From assembly GCA_030153385.1 (NCBI GenBank), contig JASKJN010000004.1, positions 1 to 46,975 on the forward strand: a stretch of 46,975 nt of DNA. The letters are read 5' to 3'. The notes beneath the pieces were generated by a model. That model saw nothing but the letters and a program-made list of their open reading frames with translations. It was not told the origin of the DNA and searched no databases. The translations under genes were made by a program, and so were the position numbers. Origin of the DNA: Archaeoglobaceae archaeon. GTDB taxonomy: Archaea > Halobacteriota > Archaeoglobi > Archaeoglobales > Archaeoglobaceae. This document shows positions 1-46,975 of the stretch, piece by piece; position 1 is the stretch's first letter, and every line of letters starts with the position of its first letter.

Positions 1-111
1 GTAAGATGTGGAGACAGCATCGAGATAAGGGAAGTTAAGAAGTCAGACTCGATGGAGAAAGCAGACTTTTATCAAGTTACCTATTATCTATACTACCTTC
101 CCAAATATTAG
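1..111 (+). pseudogene. cas4: Cas4 nuclease, C-terminally truncated fragment
   Basis: The frame open from base 1 to a TAG at 109-111 encodes 36 residues that read as the end of the Cas4 catalytic core. They contain an EVKKSDSME segment (the ExK active-site strand) followed by ADFYQVTYYLYYL, the QxxxYY motif of RecB-like nucleases. In Cas4 this core is followed by 40-60 more residues with three cysteines that bind a 4Fe-4S cluster. Here the frame stops at once, and I find no such continuation downstream in any plus-strand frame. The gene begins before the window. Its stop overlaps the stop of the convergent DUF3800-like gene, so the 3' end was probably lost when that gene or its operon arrived. 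Cas4 identity rests on motifs only. Confidence 0.6.
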
Positions 112-1106
112 ATCAAGGTAATCTGTCTGCCGTCAGGAATAATTTCGATTTCTTTGGCCATAATATTTTCAAATACCCACTCGCCATTTATAATCTCGGC
201 TTTAGAAAGAGAAAAGGACTTATAATGACTACTATATTCGAAGTTACTGCCTCGTTTTCTTTTGTCTATCATTTCTTTTACTGGAAAAGATATTATTCCT
301 CTCTTATCAACTACTTCTTCTCCAATTTTAGGTTTTTTATTGGCTATCTTTATACCTTTATAACAAGAATGGATAACAGATCCTAAAAGCATGTCCGCTA
401 ACTGAAGCATATTGGCGTGGATGTATTCTTCTGTATCTTCTTTAAAATCTTTGTGTTGCGATGATTGATGAACAATTTCAGATGTCGGAGATATTTTAAC
501 ATAATCTCTTAAAGGTCTAATCAAATCGTCTATTAAACGCCATAAAATCCGATCCTCACTTAGTTTGCGATGATAAGGTCCCCCATCCGAGATTATTTTT
601 AGTATTTCGACAGAGTGATTTTTATCGTATAAGTAATGAACTGCGCCCTTGAGAAGCATTCTTAATAGAGTTTCATGATATCTTAATTCCTTTTCTTTTT
701 TATCCCCACCATATGAATTTAAGTGAGTCATTGGATAAAATATTATAGCCATCTTGCAAAAAAGGGGGTTAGAAAAAACGTTATTTCTTTCGCTTTTTAA
801 AGCATCTACAGCCATCTCTATAAGTTCTTTTTCGGCCTGATTATACTTTGTCCACTTTTCCCCGGAAATACTACTAAAATGAAATTTATGGTCAGCATTA
901 TAATTTTTTCTAATCTTTTTGATTTCATCATAGATTTTATCTAGTGGATCATATGTTTCTTTCATATCACCAAATAAAGTTCCTTTACGCTCTATAACGA
1001 GCTTTTTAGGAATAAAAAGCAGAATCTGCCCTTTCAAGTTTGTATTTTCAATCTTCTTTGTTTCATCATGATAAACTACAACCACGCTATGTACTTTCTC
1101 ATTCAT
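108..1106 (-). CDS. DUF3800-like protein at the end of the CRISPR effector operon
   Basis: A 332-residue protein. The N-terminal strand carrying D14-E15 and the C-terminal helix HANMLQLADMLLG (D238) resemble DUF3800, a family predicted to have an RNase H-like fold whose acidic residues sit in a DE(S/T) motif and a late LAD motif; D174 could be a third acidic residue. DUF3800 proteins occur in phage and defence contexts, and their activity is poorly known. The ATG at 1106 has a strong Shine-Dalgarno, AGGAGGT, 7 bases upstream. It follows the Cas5-like gene by 42 bases on the same strand, so it is probably co-transcribed with the effector genes. The family call is by pattern, not search. A nuclease or RNA-processing accessory role is inference. 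Confidence 0.55.
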   Translation of the reverse strand: MNEKVHSVVVVYHDETKKIENTNLKGQILLFIPKKLVIERKGTLFGDMKETYDPLDKIYDEIKKIRKNYNADHKFHFSSISGEKWTKYNQAEKELIEMAVDALKSERNNVFSNPLFCKMAIIFYPMTHLNSYGGDKKEKELRYHETLLRMLLKGAVHYLYDKNHSVEILKIISDGGPYHRKLSEDRILWRLIDDLIRPLRDYVKISPTSEIVHQSSQHKDFKEDTEEYIHANMLQLADMLLGSVIHSCYKGIKIANKKPKIGEEVVDKRGIISFPVKEMIDKRKRGSNFEYSSHYKSFSLSKAEIINGEWVFENIMAKEIEIIPDGRQITLI

Positions 1107-1148
1107 TTATATTACCTCCTCAAATAGGTGATCATGTCAAAAATCAAA

Positions 1149-2030
1149 TCATCTCCGCTGTGGAATCTTGAATAGAGCAGATTTAACGACTATATTCCTT
1201 TTCCAGTAAGGGGGATTCTCAGATCCATAGCCGATTTTAGAGTCTAGTAAAGACATTTTTCTGATTTTTCTTAGCTCTACAATCTTCTCTGGAGACAATG
1301 GTCTCCATGTTTCCAAGTATTCTTCACTGTGAATTATGTATTCGGGAGTTAGAGTATTCGTGCTATTCAGGGGATAAATAGAGTAATCCAAAAGATCTCC
1401 CCATCCCATATTTCGTTTTTTACCTATGCCCAGCTTCTTCAAGACGGAAAGCAGTTCCTTAAGGTCATCTCTAGACACTCCATCAACAATCGCAGCCCAT
1501 AGTAAATTGGTCACATATATTTTCACCTGGTAATCAACAGCTTTGTATGGTCCACGTTGAGGATCAGTTTGAGAATTAGGGAAACTCTTGACGTTTAGCT
1601 TAACTCCCAATTGCTTGCGGATAAGTGCAGTTTTAATAATATCATCCCTACGTCCGAGTCGGAGGAATATCTGAGAAGTTTCCGCCTTGTAAAGGTGATG
1701 CCTTTCTGAAGACTCATAACGTGCATCGTTACCAACAGAGAACTTTACCTCAAATCCCATTGGAGTCGTGACTATAAGGCTATTATTCTCTCTAATGGCA
1801 GGTAGCAGGTAAGAACTGCGAATTTCAGAATTCCACTCAAGTTCCTTTGATGTTAAGGTGTCTTCTAAATATTGGATTCTCCAATCTGAACTGGTAGATA
1901 GTTTGGCTTTGTAGTACTCTGCAAATGCTAGTGGCCCATCAAAGGGTATAAACTCTTGGGAAAGGATATTGGGGCTTGATAAGGAGAGAGAAAGTGGAAA
2001 AGCCCCGAATTTCAAGGTGACTAGGTACAT
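1149..2030 (-). CDS. csf3: Cas5-like RAMP protein, Csf3 candidate
   Basis: A 293-residue RAMP-superfamily protein, probably the Cas5-type subunit that caps the crRNA 5' end in a class 1 effector. A glycine-rich loop, LGIGKKRNMGWGDL, lies near residue 200, as in RAMP RRM folds. The C-terminal part has a GYGSENPPYW segment like the GY-x-PPYW end that I recall from type IV Csf3 proteins. It is longer than typical Csf3 (about 220 residues). The ATG at 2030 is preceded by AGGAGG at a good distance. It lies 36 bases downstream of the Cas7-like gene in the operon. It could instead be a second Cas7-like or Cas6-like RAMP, but a separate Cas6 is already present. Confidence 0.6.
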   Translation of the reverse strand: MYLVTLKFGAFPLSLSLSSPNILSQEFIPFDGPLAFAEYYKAKLSTSSDWRIQYLEDTLTSKELEWNSEIRSSYLLPAIRENNSLIVTTPMGFEVKFSVGNDARYESSERHHLYKAETSQIFLRLGRRDDIIKTALIRKQLGVKLNVKSFPNSQTDPQRGPYKAVDYQVKIYVTNLLWAAIVDGVSRDDLKELLSVLKKLGIGKKRNMGWGDLLDYSIYPLNSTNTLTPEYIIHSEEYLETWRPLSPEKIVELRKIRKMSLLDSKIGYGSENPPYWKRNIVVKSALFKIPQRR

Positions 2031-2066
2031 CGTAGGCCTCCTAGCTAGAGTTCAAAGATTAAGATG

Positions 2067-3032
2067 TTATTCCTCTTCTTGTTGCTCCTCTTTGTCTTCT
2101 TTCACAAAATAACTGTTGGGATCTGTTTTTAATGCATTTAGTATTTTCTTTAGATTATTGCTATTTGAAATGTAGTTATCATAAGCCTGTATGAACTTCT
2201 TTTGTTCTTCTTCTGAAACACCCACCATCTCTATCTTTACTTTACCTAAGCCTCCAGCAACGCGGCCTCCTACATTGCTCAGGCGCTTAAGTGTCTTTAT
2301 TACTAACCCCCATTCTTCATCACTCATAGGTATTACATCTTCAACATAGCTGTAGAATACTGTTCCTGGAACAACTACCTGACGGTATAACCTCTGTTGA
2401 ATCGCGCTGTCTTCTGGTTTTACTTCTTCAGGCTCACCCTGAATTTCGTTTAAGAGTTCTTTTAATTGCATGACCTTACTCGTGTCGTCCTTACGAGTAA
2501 TTAGAACTGAGTGAACAATATCTTTCAAAAGAGATGGTACTTCTTTGTCATTTTGTAATACTCCAAGGTCCTTTAACAAGGACTTAGTCTCCTCAGTGAG
2601 CGGATAGCCGATGCCAACCTTCAGTTTTCCAGGTATGATGATTTTTTTGATAGCAACGCCCATTATCGATAGTGGTAATAACAGATAGACATATTGTTCC
2701 ATAATATTCTTAATAATATTGGGTTCAACCTTCGATTGTTCATTGTCTTTTCCAGCAAGGATTCCACCGCTAAAGAGCGACAAAAGTGTTCCAATGTGCG
2801 CTTTTACATCCTCATTGTTATTTTTAGCATTGGAAATCACATCCTCGAGGAACTGAAGTGCCATCTGATCTCTAAGAACGCCTCTGAGGCTATTGCCGGG
2901 AAGCACGGGGACATCGATAGGCTTACCATCCTCCCCAATAACGGGCAGGGAATAAAGCAATGTTTCTATCCCTATAGACTCGTAGCCAACGCTTATGGGT
3001 TCAAGAGCCTTCATTTCCAGTACTACCCTCAT
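2067..3032 (-). CDS. csf2: Cas7-like backbone subunit, Csf2 candidate
   Basis: A 321-residue RAMP protein, the probable helical backbone subunit that polymerises along the crRNA. Near residue 45 it has LPGNSLRGVLRDQ, the PGSSLxGxLR motif shared by Cas7-type proteins of types III and IV. A TRKDD motif lies near the middle, and a glycine-rich segment, GGRVAGGLGKVKI, near residue 260. The C-terminus is acidic (repeated Glu). I start it at the ATG at 3032, because AGAGGTG lies just upstream; a GTG at 3041 would sit inside that site. It overlaps the preceding small-subunit gene by 32 bases, which suggests translational coupling. Length and position fit Csf2. Csc2 of subtype I-D is the main alternative. 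Confidence 0.65.
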   Translation of the reverse strand: MRVVLEMKALEPISVGYESIGIETLLYSLPVIGEDGKPIDVPVLPGNSLRGVLRDQMALQFLEDVISNAKNNNEDVKAHIGTLLSLFSGGILAGKDNEQSKVEPNIIKNIMEQYVYLLLPLSIMGVAIKKIIIPGKLKVGIGYPLTEETKSLLKDLGVLQNDKEVPSLLKDIVHSVLITRKDDTSKVMQLKELLNEIQGEPEEVKPEDSAIQQRLYRQVVVPGTVFYSYVEDVIPMSDEEWGLVIKTLKRLSNVGGRVAGGLGKVKIEMVGVSEEEQKKFIQAYDNYISNSNNLKKILNALKTDPNSYFVKEDKEEQQEEE

Positions 3033-3390
3033 TCTTGTCACCTCTTATCGCCTTAACATAAGCAGCATACAAAACAGTACTCAAGTAGGGATACTTTTTC
3101 AAAAAATCTATAACTTCCTCCTCATGCTCTTTGGCTTTTTCATAAATATTTTTGAAAGAACTTCCCTTTTCTCTCGATATAAAAAGAGAATCTCCAGCTA
3201 TCTGACTTAGAAGCTTTTCAATGAACTCCCTAAGAGTGTTTGAACTCTTTGCAACTACTGCGATTCTTTTTGCAAGAATCGAATATTTTTTCTCTCTAAC
3301 TTCCTTTCCAACTTCACTCCAGTCCACAAGGCTGTCTAACCCAGCCAATAGCTGAGTAACTAACTCCTCAATGTTTTCTTTTTCTTGCAC
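3001..3390 (-). CDS. cas11: small alpha-helical effector subunit, Cas11-like
   Basis: A 129-residue protein rich in Leu, Glu and Lys, predicted to be nearly all helical, with no cysteine motif and no transmembrane segment. Its place between the large subunit and the Cas7-like gene, and its size, are those of Cas11 small subunits, which line the belly of class 1 complexes and contact the target strand. The sequence itself is not diagnostic. I choose the GTG at 3390, because AAAGGAGGTG sits 7 bases upstream; the GTG at 3399 falls within that ribosome-binding site. It overlaps both neighbours (23 bases into the large-subunit gene, 32 into the Cas7-like gene). A discrete small-subunit gene argues against subtype I-D, where this part is made from inside cas10d. 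Confidence 0.55.
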   Translation of the reverse strand: MQEKENIEELVTQLLAGLDSLVDWSEVGKEVREKKYSILAKRIAVVAKSSNTLREFIEKLLSQIAGDSLFISREKGSSFKNIYEKAKEHEEEVIDFLKKYPYLSTVLYAAYVKAIRGDKNEGSTGNEGS

Positions 3391-5179
3391 GAGACCCACC
3401 TCCTTTTATCTTAACTTCTGGAACACCAAAAATTGGAGAATACACATCCCTAAGCTTTTGGAGTAGATAAATTCCTAATTCTGGATTTGAAGCATAAACT
3501 TTTCTTAAGACTAAAAATTCTTCTGGAAGTAAGTCTTTTTCATTGCCAGGGAAAACTACGCTTGAATGGAGTCCACTTTGAAGGATGAATTTCTTCTTCT
3601 GGTAGCCCAGTGCAACTGTCATTGCCTGAGGAGTAATCTCTATCTCATAGGGATACACTAAAACTGTTGGATTCAAGAAAAACTTTATTATCCACTCCTC
3701 TTCTTTTTTAATTGAACCTTCTTTGGAATCTTTAGTTTTATTAAAATAAAGAGAATAATAAATCTCACTTAGCAACTCTAACCAAATTTTTGATGAAATG
3801 CTCCTTATAAACTCTGTCTCCTTAAAGATTGGAACATCATGAAGGATCTTAACGTTTGAGACTAATGCCTCATAAGGGATATACTCGTCTAGCCTCCTCC
3901 GCGGTCTGAATAGCTCCTCGATCTCAAATCCCAACTTGCATGCAGGGCATGCAACTCCTGCGTTTCTTAGTAGCAACCATCTGTCCGTAAACTTATCCTC
4001 CAAGACGCTACTAATCTTTTCGTTCTCCGCAATTGGTTCTCCTGGCTCACCACAGAAAATGCATGCCTCATCGTTATTGAATCTACCAGTTAAGGAGCTT
4101 GCAATCTTATCGAGATCTATCTGTTCGAATGCACTTTTCTGTTTCTCATTTTTCTGTTTCTTTTTCTTCAAATCATAATCATCAAGCATCTTCTTTAAAT
4201 CATTAAGCATCTCCTTAATAACATCTTTTAAAGCCAGTTGTTCAAATCCAGCACCCACATAGAGAAGATACGCATCTCTGGAGCTTGTCAGATACACTGT
4301 GGATAATGCCGCTCCAAAGGGAATCCTGATGCCACGGATCTTTTTTGCATTTTCGTCTACGTCAATAACGACATTTGATTCTTCATAGTATTCAAAATAA
4401 AACAAATCTCTATGGAACCTTGAGGGAAGAGGTATTATCATAGTTTCATTATCGATCTCGATTTTCCAGTTCTCTTTCTTTATATACTCTGCGGCTTCTT
4501 CAATTGTGCTAACTCCGTTGAGCGGTCTGTATTCATACCGTATCCTTGAAACTCCAAGAATTTCTTGGAATCTTTCCGAATACTTTTTGCTTAACATTTT
4601 AATTAATTTTCTCCTCAAATGGGCAAGAAGAAACATCCTATACGGTCCAGCAACTCTTAAATGCTCAGTAATTATGAACTCTTGTGACTTAGGCAGGCTA
4701 AATGGAATACTGACTTCTAAACCAGATAAGGCGCCACTCTGCTCAATTTGACATATTTCATTACAATCTTTTTCCTTTTTGGGGTGATGCCATCGTGAGA
4801 TGTTAGCAACTTTATTCACATCAACAGATTCCTTAAATACGCTTAGTATCTGTGAATACAACTCGTCATCTGTTATAAGATGACGCCACCTCGTTTGCCC
4901 AAAATCAAACACCGGCTTAAAATAGTCATGGATCAGCGCCGCTAAGGTGGCCTCTCGTGAGTTAAACCTTAATGAGGCTGCTGAGACCACTATCAAATGG
5001 TGTGTTAGTTCATCCAGATGCGGCATTTCTGTGCCCTTCTCAGTTCTAGCTAAAGTACCCTCTATCAATGGAGATGTTAAGTCAGTTTTGCTATCAGCTG
5101 TATTTTTGAAATACACGTCAAGGGGAAGTTGTCTCCTGGTTTCTTTTATCTTCCTCTTTTTATATTTTCTTTCTCCCAT
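3368..5179 (-). CDS. HD-domain CRISPR large subunit, Cas10-like without GGDD
   Basis: A 603-residue large subunit. Numbering here counts from a TTG one codon upstream of the chosen ATG at 5179. An N-terminal HD domain is visible: H61-H62, then ALIHDYFK with H85-D86, then RWHHPK with H132-H133. A basic, low-complexity linker (about 330-350) leads to a zinc finger, CIFC (C374, C377) and CPAC (C412, C415). I see no GGDD motif, so cyclic oligoadenylate synthesis is unlikely, and no helicase motifs. Such a protein beside Csf2- and Csf3-like genes is the hallmark, as I know it, of subtype IV-C. It would provide crRNA 5'-end or target recognition plus a nuclease. It starts within the last 20 bases of cas6 behind GGTGAAGG. 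A shortened Cas10d relative (subtype I-D) is the alternative. Confidence 0.65.
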   Translation of the reverse strand: MGERKYKKRKIKETRRQLPLDVYFKNTADSKTDLTSPLIEGTLARTEKGTEMPHLDELTHHLIVVSAASLRFNSREATLAALIHDYFKPVFDFGQTRWRHLITDDELYSQILSVFKESVDVNKVANISRWHHPKKEKDCNEICQIEQSGALSGLEVSIPFSLPKSQEFIITEHLRVAGPYRMFLLAHLRRKLIKMLSKKYSERFQEILGVSRIRYEYRPLNGVSTIEEAAEYIKKENWKIEIDNETMIIPLPSRFHRDLFYFEYYEESNVVIDVDENAKKIRGIRIPFGAALSTVYLTSSRDAYLLYVGAGFEQLALKDVIKEMLNDLKKMLDDYDLKKKKQKNEKQKSAFEQIDLDKIASSLTGRFNNDEACIFCGEPGEPIAENEKISSVLEDKFTDRWLLLRNAGVACPACKLGFEIEELFRPRRRLDEYIPYEALVSNVKILHDVPIFKETEFIRSISSKIWLELLSEIYYSLYFNKTKDSKEGSIKKEEEWIIKFFLNPTVLVYPYEIEITPQAMTVALGYQKKKFILQSGLHSSVVFPGNEKDLLPEEFLVLRKVYASNPELGIYLLQKLRDVYSPIFGVPEVKIKGGGSRARKRKH

Positions 5180-5885
5180 CAACCTTCACCATCCCAAACC
5201 CCATGCTGTTTTTACTTCCAAATCCAGCCTTGTAGCCCACTTCCAGGAGATCTCTGCTTCCCTTTGCAATGAAAACCATCTCAACGCACTTGTGCCAGGT
5301 ATTCTTGATCCTGATCCTTTTCGGCTTCACGTTCAAGGGCTCTATTTCAAGCTCATCGCTCTCTGGATCTTTTCCGTAAAGAATTCGATACTTTTTGACC
5401 AAGTTCTTCCTTATCACCTCGTAAAACCTCTCATCGCTTGGATAAAGATCAACGCATCTACTTACAGCACCGCTGACTTCAACGGTTGAAGCATAGATTG
5501 GGCTCATCGTAACAAATCTTTCCTTTGATCCAATTTCTTGTTCTTTAACAACTTGAATCTCCGAAACAAAGAACTCTGAACCGTTTATTTTTACTTCTGG
5601 ATTGATCAAAAATCCCTCTGCAAGCTTCGCTATTATTTCATTTTTTGGGCTTGAAATGAAAAAGTAAGCCGGTCCTTTGATGAAAATCTTCTCACCTTCG
5701 ATTTCGTAGCAATCTGTAAATATCTTGCTGAAGGTGAAGAACTTTGGCCCAAATGGTTTGTGGAGCTCGAGGGATAAACTCTTATCGACCTTTTTTAATT
5801 TATGGAAAATTGCCGAAGCCAGGTGGTAGTTGTAGTTGAGATCGAGAATGGCTTCATTTGAAGAAAGAGTGAGCTTCAATCTCAC
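5160..5885 (-). CDS. cas6: Cas6 pre-crRNA endoribonuclease
   Basis: A 241-residue Cas6 that would cut CRISPR repeat RNA to release crRNAs. The N-terminus MRLKLTLSSN and the segment LDLNYNYHLASAIFHKL match the first RRM of Cas6. H42, in ELHKPFGPKFFTFS, aligns with the catalytic histidine region of Pyrococcus Cas6. The C-terminal glycine-rich signature AGFGSKNSMGFGMVKV is intact. The start is GTG at 5885; an ATG two bases earlier is out of frame. A TATA-like element 25 bases upstream suggests a leaderless transcript. It is the first gene of the effector operon and overlaps the large-subunit gene by 20 bases. This is the most secure call of the cluster. Confidence 0.88.
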   Translation of the reverse strand: MRLKLTLSSNEAILDLNYNYHLASAIFHKLKKVDKSLSLELHKPFGPKFFTFSKIFTDCYEIEGEKIFIKGPAYFFISSPKNEIIAKLAEGFLINPEVKINGSEFFVSEIQVVKEQEIGSKERFVTMSPIYASTVEVSGAVSRCVDLYPSDERFYEVIRKNLVKKYRILYGKDPESDELEIEPLNVKPKRIRIKNTWHKCVEMVFIAKGSRDLLEVGYKAGFGSKNSMGFGMVKVDGRKKI

Positions 5886-5905
5886 ATGCTCATTTTTATT
5901 TCAAT

Positions 5906-5914
5906 CTTAATAAA
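5906..5914 (-). promoter_or_regulatory. TATA box for the CRISPR effector operon
   Basis: On the minus strand TTTATTAAG, preceded by a purine-rich BRE-like GAAAAC, is centred 25 bases upstream of the cas6 GTG. That spacing places the transcription start at or next to the start codon. Confidence 0.5.
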
Positions 5915-6063
5915 GTTTTCTGTAAGATGAAGATGTAGCAAGGTTGACAAAATGAAGTTATTCATTTTTGTGGAACGCTGTTTTCAATATCTCTATGACA
6001 ACGCTTAATATAAATAAAGCCAAAAATTGTAGTGAGAAAAGAACCAGAATGGCAAAACATGGA

Positions 6064-6094
6064 AAGCTACCTTGAGAAAAATTATCGGTAGCTT
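6064..6094. repeat. 8-bp inverted repeat
   Basis: AAGCTACC at 6064-6071 is matched by GGTAGCTT at 6087-6094 with a 15-base loop. There is no T-tract, so it is not an obvious terminator. It lies in the gap between cas6 and vapC (5886-6428), which otherwise holds only the operon promoter and one short ORF. Confidence 0.35.
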
Positions 6095-6114
6095 GAAGAA
6101 CTAATACGATAAAT

Positions 6115-6273
6115 TTAAGATGCTAATCTTTCAAAAAATCTTTGTCTCTTCTCTCCAATCAAAACAAAGCCCTTTGGAATCGTTTTCCTTACAAGAAGAA
6201 CATTTAAATCCCTAGCTTTGAAAGCAAGCTTTTGATTTTCTGCAACAACTCTTCCAAGATTACGATAAGACAT
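6115..6273 (-). CDS. short hypothetical ORF, possible gene remnant
   Basis: An ATG-started frame of 52 residues, from MSYRNLGRVV to FFERLAS, closed by TAA at 6115. It is basic, with no cysteine or membrane segment. An in-frame TGA lies about a dozen codons upstream, so it is not the plain tail of a longer gene. Regular alternation of hydrophobic and charged residues makes chance less likely, but I recognise no family and see no Shine-Dalgarno. It could be debris of a lost gene between the CRISPR operon and vapBC. Confidence 0.2.
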   Translation of the reverse strand: MSYRNLGRVVAENQKLAFKARDLNVLLVRKTIPKGFVLIGEKRQRFFERLAS

Positions 6274-6428
6274 AATATAACTTGGTAAAAATCTACGTGT
6301 TCTTTGTCAAGCTGACAGATGTTTAACAACGTGGATGCGGAATTTAGTGCTGTTAAGAGGAAATTTTCGAGTAAAGATTGGGCCTCCTCTAGCTGTGATA
6401 GGAGAAATCGAGATGGATCGTGTTTACT

Positions 6429-6899
6429 TCAGGTCCGGTCCTCCTCATCTTCTTTGATGTCCTCGGCTTTAAAGGCGAATTTCACTCCTTCAAATCTGCA
6501 AACTTCTTCAAAATCCCTATCGAGAGAGACAAGAAATTCGATTTCGTGAAACTTGCAGGTGGCGAGAATTATCGCATCGTTCGGCAGCAGGCCGTATTTT
6601 CGGATAAGATCGTACGTAAGACCAACAATACTCTCATTAACATCAAGGATTCGGAACTGGTCTATGAACTCCTTTGGATCCCTTTCGTTTATGTACTTCC
6701 CCACTTCCTTCTTACCTTTCATCGTAAGTGGAGACGATCCCGATTTGAGAGAAAGGTAGTGAAAAACGAACTCGCTGAATACTATATCGTTGATGTAAAC
6801 TTCCGCATTGAGTTCGAGCAACCGATTCAGAATTTCTTTAGCCCGCTCATTTCCCTTCACGAATTCGATGAGGACTGAGGAGTCTACAAAGACCTTCAT
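6429..6899 (-). CDS. vapC: VapC-type PIN-domain ribonuclease toxin
   Basis: A 156-residue PIN-domain protein, the toxin of a VapBC module that cleaves RNA until held by VapB. The acidic active-site set is present: D6 in MKVFVDSS, E43 in FSEFVF, D108 in LPNDAIILA, and D127/D129 near SLDRDF. The ATG at 6899 overlaps the vapB stop as ATGA, which decides the start over a TTG at 6911. It is slightly longer than average, with an acidic C-terminal tail (about 145-156). The pair stands alone between the CRISPR operon and decayed sequence, as is common in accessory archaeal DNA. Confidence 0.85.
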   Translation of the reverse strand: MKVFVDSSVLIEFVKGNERAKEILNRLLELNAEVYINDIVFSEFVFHYLSLKSGSSPLTMKGKKEVGKYINERDPKEFIDQFRILDVNESIVGLTYDLIRKYGLLPNDAIILATCKFHEIEFLVSLDRDFEEVCRFEGVKFAFKAEDIKEDEEDRT

Positions 6900-7075
6900 T
6901 GAAGATACCAATCTTCCTCTCTGATTTCACCAGTGTATCTACCAAAGTATTTGTTGAGAATATTTTTATCCAGTCTCTTTGGTTGTACGAGCTTTTTTAC
7001 GATCTCCTCGATCAGCTTTTTGACTTTATCTTCCATTCCGTCAGGAACCTTCAGTCTAATGGTTATTTCTGTCAT
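6896..7075 (-). CDS. vapB: VapB-type antitoxin
   Basis: A 59-residue protein beginning MTEITIRLKVPDG. A short beta-strand followed by amphipathic helices fits a ribbon-helix-helix-like VapB antitoxin. The C-terminal half (about 30-59, with EIREEDWYLQ at the end) would be the VapC-binding tail. I start it at the ATG at 7075 rather than upstream, because a TATA box 25 bases away predicts a leaderless start there. Its stop overlaps the vapC start. Autoregulation through this promoter is expected from the family but is not shown by the sequence. Confidence 0.75.
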   Translation of the reverse strand: MTEITIRLKVPDGMEDKVKKLIEEIVKKLVQPKRLDKNILNKYFGRYTGEIREEDWYLQ

Positions 7076-7093
7076 TTGTTCTCTTCTGTTTGG

Positions 7094-7106
7094 AAAATAT
7101 TTAAGT
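7094..7106 (-). promoter_or_regulatory. TATA box for vapBC
   Basis: Minus-strand ACTTAAATATTTT is centred 25 bases before the vapB ATG, predicting a leaderless mRNA. Confidence 0.5.
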
Positions 7107-7252
7107 TTACTGTTTGGGGATCTGGACAATGATAACCCTCAAAAAAATGCTTAGATAACTAGATTACCCTTCCGATTGTTCTCACTTCTAAGAAGCTTGA
7201 GCCAAATCAAAGACGCTACGCAGCAATTCTGGCTGTTTTCTCAATTCTTGCT

Positions 7253-7459
7253 GTGGAGGGAAAGTTTTTGTCTTCTAAGCAAATCGCTTTTATCCTAATA
7301 CTGCTTTTGATAGCACCCATTATACCTTATCTGCTCAAATTCATCCGTTTTGAACCAAAATACGATCTCTCTGCCAAGGATCTGCTTAAGCTTGTTTTCC
7401 TTTCAGTGATCTTGGCGCTATGCATTTTCTTGGTTGCCCTCGTTGTAGAGCTTTTTTAG
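7253..7459 (+). CDS. small membrane protein or fragment
   Basis: A GTG-started frame of 68 residues with two strongly hydrophobic stretches (about residues 10-30 and 46-67) separated by a charged loop, FEPKYDLSAKD. It should span the membrane twice. The same frame stays open upstream to a TAG at 7160 without an ATG, reading through KLEPNQRRYAAILAVFSILA. It may therefore be the tail of a membrane-protein gene that has lost its start. No family recognised. It lies between vapBC and the hicAB remnant, in a stretch with several decayed genes. Confidence 0.35.
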   Translation: MEGKFLSSKQIAFILILLLIAPIIPYLLKFIRFEPKYDLSAKDLLKLVFLSVILALCIFLVALVVELF

Positions 7460-7639
7460 CGCTTGCTCCGAATCTAAAATAGGCTTGAAAGATGACCAAA
7501 GACGATCTTAGTAGAGCTAAAAGTGGATTGTATAATATCATGAATAATACTATTTTAGTTGACGTGGAAAGCGGGAGGCTGTTTTTCCGTAACAGTTTTT
7601 TGTTCGATGGTTTACTTTACAGTTTCAAAGTAGTCTGCC

Positions 7640-7768
7640 ATGGCTACGTATTCGAATGACGTAAACCATGGAAGCGGGCACGAGAAAGCTCTGATAACAG
7701 TGGCTGCGGAAAGGGAACACATCAAGAAACAAACAGCTATAAACTTGCAAAACAGCTTAAAGCTATGA
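7640..7768 (+). pseudogene. degenerate HicA toxin remnant
   Basis: A 42-residue frame whose middle, HGSGHEKALITVAAEREHI, and end, KKQTAINLQNSLKL, resemble the C-terminal half of HicA mRNA interferases. There the pattern runs HGSGH, a VTVP strand, H-x-EIKKGT, then an NILKQL helix. The catalytic histidine in GSGH is kept, but the N-terminal half of HicA is missing and the P-x-H-x-EI segment is altered. Its TGA overlaps the start of the HicB-like frame as ATGA, the normal hicA-hicB arrangement. I read it as a decayed toxin. Confidence 0.45.
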
Positions 7769-7902
7769 AAAGAATAATCCAGTTCAAAGTTTACAGGAGA
7801 GAGAAGTATTACGTTGCAGAATGCATGGATCTGCCTGTAGTAACGCAGGGGAGAAAACGAGTAAATTGGAATAATTATATAAACACTTCAGCAGCAAGTT
7901 AA
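7765..7902 (+). pseudogene. truncated HicB-like antitoxin
   Basis: The first 29 residues, including KYYVAECMDLPVVTQG, match the beta-hairpin start of HicB antitoxins, where the strand EC-x-DLP-x-x-TQG is diagnostic. HicB proteins then continue with a helix (T-x-EEA-x-x-N) and more. Here the frame changes into RKRVNWNN and ends at TAA, so the rest is lost, probably through a frameshift or deletion. It follows the HicA-like remnant with a 4-base overlap. No antitoxin function is expected. Confidence 0.55.
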
Positions 7903-8277
7903 TAGTTTTACTTGCAGAGTCAATTTCCGAGTTTGATTTTGTTGATTGGGTGCTGATAGTTGATTTAAGTTGATTTCAAAATGTCGGTTTTGTTGATTTT
8001 GGCGATTGTTTCTGATGAGTTCTCAAGAAATCCAATTTTCCCCCTAAACCCTATGTTCTACATGGAACAAGTTGGAACATATTCTGAATCAACCCTTAAA
8101 AAGCTCGAAGTCGAAAAAGAAAGCAGCAGAAAGCATAATTTACGTATCAGAATTTCTTCAGAAAAACTATATATTTTTAAAAGAAAATTTCAAAAATCGC
8201 TTTTCCGAAACAATCGATAAGTTATTGAGCTTTTTGAGGACTGAGGTACCGATATAAATAAAAATACTCAGCCTCAG
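7903..8277. other. intergenic stretch without a convincing gene; repeated GTTGATT
   Basis: I see no supported gene here. GTTGATT occurs four times within 60 bases (7941, 7959, 7969 and 7992), with unequal spacing. A TTG-started frame, 8072-8257, would give a basic 61-residue helix-rich peptide, but it lacks a ribosome-binding site and any recognisable motif. The stretch ends at the tRNA gene. Confidence 0.4.
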
Positions 8278-8350
8278 TGGGCTCGGCCGGATTCGAACCG
8301 GCGATCTCCGCCGTGTAAGGGCGGTGTCATAACCCCTAGACCACGAGCCC
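8278..8350 (-). tRNA. tRNA-Val (anticodon UAC)
   Basis: The minus strand folds as a complete 73-base tRNA. The acceptor stem GGGCTCG pairs with CGAGCCC, and the D-arm contains TGGTCTAGGGG. The anticodon stem CCGCC/GGCGG encloses the loop CTTACAC with anticodon TAC. The T-loop region is GGTTCGAATCC. The discriminator base is A and no CCA is encoded. I see no intron. It marks the boundary between the accessory stretch to its left and the housekeeping genes to its right. Confidence 0.95.
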
Positions 8351-8588
8351 ATGAGAAATTAAAGCTATGAATTTAAAAATTTTGTTCCTTTCTTGGCACT
8401 TTCCCCGTAATGAGCCAATTTCAAGTCTTTCTATCCTTCCAAGAAAAAGCTTATTAACTCTACATAGTGGCGGAATTGATGTCAATAAAGGTGCTTTCCC
8501 AATGTGAAAGAGAGAATTTTGGGGGCGTTAGGAGGAATAGCAGAAATCATTATCCTAAATTGAATTGGGGGTTGAATCAGAGCTTCAA

Positions 8589-8596
8589 TTTTATAA
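8589..8596 (+). promoter_or_regulatory. probable TATA box for the purE operon
   Basis: TTTTATAA lies 16-23 bases before the purE ATG, consistent with a leaderless or very short leader transcript. Spacing is slightly short, so the call is tentative. Confidence 0.35.
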
Positions 8597-8611
8597 CCTT
8601 GGGTGTACTTT

Positions 8612-9088
8612 ATGAAAGTCGTTATAATCATGGGGTCAAAAGCAGATCTTGAATACGGGAAGGAGATAGCGGACAAGTTGAAGCTTTTTAGAATTGAGAG
8701 CGAGCTAAGAATTGCTTCAGCGCACAAAACTCCAGAGCACGTGCTTGAAATTATTAAGCGATACGAGAAAGAAGATGTTGTTTTCGTCACTGTTGCTGGC
8801 AGAAGCAATGCTTTAAGTGGTTTCGTTGATGCGAACACCACTAAGCCAGTAATCGCCTCTCCCCCTTATAGCGAGAAGTTTGCTGGAGTTGACATATTTT
8901 CGAGCATTCGAATGCCCTCAGGCGTTGCGCCAATGCTCGTCCTTGAAGCGGAAAACACAGCTTTAGCGGTTGCCAAGATCTTTGGGTTGAAGAGTGAAAT
9001 TGTTAGGAGAGCGGTTGAGGAGTATCAGAGGAAGAAGAAAGAGGAGATAATAAAGGCAGACGGTGAGGTGGCGGATGGGGAGCGTTAA
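8612..9088 (+). CDS. purE: PurE, class II-type AIR carboxylase
   Basis: A 158-residue PurE. It places the carboxyl group on aminoimidazole ribonucleotide in purine synthesis. Sequence marks favour the class II form, which uses CO2 directly and needs no PurK: SAHKTPEH rather than SAHRTP, AGRSNALSG, and SSIRMPSGVAPMLVL. The N-terminal MGSKADLEYG is the phosphate-binding loop. I start at the ATG at 8612 (MKVVIIMGS), the usual PurE start, not at the GTG three codons earlier. The C-terminal 20 residues are a charged tail not needed for the fold. Its end overlaps purC, and no purK is nearby, in keeping with class II. Confidence 0.88.
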   Translation: MKVVIIMGSKADLEYGKEIADKLKLFRIESELRIASAHKTPEHVLEIIKRYEKEDVVFVTVAGRSNALSGFVDANTTKPVIASPPYSEKFAGVDIFSSIRMPSGVAPMLVLEAENTALAVAKIFGLKSEIVRRAVEEYQRKKKEEIIKADGEVADGER

Positions 9089-10067
9089 GGATCTTTTGGT
9101 GATTAAAAGTCCTAATGGCGGACTCGGGGAAGGAATTTTCGAGTTCTCGGATCGCTATAGCGTCTTCGATTACGGAGAAATGCCAGACAAGATTGATGGA
9201 AAAGGGGCATCACTTTGCCTCATTTCTGCATATTTCTTTGAAAAACTCGAGGAATTGGGTATAAAAACGCATTACCTTGGCCTGGTTGAGGATAATGAGG
9301 TTAAAAGGCTTGAAGAACTGAGTTCCGCCACGAACAGGATGAGAGTTAAGCTTGTCAGGATTCTGAGACCCTCTGGAAGAGATTACTCGATCTTCGCCAA
9401 AGAGAAAACGAATTTCCTGATCCCGCTCGAAATTATCTACAGAAACAAGATTCCCGAAGGCTCTTCTCTGCTGAGAAGAGTTGCAAGTGGCGAGGTGAAA
9501 CCGGAGGATTTCGGGCTCAGGGAAATAAAGCCGAATATGAAGCTCGAAAGACCGATAGTTGACTTCAGCACGAAGCTTGAAGACGTTGACAGGTATTTGA
9601 GCTATGATGAAGCGAAGAGGATAGCTTCGCTTAGCGATGAGGAATTCGAACAGCTGAAGGATATCGTGCTCAGGGTGGACGATCTGATAACGAATGAAGT
9701 TTCAAAGATCGGTTTAGAGAATGAGGATGGAAAAATAGAGCTTGCTTTTGATGAAAAAAGGAGATTTATGGTCGTAGATGCGGTTGGGACACCAGATGAG
9801 TGCAGGTTCAGCTTCGAAGGTTTTGAAGTGAGCAAGGAGTTTCTCAGAATTTACTACAGAAAAACCGAATGGTATGAAAAAATAAAGGCACACAAAGGGA
9901 AGGAAAACTGGCGAGAGCTCGTTGGGAAACCCCCCAAGCTAAATCCGGAAGTTAAAGAAGCTGTTTCCGAGTTATACATGGCTTTATGCAACGAGATAAC
10001 CGGAAGGAAGTTTTTTGATGTTCCCAGGCTTGGCTTAGTCGTTAAAAGGTTGAGGGAACTTTTATGA
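9075..10067 (+). CDS. purC: SAICAR synthetase
   Basis: A 330-residue PurC that joins aspartate to CAIR with ATP, the step after PurE. The segment SVFDYGEMPDKIDGKGASL carries the conserved D-x-GxxPD-x-I-x-x-KG core. The helix EELGIKTHYLG and the later RILRPSGRDYS fit the long archaeal form rather than the roughly 240-residue bacterial one. The start is ATG 9075, placed 4 bases after GGTGAGGTG; a GTG at 9063 is less likely. It overlaps purE by 14 bases, and its TGA overlaps carA as ATGA. Purine and pyrimidine/arginine precursor genes are thus translationally coupled. Confidence 0.88.
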   Translation: MGSVKDLLVIKSPNGGLGEGIFEFSDRYSVFDYGEMPDKIDGKGASLCLISAYFFEKLEELGIKTHYLGLVEDNEVKRLEELSSATNRMRVKLVRILRPSGRDYSIFAKEKTNFLIPLEIIYRNKIPEGSSLLRRVASGEVKPEDFGLREIKPNMKLERPIVDFSTKLEDVDRYLSYDEAKRIASLSDEEFEQLKDIVLRVDDLITNEVSKIGLENEDGKIELAFDEKRRFMVVDAVGTPDECRFSFEGFEVSKEFLRIYYRKTEWYEKIKAHKGKENWRELVGKPPKLNPEVKEAVSELYMALCNEITGRKFFDVPRLGLVVKRLRELL

Positions 10068-11131
10068 AAGCTGCACTTGCTTTGGAGGATGGAACTTATT
10101 TAGAGGGGGAGGCTTTTGGCGCTGAAAAGACTGCTGTTGGAGAGATCGTATTCTGCACCTCGATGACGGGTTACGTTGAGGCGCTCACGGATCCGAGCTA
10201 TAAGGGGCAGATTTTGATGATGACATATCCGCTGATTGGCAACTACGGAGTTTGCAGGGAGGACTTTGAAAGCGATGGTGTGAAGGTTGAAGGCTTCGTT
10301 GTCAGAGAGCTTTGCAAAAAGCCAAGCAACTGGAGAAGCGAGATGAGTGTTGATGAATTGTTAAAGGAATACGACGTTGTCGGAATAGAGGGTGTCGATA
10401 CGAGGATGCTGACGAAAAAGATCAGAATTTACGGTTCTATGAAGGCTGCTATAGGTGTTGAAGTTGAAAGGGAAAAGCTGATAAAGATCGCAAGGGACCA
10501 GCCCTTCATAAGCGACATCGATTTGGTCGACAAGGTTTGCGTTAGGGAGCCAAGAAGAATCGATGCTAAAGGAAAATTCGAGGTCGTTCTCATAGACTGC
10601 GGAGTTAAAAGGAGCATCGTCAGACAGCTGTTAAAAAGGGGAATAAATCTCACACTCGTTCCTTACAACTACCCCGCTGATAAGATACTTGAAATGAATC
10701 CAGATGGAGTTTTCATCTCAAATGGTCCAGGAGATCCAGCAAGAGTTAAAGAGACGATCGAGACTATAAGAATGCTGATTGGAAAGCTTCCAATGGCTGG
10801 AATATGTTTGGGGCATCAGCTCATAGCTTTAGCCTCTGGAGCGAAGACGTTCAAGCTTAAATTTGGCCACCATGGTAGCAATCAGCCAACAAAGGATTTG
10901 GAAACTGGAAGGGTTTTCATATCAAGCCAGAACCACAATTTTGCTGTTAAAGAAGAAACCCTGCCAAAGGGTTTTGAGGTTACGCAGATAAATCTGAACG
11001 ACAGAACCGTTGAAGGACTGAAGCACAAAGATTTGCCTATAATAACTGTGCAGTATCATCCCGAAGCGGGACCCGGGCCTCATGATACTTACTTCTTCTT
11101 CGATCGATTTTTAGACCTTCTGAGGGGTTAA
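10064..11131 (+). CDS. carA: carbamoyl-phosphate synthase small subunit (glutaminase)
   Basis: A 355-residue CarA. The N-terminal half (1-165) is the CPSase small-chain domain with [15 protein letters not shown]. The C-terminal class I glutamine amidotransferase has the nucleophile C248 in MAGICLGHQ and the H332/E334 pair in [13 protein letters not shown]. It releases ammonia from glutamine and channels it to CarB for arginine and pyrimidine synthesis. The ATG overlaps the purC stop by 4 bases, and one base separates its stop from carB. All catalytic residues look intact. Confidence 0.96.
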
Positions 11132-11132
11132 A

Positions 11133-14100
11133 ATGCCAAGGAGAGAAGACCTCAGCAAGATAATGGTCATTGGAAGTGGTCCAATAGTTATCGGGCAAGC
11201 TGCAGAATTCGATTACTCTGGAAGTCAAGCATGCAAGGCTCTGCGTGAGGAGGGCTATAAAGTCGTGCTCGTGAACTCCAATCCAGCGACGATAATGACG
11301 GATCCAGATATGGCGGACTCCATATACATTGAGCCTCTCGATGCGGAGATTGTGGCAAAGATCATAGAAAAAGAGACTCCAGATGCTCTGCTACCTACAC
11401 TCGGCGGACAGACGGGGCTTAATTTGGCCATTCAGCTTCATGAAATGGGTGTGCTTGATAAATATGGAGTTGAGCTCATAGGGGCGAATGCAGAAGCGAT
11501 AAGAAAGGCGGAGGACAGGGAACTGTTCAAGCAGTGCATGCTTAAAATAGGTCTCGAGGTTCCAAGGAGCAAAGCTGTGAATGACGTTAAATCCGCATTA
11601 GATTTTGCAGAAGAGGTCGGCTTTCCTCTTGTAATCCGTCCAGCCTTCACACTCGGGGGAACCGGAGGGGGAATAGCCTACAATAAAGAAGAGCTGAAGG
11701 AATTAGTCTCTAAAGGGCTGAAACTTTCGATGATAAAGCAGGTGCTTGTGGAAGAGAGTGTTATCGGCTGGAAGGAGTTTGAACTCGAAGTCATGAGGGA
11801 TTTGGCGGACAATGTCGTTATAATCTGTCCAATTGAGAACTTTGATCCCATGGGTATTCACACAGGAGACAGCATTACCGTCGCTCCCGCACAAACGCTC
11901 ACGGATGTTGAATATCAGGAACTCAGGGATGCTGCAATAAAGATCATCCGCGAGATAGGCGTGGAGACTGGGGGGAGCAACATCCAGTTTGCAGTGCATC
12001 CTGATAATGGCAGGATAGTGGCTATAGAAATGAATCCAAGAGTTAGCAGATCATCAGCTCTGGCTTCGAAAGCAACGGGTTTTCCGATTGCAAAGATAGC
12101 TGCAAAGCTTGCGGTTGGTTATACTCTTGACGAGATTCCGAACGACATAACAAAGGAAACTCCAGCAAGCTTTGAGCCTACGATCGACTACGTAGTGGTA
12201 AAAGTTCCACGCTTCGCCTTTGACAAGTTTCCAACCGCTACCCAGATTCTGGGAACGCAGATGGAGAGCGTTGGCGAGGTTATGGCAATAGGCAGGACTT
12301 TCGAAGAGGCTTTGCAAAAGGCTTTGAGAAGTCTTGAGATTGGCAGATATGGTCTTGGATGTGATGGAAAAGATAAAGATCCGAGCAGGGATGAGATAAT
12401 CAGGAAGCTCAGATTTCCAAGTCACGACAGAATTTTCTACATACGCTACGCATTTCAGAAAGGGTTCAGCGTAAAGGAGATCTACGAGCTGACAAAAATT
12501 GACCCCTGGTTCCTTGAAAAGGTCAAGAATATTGTGGAATTCGAAGAAAAACTTAAGAAGATTGCAAAGGAAAAGAAAATCGAGGAAGTGCCGAGAGAGA
12601 TTTTGCTGGAGGCCAAAAGACTTGGATTCAGCGACAGGCAGATTGCTTTCATATTTAAATGCAGTGAGAGAGAAGTGAGAGCTGTCAGAAAGCGTTTGAA
12701 TATAATTGCGGTTTACAAGATGGTTGACACCTGTGCTGCTGAATTTGAGGCAAAAACACCATACTATTATTCGACCTATGAGGAAGAAAACGATGCAATT
12801 CCGACAAAAAGAAAGAAGGTCATGATACTCGGCAGTGGCCCTAATAGAATCGGTCAGGGAATTGAGTTCGACTACTGCTGCGTTCATGCTGTTAAAAGTC
12901 TAAAGGAAGACGGTTATGAGACGATAATGGTTAACTGCAATCCTGAAACTGTTTCAACAGACTACGATACCTCCGACAGGCTTTACTTTGAGCCTATAAC
13001 GCATGAAGATGTGATGAATATATACGAAAATGAGAACCCGATTGGCGTGATGGTGCAGTTTGGAGGTCAGACACCGCTTAACATCGCTGAAGAACTCGAA
13101 AAAAGTGGAGCAAAAATTTTGGGCACTTCTGTTGATTCGATAGACATAGCGGAGGATAGGGAGAGATTTGAAATTCTGATGAAGGAGCTCGGAATTCCAA
13201 GACCACCAAACGGGATAGCATTCAGTATTGAGGAAGCGAAGGAGATTGCAAGGAAAATCGGCTATCCAGTGCTTGTCCGCCCGAGTTACGTGCTTGGCGG
13301 TAGGGCTATGGAGATCGTTTACGAGGAGTCAGAGCTTGAGAGATATATCACCGAAGCCTTGGAAGTGAGCCCCGAGAAGCCCATACTCATAGACAAGTTC
13401 CTCGAAGATGCAATAGAACTCGAAGTTGATGCGCTCTGTGATGGTGAAGAAGTATACATAGGCGGGATAATGGAACACATAGAAGAGGCGGGAGTTCATA
13501 GCGGAGACTCCGCATGCGTTCTTCCGCCAGTATCCCTGTCTGATGAAATGATCGAGAGGGTTAAAGACTATACGAGAAGAATTGCAATAGCTCTGAAGGT
13601 TGTGGGGCTTGTGAACATTCAGTATGCCTTGAAGGATGATGTTCTTTACATCCTCGAGGCAAATCCGAGAGCGAGCAGAACGGTGCCATTCGTGAGCAAA
13701 GCGACTGGAGTTCCGCTTGCAAAGATCGCTGCGAAGCTCATGATGGGAGCTAAGCTGAGAGATTTCAATTTGAAGGAGCCAAAAATGAGGCATCTTGCGG
13801 TAAAAGAGGCGGTATTTCCTTTCATAAAGCTTCCGGGTGTCGATCCAGTACTTGGCCCAGAGATGAGGTCAACCGGGGAAGTGATGGGTATCGATTACAA
13901 CTTCGGCCTCGCCTACTACAAGGCGGAGCTCGGTGCAGGGATGAAACTGCCAACAGAAGGAAACGTGCTGATCAGCGTTAAGGACAAGGATAAGCCAAAG
14001 ATCTTGCCAGTTGCAAAAAAGCTTTCAGAATTCGGGTTCAAGATATATGCAACTGAAAACACCGCTAAATATCTTAAAGAACATGGGATTGAAGCTGAAA

Positions 14101-14369
14101 TAGCCTTGAAAGTGAGCCAGGGTAGGCCAAACATCGTAGATATGATAATAAACGGACAGATAAACCTGATAATAAACACACCAAGCGGGGGGAGAGGGAA
14201 GACTGAGGGATACGAGATCAGAAGGGCTGCTATCGAATATGGCGTGCCATACGTAACGACGATCCCCGGAGCTATTGCTGTTGTTAAAGCAGTCGAAGCA
14301 GTGAAGAGAGGTAAATTGAGTGTTAAGTCATTGCAGGAGTACCATGAAGAGATTCGAAGATTATCTTGA
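11133..14369 (+). CDS. carB: carbamoyl-phosphate synthase large subunit
   Basis: A full-length 1078-residue CarB. Two ATP-grasp halves each begin with a GSGPxxIGQ-x-EFDY motif (near residue 12 and near residue 570). The first half makes carboxyphosphate and carbamate; the second phosphorylates carbamate. The last 130 residues, with [17 protein letters not shown], form the MGS-like allosteric domain. Some archaea split this gene in two; here it is one chain. It starts one base after carA and runs 26 bases into larB. No internal stop or frameshift was seen. Confidence 0.97.
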
Positions 14370-15018
14370 AAACCTCGCGAAGCTTGACTTTGATCGGGAG
14401 CAAAGGGCGGGAAAGCCTGAAGCGATATTCTGCGAAGGAAAGCCGGTAGAAGTGGTTGTGAGAATAGCGGAGGAATACAGGAATCGCGGTAAGGCTGTGC
14501 TGTTCACAAGGCTGAATAAAGAGCAAATAGACGCATTAAGAGCTATGGGTGCAGAGGTGAACGAGATAGCAAGAACCGCAACTTTTGGAGGTGCTGAGAA
14601 GGTAATTGGTAGTGTTGCAATTCTCACCGCTGGCACTGCAGACATTTCAGTGGCAGAGGAGGCAGCAGTGACAGCAAAATTCCTTGGACTGGAAGTTCTG
14701 AAATTCTATGACGTTGGCGTTGCTGGGCTTCACAGGATCGTTGAGCCAGTGAAAGCGATAAGGGAAAAAAAGGTTGACAGCGTTATCGTAATTGCTGGAA
14801 TGGAAGGTGCACTCCCTTCAGTTGTCGCAGGGCTTGTAGATGTTCCAGTAATAGCGGTTCCGACCTCTGTGGGCTATGGGGTTCATTTGAAGGGAATTTC
14901 GACGCTTTTTGCAATGCTTCAGAGCTGTCCTTCCGGAGTTGCTGTTGTGAACATCGATAACGGTTTCGGAGCTGCAGTTTTTGCCTATCTGATCTCAAGG
15001 GTTAAGGAAAGAAGATAG
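14344..15018 (+). CDS. larB: LarB, nickel-pincer cofactor biosynthesis
   Basis: A 224-residue LarB. The N-terminal helix segment [20 protein letters not shown] is typical of the family. The C-terminal two thirds is a PurE-like fold, with [15 protein letters not shown] and [20 protein letters not shown]. LarB carboxylates and hydrolyses nicotinate adenine dinucleotide to start the nickel pincer nucleotide used by LarA-type racemases and epimerases. I start at ATG 14344 rather than 24 bases earlier, because family members begin with this short helix. It overlaps carB by 26 bases. LarC, LarE and LarA are not in the window. Confidence 0.9.
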
Positions 15019-15036
15019 ATTGGACAAACAAAATTT

Positions 15037-15900
15037 TCAAAGGCCCCTCAGCCATTCTGGCTTGAGAATTCGGGGATTCTTCAAAGCATAGTCGATTGTT
15101 TTTAGGATTTTGAGCTTATCGTCTGGCAGATTTCCCCCTATTGGAAGGTAGTTTGACGCATGGTTGCATCTGAAAATAGTCCTTGCTTCCAAGTTTTCAA
15201 CGAGCATTCTGAGCTCTAAAAGGTTTTCAATTGCATTTGGCAGATCGAATTCTCCCCTCTTTATCTTAAAATAAAGCGGTGTGTTGGGAACTGGGATGTA
15301 AGTTAATACTCCTGTGTATTTTGGCTGAATCCTGTTCAAAAGCCTTGCAGTGTTAACAGCATTTTCCTTCATTCTCTCTCTACCACCGATTCCAGTGAGA
15401 ACTGTAACAGAAAGGTCGAAACCGCACTCATGAGCCTTCTGGCATGCGTTGTATATCTCCTCAGAACTCGCACCCTTTCTTATGCTGTTAAGAATTTCAT
15501 CGTCTCCGCTCTCTATTCCAACGTAAAGAAGCTTAATTCCTGATTTTCTTATCTCGATCAGCTCATTCTTGCTCTTTTCAAGAATATCCATTGGATTGGC
15601 ATAACAGCTTATTCTTTCAAGTCTGAAAAGGCTGTTGGCGTAATTTGCGATCTCTAAAAGAAGATCCGTTTCCATGGTCAGTGCATTCCCGTCCGCGAGA
15701 AAAATTCTCTCGCAATTCCCATAAAAATCTTTTGCAATTCTGAAATCCTCCTTTATCTCGTCTATCTCTCTAACCCTGAACTTTTTCATCTTATACATTC
15801 CGCAAAAGGTGCATTTGTTCCAGGAACAGCCTATGGTGGTCTGAATGATGAGACTGCGAGCTTCGCTGGGCGGTCGAAATACGGGCTCCTCATATCTCAT
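15037..15900 (-). CDS. radical SAM protein with CX4CX2C cluster motif
   Basis: A 287-residue radical SAM protein. C25, C30 and C33 (GCSWNKCTFCGMYK) form a CX4CX2C motif instead of the usual CX3CX2C. FLADGNAL and the later GIESGDDEILNSIRKG and VTVLTGIGGRER fit the SAM-binding barrel strands. The opening EEPVFRPPSEARSLIIQ is shared by a widespread family of unassigned function in anaerobes. ATG 15900 is preferred over a TTG at 15918, because the family begins at about this point. It converges on larB with an 18-base gap. The substrate is unknown. Confidence 0.8.
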   Translation of the reverse strand: MRYEEPVFRPPSEARSLIIQTTIGCSWNKCTFCGMYKMKKFRVREIDEIKEDFRIAKDFYGNCERIFLADGNALTMETDLLLEIANYANSLFRLERISCYANPMDILEKSKNELIEIRKSGIKLLYVGIESGDDEILNSIRKGASSEEIYNACQKAHECGFDLSVTVLTGIGGRERMKENAVNTARLLNRIQPKYTGVLTYIPVPNTPLYFKIKRGEFDLPNAIENLLELRMLVENLEARTIFRCNHASNYLPIGGNLPDDKLKILKTIDYALKNPRILKPEWLRGL

Positions 15901-15969
15901 AACGCTATCTCTGCTCAAAACTAAAAAGGGTTTCCAAAAGATTTATACTTTCATGCTTAACCGAAAGCG

Positions 15970-16605
15970 ATGAACGACCTGCTCCCACTGATCACTGTTT
16001 ATCTCTACGTAGCCTTGCTCGTGCTTGTCTCTGAGATGACCGCAATAAAAAATGAGCTCGTAAGCAGAAAATTTCTGCACATAATGGTAGGCAACATTGC
16101 ATTCCTTCTACCCTTCTTCGAGTCTCGCATCGTTATGACCTTTCTCGCAGCATTCCCATTCGTAATTCTCACTTTCCTAATGACCCCTTATTCACCTGTA
16201 AAGATTATGAGCAGAACGACTCGATCCGGGCATGCTTTGGGGCTCTTTTACTATTCCATAGCATGGACGATCTTGGCCTTCTTCCTTTTCGAGAGATGCG
16301 ATGCGATATCCATGGGGATCATTGCAATGTCATATGGCGACGGATTTGCGTCGCTAATAGGCACGAGGTATGGAAAAAGAAATTATAAGATCTTTGGCGC
16401 GGTTAAGAGCTTTGAAGGAAGCGTTGCGATGTTTACAGCAACTCTTATCATGTTTCTGGTTGTAAGTCTTTACTACTCCCGCGAAATAACCGCTTTTCTA
16501 ATTCTCCTTGCCATCTTTGCAACATTCATGGAAGCCATAACTCCGAAAGGTCTCGACAATCTCACTGTTTCGATTCCTACCGCATTTCTCTACGTGATGA
16601 TATGA
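15970..16605 (+). CDS. polyprenol/phytol kinase-like membrane protein (SEC59/VTE5 family)
   Basis: A 211-residue integral membrane protein with about six to seven hydrophobic segments. It carries family marks of CTP-dependent dolichol, phytol and diacylglycerol-type kinases: SRKFLHI (33-38), SYGDGFASLIGTRYG (121-135) and KSFEGS (146-151). In archaea a likely substrate is geranylgeraniol or another polyprenol, salvaged for membrane lipids; this is inference. The TGA overlaps the next gene's ATG, so the two are coupled. It diverges from the radical SAM gene across a 69-base gap that should hold both promoters. Confidence 0.75.
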   Translation: MNDLLPLITVYLYVALLVLVSEMTAIKNELVSRKFLHIMVGNIAFLLPFFESRIVMTFLAAFPFVILTFLMTPYSPVKIMSRTTRSGHALGLFYYSIAWTILAFFLFERCDAISMGIIAMSYGDGFASLIGTRYGKRNYKIFGAVKSFEGSVAMFTATLIMFLVVSLYYSREITAFLILLAIFATFMEAITPKGLDNLTVSIPTAFLYVMI

Positions 16606-17168
16606 GGTTCATCGTTGTTGACGGCCTGGATGGCTCGGGAAAGGACACGCATGCGAGATTCGTTGCTGAAAGATACTTATCGAGAGGTGAGACGGTTATT
16701 ATTCGCAACCATCCCAGCGATTCTTTCTTCGGTAAAAAGGCCAAGCAAAGCCTTCTTGGTAGAGGCAAGCTCAACCATCTGAAGGCCTCGATCTTCTACT
16801 TTCTCGACGTCATGAACTCTCTCATCAAGTTTTATAAAAAAGCAGATAACGTAATCTTTGTCCGATACATCGGTGGAGTCTTTTACCTGCCATCTCCTCT
16901 TGCAAAATTCTTCTACAAGTTTTTCTCGGCAATTCTTCCCACATCGAATTACATGTTCTTCCTCGACGCAGAGCCGGAAGTTCTAGCAAAGAGGGTTGGA
17001 ATTAGAGAGGAAAAGGAGATGTTCGAGAATCTTGAGGATCTGAAGAAGGTCAGAGATAAAGCTCTTAGAATTCTGAAAGGCTGGCATGTTGTGAGGACTG
17101 ACAGAGAAATAGAGGAGACAAGGGCGGAGATAGAGAGTATCTTAAACGAACTTGATTCAAAAAATTAG
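16602..17168 (+). CDS. thymidylate-kinase-like P-loop kinase, divergent
   Basis: A 188-residue P-loop kinase of the thymidylate kinase family. The Walker A motif is GLDGSGKDTHA (8-18). However, the DR(Y) motif that holds dTMP in true thymidylate kinases reads FVRYIGGVFYL (V87 in place of Asp), and the usual SS-x-AYQ that follows is missing. Several aromatic helices (SIFYFLDVMNSLIKFY, LAKFFYKFFSAIL) suggest a hydrophobic substrate or membrane contact. Coupled by a 4-base overlap to the polyprenol-kinase-like gene, it may phosphorylate a lipid-related substrate. Ordinary dTMP kinase is the conventional annotation. Confidence 0.65.
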   Translation: MRFIVVDGLDGSGKDTHARFVAERYLSRGETVIIRNHPSDSFFGKKAKQSLLGRGKLNHLKASIFYFLDVMNSLIKFYKKADNVIFVRYIGGVFYLPSPLAKFFYKFFSAILPTSNYMFFLDAEPEVLAKRVGIREEKEMFENLEDLKKVRDKALRILKGWHVVRTDREIEETRAEIESILNELDSKN

Positions 17169-17200
17169 CTTTTCCCGATCTTGCATTTTTGCTCGGCCTT

Positions 17201-17539
17201 TCAAACCCTGATTTCCGCCCACTTGTCAACGTTTTCCGAAACTCTAACGCGAACAACGTTTAAACCTCTTCTTTTCAGCTCTTCAAAGATGTATAAAGCA
17301 ATGTTTTCGGAAGTGGGGATTTCTATAAACTCATTTATCAGGGAATGGTCGAATTTGCCGAGAATTTCCCTCAAGATTCTTTTGAGATCAAAGAAGTCGA
17401 TGATCATTCCATTCTTCAGCTCTCCCTCAACCTCTACGCTAACCAAGAAGTTGTGCCCGTGTATCCTACCACATTTCTCATGACCGGGAATCGAATGAGC
17501 TGCACTGAAGCTTTCAGAAACTCCCACTACGATCTTCAT
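17201..17539 (-). CDS. queD: 6-carboxytetrahydropterin synthase-type protein
   Basis: A 112-residue member of the 6-pyruvoyl-tetrahydropterin synthase family. Zinc ligands are H15, H27 and H29, and C23 lies in HEKCGRIHGHNF, the C-x3-HGH pattern of QueD. FDHSLIN (H65) and PTSEN complete the active site. QueD makes carboxytetrahydropterin, which QueE then converts, on the route to preQ0 and archaeosine in tRNA. The start is ATG 17539, which overlaps the queE stop as TGATG; a GTG one codon earlier is possible. It is the last gene of the moeA-moeA-queE-queD run. Confidence 0.88.
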   Translation of the reverse strand: MKIVVGVSESFSAAHSIPGHEKCGRIHGHNFLVSVEVEGELKNGMIIDFFDLKRILREILGKFDHSLINEFIEIPTSENIALYIFEELKRRGLNVVRVRVSENVDKWAEIRV

Positions 17540-18216
17540 CACCTCACCCCTAATAACTTGTGCACCTGCGGAATTATCCTTGTGTCCGCGAATTCGTTCA
17601 TCTTCTTCTGGAGTTTAAAAATGTTCTCAAGTTTCGAGCCAAAAACAGGCTGAAGAACAAAGCATTCAACATAATCCTTAATCCGATAGGAAGAATTGAG
17701 CACCTCCTCTTCTTTGAATTCGGAAGGCAGAACGATCTTGCAGAAAGTCTTTCTCATTCGAGTGTTCCTAAGAATTTTGAAGCTTTTAAAAGTGTTTTCA
17801 AGCAGAGTTTCATAGTCACTAAGCCCCGCTTCTCTGATCTTCAGATCTCCAGCAACGAAGTCCACGAATCTGAGTTTTTTGGCCTTATCAGGCAAGGTCA
17901 TGTTCGACTCAAGGTAAAAAGGCTTATTTTTATTCAAAAATCTTATGAATTCTGCTTGAAGCAATGGTTCCCCACCTGTGAAGCTTACAGAGTGCACTTT
18001 CGCAGAATCTATTCTATTTTGAACGTATTCAGAAGAGACTGGATTTTTAAGAGTTTTTCCGCTAACATGATCGATGCAGAATTCTGACTCTTTTACCGTG
18101 TCGCAGTAGTAACAGTTGAGATTACAGCCGCAGAACCTTATGAAAAGCTGTCTAACACCAACAAGAATTCCTTCGCCCTGTATCGACTCAAAGATCTCGC
18201 TTATCCTTCCCATCAT
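17539..18216 (-). CDS. queE: 7-carboxy-7-deazaguanine synthase
   Basis: A 225-residue radical SAM enzyme of the QueE family. It has SIQGEG (11-16), the cluster motif C31, C35, C38 in CNLNCYYCD (CX3CX2C), and FTGGEPLLQ for SAM binding. It rearranges 6-carboxytetrahydropterin to carboxydeazaguanine, the precursor of preQ0. The ATG at 18216 overlaps the upstream moeA stop as ATGA. QueC and the archaeosine transglycosylase are not in the window, but a preQ0/queuosine-precursor transporter fragment lies at the right edge. Confidence 0.9.
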   Translation of the reverse strand: MMGRISEIFESIQGEGILVGVRQLFIRFCGCNLNCYYCDTVKESEFCIDHVSGKTLKNPVSSEYVQNRIDSAKVHSVSFTGGEPLLQAEFIRFLNKNKPFYLESNMTLPDKAKKLRFVDFVAGDLKIREAGLSDYETLLENTFKSFKILRNTRMRKTFCKIVLPSEFKEEEVLNSSYRIKDYVECFVLQPVFGSKLENIFKLQKKMNEFADTRIIPQVHKLLGVR

Positions 18217-20162
18217 ATTTTGATCATCTCTCCCGTCCTCTCGTAAACTTTCAGCCCCTCAAACGAATTCAGTTTCTCTGCAAATTCCTCGCTTTTTAGA
18301 ATTTCAATGAAACGCCTTACAGAATCCTTTTTTAGCCTTTCTTTTGGTATTAAAAAGTCGTATTCTTCCGCTTTCAGAGGGATAAAGTCCAGATCGTGTA
18401 TTTTCGCCACACTCTTTATTCCCACTCCTACGTCAGCCCTTCCACTTGCAACTGCAAAAGCTATTGCATCGTGCGTCTTAGCTTCGATCTCGTAGCCTTT
18501 AATTCTTCCTTTCAGCTCCTCAAAGCTTAATCCGAGCTTTTTTGCCAGCTCCTGCAGATAAATGTCGGTAAGGACTCTTGTTCCCGAGCCTTTATTTCTG
18601 TTCACAAAACGCACTTCTTCTCTGAGCAAATCCTGAAAACCACTGATATTCTTTGGATTCCCCTTTCTGATGATCAGTCCCTGCTCTCTGAGATAGCCTT
18701 TGACAAGAATCGCATCTCGAATGCCATAATATCTCAGAAAGGTTTCATTGTATACTCCATCCTCACTAAGCAAGTGGATCCCCGCTATGTCCGCCTCCCT
18801 TCTCTTAACTGCAAGAATTCCTGCTGTAGATCCAGCGTTTATAATTTTTGTCTCGAATTCCGGCATGAGATCGAGGATGAGATCGACTCCAAGACAGTGG
18901 CTTCCAATAAAAACGAGATCCGCAGGCTTAATCTCCCCAAAGAGTTTCACCTCCACTTCTTCGCCTTCCTCAAGCATCAGAGTGTCTTCGGGGATTTCTA
19001 TGAAGCCGTCTGTTGCGTGAATCGAAGAAACCATACCGCTGTAGGATCCGCTTACCGGATAAGCCCTGTATCCATTTTCAGTTGAAACAAGATTTACCGG
19101 CAGTAATTCTCGCCTTCCGGGTTCTGAGAAGACCTTCATTGCAAGTTTTGCATTCAACCTTCTCCCCTCTCCCCGTAAACCTGAGATCTCCCTTATTATT
19201 GGGGCAACAAGGAGTTCGAAGATCGTCATTGCTGAAGTTGGATACCCTGGAAGTCCGAAGACCAGCTTTTTTCCATGCAATGCAATTATCGTCGGTTTAC
19301 CTGGCTTCACAGCAATTCCATGAACAAGTATTCCGGGATTGAACTCGGAAAGTATTCTGTACATGATGTCTCCAAATCCCGCTGAAGTGCTCCCGCTCGT
19401 TAATATGATATCTGCAATCTCCAGAGCCTTTAGAATTGCGCTCCTGATCTCTTTTTCGTCATCTCTTACGATCCCAATTCTTATCGCCTCACCCCCACAT
19501 TCTTCAATTGCTGAGCAAAGCGCATACGAGTTCACGTCGTAAATCTTTGCCCTCTCAAGCTTTTCCCCGATTTCTGCAAGCTCGTTTCCAGTAGAGATCA
19601 CCGCAACCCTTGGCTTTTTGAAAACCCTGACTTTTCCAATTCCACATGCAGATAGAATTGCGATCTCTCTGCGAGTTATCCTCTTCCCCTTTCGAAGCAG
19701 GATTTCGCCTGCCATCACATCTCCGCCTGCAAAAAGAACGTTTTCTCCGGGAGTGACAGGCTTAAAGACCTCCACTACACCATTTCTTTCCCTTGTGTAT
19801 TCAACCATAACAACCGCATTTGCTCCCTTTGGCAAAACCGCTCCTGTGGCAACTTCTACCGCTTCCCCTTTCTCAACTTCCAGTTCACTCCATTCTCCTG
19901 CGGATATTCTGCCTTTAACCCTGAGCTTCACAGGATTCGACTCGTCTGCGGAGAATGTATCTTCCGCCTTCACAGCATATCCATCCATCACCGCCCTGTC
20001 GAATGGAGGAAGGCTTATAGGAGAGTGTATATCTTCAGCCAGAATTCTTCCATTCGAATTCAGCAATTCCACTTCTTCAATATTTTTCTCCACTCTGTAG
20101 TGTTCCAAGAGAATTTTTCTTGCCTCTTCAACGCTAACGACTTCCTTGAATACTTTCCTCAT
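18213..20162 (-). CDS. moeA: MoeA fused to a periplasmic-binding-like domain
   Basis: A 649-residue two-part protein. Residues 1 to about 405 are MoeA, which inserts molybdate or tungstate into molybdopterin-AMP. They include PFDRAVMDGYAVKAEDTF, the GDVMAGE loop, STGNEL, and TSGSTSAGFGD then GLPGYPTSAMT. Residues about 415-649 form a solute-binding-like domain (ADLVFIGSHCLGVDL, NAGSTAGILA, NRNKGSGTRVLTD), a fusion known in archaea and some bacteria. That domain may sense molybdate, tungstate or pterin; this is inference. The ATG overlaps the preceding moeA stop by 4 bases. Confidence 0.93.
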   Translation of the reverse strand: MRKVFKEVVSVEEARKILLEHYRVEKNIEEVELLNSNGRILAEDIHSPISLPPFDRAVMDGYAVKAEDTFSADESNPVKLRVKGRISAGEWSELEVEKGEAVEVATGAVLPKGANAVVMVEYTRERNGVVEVFKPVTPGENVLFAGGDVMAGEILLRKGKRITRREIAILSACGIGKVRVFKKPRVAVISTGNELAEIGEKLERAKIYDVNSYALCSAIEECGGEAIRIGIVRDDEKEIRSAILKALEIADIILTSGSTSAGFGDIMYRILSEFNPGILVHGIAVKPGKPTIIALHGKKLVFGLPGYPTSAMTIFELLVAPIIREISGLRGEGRRLNAKLAMKVFSEPGRRELLPVNLVSTENGYRAYPVSGSYSGMVSSIHATDGFIEIPEDTLMLEEGEEVEVKLFGEIKPADLVFIGSHCLGVDLILDLMPEFETKIINAGSTAGILAVKRREADIAGIHLLSEDGVYNETFLRYYGIRDAILVKGYLREQGLIIRKGNPKNISGFQDLLREEVRFVNRNKGSGTRVLTDIYLQELAKKLGLSFEELKGRIKGYEIEAKTHDAIAFAVASGRADVGVGIKSVAKIHDLDFIPLKAEEYDFLIPKERLKKDSVRRFIEILKSEEFAEKLNSFEGLKVYERTGEMIKI

Positions 20163-21403
20163 TCGAATACCTCCGTTATGTCTCTTATCAGCTTTACCTC
20201 AACTTCTTCTCCCTCTTCGTATCCTTCCACATTTTCAGGAACTAAAAGCAGAGCATTGGCTTTAACTAAGGAACTAAGTATGCCCGATCCGGAAATTCTC
20301 ACAGGATAAACTTTCCCTTTTTCCCAGTAAACCCTCACATTGCTTCGGATGCCAATCTCCGAGGGAACACGAGCCTGCAGAATACCCTTCTTCAGCGTTC
20401 CTTTTCTCTCAATGACTCGCACGTTGACCATTCTGAAAAGAGCGGGAATCACGAAGGTTTCGAATGCCAAAAAGCACGCAGACGGAGAGCCGGGGAGCAT
20501 GAAAACGGGTTTATTTTTTACCATCCCAAAAGCTGTCGGCATCCCTGGTTTCATGGCAACACCGTGAAACAGAATCTTTCCATGCTTTGATACCGCCTCG
20601 GGAACTATATCGTGCTCTCCTACTGAGGTTCCTCCGGTAAACACTATTAGATCGAACTTCAGAGCTTCAAAAAGCTTTTTTTCGATCTCCTCAAAGTCAT
20701 CTCGTGCAATTCCAAGGCTTACTGCAGAAAAGCCAAGTTGCGATATTGCGTTGCATAGCATTGGAGCGTTTGAGTTATAAAGTTTAGCATCTTCAAGCTT
20801 TTCCCCGATCTCCACAAGCTCGTTTCCAGTTGAGATCACAGCAACCTTTGGCTTTCTGAAAACCTTTACACTTTCAAAACCCAAGGAAGCTAAGATTCCA
20901 GCATCCTGGGGCTGCAGGATCTCCCCTCTTTTAAGCACAACTTCCCCCTTCCGCACGTCTTCTCCCTCCCTTGAAACATTCTTGTAAGGTGGAACGGTTG
21001 CAAAGACTTCGAGATGTTCACCTACGACCCTTGTGAATTCCAATGGAATTACCGCATTTGCCCCCTTTGGCATCGCTGATCCCGTGAAGACCCGAACTGC
21101 TGATCCGCTCTTAACCTCGAGCTTCGGTTTTTCACCACCTCTTACTTCTCCAATGCACTTCAGCAAAATAGGATTTGTTTTGCTCGCTCCAAATGTGTCT
21201 TCTGCAACAACAGCATAACCGTCCATTGCAGAGCGATCGAAAGGAGGAAGGTTAGTGTCTGCAATGACATCTTCAGCCAGAACCCTTCCAGCACACTCAT
21301 AAACCCCGACTTCCTCAATGCCGATCGTCTTAACGTTAGTCAATATCTTCTCAATTGCGGATTCGACCCTTTCCTGCGTCTTAAAGCCCCCGTGTCTATT
21401 CAT
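20159..21403 (-). CDS. moeA: MoeA molybdopterin molybdotransferase
   Basis: A 414-residue stand-alone MoeA with PFDRSAMDGYAVVAEDTF, GEDVRKGEVVLKRGE, STGNELVEIGE, FTGGTSVGEHD and LPGSPSACFLAF. It is a paralogue of the downstream fusion protein (both share the opening ARKI-like helix and domain order) without the C-terminal domain. Paired MoeA copies in archaea are thought to divide molybdenum and tungsten use, which I infer here. It is the first gene of the minus-strand operon. The 144-base gap upstream is shared with the divergent hdrA promoter. Confidence 0.92.
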   Translation of the reverse strand: MNRHGGFKTQERVESAIEKILTNVKTIGIEEVGVYECAGRVLAEDVIADTNLPPFDRSAMDGYAVVAEDTFGASKTNPILLKCIGEVRGGEKPKLEVKSGSAVRVFTGSAMPKGANAVIPLEFTRVVGEHLEVFATVPPYKNVSREGEDVRKGEVVLKRGEILQPQDAGILASLGFESVKVFRKPKVAVISTGNELVEIGEKLEDAKLYNSNAPMLCNAISQLGFSAVSLGIARDDFEEIEKKLFEALKFDLIVFTGGTSVGEHDIVPEAVSKHGKILFHGVAMKPGMPTAFGMVKNKPVFMLPGSPSACFLAFETFVIPALFRMVNVRVIERKGTLKKGILQARVPSEIGIRSNVRVYWEKGKVYPVRISGSGILSSLVKANALLLVPENVEGYEEGEEVEVKLIRDITEVFE

Positions 21404-21510
21404 TGAACTAAAATAATCTCGTTCTTAAAAAACTTCTCCGAATTTTTAATGCTCAAGCCGAAAAATTCTCGATCTTCGCAAGCACTTAATTGCAATACTT
21501 CGACAATTCG

Positions 21511-21525
21511 GAAAGCTTAAAATAA
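21511..21525 (+). promoter_or_regulatory. BRE/TATA promoter for hdrA-mvhD
   Basis: A purine-rich GAAAG followed by CTTAAAATAA is centred about 27 bases upstream of the ATG at 21548. This spacing predicts a leaderless transcript. Confidence 0.55.
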
Positions 21526-21547
21526 GTAAAATTTAGGAATTTTTTGA

Positions 21548-23857
21548 ATGAGGATCGGTGTCTTCATTTGCCACTGTGGTTTAAACATCGCACGAGTCCT
21601 GAATGTTGGAGAACTCGTTTACTATGCTCAGCAACTTCCAGATGTCGTTCACGCTGAAGATCTTGATTACGCATGTTCCGACTACTGTCAGGAAAGAATA
21701 ACGATTGCGATTAAGGAACAGATGCTCGATGGAATAGTTGTTGCTGCATGCAGTCCAAAGCTCCATGAACAGACTTTTCGCAGAGTTGCCCAGAAGGCAG
21801 GGATAAACCCATACATGGTAGAAATTGCAAACATTCGCGAACAGTGTTCCTGGGTTCATCAGCAAAAGCCGAGATCCGCTACGCTAAAGGCAAAGGACAT
21901 AATCAGAATGCATGTAGCAAAGCTGAGGAAAAACAAGCCTTTGGAGAAAAAGAAAATCGAAGCGAAGAAGAGCGTTGCTGTTATTGGCGGGGGAATTGCG
22001 GGGATAGAGTCCGCTCTGAATCTGGCGGAGATGGGTTTAAAGGTTTACCTAATAGAAAAGACCCCGAGCATAGGCGGACATATGGCTCTGCTTAACGAGG
22101 TATTTCCAACAAACGATTGCTCAATATGCATCTTAGCACCAAAGATGAGCGCAGCATGGAGCAATGAGAATATAGAGGTCATAACAAATGCGGAGGTAGA
22201 GGAGGTAGAGGGCGGGGCGGGAAATTTTAAGCTAAAGATTGTCCAGCATCCAAGATTCGTGGATTCGGAGAAGTGCAAGGGATGCATTGATGATTGCAGC
22301 ACTGTTTGCCCCGTGGAGATTTCGAGTGAGTTCGATTTTGGTGTCGGAGTTAGAAAGGCGATCTACATCCCCTTCCCCCAGGCAACTCCGCTGTATGCTG
22401 CGATTGATTGGGACCACTGCATCGGTTGCAGGCTCTGTGAAAAGGCATGCAAGCCAAAGGCCATTGACTTCAGTCAGGAACCAAAAAAGATCGAGATAGA
22501 AGTTGGATCGATAATCCTCGCAACTGGCTATCAGCTTTTTGATCCAAGAAGGAAGCCCGAATACGGATACGGGAAGTTCAAAAATGTGATAACGCTCATG
22601 GAATTAGAGAGGCTTCTATCAGCAAGTGGTCCAACAAGAGGAAAGCTCCTCCGCCCTTCCGACTCGACACAACCCAAAAAAGTTGCTTTTGTGCTTTGTG
22701 TTGGTAGCAGAGATGAGAATGCTAACAGACACTGCAGTAGAGTTTGCTGTATGGCGAGCCTGAAAAATGCTTACGCAATAAAGGAGAGGTATCCGGATAT
22801 AGACGTCACAGTCTTCTACATTGATATAAGGGCCTTTGGTAGAATGTTTGAGGAATTTTATAAAAAAGTTCAAAACGCTGGGATTAGGTTTGTTCGCGGA
22901 AAGGTTGGAGAGATAATCGAAACAGAAGACAAAAAGCTGATATTGAGCTATGAAAACACGCTTCAGGGTGAGATTTGCGAGGAAGAATTCGATTTGGTCG
23001 TTCTCGCAACCGCTATGGAGGGTAAGAATGACTTGGCAACGATTCTTGGCATAGGTGTTGGTGAGGATGGGTTCTACGAGATTGCCCATCCGAAGCTTAG
23101 ACCAGTTGAAACGAATGTTCGCGGGGTGTTCGTTGCTGGCTGTGCAAGTGGTCCAAAGGACATTCAGGATACCATTGCATCCGCTGGCCTTGCCTCCGCA
23201 AAAGCGGGAAAGCTAATTCTTGGAGAAAAGATCGAGGTCGATCCATTTTACGCATTCGTCAATACTGAAAAATGCATCGGCTGTAGGATTTGCGAGAGTG
23301 TTTGCAATTTTAAGGCTGTTTCTGTTGAAAAGAGAGCTTCCATTGACCCCTACTCGTGCGTCATGTGCGGGATCTGCGTATCTGCATGCCCTGTTTCCGC
23401 CATAGACATGGGATTCTTCAGCAATGATGGAATCGAAGCTATGATCGACGCTTTATCCGAGGAAAGAAATTCGAATCCACTCGTTTTGGTATTTGCTTGC
23501 TGGTACTGTGCCTACGGTGCCTTAGACCTTGCAGGAACCTTGAAAGTGCAGTATGAACCCAATGTGAGAGTTATCAGAGTTCCGTGCAGTGGCAGAGTTG
23601 ATCCCCTCTGGATATTAAGGGCTCTGAAAAAAGGCATCGATGGAGTGCTCGTAGCCGGCTGTAGGCTTGGGGAATGTCATTTCAAATACGGGAATTATAA
23701 AGCCAAGGACAGAGTCGATCTGCTCAAAACTGCTCTTAATGCTCTTGGCATAGCTCCGGAGAGGGTTGAATACACATGGCATTCAGCGGGAGAAGGTGAA
23801 GCAATTGCAAGGGACATTGACAGGTTCGTAGAGAAAATAAAAGGGTTGAAGTCATAG
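21548..23857 (+). CDS. hdrA: HdrA-MvhD fusion, heterodisulfide reductase-type flavoprotein
   Basis: A 769-residue electron-bifurcating flavoprotein. The N-terminal domain (1-135) has C43, C47 and C68. FAD binding is at VAVIGGGIAGIESALNLAE (143-161). Four ferredoxin-type cysteine groups follow: 243-254 (atypical, CKGC-x4-C-x3-CP), 291-301, 576-586 and 604-614. Residues 648-769 are an MvhD domain with C651, C654, C680, C705 and C710, a [2Fe-2S] protein that docks HdrA to a hydrogenase or other donor. HdrBC and hydrogenase genes are absent nearby, so partners must be encoded elsewhere. In a sulfate reducer it could bifurcate to ferredoxin and a disulfide or DsrC-type acceptor; this is inference. 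Its end overlaps the convergent protease gene by 6 bases. Confidence 0.92.
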   Translation: MRIGVFICHCGLNIARVLNVGELVYYAQQLPDVVHAEDLDYACSDYCQERITIAIKEQMLDGIVVAACSPKLHEQTFRRVAQKAGINPYMVEIANIREQCSWVHQQKPRSATLKAKDIIRMHVAKLRKNKPLEKKKIEAKKSVAVIGGGIAGIESALNLAEMGLKVYLIEKTPSIGGHMALLNEVFPTNDCSICILAPKMSAAWSNENIEVITNAEVEEVEGGAGNFKLKIVQHPRFVDSEKCKGCIDDCSTVCPVEISSEFDFGVGVRKAIYIPFPQATPLYAAIDWDHCIGCRLCEKACKPKAIDFSQEPKKIEIEVGSIILATGYQLFDPRRKPEYGYGKFKNVITLMELERLLSASGPTRGKLLRPSDSTQPKKVAFVLCVGSRDENANRHCSRVCCMASLKNAYAIKERYPDIDVTVFYIDIRAFGRMFEEFYKKVQNAGIRFVRGKVGEIIETEDKKLILSYENTLQGEICEEEFDLVVLATAMEGKNDLATILGIGVGEDGFYEIAHPKLRPVETNVRGVFVAGCASGPKDIQDTIASAGLASAKAGKLILGEKIEVDPFYAFVNTEKCIGCRICESVCNFKAVSVEKRASIDPYSCVMCGICVSACPVSAIDMGFFSNDGIEAMIDALSEERNSNPLVLVFACWYCAYGALDLAGTLKVQYEPNVRVIRVPCSGRVDPLWILRALKKGIDGVLVAGCRLGECHFKYGNYKAKDRVDLLKTALNALGIAPERVEYTWHSAGEGEAIARDIDRFVEKIKGLKS

Positions 23858-24817
23858 CTTGAAGGGTTCGGGAATGAAACAGAGGAAAAAGATCAGATAA
23901 CCGAAAATTCCGATGGCAATTCGCTTTTTGTCTAATCCTTTTTCATCAATCGGTTTCGGATGCCTTTGCATTGCGAAAAACAGCAGAATTATCCCCCAGA
24001 AAAGCCAGATCTCCCCAAAGAAGATTGAGAGAATCATTAGGATGAAAGGCGTGGTTTTTGAGACAATCTCAGCCTTATCCCCCACCATCGCCCTTACCAC
24101 ATGCCCGCCATCAAGCTGGCCAACAGGAAGAAGATTGAAAAAGGTAACAAACAGCCCCACCCAGCCTGCAAAGGCTATTGGGTGAATAGCCTCTCCTTCA
24201 AAACCCGTAAGCTTTACGAGGAGATCGAAAATAATTGGTGTGCCGATGAAGATCTTTTCTCCTTCACTTATCTCAAAATGTAGCTGAAGACCTATGAGGA
24301 TAACGAATATCGAGGCAAAGAAACCTGCAAGCGGACCGCTTATGCCAACATCGAACAAAGCCTTTCTATTCGGAATCGCGCCCCTGTACTTTATAACCGC
24401 TCCGAGTGTGCCGATTATCGTGGGAAAGGGAATGAAGTAAGGAAGAGACGTTTTCATCCCCCATTTTCTCGCAGTAAAGTAGTGAGCCAACTCGTGACTT
24501 CCAAAGACTGTGAAGAGCACAATTGAAAATGCCAAACCTCCTAATATGCTTCCGTCTTCGTAAAACATCGATCCGAAGAAAGTCGTGGTTGCAAGGGTTG
24601 CAAGAAATAGAATTAAATTTAGTTTGTAATCCCGCTTGGTTTTCTTCAACTCAAGCACAAGCTCCCCATAGCGTCTCTTCAGCGATACTTCGTAATCATT
24701 GGACAATTGCATTAAAAAAGCCTCGATTTCCTCAGCGCTTCGTTTTGGTATAACATAGTATCTAAAACCATCCTTGATTTCTTCCGAGGCGTAGATGTGG
24801 AAGTAGTCCTCGATCAT
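23852..24817 (-). CDS. site-2 protease family membrane metalloprotease (M50)
   Basis: A 321-residue membrane protein. Zinc ligands are H108, E109 and H112 in GSHELAHYF, and D236 is in QLDGGH. The N-terminal 65 residues are a soluble domain without membrane segments. Family members cut transmembrane segments of regulators. The ATG overlaps the stop of the phosphomevalonate dehydratase small-subunit gene as ATGA, placing this protease at the end of the rpl37Ae-rpoP run. A second, PDZ-bearing site-2 protease lies at 33.4 kb. Its substrate is unknown. Confidence 0.9.
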   Translation of the reverse strand: MIEDYFHIYASEEIKDGFRYYVIPKRSAEEIEAFLMQLSNDYEVSLKRRYGELVLELKKTKRDYKLNLILFLATLATTTFFGSMFYEDGSILGGLAFSIVLFTVFGSHELAHYFTARKWGMKTSLPYFIPFPTIIGTLGAVIKYRGAIPNRKALFDVGISGPLAGFFASIFVILIGLQLHFEISEGEKIFIGTPIIFDLLVKLTGFEGEAIHPIAFAGWVGLFVTFFNLLPVGQLDGGHVVRAMVGDKAEIVSKTTPFILMILSIFFGEIWLFWGIILLFFAMQRHPKPIDEKGLDKKRIAIGIFGYLIFFLCFIPEPFKL

Positions 24818-25200
24818 TTTATCTCCACATATCCATCTCTCGCATTGACGATCAAGCGATCCCCTGTTTTCACTCTTTCAAAGAAACCCTCTTCAACTCT
24901 GTCGACCAAAGGAATATCTGCTATTACCGCCCCAACAGCGATTATTGCTTCTGTTTCCTTGTTTATGATAGCCAGAGGTGCGAGATTTCTCTTCTTCAAC
25001 CTTAAAAGCGTGTAGCTACCAACGGTCGAGCCCCTGCCATATGGAAAAACTAAAATTCTGTTTGCAACACACTCGCCTTTCAATTTGCCGACAGTGAATA
25101 CACCATTCTCATCAATGTCCCCCAGAAGGGAGATCGGCTCTTGAGAGACTAAAGCGATCCCTTCAGCAAATCCCGGGTTTATTATCCTGCATCTGAACAC
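24814..25200 (-). CDS. phosphomevalonate dehydratase small subunit (DUF126, AcnX type)
   Basis: A 128-residue protein of the DUF126/aconitase-X small-subunit family. Marks are the opening NPGFAEGIALVSQEPISLLG, the GRGSTVGSYTLL loop, and APLAIINKE leading to AVGAVIADIPLVD. In archaea the pair dehydrates mevalonate 5-phosphate in the modified mevalonate pathway to isoprenoid lipids. The large subunit is not in the window. I choose GTG 25200; an upstream open frame overlaps rpoP and would add unrelated residues. It starts 21 bases after rpoP and overlaps the protease gene by 4 bases. Confidence 0.85.
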   Translation of the reverse strand: MFRCRIINPGFAEGIALVSQEPISLLGDIDENGVFTVGKLKGECVANRILVFPYGRGSTVGSYTLLRLKKRNLAPLAIINKETEAIIAVGAVIADIPLVDRVEEGFFERVKTGDRLIVNARDGYVEIK

Positions 25201-25220
25201 AGAAGAGAATTTGAAAAAGG

Positions 25221-25361
25221 TTATATTGCCTTTACTCTTTTCTTTTTGGCTGGTGGTCTCGGCTTCTTTAAAATTCTGTTTCCACAGAACGTGCACTGAA
25301 CTCTTTTCTTTTCTGGATCTATGTCCACTTCTGCACCGCAGATAGCGCAGATATAGCTCAT
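25221..25361 (-). CDS. rpoP: DNA-directed RNA polymerase subunit P (Rpb12-like)
   Basis: A 46-residue zinc-ribbon protein: CAICG (C5, C8) and CTFCG (C23, C26), then RILKKPRPPAKKKRVKAI, the conserved basic tail of archaeal RpoP/eukaryotic Rpb12. It helps hold the Rpo3-Rpo10 assembly platform and promoter opening. The ATG overlaps the rpl37Ae stop by 4 bases, the usual archaeal arrangement. The start and stop are clear; such short genes are easily missed. Confidence 0.93.
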   Translation of the reverse strand: MSYICAICGAEVDIDPEKKRVQCTFCGNRILKKPRPPAKKKRVKAI

Positions 25362-25621
25362 TGCTCTACCTTCACCTTCTCCTTCTCAATTATCCTTGTT
25401 GCAATCGTCGAAGGCAGATAACAGCCCCCGGCGAACTTGTAGCCACAACTCTTGCACTCCCAGATCCCGGTGCCAACTCTCTTAACCACTTTTTTACCGC
25501 ATTTTTTGCAAACATACTTCTGTCTCTGCGGAATATCGATTTCAAGCCACTTTCTGCGAACGCTCAGTCCCGCACTTGCTCTGAACTTCGCTGCTTGCTT
25601 CACTTTCTTAGTCCTTGCCAT
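25358..25621 (-). CDS. rpl37ae: 50S ribosomal protein L37Ae
   Basis: An 87-residue ribosomal protein with a C4 zinc ribbon: CKKCGKK (C38, C41) and CKSCGYK (C56, C59). The opening KVKQAAKFRASAGLSVRRK and the end GGCYLPSTIATRIIEK match L37Ae. It is the first gene of the L37Ae-RpoP-phosphomevalonate dehydratase-protease run. A 107-base divergent gap separates it from the next plus-strand gene. Confidence 0.96.
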   Translation of the reverse strand: MARTKKVKQAAKFRASAGLSVRRKWLEIDIPQRQKYVCKKCGKKVVKRVGTGIWECKSCGYKFAGGCYLPSTIATRIIEKEKVKVEQ

Positions 25622-25728
25622 GCCCTAATGCTTTTTGAACAGACATTTAATACTTTCGCTTAAGCTTTTTGAAGAAAAAGCGACATACAGGACAAAAGAT
25701 TTTTTAAGTTTAATTCATAATACAAAGC

Positions 25729-26352
25729 ATGAACACGCTTAAGTTTCGAAACGTGGAGATAACATGGCTCAAGCATGCTGGCTTTAAGCTAAAGGGGTCG
25801 AAGATCGTATACATCGATCCATTCGAAGTTCCTGCGGGACATGAGAAGGCGGATCTGATCCTTGTAACCCATGACCACTACGATCACCTCGACATGAAAT
25901 CGATAGGGAATCTCGCAAAGAGCGATACCACAATTGTTCATCCGAAAGGCTGTTCTGTGAAAGGTTTTGAAAGCGTTGAAATGGCCGAGAATCAGACTGC
26001 AAAAATAAAGGGAGTTGAAATAACTGCTGTGCCCGCATACAACATCGACAAGCCTTTCCATAAAAGTGGAGTTTTGGGGTATATAGTGAACTTGGACGGA
26101 GTTAAAGTTTACCACGCTGGCGACACAGACAGAATTCCAGAGATGAAGAGAATCGAAGTCGATATCGCACTTCTTCCAGTAGGCGGGACATATACAATGG
26201 ATCAGAGCGAAGCCATAAAGGCTACACAGGACATTAAAGCTGAAGTCTACATACCGATGCATTTTGGAGCGATCCCGAACACTAAGGCCAATCCAGAGGA
26301 ATTCAAAGAAAAGGTTCCAAAGGCAGTAATCCTCAAGCCTTTACTGCGTTAG
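25729..26352 (+). CDS. metallo-beta-lactamase-fold hydrolase (UPF0173/UlaG-like)
   Basis: A 207-residue metal-dependent hydrolase. THDHYDHLD is the HxHxDH zinc motif, HAGDTD the second site, and PMHFGAIPNT provides the last histidine. It is the short, single-domain form. The substrate is unknown; L-ascorbate-6-phosphate lactonase activity belongs to a distant bacterial relative and should not be assumed. It ends convergently, with a 12-base overlap on the UPF0179 gene. Confidence 0.85.
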   Translation: MNTLKFRNVEITWLKHAGFKLKGSKIVYIDPFEVPAGHEKADLILVTHDHYDHLDMKSIGNLAKSDTTIVHPKGCSVKGFESVEMAENQTAKIKGVEITAVPAYNIDKPFHKSGVLGYIVNLDGVKVYHAGDTDRIPEMKRIEVDIALLPVGGTYTMDQSEAIKATQDIKAEVYIPMHFGAIPNTKANPEEFKEKVPKAVILKPLLR

Positions 26353-26802
26353 CTCTCTCTGAAGTTCCGCAACAACTACGTTGAAGCCCAAGGCACATTT
26401 ATCTGGAGCCTCACCTATGATCTTGCTCACCACTACCATTTCACCATTTTTAAGCTCCACTGGATGGCAGAGATTGAACATACTGCACTCATAGTGATCG
26501 CAAACTCTTTCCTCATACCTCATCTTCGCCCCTTCTGTCAAGTTTGAATCCACAAGAGCTATTACCGGCAACTCAACGACTTCAACAGCGACCACACCAT
26601 CTTCGTGAAGTGCACACTCTTGCACTGTACCGTCTCTTAGGCCTACAATCTTGTATTTGGCGCCCTCCCTTAGCCTAAGGCAGGCCTTCTTTATCTTACA
26701 ATTCTCGCACTCAGGTTTTCCACCGAGAAAAATGAATTCAAGCCCTATCTTGGCCCAATTTTTTCCACATAAGGTTATGATCTTGTTAACTTCACCACTC
26801 AT
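26341..26802 (-). CDS. UPF0179 family cysteine-rich archaeal protein
   Basis: A 153-residue protein with paired cysteines: CENCKIKKACL (CX2CX5C), then CDHYECSMFNLC later, and single cysteines near each end. This looks like metal or Fe-S binding. The family UPF0179 is archaeal and uncharacterised. ATG 26802 is chosen over ATG 26808, because GGTGAT lies just ahead of it. It diverges from the MFS gene across 96 bases. Confidence 0.75.
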   Translation of the reverse strand: MSGEVNKIITLCGKNWAKIGLEFIFLGGKPECENCKIKKACLRLREGAKYKIVGLRDGTVQECALHEDGVVAVEVVELPVIALVDSNLTEGAKMRYEERVCDHYECSMFNLCHPVELKNGEMVVVSKIIGEAPDKCALGFNVVVAELQRELTQ

Positions 26803-26898
26803 CAGCATCACCAATTTTTTTGGTCATCTCCAAATATTTTAAGCTTTGCTCTGGAAAAACCAATAAAGTTTTTTAAACAAACCCATAAATGCACGCAG

Positions 26899-28260
26899 AT
26901 GGATCAGAAAAAGCTCGTGTTAATCTCTTCAACCATCGCATCCTTCCTAACACCCTTTATGGGCTCCTCGGTAAATCTTGCACTGCCAAGCATCGAAAAA
27001 GAGTTTGAGATCGATGCAATCTTCCTATCTTGGATAACAACCGCATTTCTGCTATCAACCGCAATGTTTCTCGTTCCGATGGGAAAGCTCGGCGACATAA
27101 AGGGAAGGAAAAGATTTTTCGTTTTAGGTCTGGTCATATTCACGATCTCCTCCTTATTATGCTCCCTTGCCTTCTCAGGAACTTCTCTTGTCGTTTTCAG
27201 ATTTCTACAGGGCTTGGGATCAGCGATGATCGCAAGCACTGCGGTTGCAATGCTAACCTCAGCCTATCCACCACAGGAGAGGGGAAAAGTGCTGGGGATT
27301 AACACCTCCGCAGTTTACGTTGGCTTATCTCTTGGGCCGATCCTTGGAGGATTCATCACTCAAAACTTTGGTTGGAGAATTCTATTCCTCTTTCCCCTGT
27401 TCGTAGCCTTTTTTGCGATCTTTTCAATCTTGAAGGTTAAACAGGAGTGGGCTGAAGCAAAGGGAGAAAGATTCGACTTGCCAGGATCTTTAATGTATTC
27501 TTTTTCCCTTTTCATGCTCATATACGGCTTTTCTAATCTTCCAGAAACTCAGGGATTCCTCCTCGTATTTGGTGGAGTTCTGGCTTTAATTTTATTTGCA
27601 TTTTTGGAGAGCAGAGCAGAACAACCTGTTTTAGACGTTAAAATGTTCCGAAAGAACGTGGTTTTCGGAATGTCTAATCTTGCAGCACTGCTGAACTACT
27701 CGGCAACATTTGCAGTCGCCTTTCTGATGAGTCTGTATTTGCAGTATGTGAAAAACCTCGATCCGCAGTCCGCAGGACTCGTTCTCTTAGCACAACCCGT
27801 TATCATGGCAATATTTTCCCCAATTTCAGGTTCGCTTTCCGATAGAATCGAGCCAAGAATTGTCGCATCGATCGGTATGGGGATCACCGCTATCTCCCTA
27901 TTTCTATTCTCAACGATAAACGCTGATACGCCGTTGGAGTTCATTATTGGGAACCTTATCCTTATAGGCTTTGGATTCGGCCTTTTCTCGTCTCCAAATA
28001 CCAACGCAGTGATGAGCTCGGTCGAGAGAAGATTCTACGGACTTGCATCCGCAACTCTTGCAACAATGCGTGTCATTGGTCAGGCTTTCAGCATGGGCAT
28101 TGTTACTCTGATCTTCGCGCTTCTGCTTGGAAAATCGAGGATACCGGAAGTTCTACCAGATTTCTTGGTTGCGGTTAAGATTTCTTTTACGATATCCGCT
28201 GTACTCTGCGTTTTCGGTGTCTTCGCGTCTCTTGCAAGGGGAAAAGTGAGAAAAGATTAG
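26899..28260 (+). CDS. MFS exporter, DHA2/EmrB-QacA type
   Basis: A 453-residue transporter with about 14 hydrophobic segments. Motif A, GKLGDIKGRKRFF, is between helices 2 and 3, and motif C-like GLSLGPILGGFI is in helix 5. These mark the DHA2 drug:proton antiporter group. The substrate is not predictable. It has its own ATG behind a T/A-rich promoter region (26868-26880). Its stop lies one base before the predicted 3' end of the oppositely oriented SRP RNA. Confidence 0.88.
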   Translation: MDQKKLVLISSTIASFLTPFMGSSVNLALPSIEKEFEIDAIFLSWITTAFLLSTAMFLVPMGKLGDIKGRKRFFVLGLVIFTISSLLCSLAFSGTSLVVFRFLQGLGSAMIASTAVAMLTSAYPPQERGKVLGINTSAVYVGLSLGPILGGFITQNFGWRILFLFPLFVAFFAIFSILKVKQEWAEAKGERFDLPGSLMYSFSLFMLIYGFSNLPETQGFLLVFGGVLALILFAFLESRAEQPVLDVKMFRKNVVFGMSNLAALLNYSATFAVAFLMSLYLQYVKNLDPQSAGLVLLAQPVIMAIFSPISGSLSDRIEPRIVASIGMGITAISLFLFSTINADTPLEFIIGNLILIGFGFGLFSSPNTNAVMSSVERRFYGLASATLATMRVIGQAFSMGIVTLIFALLLGKSRIPEVLPDFLVAVKISFTISAVLCVFGVFASLARGKVRKD

Positions 28261-28261
28261 T

Positions 28262-28573
28262 GGTGGGCGCGCCTCGGGTCGATCCGCTGTTTCTGCAGTG
28301 CTGAGCAATGCACTCCTCCTCCCCGCACCCCCAGAAGCGCCGGTCGTTCGGGGTAGGCTTGCTCCCTTCCGGGCCTCAGCCGGTGCCCCCGACAAATACC
28401 GCGAACCTCTCCTCCAAGAAGCCCGCGGTAACCGCCGACCCTCCAGGACGAGGACTCTACGGAAACGCATTGCCCAGCAAACTGCAGACATGCGGACCTT
28501 CCCTCGGCTTCGGCTCCCGCATATCGACGGTTTCGGGTTACAGGGGACGCCGAGTCCCCCAGCCTAGCCCACC
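28262..28573 (-). ncRNA. ffs: 7S signal recognition particle RNA
   Basis: A 312-base GC-rich RNA on the minus strand. The 5' end GGTGGGC pairs with the 3' end GCCCACC, and CTCGG with CCGAG, forming the closing helix 5. The conserved domain IV hairpin AGGCCCGGAAGGGAGCA binds SRP54. The 5' part GTCCCCTGTAACCCGAAACC belongs to the Alu-type domain. Length and layout are those of archaeal 7S RNA. A TATA box sits 25 bases upstream. End points are set by the terminal pairing and are probably good to a few bases. Open frames across this stretch are spurious. Confidence 0.93.
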
Positions 28574-28594
28574 AACTAATAATAATCCGAGAAG

Positions 28595-28602
28595 TTATTT
28601 AA
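28595..28602 (-). promoter_or_regulatory. TATA box for the SRP RNA
   Basis: Minus-strand AAAGC + TTAAATAA is centred 25 bases upstream of the predicted RNA 5' end at 28573. The element is nearly palindromic and could also serve the divergent small gene at 28640. Confidence 0.6.
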
Positions 28603-28639
28603 GCTTTTGTTCAAAAAGTTCATTTTGTCATGCTTCCAT

Positions 28640-28924
28640 ATGGGTTGCCTAACTTGTGCCTCGGAAGAAGCTTATCTCGTGGATCTAAACGGAAACAAGA
28701 TTCCTTTAAGAGTTAGTATAAAGACTTCGCCTACGCTATCAGGAGTGGGCAGAAGTGGACACGGGATACGATTAGGGGATCATGGTCAAATGTTCTGTTC
28801 CAACCGATATTGCAATTTTTCATTGGGGACGGTCAGAGAAGAACGATATTTAGTCCCAGTAAGTCAGCTTAAATGGACAAAAGAGGATTGGGAGAAATCC
28901 ATAAGAGAAGTGAAGCTTCTCTGA
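28640..28924 (+). CDS. small cysteine-containing protein of unknown function
   Basis: A 94-residue protein from ATG 28640 (MGCLTCASEE). Cysteines at 3, 6, 53 and 58 (CLTC and CSNRYC) suggest one zinc or Fe-S site joining the N-terminus to the middle. The rest looks like a small beta-rich domain followed by a final helix, WTKEDWEKSIREVKLL. It is not a family I can name. It is divergent from the SRP RNA and ends 8 bases before the convergent glutaredoxin gene. Codon use matches neighbouring genes, and I take it as real. An upstream TTG frame would overlap promoter sequence. Confidence 0.6.
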   Translation: MGCLTCASEEAYLVDLNGNKIPLRVSIKTSPTLSGVGRSGHGIRLGDHGQMFCSNRYCNFSLGTVREERYLVPVSQLKWTKEDWEKSIREVKLL

Positions 28925-28932
28925 TAATTTCT

Positions 28933-29181
28933 TTAGCTTTTGAGCAATTCATCGATTTTATCTCTGTTAAAGCCCAAAACCCATTTCTCACCCTTAACAA
29001 CCAGTGGCACCGAATAGCTCTTCGAAATGCTGTAAATTTTCTCGATCACCTTCTTCCTCTCTTCACCTTCAATTTTATCGACCCATACAACATCAAAATC
29101 CGCCTTTACCATCTTTAAATACTCTAAAGTCCTCTTGCAGTGCGGACAAGTCGTGATACCATACAAAGTTATTTCAGCCAT
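28933..29181 (-). CDS. glutaredoxin-like protein
   Basis: An 82-residue thioredoxin-fold protein with the redox motif CPHC (residues 12-15) after the first strand and a cis-Pro site in SVPLVV. GFNRDKIDELL forms the last helix. Size and layout are those of glutaredoxin/NrdH-like proteins that shuttle disulfides to reductases. The start ATG 29181 is clear. It is alone on its strand between the small cysteine protein and the receptor gene. Confidence 0.85.
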   Translation of the reverse strand: MAEITLYGITTCPHCKRTLEYLKMVKADFDVVWVDKIEGEERKKVIEKIYSISKSYSVPLVVKGEKWVLGFNRDKIDELLKS

Positions 29182-29281
29182 GAAGCAAAGATACTCCAGA
29201 CCTTTTTAAGTCTTCTTCTCGTTTGGTCTGAAAAATCCATGGAAAGGCAAGTATATATAGACGGAATCACAATTATTTTTA

Positions 29282-30706
29282 ATGAAATCTCTGATCATCT
29301 TTGCGTTGCTAATGCTCATACTCCCAAGTTTTGCTCTCGAAGTTAAGGTGGGTGTGTACGATAATCCCCCGCTGGTTAGCAGACAGGATTCAAAATATGA
29401 GGGCTTATATATAGATCTGATCGAACACATCGCGGAAAAGGAGGGCTGGAAAATAATCTACGTCTACGATACCTTCCCAAATCTGCTCAGAAAACTTGAG
29501 AATGGAGAGATCGATCTGATGACTGCGATAGCTTATTCTGAGGAAAGAGAAAAGCTTTACAAATTCACAAATGAAACGATCCTTTCAAACTGGGGATTGA
29601 TCGTTTCGAAGGATAGATACAACTCAATTCTGGAAATGAAAGGTTTGAGGGTTGCTGGACTTCTGGGTGATGTTTACACGGAGAGTTTCAAGAAACTTTC
29701 AAATGCATTTGAGCTCAACTGCGAGATCTTGGAATTGGAAGGAGAATACAAAGACGTGCTTAAAGCTGTAAGAGATGGCTTGGCAGATGCTGGAATTGTT
29801 TCGAGGATCTACGGCTCGCTTTATGCAAAAGATTACGGTCTGGAAATTACAAACGTTATATTCTCTCCCATAAGCCTGCGATTCGCATCAAAGAACAAGG
29901 AATTACTCTCAATCATCGACAGACACGTCTCTGAAATGAAGGCTGACAGCGGTTCGATTTACTACCAATCTTTGGAAAAGTGGTTTGGTGTAAAGTCTGA
30001 AATAATTCCCTCATGGATCTATCAGCTTGCTTTAGCTGGAGCACTCGTCATCTGTCTTCTGATATTCGGCAACATCCTGCTTGGTAGAGAAGTCAGAAGA
30101 AGGAGCAAAAAGATTGAAGAAGCCCTCAATCAGTATGAATATCTTTGGGAGAACGCAAATGACATTCTTTACATCCATGACCTGAATGGGGATATTTTGA
30201 AGATCAACAGGAAAGCTTTAGAGCTTTTTGGTTATGAGTCGAGCTTAGGTGTTAAATTTTGGGACGTAGTTGATCCCAAATACCGGAAAATCGCAGAAGA
30301 GAAATTAAAGGAGATTTTAGAAAGTAAGAAATTTGTAGGACCGTATGAAATTCTCTGCAGAGCTAAAGATGGAAGAGAAATCTGGCTTGAGATCATTTCT
30401 CATCCTATAATCAAAGATGGAGAAGTTGTTGCAATTCACGGAATTGCAAGAGATATTACTGAGAGAAAGAAGCTGCTGGAACAGCTTGAAAAGAACATAC
30501 TGTTGATAGCGCATCTTGTGGATAAAATTAGAAATCCCTTAACAGTTGCAAGGGTTTACTGCGAGCTTAGTGACGAGTTTAAAGGTGACACGAATGAGAG
30601 AGTGATAAACTGTATAGATACAGTAATCGACCTCCTTTCTGACCTTGAAAAAGCTTGGATCGAATCTGAGAGGCTCAGAGATCTACTTTTTGGTTGGGAT
30701 AAGTGA
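29282..30706 (+). CDS. membrane receptor: solute-binding domain + PAS, no kinase
   Basis: A 474-residue sensor-like protein. A signal peptide (1-18) is followed by a periplasmic-binding domain of the SBP_bac_3 type (20-240, with VYDNPPLVSR and GEIDLMTAIAYSEER). Next come one transmembrane segment (about 247-268), a short coil, and a PAS domain (284-395, ending IHGIARDITERK). The C-terminal 75 residues look like a histidine kinase dimerisation helix, but the H-box reads LVDKIRNPLTVA. D414 replaces the phospho-accepting His of H-x-IRNPL, and no ATPase domain follows. The gene ends within a 32-base convergent overlap, so truncation is possible. It may act as a non-kinase partner. Confidence 0.8.
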   Translation: MKSLIIFALLMLILPSFALEVKVGVYDNPPLVSRQDSKYEGLYIDLIEHIAEKEGWKIIYVYDTFPNLLRKLENGEIDLMTAIAYSEEREKLYKFTNETILSNWGLIVSKDRYNSILEMKGLRVAGLLGDVYTESFKKLSNAFELNCEILELEGEYKDVLKAVRDGLADAGIVSRIYGSLYAKDYGLEITNVIFSPISLRFASKNKELLSIIDRHVSEMKADSGSIYYQSLEKWFGVKSEIIPSWIYQLALAGALVICLLIFGNILLGREVRRRSKKIEEALNQYEYLWENANDILYIHDLNGDILKINRKALELFGYESSLGVKFWDVVDPKYRKIAEEKLKEILESKKFVGPYEILCRAKDGREIWLEIISHPIIKDGEVVAIHGIARDITERKKLLEQLEKNILLIAHLVDKIRNPLTVARVYCELSDEFKGDTNERVINCIDTVIDLLSDLEKAWIESERLRDLLFGWDK

Positions 30707-31583
30707 CTTTTATAAATTTTACTGGACTTCTAACCTCCCGGACCAATCCCCTTTTCCTCAGGAATCTGAGATAGGAAAGAGTTTCAAGTATTGCAAGGTA
30801 TTTGTCAAATGGACTCAGGCTCTCGTATTTACCCTGGCTCCAGTCAATCTCATTCGCAATGCTCTCCACGCTCATTGGCTCATCGCCGAGAATTTCGAGA
30901 ACCTCAGCGGTTCTTTGCAAATAATGCTCTTTTAAATATTCAATTCTGCCTGAAACGTCGTAAATTCTCCTTTCGTGAGCGGGATATATCACCTCGATTT
31001 CCATGCTTTTCAGCTTTTCAAGCGCCAAAAGGTAATCTTCAAGCCCGTATTGATAGTTTAAGTATAAGCCCAAATTCGGAGTCGTGTCGCTCAGAATTGC
31101 GTCGCCAGAAAAAAGCGCATTGTCGACGAAGAAGCAAGTATGGCCTGCGGTGTGTCCGGGGACATGGATGGCTTTAAGACGTCCAATGCCTCCCTGTATC
31201 TCGTGAACTTTTGCATGAAGTTTCAGCTTTAGAAAAGATATGAGCTCAAGCGTCCTTACGTATTCCTCTGGCACTCCATATATTTCACAGATTTCGAACT
31301 GTTGATTTAGAAAGAATTGAGGGCTTTCATACAGGTATATCAGCTCCCTTTCGATCGGGTGCATATAGGCATCGATTTCCGAAAAGAATAGATAGCCGAC
31401 GTGATCGACGTGATGATGAGTAACGAGTGCTATTTTTGGTCCAAATTCTGAAATTTTATCAGCATGCTCCTTAGAGCAGAATCCAGCATCGATCATAACT
31501 TCTGAGTCCAAAAAGTAAACGTAAACGAAATCAGGTTTTTCAAATGGGACATCAAGTCTCAGAGTTTCGATCTCCACCTTCAA
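30675..31583 (-). CDS. metallo-beta-lactamase-fold hydrolase, glyoxalase II/LACTB2-like
   Basis: A 302-residue protein. The N-terminal MBL domain has VTHHHVDHVG, VPGHTAGHTC, SGDAIL and PAHERRIYD, a full two-metal site. A C-terminal helical, winged-helix-like segment (about 225-290) follows, as in LACTB2-type nucleases and thioesterases. Hydrolysis of an RNA or thioester is possible; the sequence does not decide. The start is TTG 31583, with GTG 31577 as the alternative. It overlaps the end of the receptor gene. Confidence 0.8.
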   Translation of the reverse strand: MKVEIETLRLDVPFEKPDFVYVYFLDSEVMIDAGFCSKEHADKISEFGPKIALVTHHHVDHVGYLFFSEIDAYMHPIERELIYLYESPQFFLNQQFEICEIYGVPEEYVRTLELISFLKLKLHAKVHEIQGGIGRLKAIHVPGHTAGHTCFFVDNALFSGDAILSDTTPNLGLYLNYQYGLEDYLLALEKLKSMEIEVIYPAHERRIYDVSGRIEYLKEHYLQRTAEVLEILGDEPMSVESIANEIDWSQGKYESLSPFDKYLAILETLSYLRFLRKRGLVREVRSPVKFIKVTYPNQKVDL

Positions 31584-31618
31584 AAATCAGTAGAGCGGTT
31601 TTTAAATTTAGCAGAAAG

Positions 31619-31628
31619 TTTTTTAATT
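31619..31628 (+). promoter_or_regulatory. TATA box for the H/ACA RNA and methyltransferase
   Basis: GAAAG followed by TTTTTTAATT is centred about 24 bases upstream of the first base of the guide RNA's lower stem (31647). Confidence 0.5.
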
Positions 31629-31646
31629 TTCCTGAAAACTAATAAT

Positions 31647-31707
31647 GCTCCACCTCTCACACCCGGGTGAAAAGCATGATCTCGGGTCGGTTGGTGGAGC
31701 AACAACA
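31647..31707 (+). ncRNA. candidate archaeal H/ACA pseudouridylation guide RNA
   Basis: One hairpin with all H/ACA parts. The lower stem GCTCCACC (31647-31654) pairs perfectly with GGTGGAGC (31693-31700). An internal pocket is formed by TCTCACA (31655-31661) and TCGGTT (31687-31692). The upper stem CCCGGG (31662-31667) pairs with CTCGGG (31681-31686) through one G-U. The kink-loop TGAAAAGCATGAT contains two UGA elements for L7Ae. An ACA box is at 31702-31704, exactly 15 bases below the upper stem, within the 14-16 base rule. The pocket predicts a target 5'-AACCGA-UN-UGUGAGA or close to it. It lies 9 bases before the ATG of an rRNA methyltransferase gene, probably on the same transcript. Confidence 0.72.
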
Positions 31708-31716
31708 AGTGGTCTT

Positions 31717-32403
31717 ATGAGGATATGCGGAGCTAATAGTGTTCTTGAGGCCTTGAAGTCGGGAAAAGTTTTGAAGATCTACTACAGCTCAGACAGTCCA
31801 AAGATCAGAGAAATACTTGAGCGCGCTAAAAAATTGAAGATCCCTGTATACAGAAAAAGGATATCCGAGAGTATCTGTGCAGAAGTCAGTCCGATAAGTT
31901 ATTCAAAACTCGAAGACTTGGCTAAAAAGGCAATTATGGATAACAGCTTCATTTTAGTTCTCGACAATGTTAACGATCCCCAAAATCTTGGTGCTTGCAT
32001 AAGAAGTGCAGAATTCTTTGGCTGTGCGGGCATTTTGATCAGAAAAAGAAGGTCCGCTCAGGTTAGCGAAGCGGTTGTCAGAGCGTCGATGGGGGCTGTG
32101 TTTCACATCAAGATTGCAAGTGAGGAAAATCTGGCCAATGCAGTGAGAAAACTAAAGGAACTCGGCTTATATGTATTGGGAGCGGATCTAGACGGAAAGG
32201 ATCTTAGGCAGATGTCAATGAAGCCACCTTTAGCTCTCGTTGTTGGTGGAGAAGACAAGGGCATTTCCAAGGGATTGAAAAGACTTTGTGACGAAGTCGT
32301 GAGAATCCCTGGATGTGGGAAAGTGGGGTCTCTAAATCTATCTGTAGCAAGTGCTATTTTAATGTATGAAATATACAAATCATCGAATTTAAGTAATGTT
32401 TAA
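31717..32403 (+). CDS. SpoU/TrmH-family RNA 2'-O-methyltransferase
   Basis: A 228-residue SPOUT methyltransferase resembling RlmB/TrmH. A short N-terminal RNA-binding part (CGANSVLEALKSGKV) precedes the knotted domain: NDPQNLGACIRSAEFFG (motif 1, with the catalytic Asn and Arg), LVVGGEDKGI (motif 2) and IPGCGKVGSLNLSVASAI (motif 3). It should methylate a ribose in rRNA or tRNA. ATG 31717 is the real start; an upstream ATG at 31645 would run through the guide RNA and add residues unlike the family. Promoter and leader are shared with the H/ACA RNA. Confidence 0.88.
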   Translation: MRICGANSVLEALKSGKVLKIYYSSDSPKIREILERAKKLKIPVYRKRISESICAEVSPISYSKLEDLAKKAIMDNSFILVLDNVNDPQNLGACIRSAEFFGCAGILIRKRRSAQVSEAVVRASMGAVFHIKIASEENLANAVRKLKELGLYVLGADLDGKDLRQMSMKPPLALVVGGEDKGISKGLKRLCDEVVRIPGCGKVGSLNLSVASAILMYEIYKSSNLSNV

Positions 32404-32426
32404 AGTGTCCAGAGAGACTAAAGCAT

Positions 32427-32930
32427 ATGATCGAAGAACTCCTCACGCTTATCGAGAAAAACCGAACTCAGCTCACAAAACTCGATGAGAGTATTTATGA
32501 AAAAATAAGGAAGAGAATTGAAGAACTCGAAGAAAAGAAAGAAGATGATGAAAGAACTGAAGACGAAATTAAAACATTGAAGCGTTTGCAGAGAAAACTT
32601 TTTGAGCTCAGAACTGGAAAGATCATAAACGCAGCTTGGGCAGAGGTTTGCGGACAGGAGGTTGGTTTCAGCGAAGAGAACATGAGCCCCTTGGAGAGAG
32701 AATTTTTCAAAACGCTCGTAGATAAGATCAGGGAATTTCAGATGAAGGTTTTTGAGGCCAAGAAAGAAAGAGTTGAGAGAATGCTTGTCCGAATCAAGAA
32801 GGATGTGGAGATCCTTGGAGTTGATGGAAAAAGATATAAATTGAGAAAGGAAGATGTCGCTACTCTACCAGCTGAAAATGCTGAAGTGCTCGTAAAAAGT
32901 GGGATTGCAGAAAGGATCGAGGTGAAATGA
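32427..32930 (+). CDS. GINS complex subunit, Gins51-like
   Basis: A 167-residue protein. The helical A domain (1-115, with EELLTLIEKNR and EREFFKTLVDKIREF) comes first. It is followed by a small beta B domain (KDVEILGVDGKRYKL, EDVATLPAENAEVLVKSG), the A-then-B order of the archaeal Gins51/Gins15 subunit. GINS activates the MCM helicase with Cdc45/GAN at replication forks. The ATG lies 23 bases after the methyltransferase stop, and its TGA is one base before rpl44e. Helicase-complex and ribosomal genes are therefore co-transcribed. Confidence 0.82.
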   Translation: MIEELLTLIEKNRTQLTKLDESIYEKIRKRIEELEEKKEDDERTEDEIKTLKRLQRKLFELRTGKIINAAWAEVCGQEVGFSEENMSPLEREFFKTLVDKIREFQMKVFEAKKERVERMLVRIKKDVEILGVDGKRYKLRKEDVATLPAENAEVLVKSGIAERIEVK

Positions 32931-32931
32931 A

Positions 32932-33213
32932 ATGAGATACCCAAAGAAGGTTATGACATATTGCAGAGTTTGCAGGAAGCACACGCTTCACGAAGTCGAG
33001 AAAGTTGGCAAGGGTAAGCCAAGCCAGCTCAAATGGATCAACAGGCAGAAGAGAAGAAGGGGAAAGGTTGGCAATCTCGGAAAGTTCAGCAAGGTTCCTG
33101 GAGGAGATAAGCCTACCAAGAGAGTGAATATAAGGTATCGTTGCACGGTCTGCAAGAAGGCCCACACGAGACCGACCTGGAGGGCAAAGAGGTTTGAGCT
33201 CATAGAGAGGTGA
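32932..33213 (+). CDS. rpl44e: 50S ribosomal protein L44e
   Basis: A 93-residue basic protein. Zinc-binding CRVC (C11, C14) and CTVC (C71, C74) flank a Lys/Arg-rich middle with KPSQLKWINRQKRRRGKVG and the GGDKPTKRVNIRYRC segment typical of L44e, which sits near the ribosomal E site. GAGGTGA lies just before its ATG. It precedes rps27e by 4 bases. Confidence 0.97.
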   Translation: MRYPKKVMTYCRVCRKHTLHEVEKVGKGKPSQLKWINRQKRRRGKVGNLGKFSKVPGGDKPTKRVNIRYRCTVCKKAHTRPTWRAKRFELIER

Positions 33214-33217
33214 TCGA

Positions 33218-33388
33218 ATGCCAAAGAGCAAGTTCATTCGCGTTAAATGTCCAGACTGCGAGCACGAGCAGGTAATTTTCGATCACCCCTCTACGTTGGT
33301 AAAATGTTTGATCTGCGGTAGAACCATTGCGAAGCCCTCAGGTGGAAAGGGAGAGATTCTTGTGGAAATTGTTAAGGAGTACACTTGA
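33218..33388 (+). CDS. rps27e: 30S ribosomal protein S27e
   Basis: A 56-residue zinc-ribbon protein: KCPDC (C11, C14) and KCLICG (C30, C33), followed by RTIAKPSGGKGEI, the S27e signature. ATG 33218 follows GAGGTGATC. L44e-S27e is a conserved archaeal pair; in many euryarchaea aIF2-alpha and nop10 follow, but here a protease gene comes next. The gene is short yet unambiguous. Confidence 0.95.
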   Translation: MPKSKFIRVKCPDCEHEQVIFDHPSTLVKCLICGRTIAKPSGGKGEILVEIVKEYT

Positions 33389-33422
33389 AAACCTTTTTAT
33401 TCTCCCAAATTGATATACTTTA

Positions 33423-34901
33423 ATGCTCTGGTTACTGATCCTGTTTCTGCTTTACTGGATGTTTATTGAGATCCTAAACAAAGCGGGAACTCTCGAAAAA
33501 TACGGGATGAAAAACTATGGTCCTATTCTGATGATCAGAACAAAGAGAGGGCTGAATGCGGTTGAAAAAATCTCAAAGGCGAAGAGATTCTGGAGAATAA
33601 TTGCGGATGTGGGCTTGATCGCTGTGTTTTTCGGCATGTTTTTCATGCTTATTCTTGTGATCGTTGCGGACTACATAATGCTGAGATCTCCTCCCGAACC
33701 TTCGGAATTCACGAGTCCGCAGGCTGCGTTGCTGATACCTGGCGTTAATCCTTTCATCCCCCTCGTCTGGGGGCTGATCGGGCTAATCGTTGCAGTGGTT
33801 GTTCATGAGCTCAGCCACGCGATTCTCTGCAGAGTGGAGGGGATAAAGGTAAAGTCTCTCGGGCTGATTCTGGCACTGGTACCAATAGGGGCATTTGCAG
33901 AGCCAGACGAAGGAGAACTTTTAGACAAGAACGTAAGAAGAATCTCCAGGACCAGGGTATTCTCAATTGGAGTAGTCAGCAACTTCATCGTTGCATTGCT
34001 TGCATTTTCTGCATTCTTCAACTGCCTTTCTGTCTTGAATCCCACAATAAGCATCGTTGACGACAGCGGAAAATTTATCGGGAGAGTTGTAGAGCTGAAC
34101 GGTTTTGAAGTCAAAAATGAATTTGAGTCGCTGATAAATCCAGGAATGAACTTTGCAGTTTTAGAAAACGATTCCGGAAGGCATACGGTAGCTTTCTTAG
34201 GGGTTAAAGGGGTAAAGCTTCTGGGGTTATACAGAGAAGATAACCTGACTTTTCCAGCTGAAATTGCGGGCATAAAGGGAGGAATGATGATCACAAGGAT
34301 CGATGGTGTTCCAATAAGAAATGCAGTTGATTTTAATAAGGAGATGCAGAAGAAAAGACCTGGGCAGGAAATATCAGTGGAAACATACGACCCTGAGCTT
34401 AGAGAATTCATGATATTCAATTTAACTCTCGCTGATAAGAATGGGAGAGCATTCATGGGTGTTTACGTAAGTCAATGGGAGTCAGTAGGTGGTCTTAACT
34501 TCTACAACTCTAAAGAGGTCCTTCAGAACCTTAAGGCGATCCCAGAATCCTTGAAAGAACCTGCTGGATGGCTGATCCTTATTTCCTTACCATTCGCATT
34601 CCAGGGATTCACGGGAATGGAGATCTTCTTCGATAATCCTCCCTACATATTCTGGTTACTAAATTCCTTCTACTGGATCGCTTGGATCAATCTCTGGGTC
34701 GGCCTCTTCAATTGCTTACCAGCGATCCCGCTTGACGGTGGAAGGGTTTTTCACGAAACATTCTCCGCACTTATTTCGAGAAAGCTTGGCGAGAAAGCGG
34801 AAAAAATTTCGATGAATGTTGCCAAATTTTTTGCATTCTTCATCTTCTTCTCATTGGCACTGATGATCCTCGTTCCTAACTTAAAACTGCTGGGACTATG
34901 A
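33423..34901 (+). CDS. site-2 protease with PDZ domain (M50)
   Basis: A 492-residue membrane metalloprotease. A first transmembrane segment (1-18) precedes a cluster near 60-85. VVVHELSHAIL gives H128, E129 and H132, and IPLDGGRVF near residue 445 gives the third ligand. A PDZ-like part near 285-340 (IKGGMMITRIDGVPIRNAVDF) probably gates access. It is the longer archaeal S2P type, distinct from the 321-residue protein at 23.9 kb. It has its own ATG, and its TGA overlaps the next gene's ATG. Confidence 0.9.
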   Translation: MLWLLILFLLYWMFIEILNKAGTLEKYGMKNYGPILMIRTKRGLNAVEKISKAKRFWRIIADVGLIAVFFGMFFMLILVIVADYIMLRSPPEPSEFTSPQAALLIPGVNPFIPLVWGLIGLIVAVVVHELSHAILCRVEGIKVKSLGLILALVPIGAFAEPDEGELLDKNVRRISRTRVFSIGVVSNFIVALLAFSAFFNCLSVLNPTISIVDDSGKFIGRVVELNGFEVKNEFESLINPGMNFAVLENDSGRHTVAFLGVKGVKLLGLYREDNLTFPAEIAGIKGGMMITRIDGVPIRNAVDFNKEMQKKRPGQEISVETYDPELREFMIFNLTLADKNGRAFMGVYVSQWESVGGLNFYNSKEVLQNLKAIPESLKEPAGWLILISLPFAFQGFTGMEIFFDNPPYIFWLLNSFYWIAWINLWVGLFNCLPAIPLDGGRVFHETFSALISRKLGEKAEKISMNVAKFFAFFIFFSLALMILVPNLKLLGL

Positions 34902-35767
34902 AGTGCAAAAAATGCGGTAAGAGGGCGGTAACGAGTTTGAGAGCCTATAGGCTTTCACTTTGCGGAGATTGCTATTTGGATTTTTACAGAAGGCTCGTGG
35001 AGAGATCGATAAATAAATACAAAATTTTGAAGAAAGAGGAGAAAATTCTTTTGGCGGTTTCAGGTGGAAAGGATAGCTCCGCAATGGCTTCCGTTCTGAG
35101 TGATCTTGGCTTTGAATTTGAAATGCTCTACATCGATCTTGGCATTGGCGATTATTCGAGAGAATCAAAAGAAAAGGTTGAAGAACTTTCCAGAATTCTC
35201 TCCGCAAAGCTCAACGTGGTTGAGCTAAAGGAATACGGTTTCACGATCCCTCAGGTGAGGGGAAGAGTATGCTCTATTTGCGGGAATGCGAAAAGATACA
35301 TCATGAACAGATTTGCAAGAGAAAATGGCTTTGAAGTTGTTGCAACCGGTCACACAGCTGAAGACATTGCTTCCTTCTATTTGAAGAACATTGCGGGAAA
35401 TCAGCAGGCATTCGCTGAGAAGCTCCTTCCAAGAATTGAGCCATTCGATGCCAAAGTCGTTGCAAAAGCACGGCCACTTTTTGAGATTAGCGAGAAGGAG
35501 AACATGCTCTATACGATCATAAAGGGTATTCCCTTCAAGTCCGGAGAGTGTCCATACGCCCCGAAGCCGGAATGGAAGGAAATAGTCTACGATATCGAAC
35601 TAAGAAAGCCAGGATTTACGAAAAATTTTGTAAGAGGTCTTTTAAACAGGGATAGGAAGCCAATGGAGACAAGATACTGCTCTATTTGTGGAGAGATCTC
35701 GAGCGGAGAAGTCTGTTCTTTCTGCAAGATCAGGATGAGGTTCTCAAGTCAAAGTAAAGGCTTTTAA
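34898..35767 (+). CDS. TtuA/Ncs6-type tRNA 2-thiolation enzyme
   Basis: A 289-residue PP-loop ATPase. An N-terminal zinc finger (C3, C6, C22, C25) precedes SGGKDSSAM (55-63). Fe-S ligands are C125 and C128 (RVCSICG) and C218 (GECPYAP), matching the three cysteines that hold the [4Fe-4S] cluster of TtuA. A C-terminal zinc finger has C261, C264, C273 and C276. Enzymes of this group thiolate U54 (TtuA) or the wobble U34 (Ncs6/CTU1); the sequence alone does not settle which. Thiolation stabilises tRNA in thermophiles. The ATG overlaps the protease stop. Confidence 0.87.
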
Positions 35768-35789
35768 GGTAATTGAACTCTTAAAGATC

Positions 35790-36119
35790 ATGGATCTCTC
35801 AAAGCTGAAGTTCAGGGATGGGCTTATTCCGGTGATCGCTCAAGATGTGCACACTAAAGAAGTGCTTATGCTCGCATATGCGAATGAGCTTGCAATAAGA
35901 AAGAGTCTGGAAACTGGTTACGCTCACTACTGGAGCAGAAGCAGGAACGAGCTTTGGATGAAAGGCGAGAGCAGTGGAAACACGCAGAAGCTCGTCGAGA
36001 TCAGAGTTGACTGCGACTGCGACGCATTGCTTTATTTGGTAGAGCAAAAGGGAAATGCATGTCATACGGGGAATAGAACCTGCTTTTTCAGGAGGTTGGA
36101 GAATGAGAATAGTTCCTGA
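35790..36119 (+). CDS. hisI: phosphoribosyl-AMP cyclohydrolase
   Basis: A 109-residue HisI, third step of histidine synthesis. Core motifs are [26 protein letters not shown], and the metal-binding DCDCDALL and [13 protein letters not shown]. It is the single-domain archaeal form without HisE. Other his genes are absent here. The last 17 bases overlap the PIN-ATPase start, so the two are co-transcribed. Confidence 0.95.
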
Positions 36120-37896
36120 TACGAGCATAATCGTCGCAGGTGGAATTTCAAAAATGCTGGAAGAAGGAAAGACATTCGATGGAATATTAATTGCAGAACA
36201 GATAGAGGAGATCATAATTCCCGAAGCAGTTGTTGCGGAACTCGAGGCTCAGGCGAACTTTGGGCGGATTAGCGGGTTCAGAGGTCTTGCAGAAATTGAA
36301 AAAATAATTCGAATTTCAAAAGACAAAGGCATAAAGGTTGAATTCACAGGAAGAAGGCCGAGCATTGACGATATAAAGCTTGCAAAGGGTGGAGAAATAG
36401 ATAACATTATAAGAGAAGTCGCCAAGACGAGTAATGCGGTTCTGGTGACTTCTGACAAGGTCCAGAGTCTAATAGCAAAGATAAAGGGAATCGAAACAAT
36501 ATACGTAAAGCCAAGAGTCATCAGGCCAGAAGATACGAAGATCATGAAATTTTTCACTCCGGACACCGCAAGCGTTCACCTTCGCGAAGGGGTGCCACCT
36601 TATGCAAAAAGAGGGAAGATCGGGGCATTGAAGTTGGAAAAGCTGAGAGATACGCCAATGAGTTACGATGAACTCTCGGAGATAGCGGATGAGATCATAG
36701 AAGCTGCAAAACAGGACGAGGAGAGCAGTATAGAGATAGAGCGTAAGGGTGCAACGGTTGTTCAGCTTCGGGATGTTAGAATCGCGATCGCGGAGAGACC
36801 ATTTTCTGACAAAATGGAGATCACCGCGGTTAGGCCGATAGCAAAGGTTGACATTGACGAGTATGGTGTAAGCGAGGAGCTTAAAAGGAGAATCGTTGAG
36901 CGACAGCGCGGAATTCTTATCGCTGGTCCCCCGGGGGCTGGAAAGTCAACCTTCGCTGCAAGCGTTGCAAATTACCTGCTCGAGCATGGTTACGTCGTAA
37001 AGACGATGGAAAGTCCGAGAGACCTGATGGTTCGGGATGAGATCACGCAGTACGCTCCGCTTGAAGGAGACATGACCCTGACTTCAGACATTCTCCTTCT
37101 CGTTCGACCTGATTACACGATCTACGATGAGCTGAGAAAGACTTCCGACTTCCAAGTCTTTGCGGACATGCGTCTCGCAGGGGTTGGAATGATCGGTGTA
37201 ACGCACGCGACAAGAGCGATAGATGCTGTGCAAAGGATGATCGGCAGAGTGGAGCTCGGGATCATTCCGCAGGTAGTCGATACCGTGATCTTCATCGAGG
37301 CGGGGAAGATCTTGAAGGTTTACGAGCTCGAATTCACTGTTAAGGTTCCTTCGGGTATGTTCGAAGCGGATCTCGCAAGACCGGTTATAGAGGTAAAGGA
37401 CTTTGAGAGCAAAAGAGTGGAGTTCGAGATCTATACCTTTGGCGAGCAGGTCGTTGTGATGCCAGTTCAAAGTGATGAAAAGCTGAAAAGGGCTGTGGAA
37501 GAGAAGATCTCCAAGTTTTTGGACGACTTTGAGGTCATGATTTCAGGAAGAAGGGCGGTGGTGAAGGTTCCGGAAAGTCAGATCCCGAAGCTTCTGGGAA
37601 AGAAGGGGAAGAGAATAAAAAGCCTCGAAGACGAGCTGAAGGTGTCAATAGACGTGGTTCCAAAGGAGTCAGAGATATCAGAGGTCAGAATCGAGGAAAC
37701 CGACAAATACTATATACTCTACGCTGAAGGGCTTGAAGGGAGAACTGTCGAGGTATACGCAGATGGCGAATATCTCTTCTCCGCACTCGTGAGCGGAAAG
37801 GGAATAATAAAAGTCCGAAAGGATAAGGAAGCTGGAAAAAGCCTTAAGATTGCGAAAGCGAAGAATGCAAAGCTCAGGCTTAAGGTGGTTGATTGA
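36103..37896 (+). CDS. PIN-ATPase-KH protein (PINA type)
   Basis: A 597-residue archaeal protein. It has an N-terminal PIN domain (D6 in [12 protein letters not shown]), a VirB11/PilT-like ATPase with Walker [10 protein letters not shown] (275-283), and a C-terminal KH domain (about 481-518, with [13 protein letters not shown]). Sulfolobus PINA forms a hexameric ATPase reported to drive Holliday-junction migration with Hjc. ATG 36103 sits 6 bases after GGAGGTT (36091-36097), which decides the start against an upstream ATG at 36055. Its TGA overlaps the protease start. Confidence 0.9.
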
Positions 37897-38666
37897 GGTT
37901 TTTATTCGCAATCATTTTTCTCCTTGCAAACCTCCTTGCGGTTTTTTCAATTCGAAGCTACGAATCCGCTGGAATGTTCGTCTTTGAGAATCCTGAAGAT
38001 GTTTCAAATTCCCTTCTTTACTTTGCCCTCATTCTGGTATTCACCGCGCTTGTCATTTTGCTTGCCAGATCCCAGAAGTTCTTAGCGGGGATTATCTATA
38101 TGCTAACGCTGGTCTCGATCTTTTATGTCCTAATTCCATTTCTTGACGTCTTTGCCATATTTGTTGCAATTCTGATCACTGTCATGCTGATAAAAAAACC
38201 TCACTGGGTTCTTCTAAACATTTCAGCCTTTCTTCTCGCGGTGGGAATTTCTGCCATGTTTGGAATCAGCCTTAAGCCTTTGCCCGTGATCGTCTTGCTT
38301 TCTATCCTCGCAGTCTACGATGCTATCTCCGTATACAAAACAAAGCACATGCTGAGCCTTGCAGAATCTGTGACGAAAATAAATGCTCCAATGGTCTTTG
38401 TAATTCCCAAGGGGCAGGAAAAGATGCTGATGGGGGTGGGAGATGTCGTTATTCCGGCCATATTGGCTGTTTCCGCTCAGAAGTTCACAAATTCTCCAGA
38501 AATTGCATTCATAAAGCTTTCAGCCCTTATCACAATTTTAGGTGGCTTCTTAGGACTTATACTGCTTTTATGTCTGATGGAGAAAAGAAAAGGCGCTCAT
38601 GCGGGCCTTCCATTCATAAACACTGGAGCGATCCTCGGATTTCTTTCAGCAAACTTAGTTTCCTGA
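37893..38666 (+). CDS. presenilin/signal-peptide-peptidase homologue
   Basis: A 257-residue membrane protein with about nine hydrophobic segments. The aspartyl-protease pair is visible: D143 in VYDAISVYKTKHM and D184 in MGVGDVVIP. The third motif, PAL in most family members, reads HAGLPFINTGAILG here; the family's A-L order is altered, but the LPF is kept. Start: TTG 37893, whose bases overlap the stop of the PIN-ATPase gene (TTGA), giving MRFLFAII. Its stop abuts the stop of the convergent nuclease gene. Confidence 0.82.
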   Translation: MRFLFAIIFLLANLLAVFSIRSYESAGMFVFENPEDVSNSLLYFALILVFTALVILLARSQKFLAGIIYMLTLVSIFYVLIPFLDVFAIFVAILITVMLIKKPHWVLLNISAFLLAVGISAMFGISLKPLPVIVLLSILAVYDAISVYKTKHMLSLAESVTKINAPMVFVIPKGQEKMLMGVGDVVIPAILAVSAQKFTNSPEIAFIKLSALITILGGFLGLILLLCLMEKRKGAHAGLPFINTGAILGFLSANLVS

Positions 38667-39458
38667 TCAACCCTTCTGAACTAGTTCTGCCTCTTCCAGA
38701 ATACTATCCGCTCTTTTTCCAAGAATTTCCCTGACTTTTACTGAATTTGCCACCAGATCTTTGCAGAATGCAAATCCTTCTTTTAGCAGTTGCTCGATCT
38801 CGAAATCTTTCAGGTTGAGCACGGTTATCGGATAAAGCTTCTTCGACTCGAGCATGAACTCTATGCCCTCATTTTCAGGATATCTCCAGCCAGTCAGCAG
38901 TAAACCTCTGCAGTTTGCATACTTTATCGCTTCGCTCGAAAACTTCGTGTTTGTGAAAAGCCACATCGCATCGAATTCCTTTCCCGCTTCTATTATGTCG
39001 AGAAAACGGGCATGAGAGTATAAAACGTCTTTCAGCCCGGTGTAAATTGGAGTATTATGGAACTTGCACTCTATGAGATATTTTCCCTCCTTTTCCGCTA
39101 TAACGTCTATTTCATGCAAAGCGCATTTCCCCTCGATCATCTGGTTCGTGGTAGTTTTATAACCGAATTCCCTCAGCAAAGAAGACACGAACTTCTCAAA
39201 TCTGTAGCCCGCTGGTCCGAGGCGGAGGAGAGAGGACTTAAGTCCGTAAACCCTTGAAGCCCTCTTTGAATACTTCCCCATTATCTGAGTTGCGATCTCG
39301 AGAATTTCATCCGTAGAAATTCCGTCGTAAATTCTTCTCTCCACCTCCTCAGCTACGAATTCCGCATTTTCCTCGCTCAGACCCGCTCTTAATAGAGTCC
39401 TGATCAGCTTTTCTCTGCTGAATTCCTCCAGCCTTCCGTCCCTCTTTCTTACAAACAT
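38667..39458 (-). CDS. ATP-cone + PD-(D/E)xK (Mrr-like) nuclease
   Basis: A 263-residue protein. Residues 1-75 are an ATP-cone (KRDGRLEEFSREKLIRTLLRAG), the nucleotide-sensing module of ribonucleotide reductases and NrdR. Residues 85-190 form a restriction-endonuclease-like core: E88, then HEIDVIAEKEGKYLIECKFH, with D118, E130 and K132 as the catalytic triad. A helical C-terminus follows. The pairing suggests nucleotide-controlled DNA cleavage; biological role unknown. The ATG directly follows the stop of the adenosyltransferase homologue, so the two are co-transcribed. Confidence 0.82.
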   Translation of the reverse strand: MFVRKRDGRLEEFSREKLIRTLLRAGLSEENAEFVAEEVERRIYDGISTDEILEIATQIMGKYSKRASRVYGLKSSLLRLGPAGYRFEKFVSSLLREFGYKTTTNQMIEGKCALHEIDVIAEKEGKYLIECKFHNTPIYTGLKDVLYSHARFLDIIEAGKEFDAMWLFTNTKFSSEAIKYANCRGLLLTGWRYPENEGIEFMLESKKLYPITVLNLKDFEIEQLLKEGFAFCKDLVANSVKVREILGKRADSILEEAELVQKG

Positions 39459-39941
39459 TTAAAAATGCACCTCTTCGAATTCCTCTCCCTCTCTCAGCGT
39501 CAGAAGGTAAAGAAGGTGGCTCAGTCTGTTCAACCATTCCACAGAGTTCTGTGAGACCAATCCATTTCGATACAGAGTGAAAGCTCTTCTTTCCGCTCTT
39601 CTCACAATGGCTCTTGCAACACTGAGAAAGGCAGTAGCGGGATCTTTTTCAAGAATTACAAAGCTTTTCATCTTTGGAACCTCATTTTCGAGCTTCTTTA
39701 TCTCCGAATTTATCCACTCAAGCTCTTTTTCCGTGATCTTTCTTCCCATCGCAAACTCCTCGCAAATTCTGAAGAGCTTTTTCTGAATCTCTTTCAGAAT
39801 TGCCCTAACGTCTTCCTTACTTGCAAAAACTTTTGCGAGCCCTATGAACGAATTTGCCTCATCAACCGCTCCAATGCACTCAACTACGAGTGAATCCTTA
39901 AACACATCCGCACTCAGAGTTTTCGTCCACCCAGAATTCAT
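39459..39941 (-). CDS. PduO-type cobalamin adenosyltransferase homologue lacking the ATP loop
   Basis: A 160-residue helical protein. ECIGAVDEANSFIGLAKVF, ARAIVRRAERRAF and NRLSHLLYLL match the four-helix bundle of PduO/MMAB adenosyltransferases. The N-terminal T-R-x-GD-x-G-x-T loop that binds the ATP triphosphate is absent. The chain begins MNSGWTKTLSADVFKDS, and a TGA lies immediately upstream of the ATG, so no longer start exists in this frame. It may be inactive or have changed function. Cobalamin genes are not nearby. It is co-transcribed with the ATP-cone nuclease. Confidence 0.72.
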   Translation of the reverse strand: MNSGWTKTLSADVFKDSLVVECIGAVDEANSFIGLAKVFASKEDVRAILKEIQKKLFRICEEFAMGRKITEKELEWINSEIKKLENEVPKMKSFVILEKDPATAFLSVARAIVRRAERRAFTLYRNGLVSQNSVEWLNRLSHLLYLLTLREGEEFEEVHF

Positions 39942-40033
39942 TCAGCTCACTCCTGGGCAATCTTTCTTATCGCTAAAAATCTTGTCATCGCTAGCACTTT
40001 GGCAGATAAAAATTATGGAATTTCGTAATAAAA

Positions 40034-41476
40034 TTAGCCCTTTGTTACGCCAAGAGGAATGAGTTTGGCGACGAGGGTTGAAATTCCCGCTCTGTGCACA
40101 ACATCGACCACGTCATCGCTTATCTTATAGGCTTCTGGCGCTTCTTCAGCGAGCAAACCTTTCTCTGCGGATCGCACATATATGCCTTTCTTTTCGAGAT
40201 TCTGCCTGACTACACCATCTCTAAGCTTTCTTTTTGCCTCCGCTCTGCTCATAACTCTTCCACTTCCATGGCAGGTGCTTCCGAATGTCTCTTCCATCGC
40301 CTTCTCTGTGCCAACGAGAACATAGCTTGGTGTCCCCATGCTTCCGGGTATGAGCACGGGCTGACCAACATCGCGATAGGCAGTGGGAACCTCAATGCGA
40401 TTGGCTGAGAAGGCTCTTGTTGCCCCTTTTCTGTGGACACAAACCTTGACCTTTTTTCCATCAAGCCTGTGCTCCTCGATCTTCGCTATGTTGTGCGCAA
40501 CATCGTAAACTACGTCAAGGCCGAGTTCATCTTCGCTCATCTTGAATACCTTTCTGAAGCTTTCTCTGACCCAATGCGCTATGATCTGCCTGTTGCACCA
40601 TGCAAAGTTAGCGCTTGCAGCCATTCCCGCAAAATAATCCTCTCCCTCCCTGCTTTTTATTGGCGCGCATGCGAGCTGTCTGTCGGGAAGAGAGATGTTG
40701 TACTTCTTCACAGCTCTATCAAGGACCTCAAGAAAATCCGTGCAGACCTGATGGCCTAAGCCTCTGCTTCCGCAGTGGATCATCACGGTCACAGTGCCTT
40801 CTTCAAGCCCAAAGACTTTGGCAACTTCGGGATTGTAAATCTTCTCAACATACTGCACCTCGAGGAAATGATTTCCACTGCCAAGTGTTCCAAGCTGTGT
40901 TCTTCCGCGATCCCTTGCTCTCCTGCTCACAACCTCAGCCCTCGCTCCCGGCATCGCTCCATTTTCCTCGCATCGCTCCAAATCCTTTTCAACACCGTAA
41001 CCATTCTCGAGCGCCCACTTTGCTCCCGATATGAAGATCTCGTCTAGCTCTTTGTCTTTTAGCGTGATCTTGCCCTCGCTACCAACTCCAGAAGGAACTG
41101 CAACAAACAGAGTATCTATCAGCTCTTTGATCTTTGGTTTCACTTCATCGACTTTCAGATTGCTCCGAAGCAGTCTAACACCACAGTTTATGTCGAATCC
41201 AACTCCTCCCGGCGAGATTACGCCTTCCTCAAGATCAAAACCCGCGACACCACCGATCGGGAAGCCATAGCCCACATGAACGTCGGGCATGACGAGAGAT
41301 GCGAGCCTTATTCCGGGCATCGTTGCAACGTTTGCGGCTTGCTCGACAGCATCCTTCTCAAGATCCTTCATCAACTTCCTGCTTATGTAAAAGTAGGCGG
41401 GAACTCTCATTCCCTTTTTGTAATCCTTGCTCAGCTCCCATTTGTAATCTGTAATCTTCTTGAGAATTTCTTCCAT
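40034..41476 (-). CDS. rtcB: RtcB tRNA-splicing RNA ligase
   Basis: A 480-residue RtcB, the GTP-dependent ligase that joins 2',3'-cyclic phosphate and 5'-OH ends after tRNA intron removal. The metal and catalytic residues are in PDVHVGYGFPIGG, FDINCGVRLL, GTLGSGNHFLEVQ, IHCGSRGLGHQ, and near the end GSTCHGSGRVMSR (guanylylation site region). No intein interrupts it, although rtcB is an intein site in some archaea. I use ATG 41476 (MEEILKKI); a start 5 codons earlier is non-canonical in the family. It stands alone. Confidence 0.96.
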   Translation of the reverse strand: MEEILKKITDYKWELSKDYKKGMRVPAYFYISRKLMKDLEKDAVEQAANVATMPGIRLASLVMPDVHVGYGFPIGGVAGFDLEEGVISPGGVGFDINCGVRLLRSNLKVDEVKPKIKELIDTLFVAVPSGVGSEGKITLKDKELDEIFISGAKWALENGYGVEKDLERCEENGAMPGARAEVVSRRARDRGRTQLGTLGSGNHFLEVQYVEKIYNPEVAKVFGLEEGTVTVMIHCGSRGLGHQVCTDFLEVLDRAVKKYNISLPDRQLACAPIKSREGEDYFAGMAASANFAWCNRQIIAHWVRESFRKVFKMSEDELGLDVVYDVAHNIAKIEEHRLDGKKVKVCVHRKGATRAFSANRIEVPTAYRDVGQPVLIPGSMGTPSYVLVGTEKAMEETFGSTCHGSGRVMSRAEAKRKLRDGVVRQNLEKKGIYVRSAEKGLLAEEAPEAYKISDDVVDVVHRAGISTLVAKLIPLGVTKG

Positions 41477-41642
41477 ACGCAAAGTTCCCACGAAGATTTA
41501 AAAAACTTGCCCGCTAAAGTTCTGGAAATTTGAAGCAGAGTTAAGCTTATGGCAAGAGGCGATGGAATGAACTGTAATTACAAAAAAGAAATTTTAATAG
41601 TATAGGAAAAATTTTTATTTATCTACACTCCAAGTCATCCCT

Positions 41643-42218
41643 ATGAAAATTATCCAAAGCATTCTTGAAACAGCGGAAGAAGGGGACAAGATACTGATCT
41701 CCTTTCCAGATATACACAGCTTCTACACGGTCTCTTCTTGGCTATCCGAAAAATTTGGCGAGTTATTCTGGATCCTGTGGACAGACGCGGCGATTGAGCG
41801 AATTAATCACTTCGCTAAAAAATACGGATTTCCAAAGTCTGGAGACGCTATCATCATAGCTGCTGAAAAGGACTGCATGTATCTTAGGAGTTTAGACCGG
41901 CTAAGTTTAGACGAGATTGCAGACATAAAAAGCTTTATTCCCGAAGACCGGCTGGTGATCTCCTTCGGCGTAAATTTTCTACCGATTTACGGCCACGATA
42001 TTTCAAAGGGAATTAAGGCACTAATTGAAATAGATAGGGGAATTCTGATTACAGCGATCGTTGGAAAGGTTCCAGACGAGCTTCTCACATTTCACGACGT
42101 CTTCATCGAGATCATAAAGAGCGAGGACTCCTTTATAGCCTACCACAACTACATAGCAAAGCTCACATTTTCGATGAAGGGTGGCGTTACAGTTGTAAGC
42201 GATAACTTGAACCATTGA
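41643..42218 (+). CDS. hypothetical protein, 191 residues
   Basis: An intact ATG-started gene. The alternating pattern (KILISFPDIHSFYTVSSWL, IIIAAEKDCMYLRSL, RLVISFGVNFLP, GILITAIVGKVP) suggests an alpha/beta domain of the RecA/KaiC-like or DUF835-like kind, but there is no Walker A motif. No membrane segments. I do not recognise the family. A TATA-like run, AAATTTTTATTTA, lies at 41610-41622. It precedes the DRG GTPase gene and ends before that gene's own promoter. Confidence 0.65.
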   Translation: MKIIQSILETAEEGDKILISFPDIHSFYTVSSWLSEKFGELFWILWTDAAIERINHFAKKYGFPKSGDAIIIAAEKDCMYLRSLDRLSLDEIADIKSFIPEDRLVISFGVNFLPIYGHDISKGIKALIEIDRGILITAIVGKVPDELLTFHDVFIEIIKSEDSFIAYHNYIAKLTFSMKGGVTVVSDNLNH

Positions 42219-42223
42219 GGAAC

Positions 42224-42233
42224 TTTTATAATT
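42224..42233 (+). promoter_or_regulatory. TATA box that decides the DRG start
   Basis: TTTTATAATT is centred about 25 bases before the GTG at 42254, matching a leaderless start there and not at the TTG at 42215. Confidence 0.45.
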
Positions 42234-42253
42234 CCATATCCCGCCAATTTTTC

Positions 42254-43309
42254 GTGGATCTGGTACAGCAGATAAGAGAGCTCGAGGAGGAGATAAAAAG
42301 AACTCCATACAACAAGGCGACCGAGCACCATGTTGGCAGGCTGAAAGCGAAGCTTGCGAGACTAAGAGAGGAGCTTGAAAAGGAGAAGGCAAAAGGTGCA
42401 AGGCAAGCGGTTTCGATAAAGAAAGAAGGCGACGCGACTGTTGTTCTTGTCGGATATCCCTCTGTAGGCAAATCCACGCTTTTGAATGCTCTGACTGGAG
42501 CAAAAAGTGAGGTAGCTGAATACGATTTCACGACGAAAAAACCTGTTCCGGGGGTTATGGAGTACAGAAATGCCACCATTCAAGTAATAGACATGCCGGG
42601 AATTGTTGAGGGTGCTGCAAGCGGTAGAGGTAGGGGTAAAGAGGTGATTTCAGCTGTAAGGACTGCGGATTTGATCGTGATCGTGGCAGACGTTTTCAGG
42701 CTTGAGACAATCGAGATCGTCAGAAAGGAGCTCTACGAAGGAGGGATAAGGCTGGATCAGAAACCGCCAGACATCGTCATCAAAAAAACGGAAAGAGGGG
42801 GTATAAAGGTCAGCTCTACAGTTCCTCTGTCTGTTGATGAGAGGACGATCGCAGAAATCATGAAGGAATACAGGATCCACAACGCGGAAGTTTTATTTCG
42901 AGAAGATGCAAGCTTGGACAGGCTAATAGATGTCTTAGCTGGAAATCGTGTTTACATACCCTCAGTGGTGGTCGTGAACAAGATCGATCTCATGGATGTT
43001 GATTTTGAGGGTATCAAGATCTCTGCAGAAAAGAAGATAAACCTTGAAAAGCTGAAAGAGGAGATATACAGAAAGCTTGACTTCATTAACATCTATTTGA
43101 AGCCACCTGGTGAAAAAGTTTCCGAGAAGCCGATGGTTCTAAGGAAAGGAGCGAGAGTTGAAGACGTTTGCAGAAAACTCCACAGAGATTTTGTTGACAA
43201 ATTCCGCTATGCGCGGGTTTGGGGTAAATCAGTTAGGTTTGAAGGGCAAAGGGTTGGATTGGACCACGTCCTTTGCGACGGTGACATCGTTTCGATATAT
43301 GCAGACTGA
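42254..43309 (+). CDS. drg: DRG-family GTPase (OBG-type, TGS domain)
   Basis: A 351-residue GTPase. An N-terminal helical hairpin, IRELEEEIKRTPYNKATEHH, marks the DRG family. The G1 motif GYPSVGKST (67-75), G3 DMPGIVEGA and G4 VVNKIDL follow. A C-terminal TGS domain (about 275-351) ends VLCDGDIVSIYAD. DRG proteins act with translating ribosomes. I choose GTG 42254, because DRGs begin just before this helix and a TATA box lies 25 bases upstream; TTG 42215, overlapping the previous stop, is the alternative. Confidence 0.9.
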   Translation: MDLVQQIRELEEEIKRTPYNKATEHHVGRLKAKLARLREELEKEKAKGARQAVSIKKEGDATVVLVGYPSVGKSTLLNALTGAKSEVAEYDFTTKKPVPGVMEYRNATIQVIDMPGIVEGAASGRGRGKEVISAVRTADLIVIVADVFRLETIEIVRKELYEGGIRLDQKPPDIVIKKTERGGIKVSSTVPLSVDERTIAEIMKEYRIHNAEVLFREDASLDRLIDVLAGNRVYIPSVVVVNKIDLMDVDFEGIKISAEKKINLEKLKEEIYRKLDFINIYLKPPGEKVSEKPMVLRKGARVEDVCRKLHRDFVDKFRYARVWGKSVRFEGQRVGLDHVLCDGDIVSIYAD

Positions 43310-43372
43310 TTTTTACGGTTTTGTAAAAACCGATGAAAACTTATTAATCGCGAAGTCTATTTAACCTTGGTG

Positions 43373-43693
43373 ATGAAGATGAAAAAAATCGACGAGAAGG
43401 AATTCCTGAATTTGATAAAAGGAGAGAAGCTGGTTGTTGTTGACTTCTACGCGGACTGGTGCATGCCCTGCAGATATCTGAGCCCAGTGCTTGAAAAGCT
43501 TTCAAAGGAGTACAGAGACGTAGAGTTCTACAAGATAAATGTTGACGAAAATCAAGAGCTTGCCTTCGAATATGGTATATCGAGCATTCCAACAGTTCTT
43601 TTCTTCAAGAATGGCGAAATCGTAGGCGGGTTTGTTGGGGCGATGCCGGAGAGTATGGTGAGGGAGGAGATAGAAAAGGCCCTTAGTATATGA
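43373..43693 (+). CDS. thioredoxin
   Basis: A 106-residue thioredoxin: FYADWCMPCRYLSPVLEKL has the WC-x-PC motif (CMPC), and SSIPTVLFFKNGE has the cis-proline. It reduces disulfides in the cytosol. ATG 43373 is chosen; TTG, GTG and a second ATG lie within four codons. Its TGA overlaps the ATG of the regulator gene, the first link in a chain of overlapping genes running to serB. Confidence 0.95.
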   Translation: MKMKKIDEKEFLNLIKGEKLVVVDFYADWCMPCRYLSPVLEKLSKEYRDVEFYKINVDENQELAFEYGISSIPTVLFFKNGEIVGGFVGAMPESMVREEIEKALSI

Positions 43694-44058
43694 TTTCTTT
43701 AAAGCAGATCTCGAATTCAATGGATTGCAACAGCTTGTTTGAATGCTTCTTTGGCCTAAACCCACAAGATGTAGAAGTATATGAGGCAATACTTGGAGGT
43801 CTCGAAAAAATTGAAGAACTAAGCTCTTTTTTGGGCAAAAAGGAAAATTCAGTTTACCGTTCGATTCAAAGACTTCTTCTTGCGGGATTGATCTACAGAG
43901 AAAAGAGGATACTGCCAGCGGGAGGGTATTACTTTGTTTACAGGGCTGTGCCAAAGGAGTCGGTTGCAAAGGAAATAGAATCTACGCTGAACATTTTTTG
44001 CGAAAAGGTTAGGAAATTTTTGAGGGATTTCCTTGCAGATCGCAGTACTAAGCTGTAA
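43690..44058 (+). CDS. winged-helix transcriptional regulator, TrmB-like
   Basis: A 122-residue DNA-binding protein. FGLNPQDVEVYEAILGGLEKIEELSSFLGK and SVYRSIQRLLLAGLIYREKR form the helix-turn-helix and wing of the TrmB/MarR-like archaeal group, followed by a dimer-forming helix. Coupled to thioredoxin by ATGA and overlapping the ferredoxin gene by 26 bases, it may sense redox state and control this operon. This is inference, as no operator was identified. Confidence 0.68.
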   Translation: MISLKQISNSMDCNSLFECFFGLNPQDVEVYEAILGGLEKIEELSSFLGKKENSVYRSIQRLLLAGLIYREKRILPAGGYYFVYRAVPKESVAKEIESTLNIFCEKVRKFLRDFLADRSTKL

Positions 44059-44209
44059 GGGTTGTGGCAGTTGCGATCGAGTGTGCCCTGTGCCAAATGC
44101 AATAATAAGGGAGAGCGGTAAGGTTGTAAAAATAGATCCGGAGAAGTGCAACGGGTGTATGGCATGCGTGAAGGTTTGCCCATATCACGCTCTGATGATG
44201 ATGGATTAA
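44033..44209 (+). CDS. small 2[4Fe-4S] ferredoxin
   Basis: A 58-residue ferredoxin. C8, C11, C14 and C18 (CKGCGSCDRVCP) and C39, C42, C45 and C49 (CNGCMACVKVCP) make two complete CX2CX2CX3CP cluster motifs. The start is TTG 44033; no ATG fits. It lies 26 bases inside the end of the regulator gene. The downstream gene may begin within it. As a low-potential electron carrier next to thioredoxin it suggests a ferredoxin-linked thiol system. Confidence 0.88.
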   Translation: MQIAVLSCKGCGSCDRVCPVPNAIIRESGKVVKIDPEKCNGCMACVKVCPYHALMMMD

Positions 44210-44721
44210 TTGATTTTTTAGACGAAAAGCTCCTATATCTGGTAGAAAAATACTCGGAGTCAGGAATAATTCCATGGAAGGAGTTTGACTATGAAACCAT
44301 GCTCGAATTGGAATTTTTGAGGCTTGCGGTTCCGCTTAAGGGAGATTCCCTTGCCTGGATCTCAAGGCAGTTTGGCTCAGACATGGAGATCCCCTATATC
44401 GTGCGATACTATTTCAAATTTGGAAGAGACTGGAAGAGGGCTATAGAGGAGTATTTCAAAGCGATAGGTGAGACTAGGCCAGAAGAATTTGCGGAGATCT
44501 TTAGAGAGATCGTTGAAAAAGCTAAGGATCTAATAATTTGCGGAGAGGAGATTGTGGACATCGCTATGAAACATGGAAGGGAGCCGGGCACTTTAATTTC
44601 TGAACTTAAAGGTTCCGGTTTGATAAGCCCAACTGTTGGTTGCGGTGGAATTGGAAGAGCAAAAGCCCCGCTTTACGAGATCAACAGATTTTTCGCAATA
44701 CTATTAAAAATCGAAGGTTAG
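44164..44721 (+). CDS. hypothetical protein, about 185 residues
   Basis: A helix-rich soluble protein with conserved-looking blocks (YSESGIIPWKEFDYETMLEL, ISRQFGSDMEIPYIVRYYF, CGEEIVDIAMKHGREPG, TVGCGGIGRAKAPLYEINRF) and only two cysteines. I do not recognise the family. The start is uncertain: ATG 44164 overlaps the ferredoxin by 46 bases, GTG 44146 overlaps more, and no start codon follows until well into the conserved part. The overlap suggests tight coupling with the ferredoxin, perhaps as its partner. It ends just before serB. Confidence 0.65.
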   Translation: MREGLPISRSDDDGLIDFLDEKLLYLVEKYSESGIIPWKEFDYETMLELEFLRLAVPLKGDSLAWISRQFGSDMEIPYIVRYYFKFGRDWKRAIEEYFKAIGETRPEEFAEIFREIVEKAKDLIICGEEIVDIAMKHGREPGTLISELKGSGLISPTVGCGGIGRAKAPLYEINRFFAILLKIEG

Positions 44722-44722
44722 T

Positions 44723-45883
44723 TTGAGTGTGCTAATTGCGGTTTCCGTTCATGGAGAGGACAGGCCGGGATTGGTTCATGCAGTCGCTAAGGCCTTGGCG
44801 AGTTGTAATGCCAACATAGTTGATATAGAGCAGACAGTTTTGCAGGGAATCTTTGCGATGTTCATCGTCGCTGAAGCGGGAGATTTGGAATGCGTAGAAA
44901 AAGAACTTCGCAAGCTTGGTGAAGAGCTCGGTGTCAAGATCACACTCAGCCCCTTTGAAAGAAAACAAAAAAGAGAGAAGAAACTTTACGTGATCAACGT
45001 TCTTGGAAGAGATAGAGTCGGAATAGTCCGCGACATAACTGGATTGTTGCTGAATTTTGGGATAAACATTGAGAGAACGAATTTGACCGCGAGAGACAAG
45101 CTGATCTCTATAGAGTTTCTCGTGGATATAGGCAATGCAGATCTTGTTAAGCTGAGAAGGGAGCTTTTGAAAGAGGGGGAGAGGCTTGGGCTCGATATTG
45201 TTGTTCAAGATTACGAATCATCGTCTAAGGAAAAAAGGCTGATCGTCTTTGATTTGGACTCAACATTAATCGAGGCAGAGATCATCGACGAACTCGCAAG
45301 AGAGGCAGGGGTAGAAAGAGAAGTGAAAGAACTAACTCGAAAGGCGATGAATGGAGAGATGAACTTTAAAGATGCCTTGCAGGAGAGAGTAAGGCTTCTT
45401 AAGGGTCTTCCGGTTGAAGTGCTTGAAAGAATTTATTCGAGGGTTGAGTTTACAGAAGGGGCAAAAGAGCTCATCTCCGCCCTGAAAAGAGCGGGATACA
45501 AAATAGCAGTTGTAAGCGGAAGCTTCACGTATTTCACGAATAGGATAAAAGAAGAACTCGGAATAGATTATGCATTCGGGAATGAACTTGAAATTGTGGA
45601 TGGAAAGCTTACCGGAAGAGTGGTTGGAAGAATAATCGACGCAGAAGAGAAAGCAAGGATCGTTGAGGAGATCGCTAAGAAGGAAGGAATAAAAATCGAG
45701 AACGTCGTTGCGGTCGGCGATGGTGCAAATGACAGGATCATGATCGAAAAAGCGGGGCTTGGAATTGCTTTCAACGCCAAAGAAGTTCTCAAAGAGATAG
45801 CGGATGGAAGCATCTCTAAGAACAACCTGATAGGTCTCGCAAGCGTTCTGAAATTGCCATCAGAGTTTACAAAAAGGCTATGA
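44723..45883 (+). CDS. serB: phosphoserine phosphatase with tandem ACT domains
   Basis: A 386-residue SerB. Two ACT domains come first (about 1-78, HGEDRPGLVHAVAKAL; 88-165, LGRDRVGIVRDITGLL), which probably bind serine or another amino acid for feedback. The HAD phosphatase follows: VFDLDSTLIEAE (nucleophile D177, D179), VVSGSFTYF, and GDGANDRIMI. It completes serine synthesis. The start is TTG 44723, one base after the previous stop; GTG 44729 is possible. Its TGA overlaps the cation efflux gene. Confidence 0.93.
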   Translation: MSVLIAVSVHGEDRPGLVHAVAKALASCNANIVDIEQTVLQGIFAMFIVAEAGDLECVEKELRKLGEELGVKITLSPFERKQKREKKLYVINVLGRDRVGIVRDITGLLLNFGINIERTNLTARDKLISIEFLVDIGNADLVKLRRELLKEGERLGLDIVVQDYESSSKEKRLIVFDLDSTLIEAEIIDELAREAGVEREVKELTRKAMNGEMNFKDALQERVRLLKGLPVEVLERIYSRVEFTEGAKELISALKRAGYKIAVVSGSFTYFTNRIKEELGIDYAFGNELEIVDGKLTGRVVGRIIDAEEKARIVEEIAKKEGIKIENVVAVGDGANDRIMIEKAGLGIAFNAKEVLKEIADGSISKNNLIGLASVLKLPSEFTKRL

Positions 45884-46728
45884 AAGCGATCCTTGCGATC
45901 TACTTTATAACCTTGGCTATAAAGTTGGTCGCATACCTTTTTTCCAACACCACAGCAGTACTCGCAGATTCTCTGCATTCTGTCGTGGATATCTTGCTCC
46001 TGATCTTGTTGGCCATGGCCTCAAAAGCTTCTGAAAAAAGCGCAGACGAACTGCATCCGATGGGACACGGCGCTATAAAGAACATTGCTTCGCTCACAAT
46101 GTCAGTTGCATTCATCACCGTCTTAGCCTTCGAACTCTTCAGAGAAGGAATAAATAAAATCCTAAACCCGATTAAAAACTATTCAAATTTAGAGATTGCT
46201 CTATTCGCAGAGATCTTGGTCTTAGCTCTTTTGCTATTTGCGGCTGTTCTTTATTATAGAAGAAAGGGAATTATAAACAGAACAGTCTTGCTTGAGAGCC
46301 TAAATGATTCCTTATCGACACTTGCAGCAATAATTGGCATTATTGCCATCTCCCTGGGTCACACAGTGTTCGATGGCATTGCAACGATCTCAATAGCGAC
46401 ACTCATAGCTATTAATTCGATAAGACTCTTTTTTGAGAATGCTAGATTCCTAATAGGTTTATCGCCCCCCGAAGAGTTCTACTGCGAAGTTGAGAAGTTC
46501 TGCATGGACAAGGGGATTAAAGGTGTGCATGATATGCTGGCTCTCTACACGGATGAGGATTCGATTCATCTTGATATGCATGTGACTGTTGAAAGGAATA
46601 TGAGTGTTGAGGAGGCGGACAAGCTGGTCGAAGACCTCGCTGAAGAGTTGAAAAATAAGTTTCCCAAAATAAAGCATGTTTCCATTCATCTCTGCTCGCA
46701 TTTTGGGGATAGGAGAAAGATATACTAA
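45880..46728 (+). CDS. cation diffusion facilitator family transporter
   Basis: A 282-residue divalent-metal exporter. Six hydrophobic segments include VLADSLHSVVDILLL (H-x3-D metal site in helix 2) and LESLNDSLSTLAAI (helix 5, N-D in place of the usual H/D-x3-D). A cytosolic C-terminal domain with HDMLALYTDEDSIHLDMHV follows. Site residues differ from zinc-type members, so iron or manganese is plausible. Coupled to serB by a 4-base overlap. Confidence 0.88.
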   Translation: MKAILAIYFITLAIKLVAYLFSNTTAVLADSLHSVVDILLLILLAMASKASEKSADELHPMGHGAIKNIASLTMSVAFITVLAFELFREGINKILNPIKNYSNLEIALFAEILVLALLLFAAVLYYRRKGIINRTVLLESLNDSLSTLAAIIGIIAISLGHTVFDGIATISIATLIAINSIRLFFENARFLIGLSPPEEFYCEVEKFCMDKGIKGVHDMLALYTDEDSIHLDMHVTVERNMSVEEADKLVEDLAEELKNKFPKIKHVSIHLCSHFGDRRKIY

Positions 46729-46756
46729 CTTCCGCCTTTTTACTTCCAGTAAAATT

Positions 46757-46975
46757 CTACTCTAATGGTTTAATCTTTGCATTCAGGTAAATGAACGGAG
46801 TGTCGAACAAGGCAACTACGAACTTCATGGCATAAGAAGTTATGAAGATCTCGAAGATCCCGCTCCAGCCCAAAGCTTCGAGAAATTCAGGATTGAAAAC
46901 GACGAAAAATAGCAGGGTAAAGGTTACATTGTCAATGAACTGCGAAACCATCGTTGAAACGTTGTTTCTAAGCCA
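46757..46975 (-). CDS. YhhQ/QueT-type queuosine-precursor transporter, C-terminal part
   Basis: The last 73 codons of a membrane protein that enters from the right edge. RNNVSTMVSQFIDNVTFTLL matches the RNN-x-STxxSQxxDS core of the VUT/YhhQ family. Two hydrophobic segments follow, then a basic tail. In archaea it probably imports preQ0 or a related deazapurine for archaeosine, which fits queD and queE at 17-18 kb. The gene is cut only by the window. Confidence 0.8.
   Translation of the reverse strand, partial: WLRNNVSTMVSQFIDNVTFTLLFFVVFNPEFLEALGWSGIFEIFITSYAMKFVVALFDTPFIYLNAKIKPLE

What the first reader, a model, noticed from the sequence alone, without database searches (positions are those of the whole stretch)
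31647..31707. H/ACA guide RNA placed 9 bases ahead of an rRNA methyltransferase start
All structural rules are met: perfect 8-bp lower stem, two-sided pocket, kink-loop with paired UGA elements, and an ACA box 15 bases below the upper stem. The mRNA leader of one rRNA-modifying enzyme would thus carry a guide for another rRNA modification. The 5' guide strand fits GUGAGA of the conserved 23S stretch near the peptidyl transferase centre, but the 3' strand does not fit that stretch cleanly, so the target is open.
Basis: partly seen in the sequence, partly recalled or inferred. Interest (0 to 1): 0.65.

Follow-up and report, generated by a model that had tools for sequence, protein, structure and literature searches.

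The report
Known archaeal rRNA-guide, new gene neighbour
This is a genuine small RNA that tells the cell where to convert one uridine of the large ribosomal RNA into pseudouridine; the same guide is already known from Archaeoglobus and Pyrococcus, and what is new is only that in four related species it sits directly in front of, and probably shares a transcript with, an rRNA-methyltransferase gene.

Summary
Window 31646-31704 (+) is a canonical single-hairpin archaeal H/ACA guide RNA. A covariance model built without the four genomes that share this arrangement finds it at E = 1e-17. Orthologues occur in 46 of 55 Archaeoglobaceae genomes, with eight pairs changed on both sides. It matches Rfam Pab91 full length (E = 1.6e-8 to 2.8e-8, below Rfam's curated cut-off). 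The A. fulgidus copy, in a genome of exactly 2,178,400 bp, is almost certainly Afu-46.

The target is not open. In this organism's own 23S both guide strands pair fully with GACCG-[UC]-GUGAGA, the only uridine in 16S+23S with at least 3+3 pairs: U2637, which is E. coli U2593 and A. fulgidus U2639, the published Af46 site.

The 12-nt spacing to an RlmB-like methyltransferase start is real, but occurs in only four genomes of one genus and looks like a rearrangement. The guide's conserved TATA box lies about 27 nt upstream of it, and no second promoter is visible, so both probably share one transcript. Cis-regulation is possible but untested. New member of a known kind; low to moderate interest.

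The parts
31646..31704 (+). H/ACA guide RNA, Pab91/Afu-46 type (59 nt)
   Evidence: CM from 42 orthologues, 85.3 bits, E 1e-17; Rfam RF02795 Pab91, 46.1 bits, E 1.6e-8
31646..31654 (+). lower stem, 5' side (pairs with 31693-31701)
   Evidence: 9 pairs, 96% of cells paired over 42 distinct sequences, 4 pairs with changes on both sides
31655..31660 (+). 5' guide strand UCUCAC, pairs GUGAGA of 23S
   Evidence: 6 bp to own 23S
31661..31667 (+). upper (GA) stem, 5' side (pairs with 31681-31687)
   Evidence: 7 pairs, 98.6% of cells paired, 4 pairs with changes on both sides
31668..31680 (+). K-loop (UGA ... UGA), expected L7Ae site
   Evidence: sequence; conserved in the orthologues listed
31681..31687 (+). 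upper (GA) stem, 3' side
31688..31692 (+). 3' guide strand CGGUU, pairs GACCG of 23S
   Evidence: 5 bp incl. one G-U; same letters in 45 of 46 orthologues
31693..31701 (+). lower stem, 3' side
31702..31704 (+). ACA box, 14 nt from the upper stem
   Evidence: ACA at this place in every copy
31615..31626 (+). BRE/TATA-like promoter element AAAGTTTTTTAA, 31 to 20 nt upstream of the RNA
   Evidence: promoter profile trained on 42 other orthologues scores it 10.4, best in the 300 nt upstream; nothing comparable in the RNA or spacer
31709..31713 (+). GUGGU, possible Shine-Dalgarno element of the methyltransferase
   Evidence: GUGGU/GUGAU in the same place in all four genomes, pairs with 16S 3' end AUCACC; energy alone not significant (13% of shuffles)
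31717..32403 (+). SpoU-family methyltransferase gene, RlmB-like (228 aa)
   Evidence: PF00588 E 6e-41; TIGR00186 RlmB 209 bits, over cut-off 160
30675..31583 (-). divergent metallo-beta-lactamase-fold gene, kept next to the RNA in G008 as well

Best explanation
The element is the Archaeoglobaceae orthologue (Afu-46) of the Pab91-type H/ACA guide RNA. It is transcribed from its own TATA box with a predicted start at about 31646. It should fold into one hairpin with a K-loop, bind L7Ae, Cbf5, Nop10 and Gar1, and hold 23S rRNA in its pocket through GUGAGA (5' guide) and GACCG (3' guide). Cbf5 would then convert the uridine between them to pseudouridine (own 23S U2637, E. coli U2593, helix 93 beside the peptidyl transferase centre). 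In four species of this genus a rearrangement put the RlmB-like methyltransferase gene 12 nt after the ACA box, so that gene is now most likely expressed by read-through from the guide's promoter. The guide RNP is presumably released by trimming just after the ACA, leaving a short-leader mRNA with a GUGGU ribosome-binding element. Shown by computation: RNA structure, homology, target pairing, promoter position, lineage-restricted adjacency. Inferred: RNP assembly, modification in this organism, co-transcription and processing.
For: Independent CM hit, E 1e-17. Orthologues in 46 of 55 family genomes and in one genome of another family of the class. Covariation: 97.2% of cells paired, 8 pairs and 46 cells changed on both sides, beyond nearly all shuffles and all slid controls. 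Only one uridine in 16S+23S has at least 3+3 guide pairs, and it is fully matched 6+5; 21 of 1500 shuffled guides reach that score. The target is unchanged in every archaeal family 23S read. G040 (2,178,400 bp) carries the RNA, and with the only numbering offset at which all five published A. fulgidus sites are uridines, site 2639 is this uridine (Af46 to L2639 in PMC4652768). Rfam Pab91 matches full length with the same guide strands; Pab91 makes Psi2685 in the P. abyssi peptidyl transferase centre (PMC6138745). Cbf5, Nop10 and L7Ae are in the genome, with a weak Gar1 hit. TATA profile upstream of nearly all copies whatever the neighbour. Synteny: RNA+MBL gene without methyltransferase in G008; methyltransferase+GINS+L44e without the RNA in G005.
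Against: No RNA-seq, pseudouridine mapping or binding data were available for this organism. The Rfam Pab91 score (46 bits) is below the curated cut-off of 71. The 5' guide strand is weaker in some genera (UCCCAC, GUCCAC), and the RNA is not found in genus g4 although the target uridine remains, so the modification is not essential across the family. The Gar1 hit is below its cut-off. The transcript start and read-through are inferred from sequence.
Confidence: 0.93

Rival explanations
1. Cis-regulatory leader: besides guiding pseudouridylation, the H/ACA RNP (or L7Ae alone on the K-loop) stays on the unprocessed mRNA 5 nt upstream of the ribosome-binding element and blocks or tunes methyltransferase translation, so that guide assembly and enzyme synthesis are coupled.
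For: 12-nt spacing and a GUGGU/GUGAU element conserved in four species; no other visible promoter. L7Ae does repress translation through a leader k-turn of its own gene in archaea (PMC5539422, PMC6298567).
Against: Adjacency in only 4 of 55 family genomes and explained by rearrangement. The RNA keeps nearly the same sequence where no gene follows. Guide RNAs next to or overlapping genes are common without known regulation (PMC7994747, PMC3491384). The hairpin is predicted stable without protein, unlike the L7Ae leader switch.
Confidence: 0.12
2. The stretch is coding: the methyltransferase starts at ATG 31645 and the hairpin is the DNA of a 24-residue N-terminal extension.
For: The frame is open through the RNA in all four genomes.
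Against: G003 has no ATG there; homologues start at 31717. The same RNA sequence lies at unrelated loci without this gene in 42 genomes. Changes are compensatory in the stems.
Confidence: 0.01
3. Chance hairpin or an ordinary regulatory stem-loop or terminator that only looks like H/ACA.
For: Single-sequence folding alone is only moderately unusual (z -3.0).
Against: E 1e-17 from an independent model, covariation, match to a known H/ACA family, two-sided rRNA target.
Confidence: 0.01
4. The guide is genuine but its main target is something other than 23S U2637, for example an mRNA or a tRNA.
For: Weaker 5' strand pairing in some genera; extra-ribosomal targets have been proposed for archaeal H/ACA RNAs (PMC4652768). 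tRNA and mRNA targets were not scanned here.
Against: Best and only qualifying rRNA site; the site agrees with the published Af46 position, and Pab91 carries the same guide strands.
Confidence: 0.03

Closest known systems
Afu-46 (Af46) H/ACA sRNA of Archaeoglobus fulgidus, guiding 23S Psi2639 (Tang et al. 2002, as cited in PMC4652768)
   Same: Orthologous RNA in the genome of matching size (G040, 2,178,400 bp); same target uridine; same hairpin, K-loop and ACA spacing.
   Different: In A. fulgidus it stands between unrelated genes with its own promoter and is not next to the methyltransferase. The published Afu-46 sequence itself was not held, so identity rests on target, homology and genome size.
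Pab91 (Rfam RF02795), Pyrococcus abyssi, guiding 23S Psi2685
   Same: Full-length model match with the same 5' guide UCUCAC and 3' guide CGGU; target in the peptidyl transferase centre.
   Different: Score 46.1, below Rfam's cut-off of 71; different stem letters; the loop is two bases longer.
Archaeal box C/D sRNA genes that overlap or share transcripts with neighbouring genes (PMC7994747, PMC3491384)
   Same: A guide RNA gene fused to a coding gene or tRNA; some N. equitans C/D RNAs overlap rRNA-methyltransferase genes.
   Different: Those are C/D guides, most without promoters of their own. Here it is an H/ACA guide with its own promoter, which the protein gene seems to use.
L7Ae mRNA leader k-turn (PMC5539422, PMC6298567)
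   Same: A K-turn-type L7Ae site in a leader close to a Shine-Dalgarno element.
   Different: That one controls l7ae itself and folds only with protein; here the hairpin is a complete guide RNA and no regulation is shown.

Membership tests
Archaeal H/ACA guide RNA | Hairpin with lower stem, two-sided internal loop and upper stem | tested here: met
   9 bp + 6/5 nt loop + 7 bp, supported by covariation
Archaeal H/ACA guide RNA | K-turn or K-loop with G.A pairs | tested here: met
   UGA/UGA at 31668-31670 and 31677-31679; conserved in orthologues
Archaeal H/ACA guide RNA | ACA (ANA) box 14-15 nt from the upper stem | tested here: met
   ACA 31702-31704, 14 nt (15 with the A-U pair open); rule from PMC4652768
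Archaeal H/ACA guide RNA | Target with pairing on both sides of a U-N dinucleotide | tested here: met
   23S U2637, 6+5 bp, unique in 16S+23S
Archaeal H/ACA guide RNA | Core partner proteins Cbf5, Nop10 and L7Ae in the genome | tested here: met
   Cbf5 531 bits, Nop10 89 bits, L7Ae 180 bits, all over cut-offs
Archaeal H/ACA guide RNA | Fourth partner protein Gar1 in the genome | tested here: inconclusive
   one hit of 23.7 bits, E 4e-5, below the cut-off of 29.3
Archaeal H/ACA guide RNA | Expressed as a small RNA, bound by the RNP, modifies the target | not testable with these tools
   no expression or modification data for this organism
Afu-46 / Pab91 guide family | Sequence and structure homology | tested here: met
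   46 family genomes incl. A. fulgidus-sized G040; Rfam RF02795 E 1.6e-8 to 2.8e-8 full length, though below the gathering score
Afu-46 / Pab91 guide family | Same target uridine (A. fulgidus 23S 2639) | tested here: met
   only offset with all 5 published sites = U places 2639 at CCG[U]CGU
L7Ae-type leader riboregulator | Protein binding to the leader changes translation of the downstream gene | not testable with these tools
   no expression data
L7Ae-type leader riboregulator | Element conserved in front of the regulated gene across relatives | tested here: not met
   of 19 methyltransferase loci examined in the family, 15 lack the RNA in front; adjacency only in 4 genomes

The most novel reading that the evidence does not exclude
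A complete, working H/ACA guide RNA serves at the same time as the 5' leader of an rRNA-methyltransferase mRNA, and assembly of the guide RNP in cis represses or times translation of that enzyme, coupling two modifications of 23S domain V in a four-species lineage.
Probability: 0.1. Interest if true: 0.6.

Novelty: new member of a known kind. Interest (0 to 1): 0.27.

Why it matters
It extends the Afu-46/Pab91 guide family to Archaeoglobaceae genomes that Rfam's cut-off misses, and fixes its target. It also gives a clean case of a guide RNA gene changing partners (stand-alone, before tRNA-Lys or tRNA-Leu, before a methyltransferase) while keeping its own promoter. If the guide proves to act in cis on the methyltransferase, it would be a simple natural link between RNA-guided and protein-only rRNA modification.

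Tried and rejected
Coding N-terminal extension from ATG 31645: rejected, because the RNA occurs at unrelated loci and G003 lacks that ATG.

Chance fold: rejected.

Guide-target covariation across the family: uninformative, because the target is identical in every archaeal 23S read while the 5' guide varies slightly.

Statistical support for the GUGGU ribosome-binding element from pairing energy alone: not significant (13% of shuffles as good); only its conservation supports it.

The original papers by Tang 2002 and Muller 2008 were not held under the ids tried, so their sites are taken from PMC4652768. Search in genus g4 with a lax threshold found no copy.

Full report
What was checked. The window lies in a 1.40-Mb draft genome (G000). 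The genome belongs to the family of Archaeoglobus: relatives' records bearing the same RNA are titled Archaeoglobaceae, Archaeoglobus, Geoglobus and Ferroglobus. In the notation of Toffano-Nioche et al. (PMC4652768) it is a productive '10/5/9' H/ACA motif: a 10-layer upper stem (7 standard pairs closed by A-U, then U.U, G.A and A.G of the K-loop), a 5-nt 3' guide, a 9-bp lower stem, and 14 nt from the upper stem to the ACA.

More than chance. Model R1 was built from the four copies that stand before the methyltransferase. It found one strong copy in 46 of 55 family genomes. On the alignment of those 46 (42 distinct), 97.2% of cells pair, and eight pairs show changes on both sides (for example G-C to A-U in the lower stem, G-C to A-U and U-A in the upper stem). 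Every slid control falls to 28-51% paired. A second model from the 42 copies that are not before the methyltransferase found the window's copy at 85.3 bits, E = 1e-17, so the evidence does not depend on the copy itself. Beyond the family, the 295-genome phylum sample gave only one further genome, in another family of the same class.

Identity. Rfam has no match at its curated cut-offs, but a permissive search gives RF02795 Pab91 full length, 46.1 bits, E = 1.6e-8 to 2.8e-8, with the same guide strands. The copy in G040 also matches. G040 is a single contig of 2,178,400 bp; I recall this as the length of A. fulgidus VC-16. Published A. fulgidus sites are quoted as 2639 (Af46), 2601, 1970, 1364 and 2878. 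Among 35 numbering offsets only one makes all five uridines, and there 2639 is the uridine of CCG[U]CGU, the present target. The RNA is therefore taken as Afu-46. Pab91 guides Psi2685 in the peptidyl transferase centre of P. abyssi (PMC6138745); because it carries the same guide strands, I infer that this is the equivalent uridine.

Target. In the organism's own rRNAs the only uridine with at least three pairs on both sides is 23S U2637, GACCG[UC]GUGAGA, with 6 pairs to the 5' guide and 5 to the 3' guide; 21 of 1500 shuffled guides reach the same score somewhere. tRNAs and mRNAs were not scanned. The E. coli equivalent is U2593, by counting from the annotated 23S start of an E. coli record.

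Neighbourhood. The downstream gene is an RlmB-like SpoU methyltransferase, starting at 31717 like its homologues. In only four genomes (G000, G003, G006, G007) does the RNA stand before it, each time with exactly 12 nt between ACA and ATG. G008 keeps the RNA beside the same divergent MBL-fold gene, but without the methyltransferase; G005 keeps methyltransferase, GINS, L44e and S27e together without the RNA. A rearrangement joining the two neighbourhoods is the simplest reading (inference). A TATA profile trained on the other 42 copies peaks about 27 nt upstream of the RNA and gives the best score in the four genomes at the same place, with nothing comparable in the RNA or the spacer. In G005 an AT-rich TATA-like stretch lies just before the methyltransferase start (read by eye). 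So in the four genomes the methyltransferase most likely uses the guide's promoter. The predicted transcript would start at the RNA's first base, and the spacer keeps GUGGU/GUGAU, complementary to the 16S 3' end.

How it most likely works. Transcription gives a guide followed by the methyltransferase. The K-loop binds L7Ae, the lower stem and ACA bind Cbf5, and the RNP modifies 23S U2637. The 3' end is presumably trimmed after the ACA, leaving an mRNA with a leader of about ten bases that still carries GUGGU. The protein partners are present, Gar1 only as a weak hit. Whether the RNP also controls translation in cis is open; L7Ae leader control is known for l7ae itself, but here the arrangement is lineage-specific and has ordinary parallels among C/D guides, including N. 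equitans C/D RNAs that overlap rRNA-methyltransferase genes.

Verdict. Observation confirmed; guide-RNA interpretation confirmed; target solved and already known; the mRNA-leader idea likely as a transcript arrangement but unproven as regulation. New member of a known kind.

Noticed in passing
L077:1423-1560, L056:1392-1559, L043:1384-1559 (all - strand): In G001, G009 and G005 of the same genus the guide RNA is followed on the same strand by a tRNA gene: tRNA-Lys(CTT) after 4 and 35 nt, tRNA-Leu(CAA) after 34 nt. These look like H/ACA-tRNA tandem transcripts in which RNase P could make the guide's 3' end.
   Followed up: partly
window 31646-31704; L049:1502-1559: Rfam RF02795 (Pab91) matches Archaeoglobaceae copies full length but far below its cut-off of 71 bits, so annotation at Rfam's cut-off would miss this guide RNA in the copies tested.
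   Followed up: yes
genus g4 (G012, G023, G047-G050): No copy of the RNA was found in any of six genomes of this genus, although the target uridine and its surroundings are unchanged in those read: apparent loss of the guide.
   Followed up: partly
window 31645-31716: ATG at 31645 gives an open frame through the guide RNA into the methyltransferase; automatic annotation may add a spurious 24-residue N-terminus (MLHLSHPGEK...).
   Followed up: yes
window 31717-32403: The RlmB-like methyltransferase is found at high similarity only within Archaeoglobaceae among the phylum relatives searched; it may have come from bacteria.
   Followed up: no
L107: Genome bin G008 carries a bacterial (E. coli-like) 23S rRNA, so that bin is contaminated.
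   Followed up: no
G026:C3:326032-326089 and G020:C37:21134-21193: Second, weak model matches (32.6 and 28.3 bits) that may be other H/ACA guide RNAs.
   Followed up: no
window 28261-28574 (-) and 8277-8350 (-): SRP RNA gene (225 bits) and tRNA-Val(TAC) in the same window.
   Followed up: no
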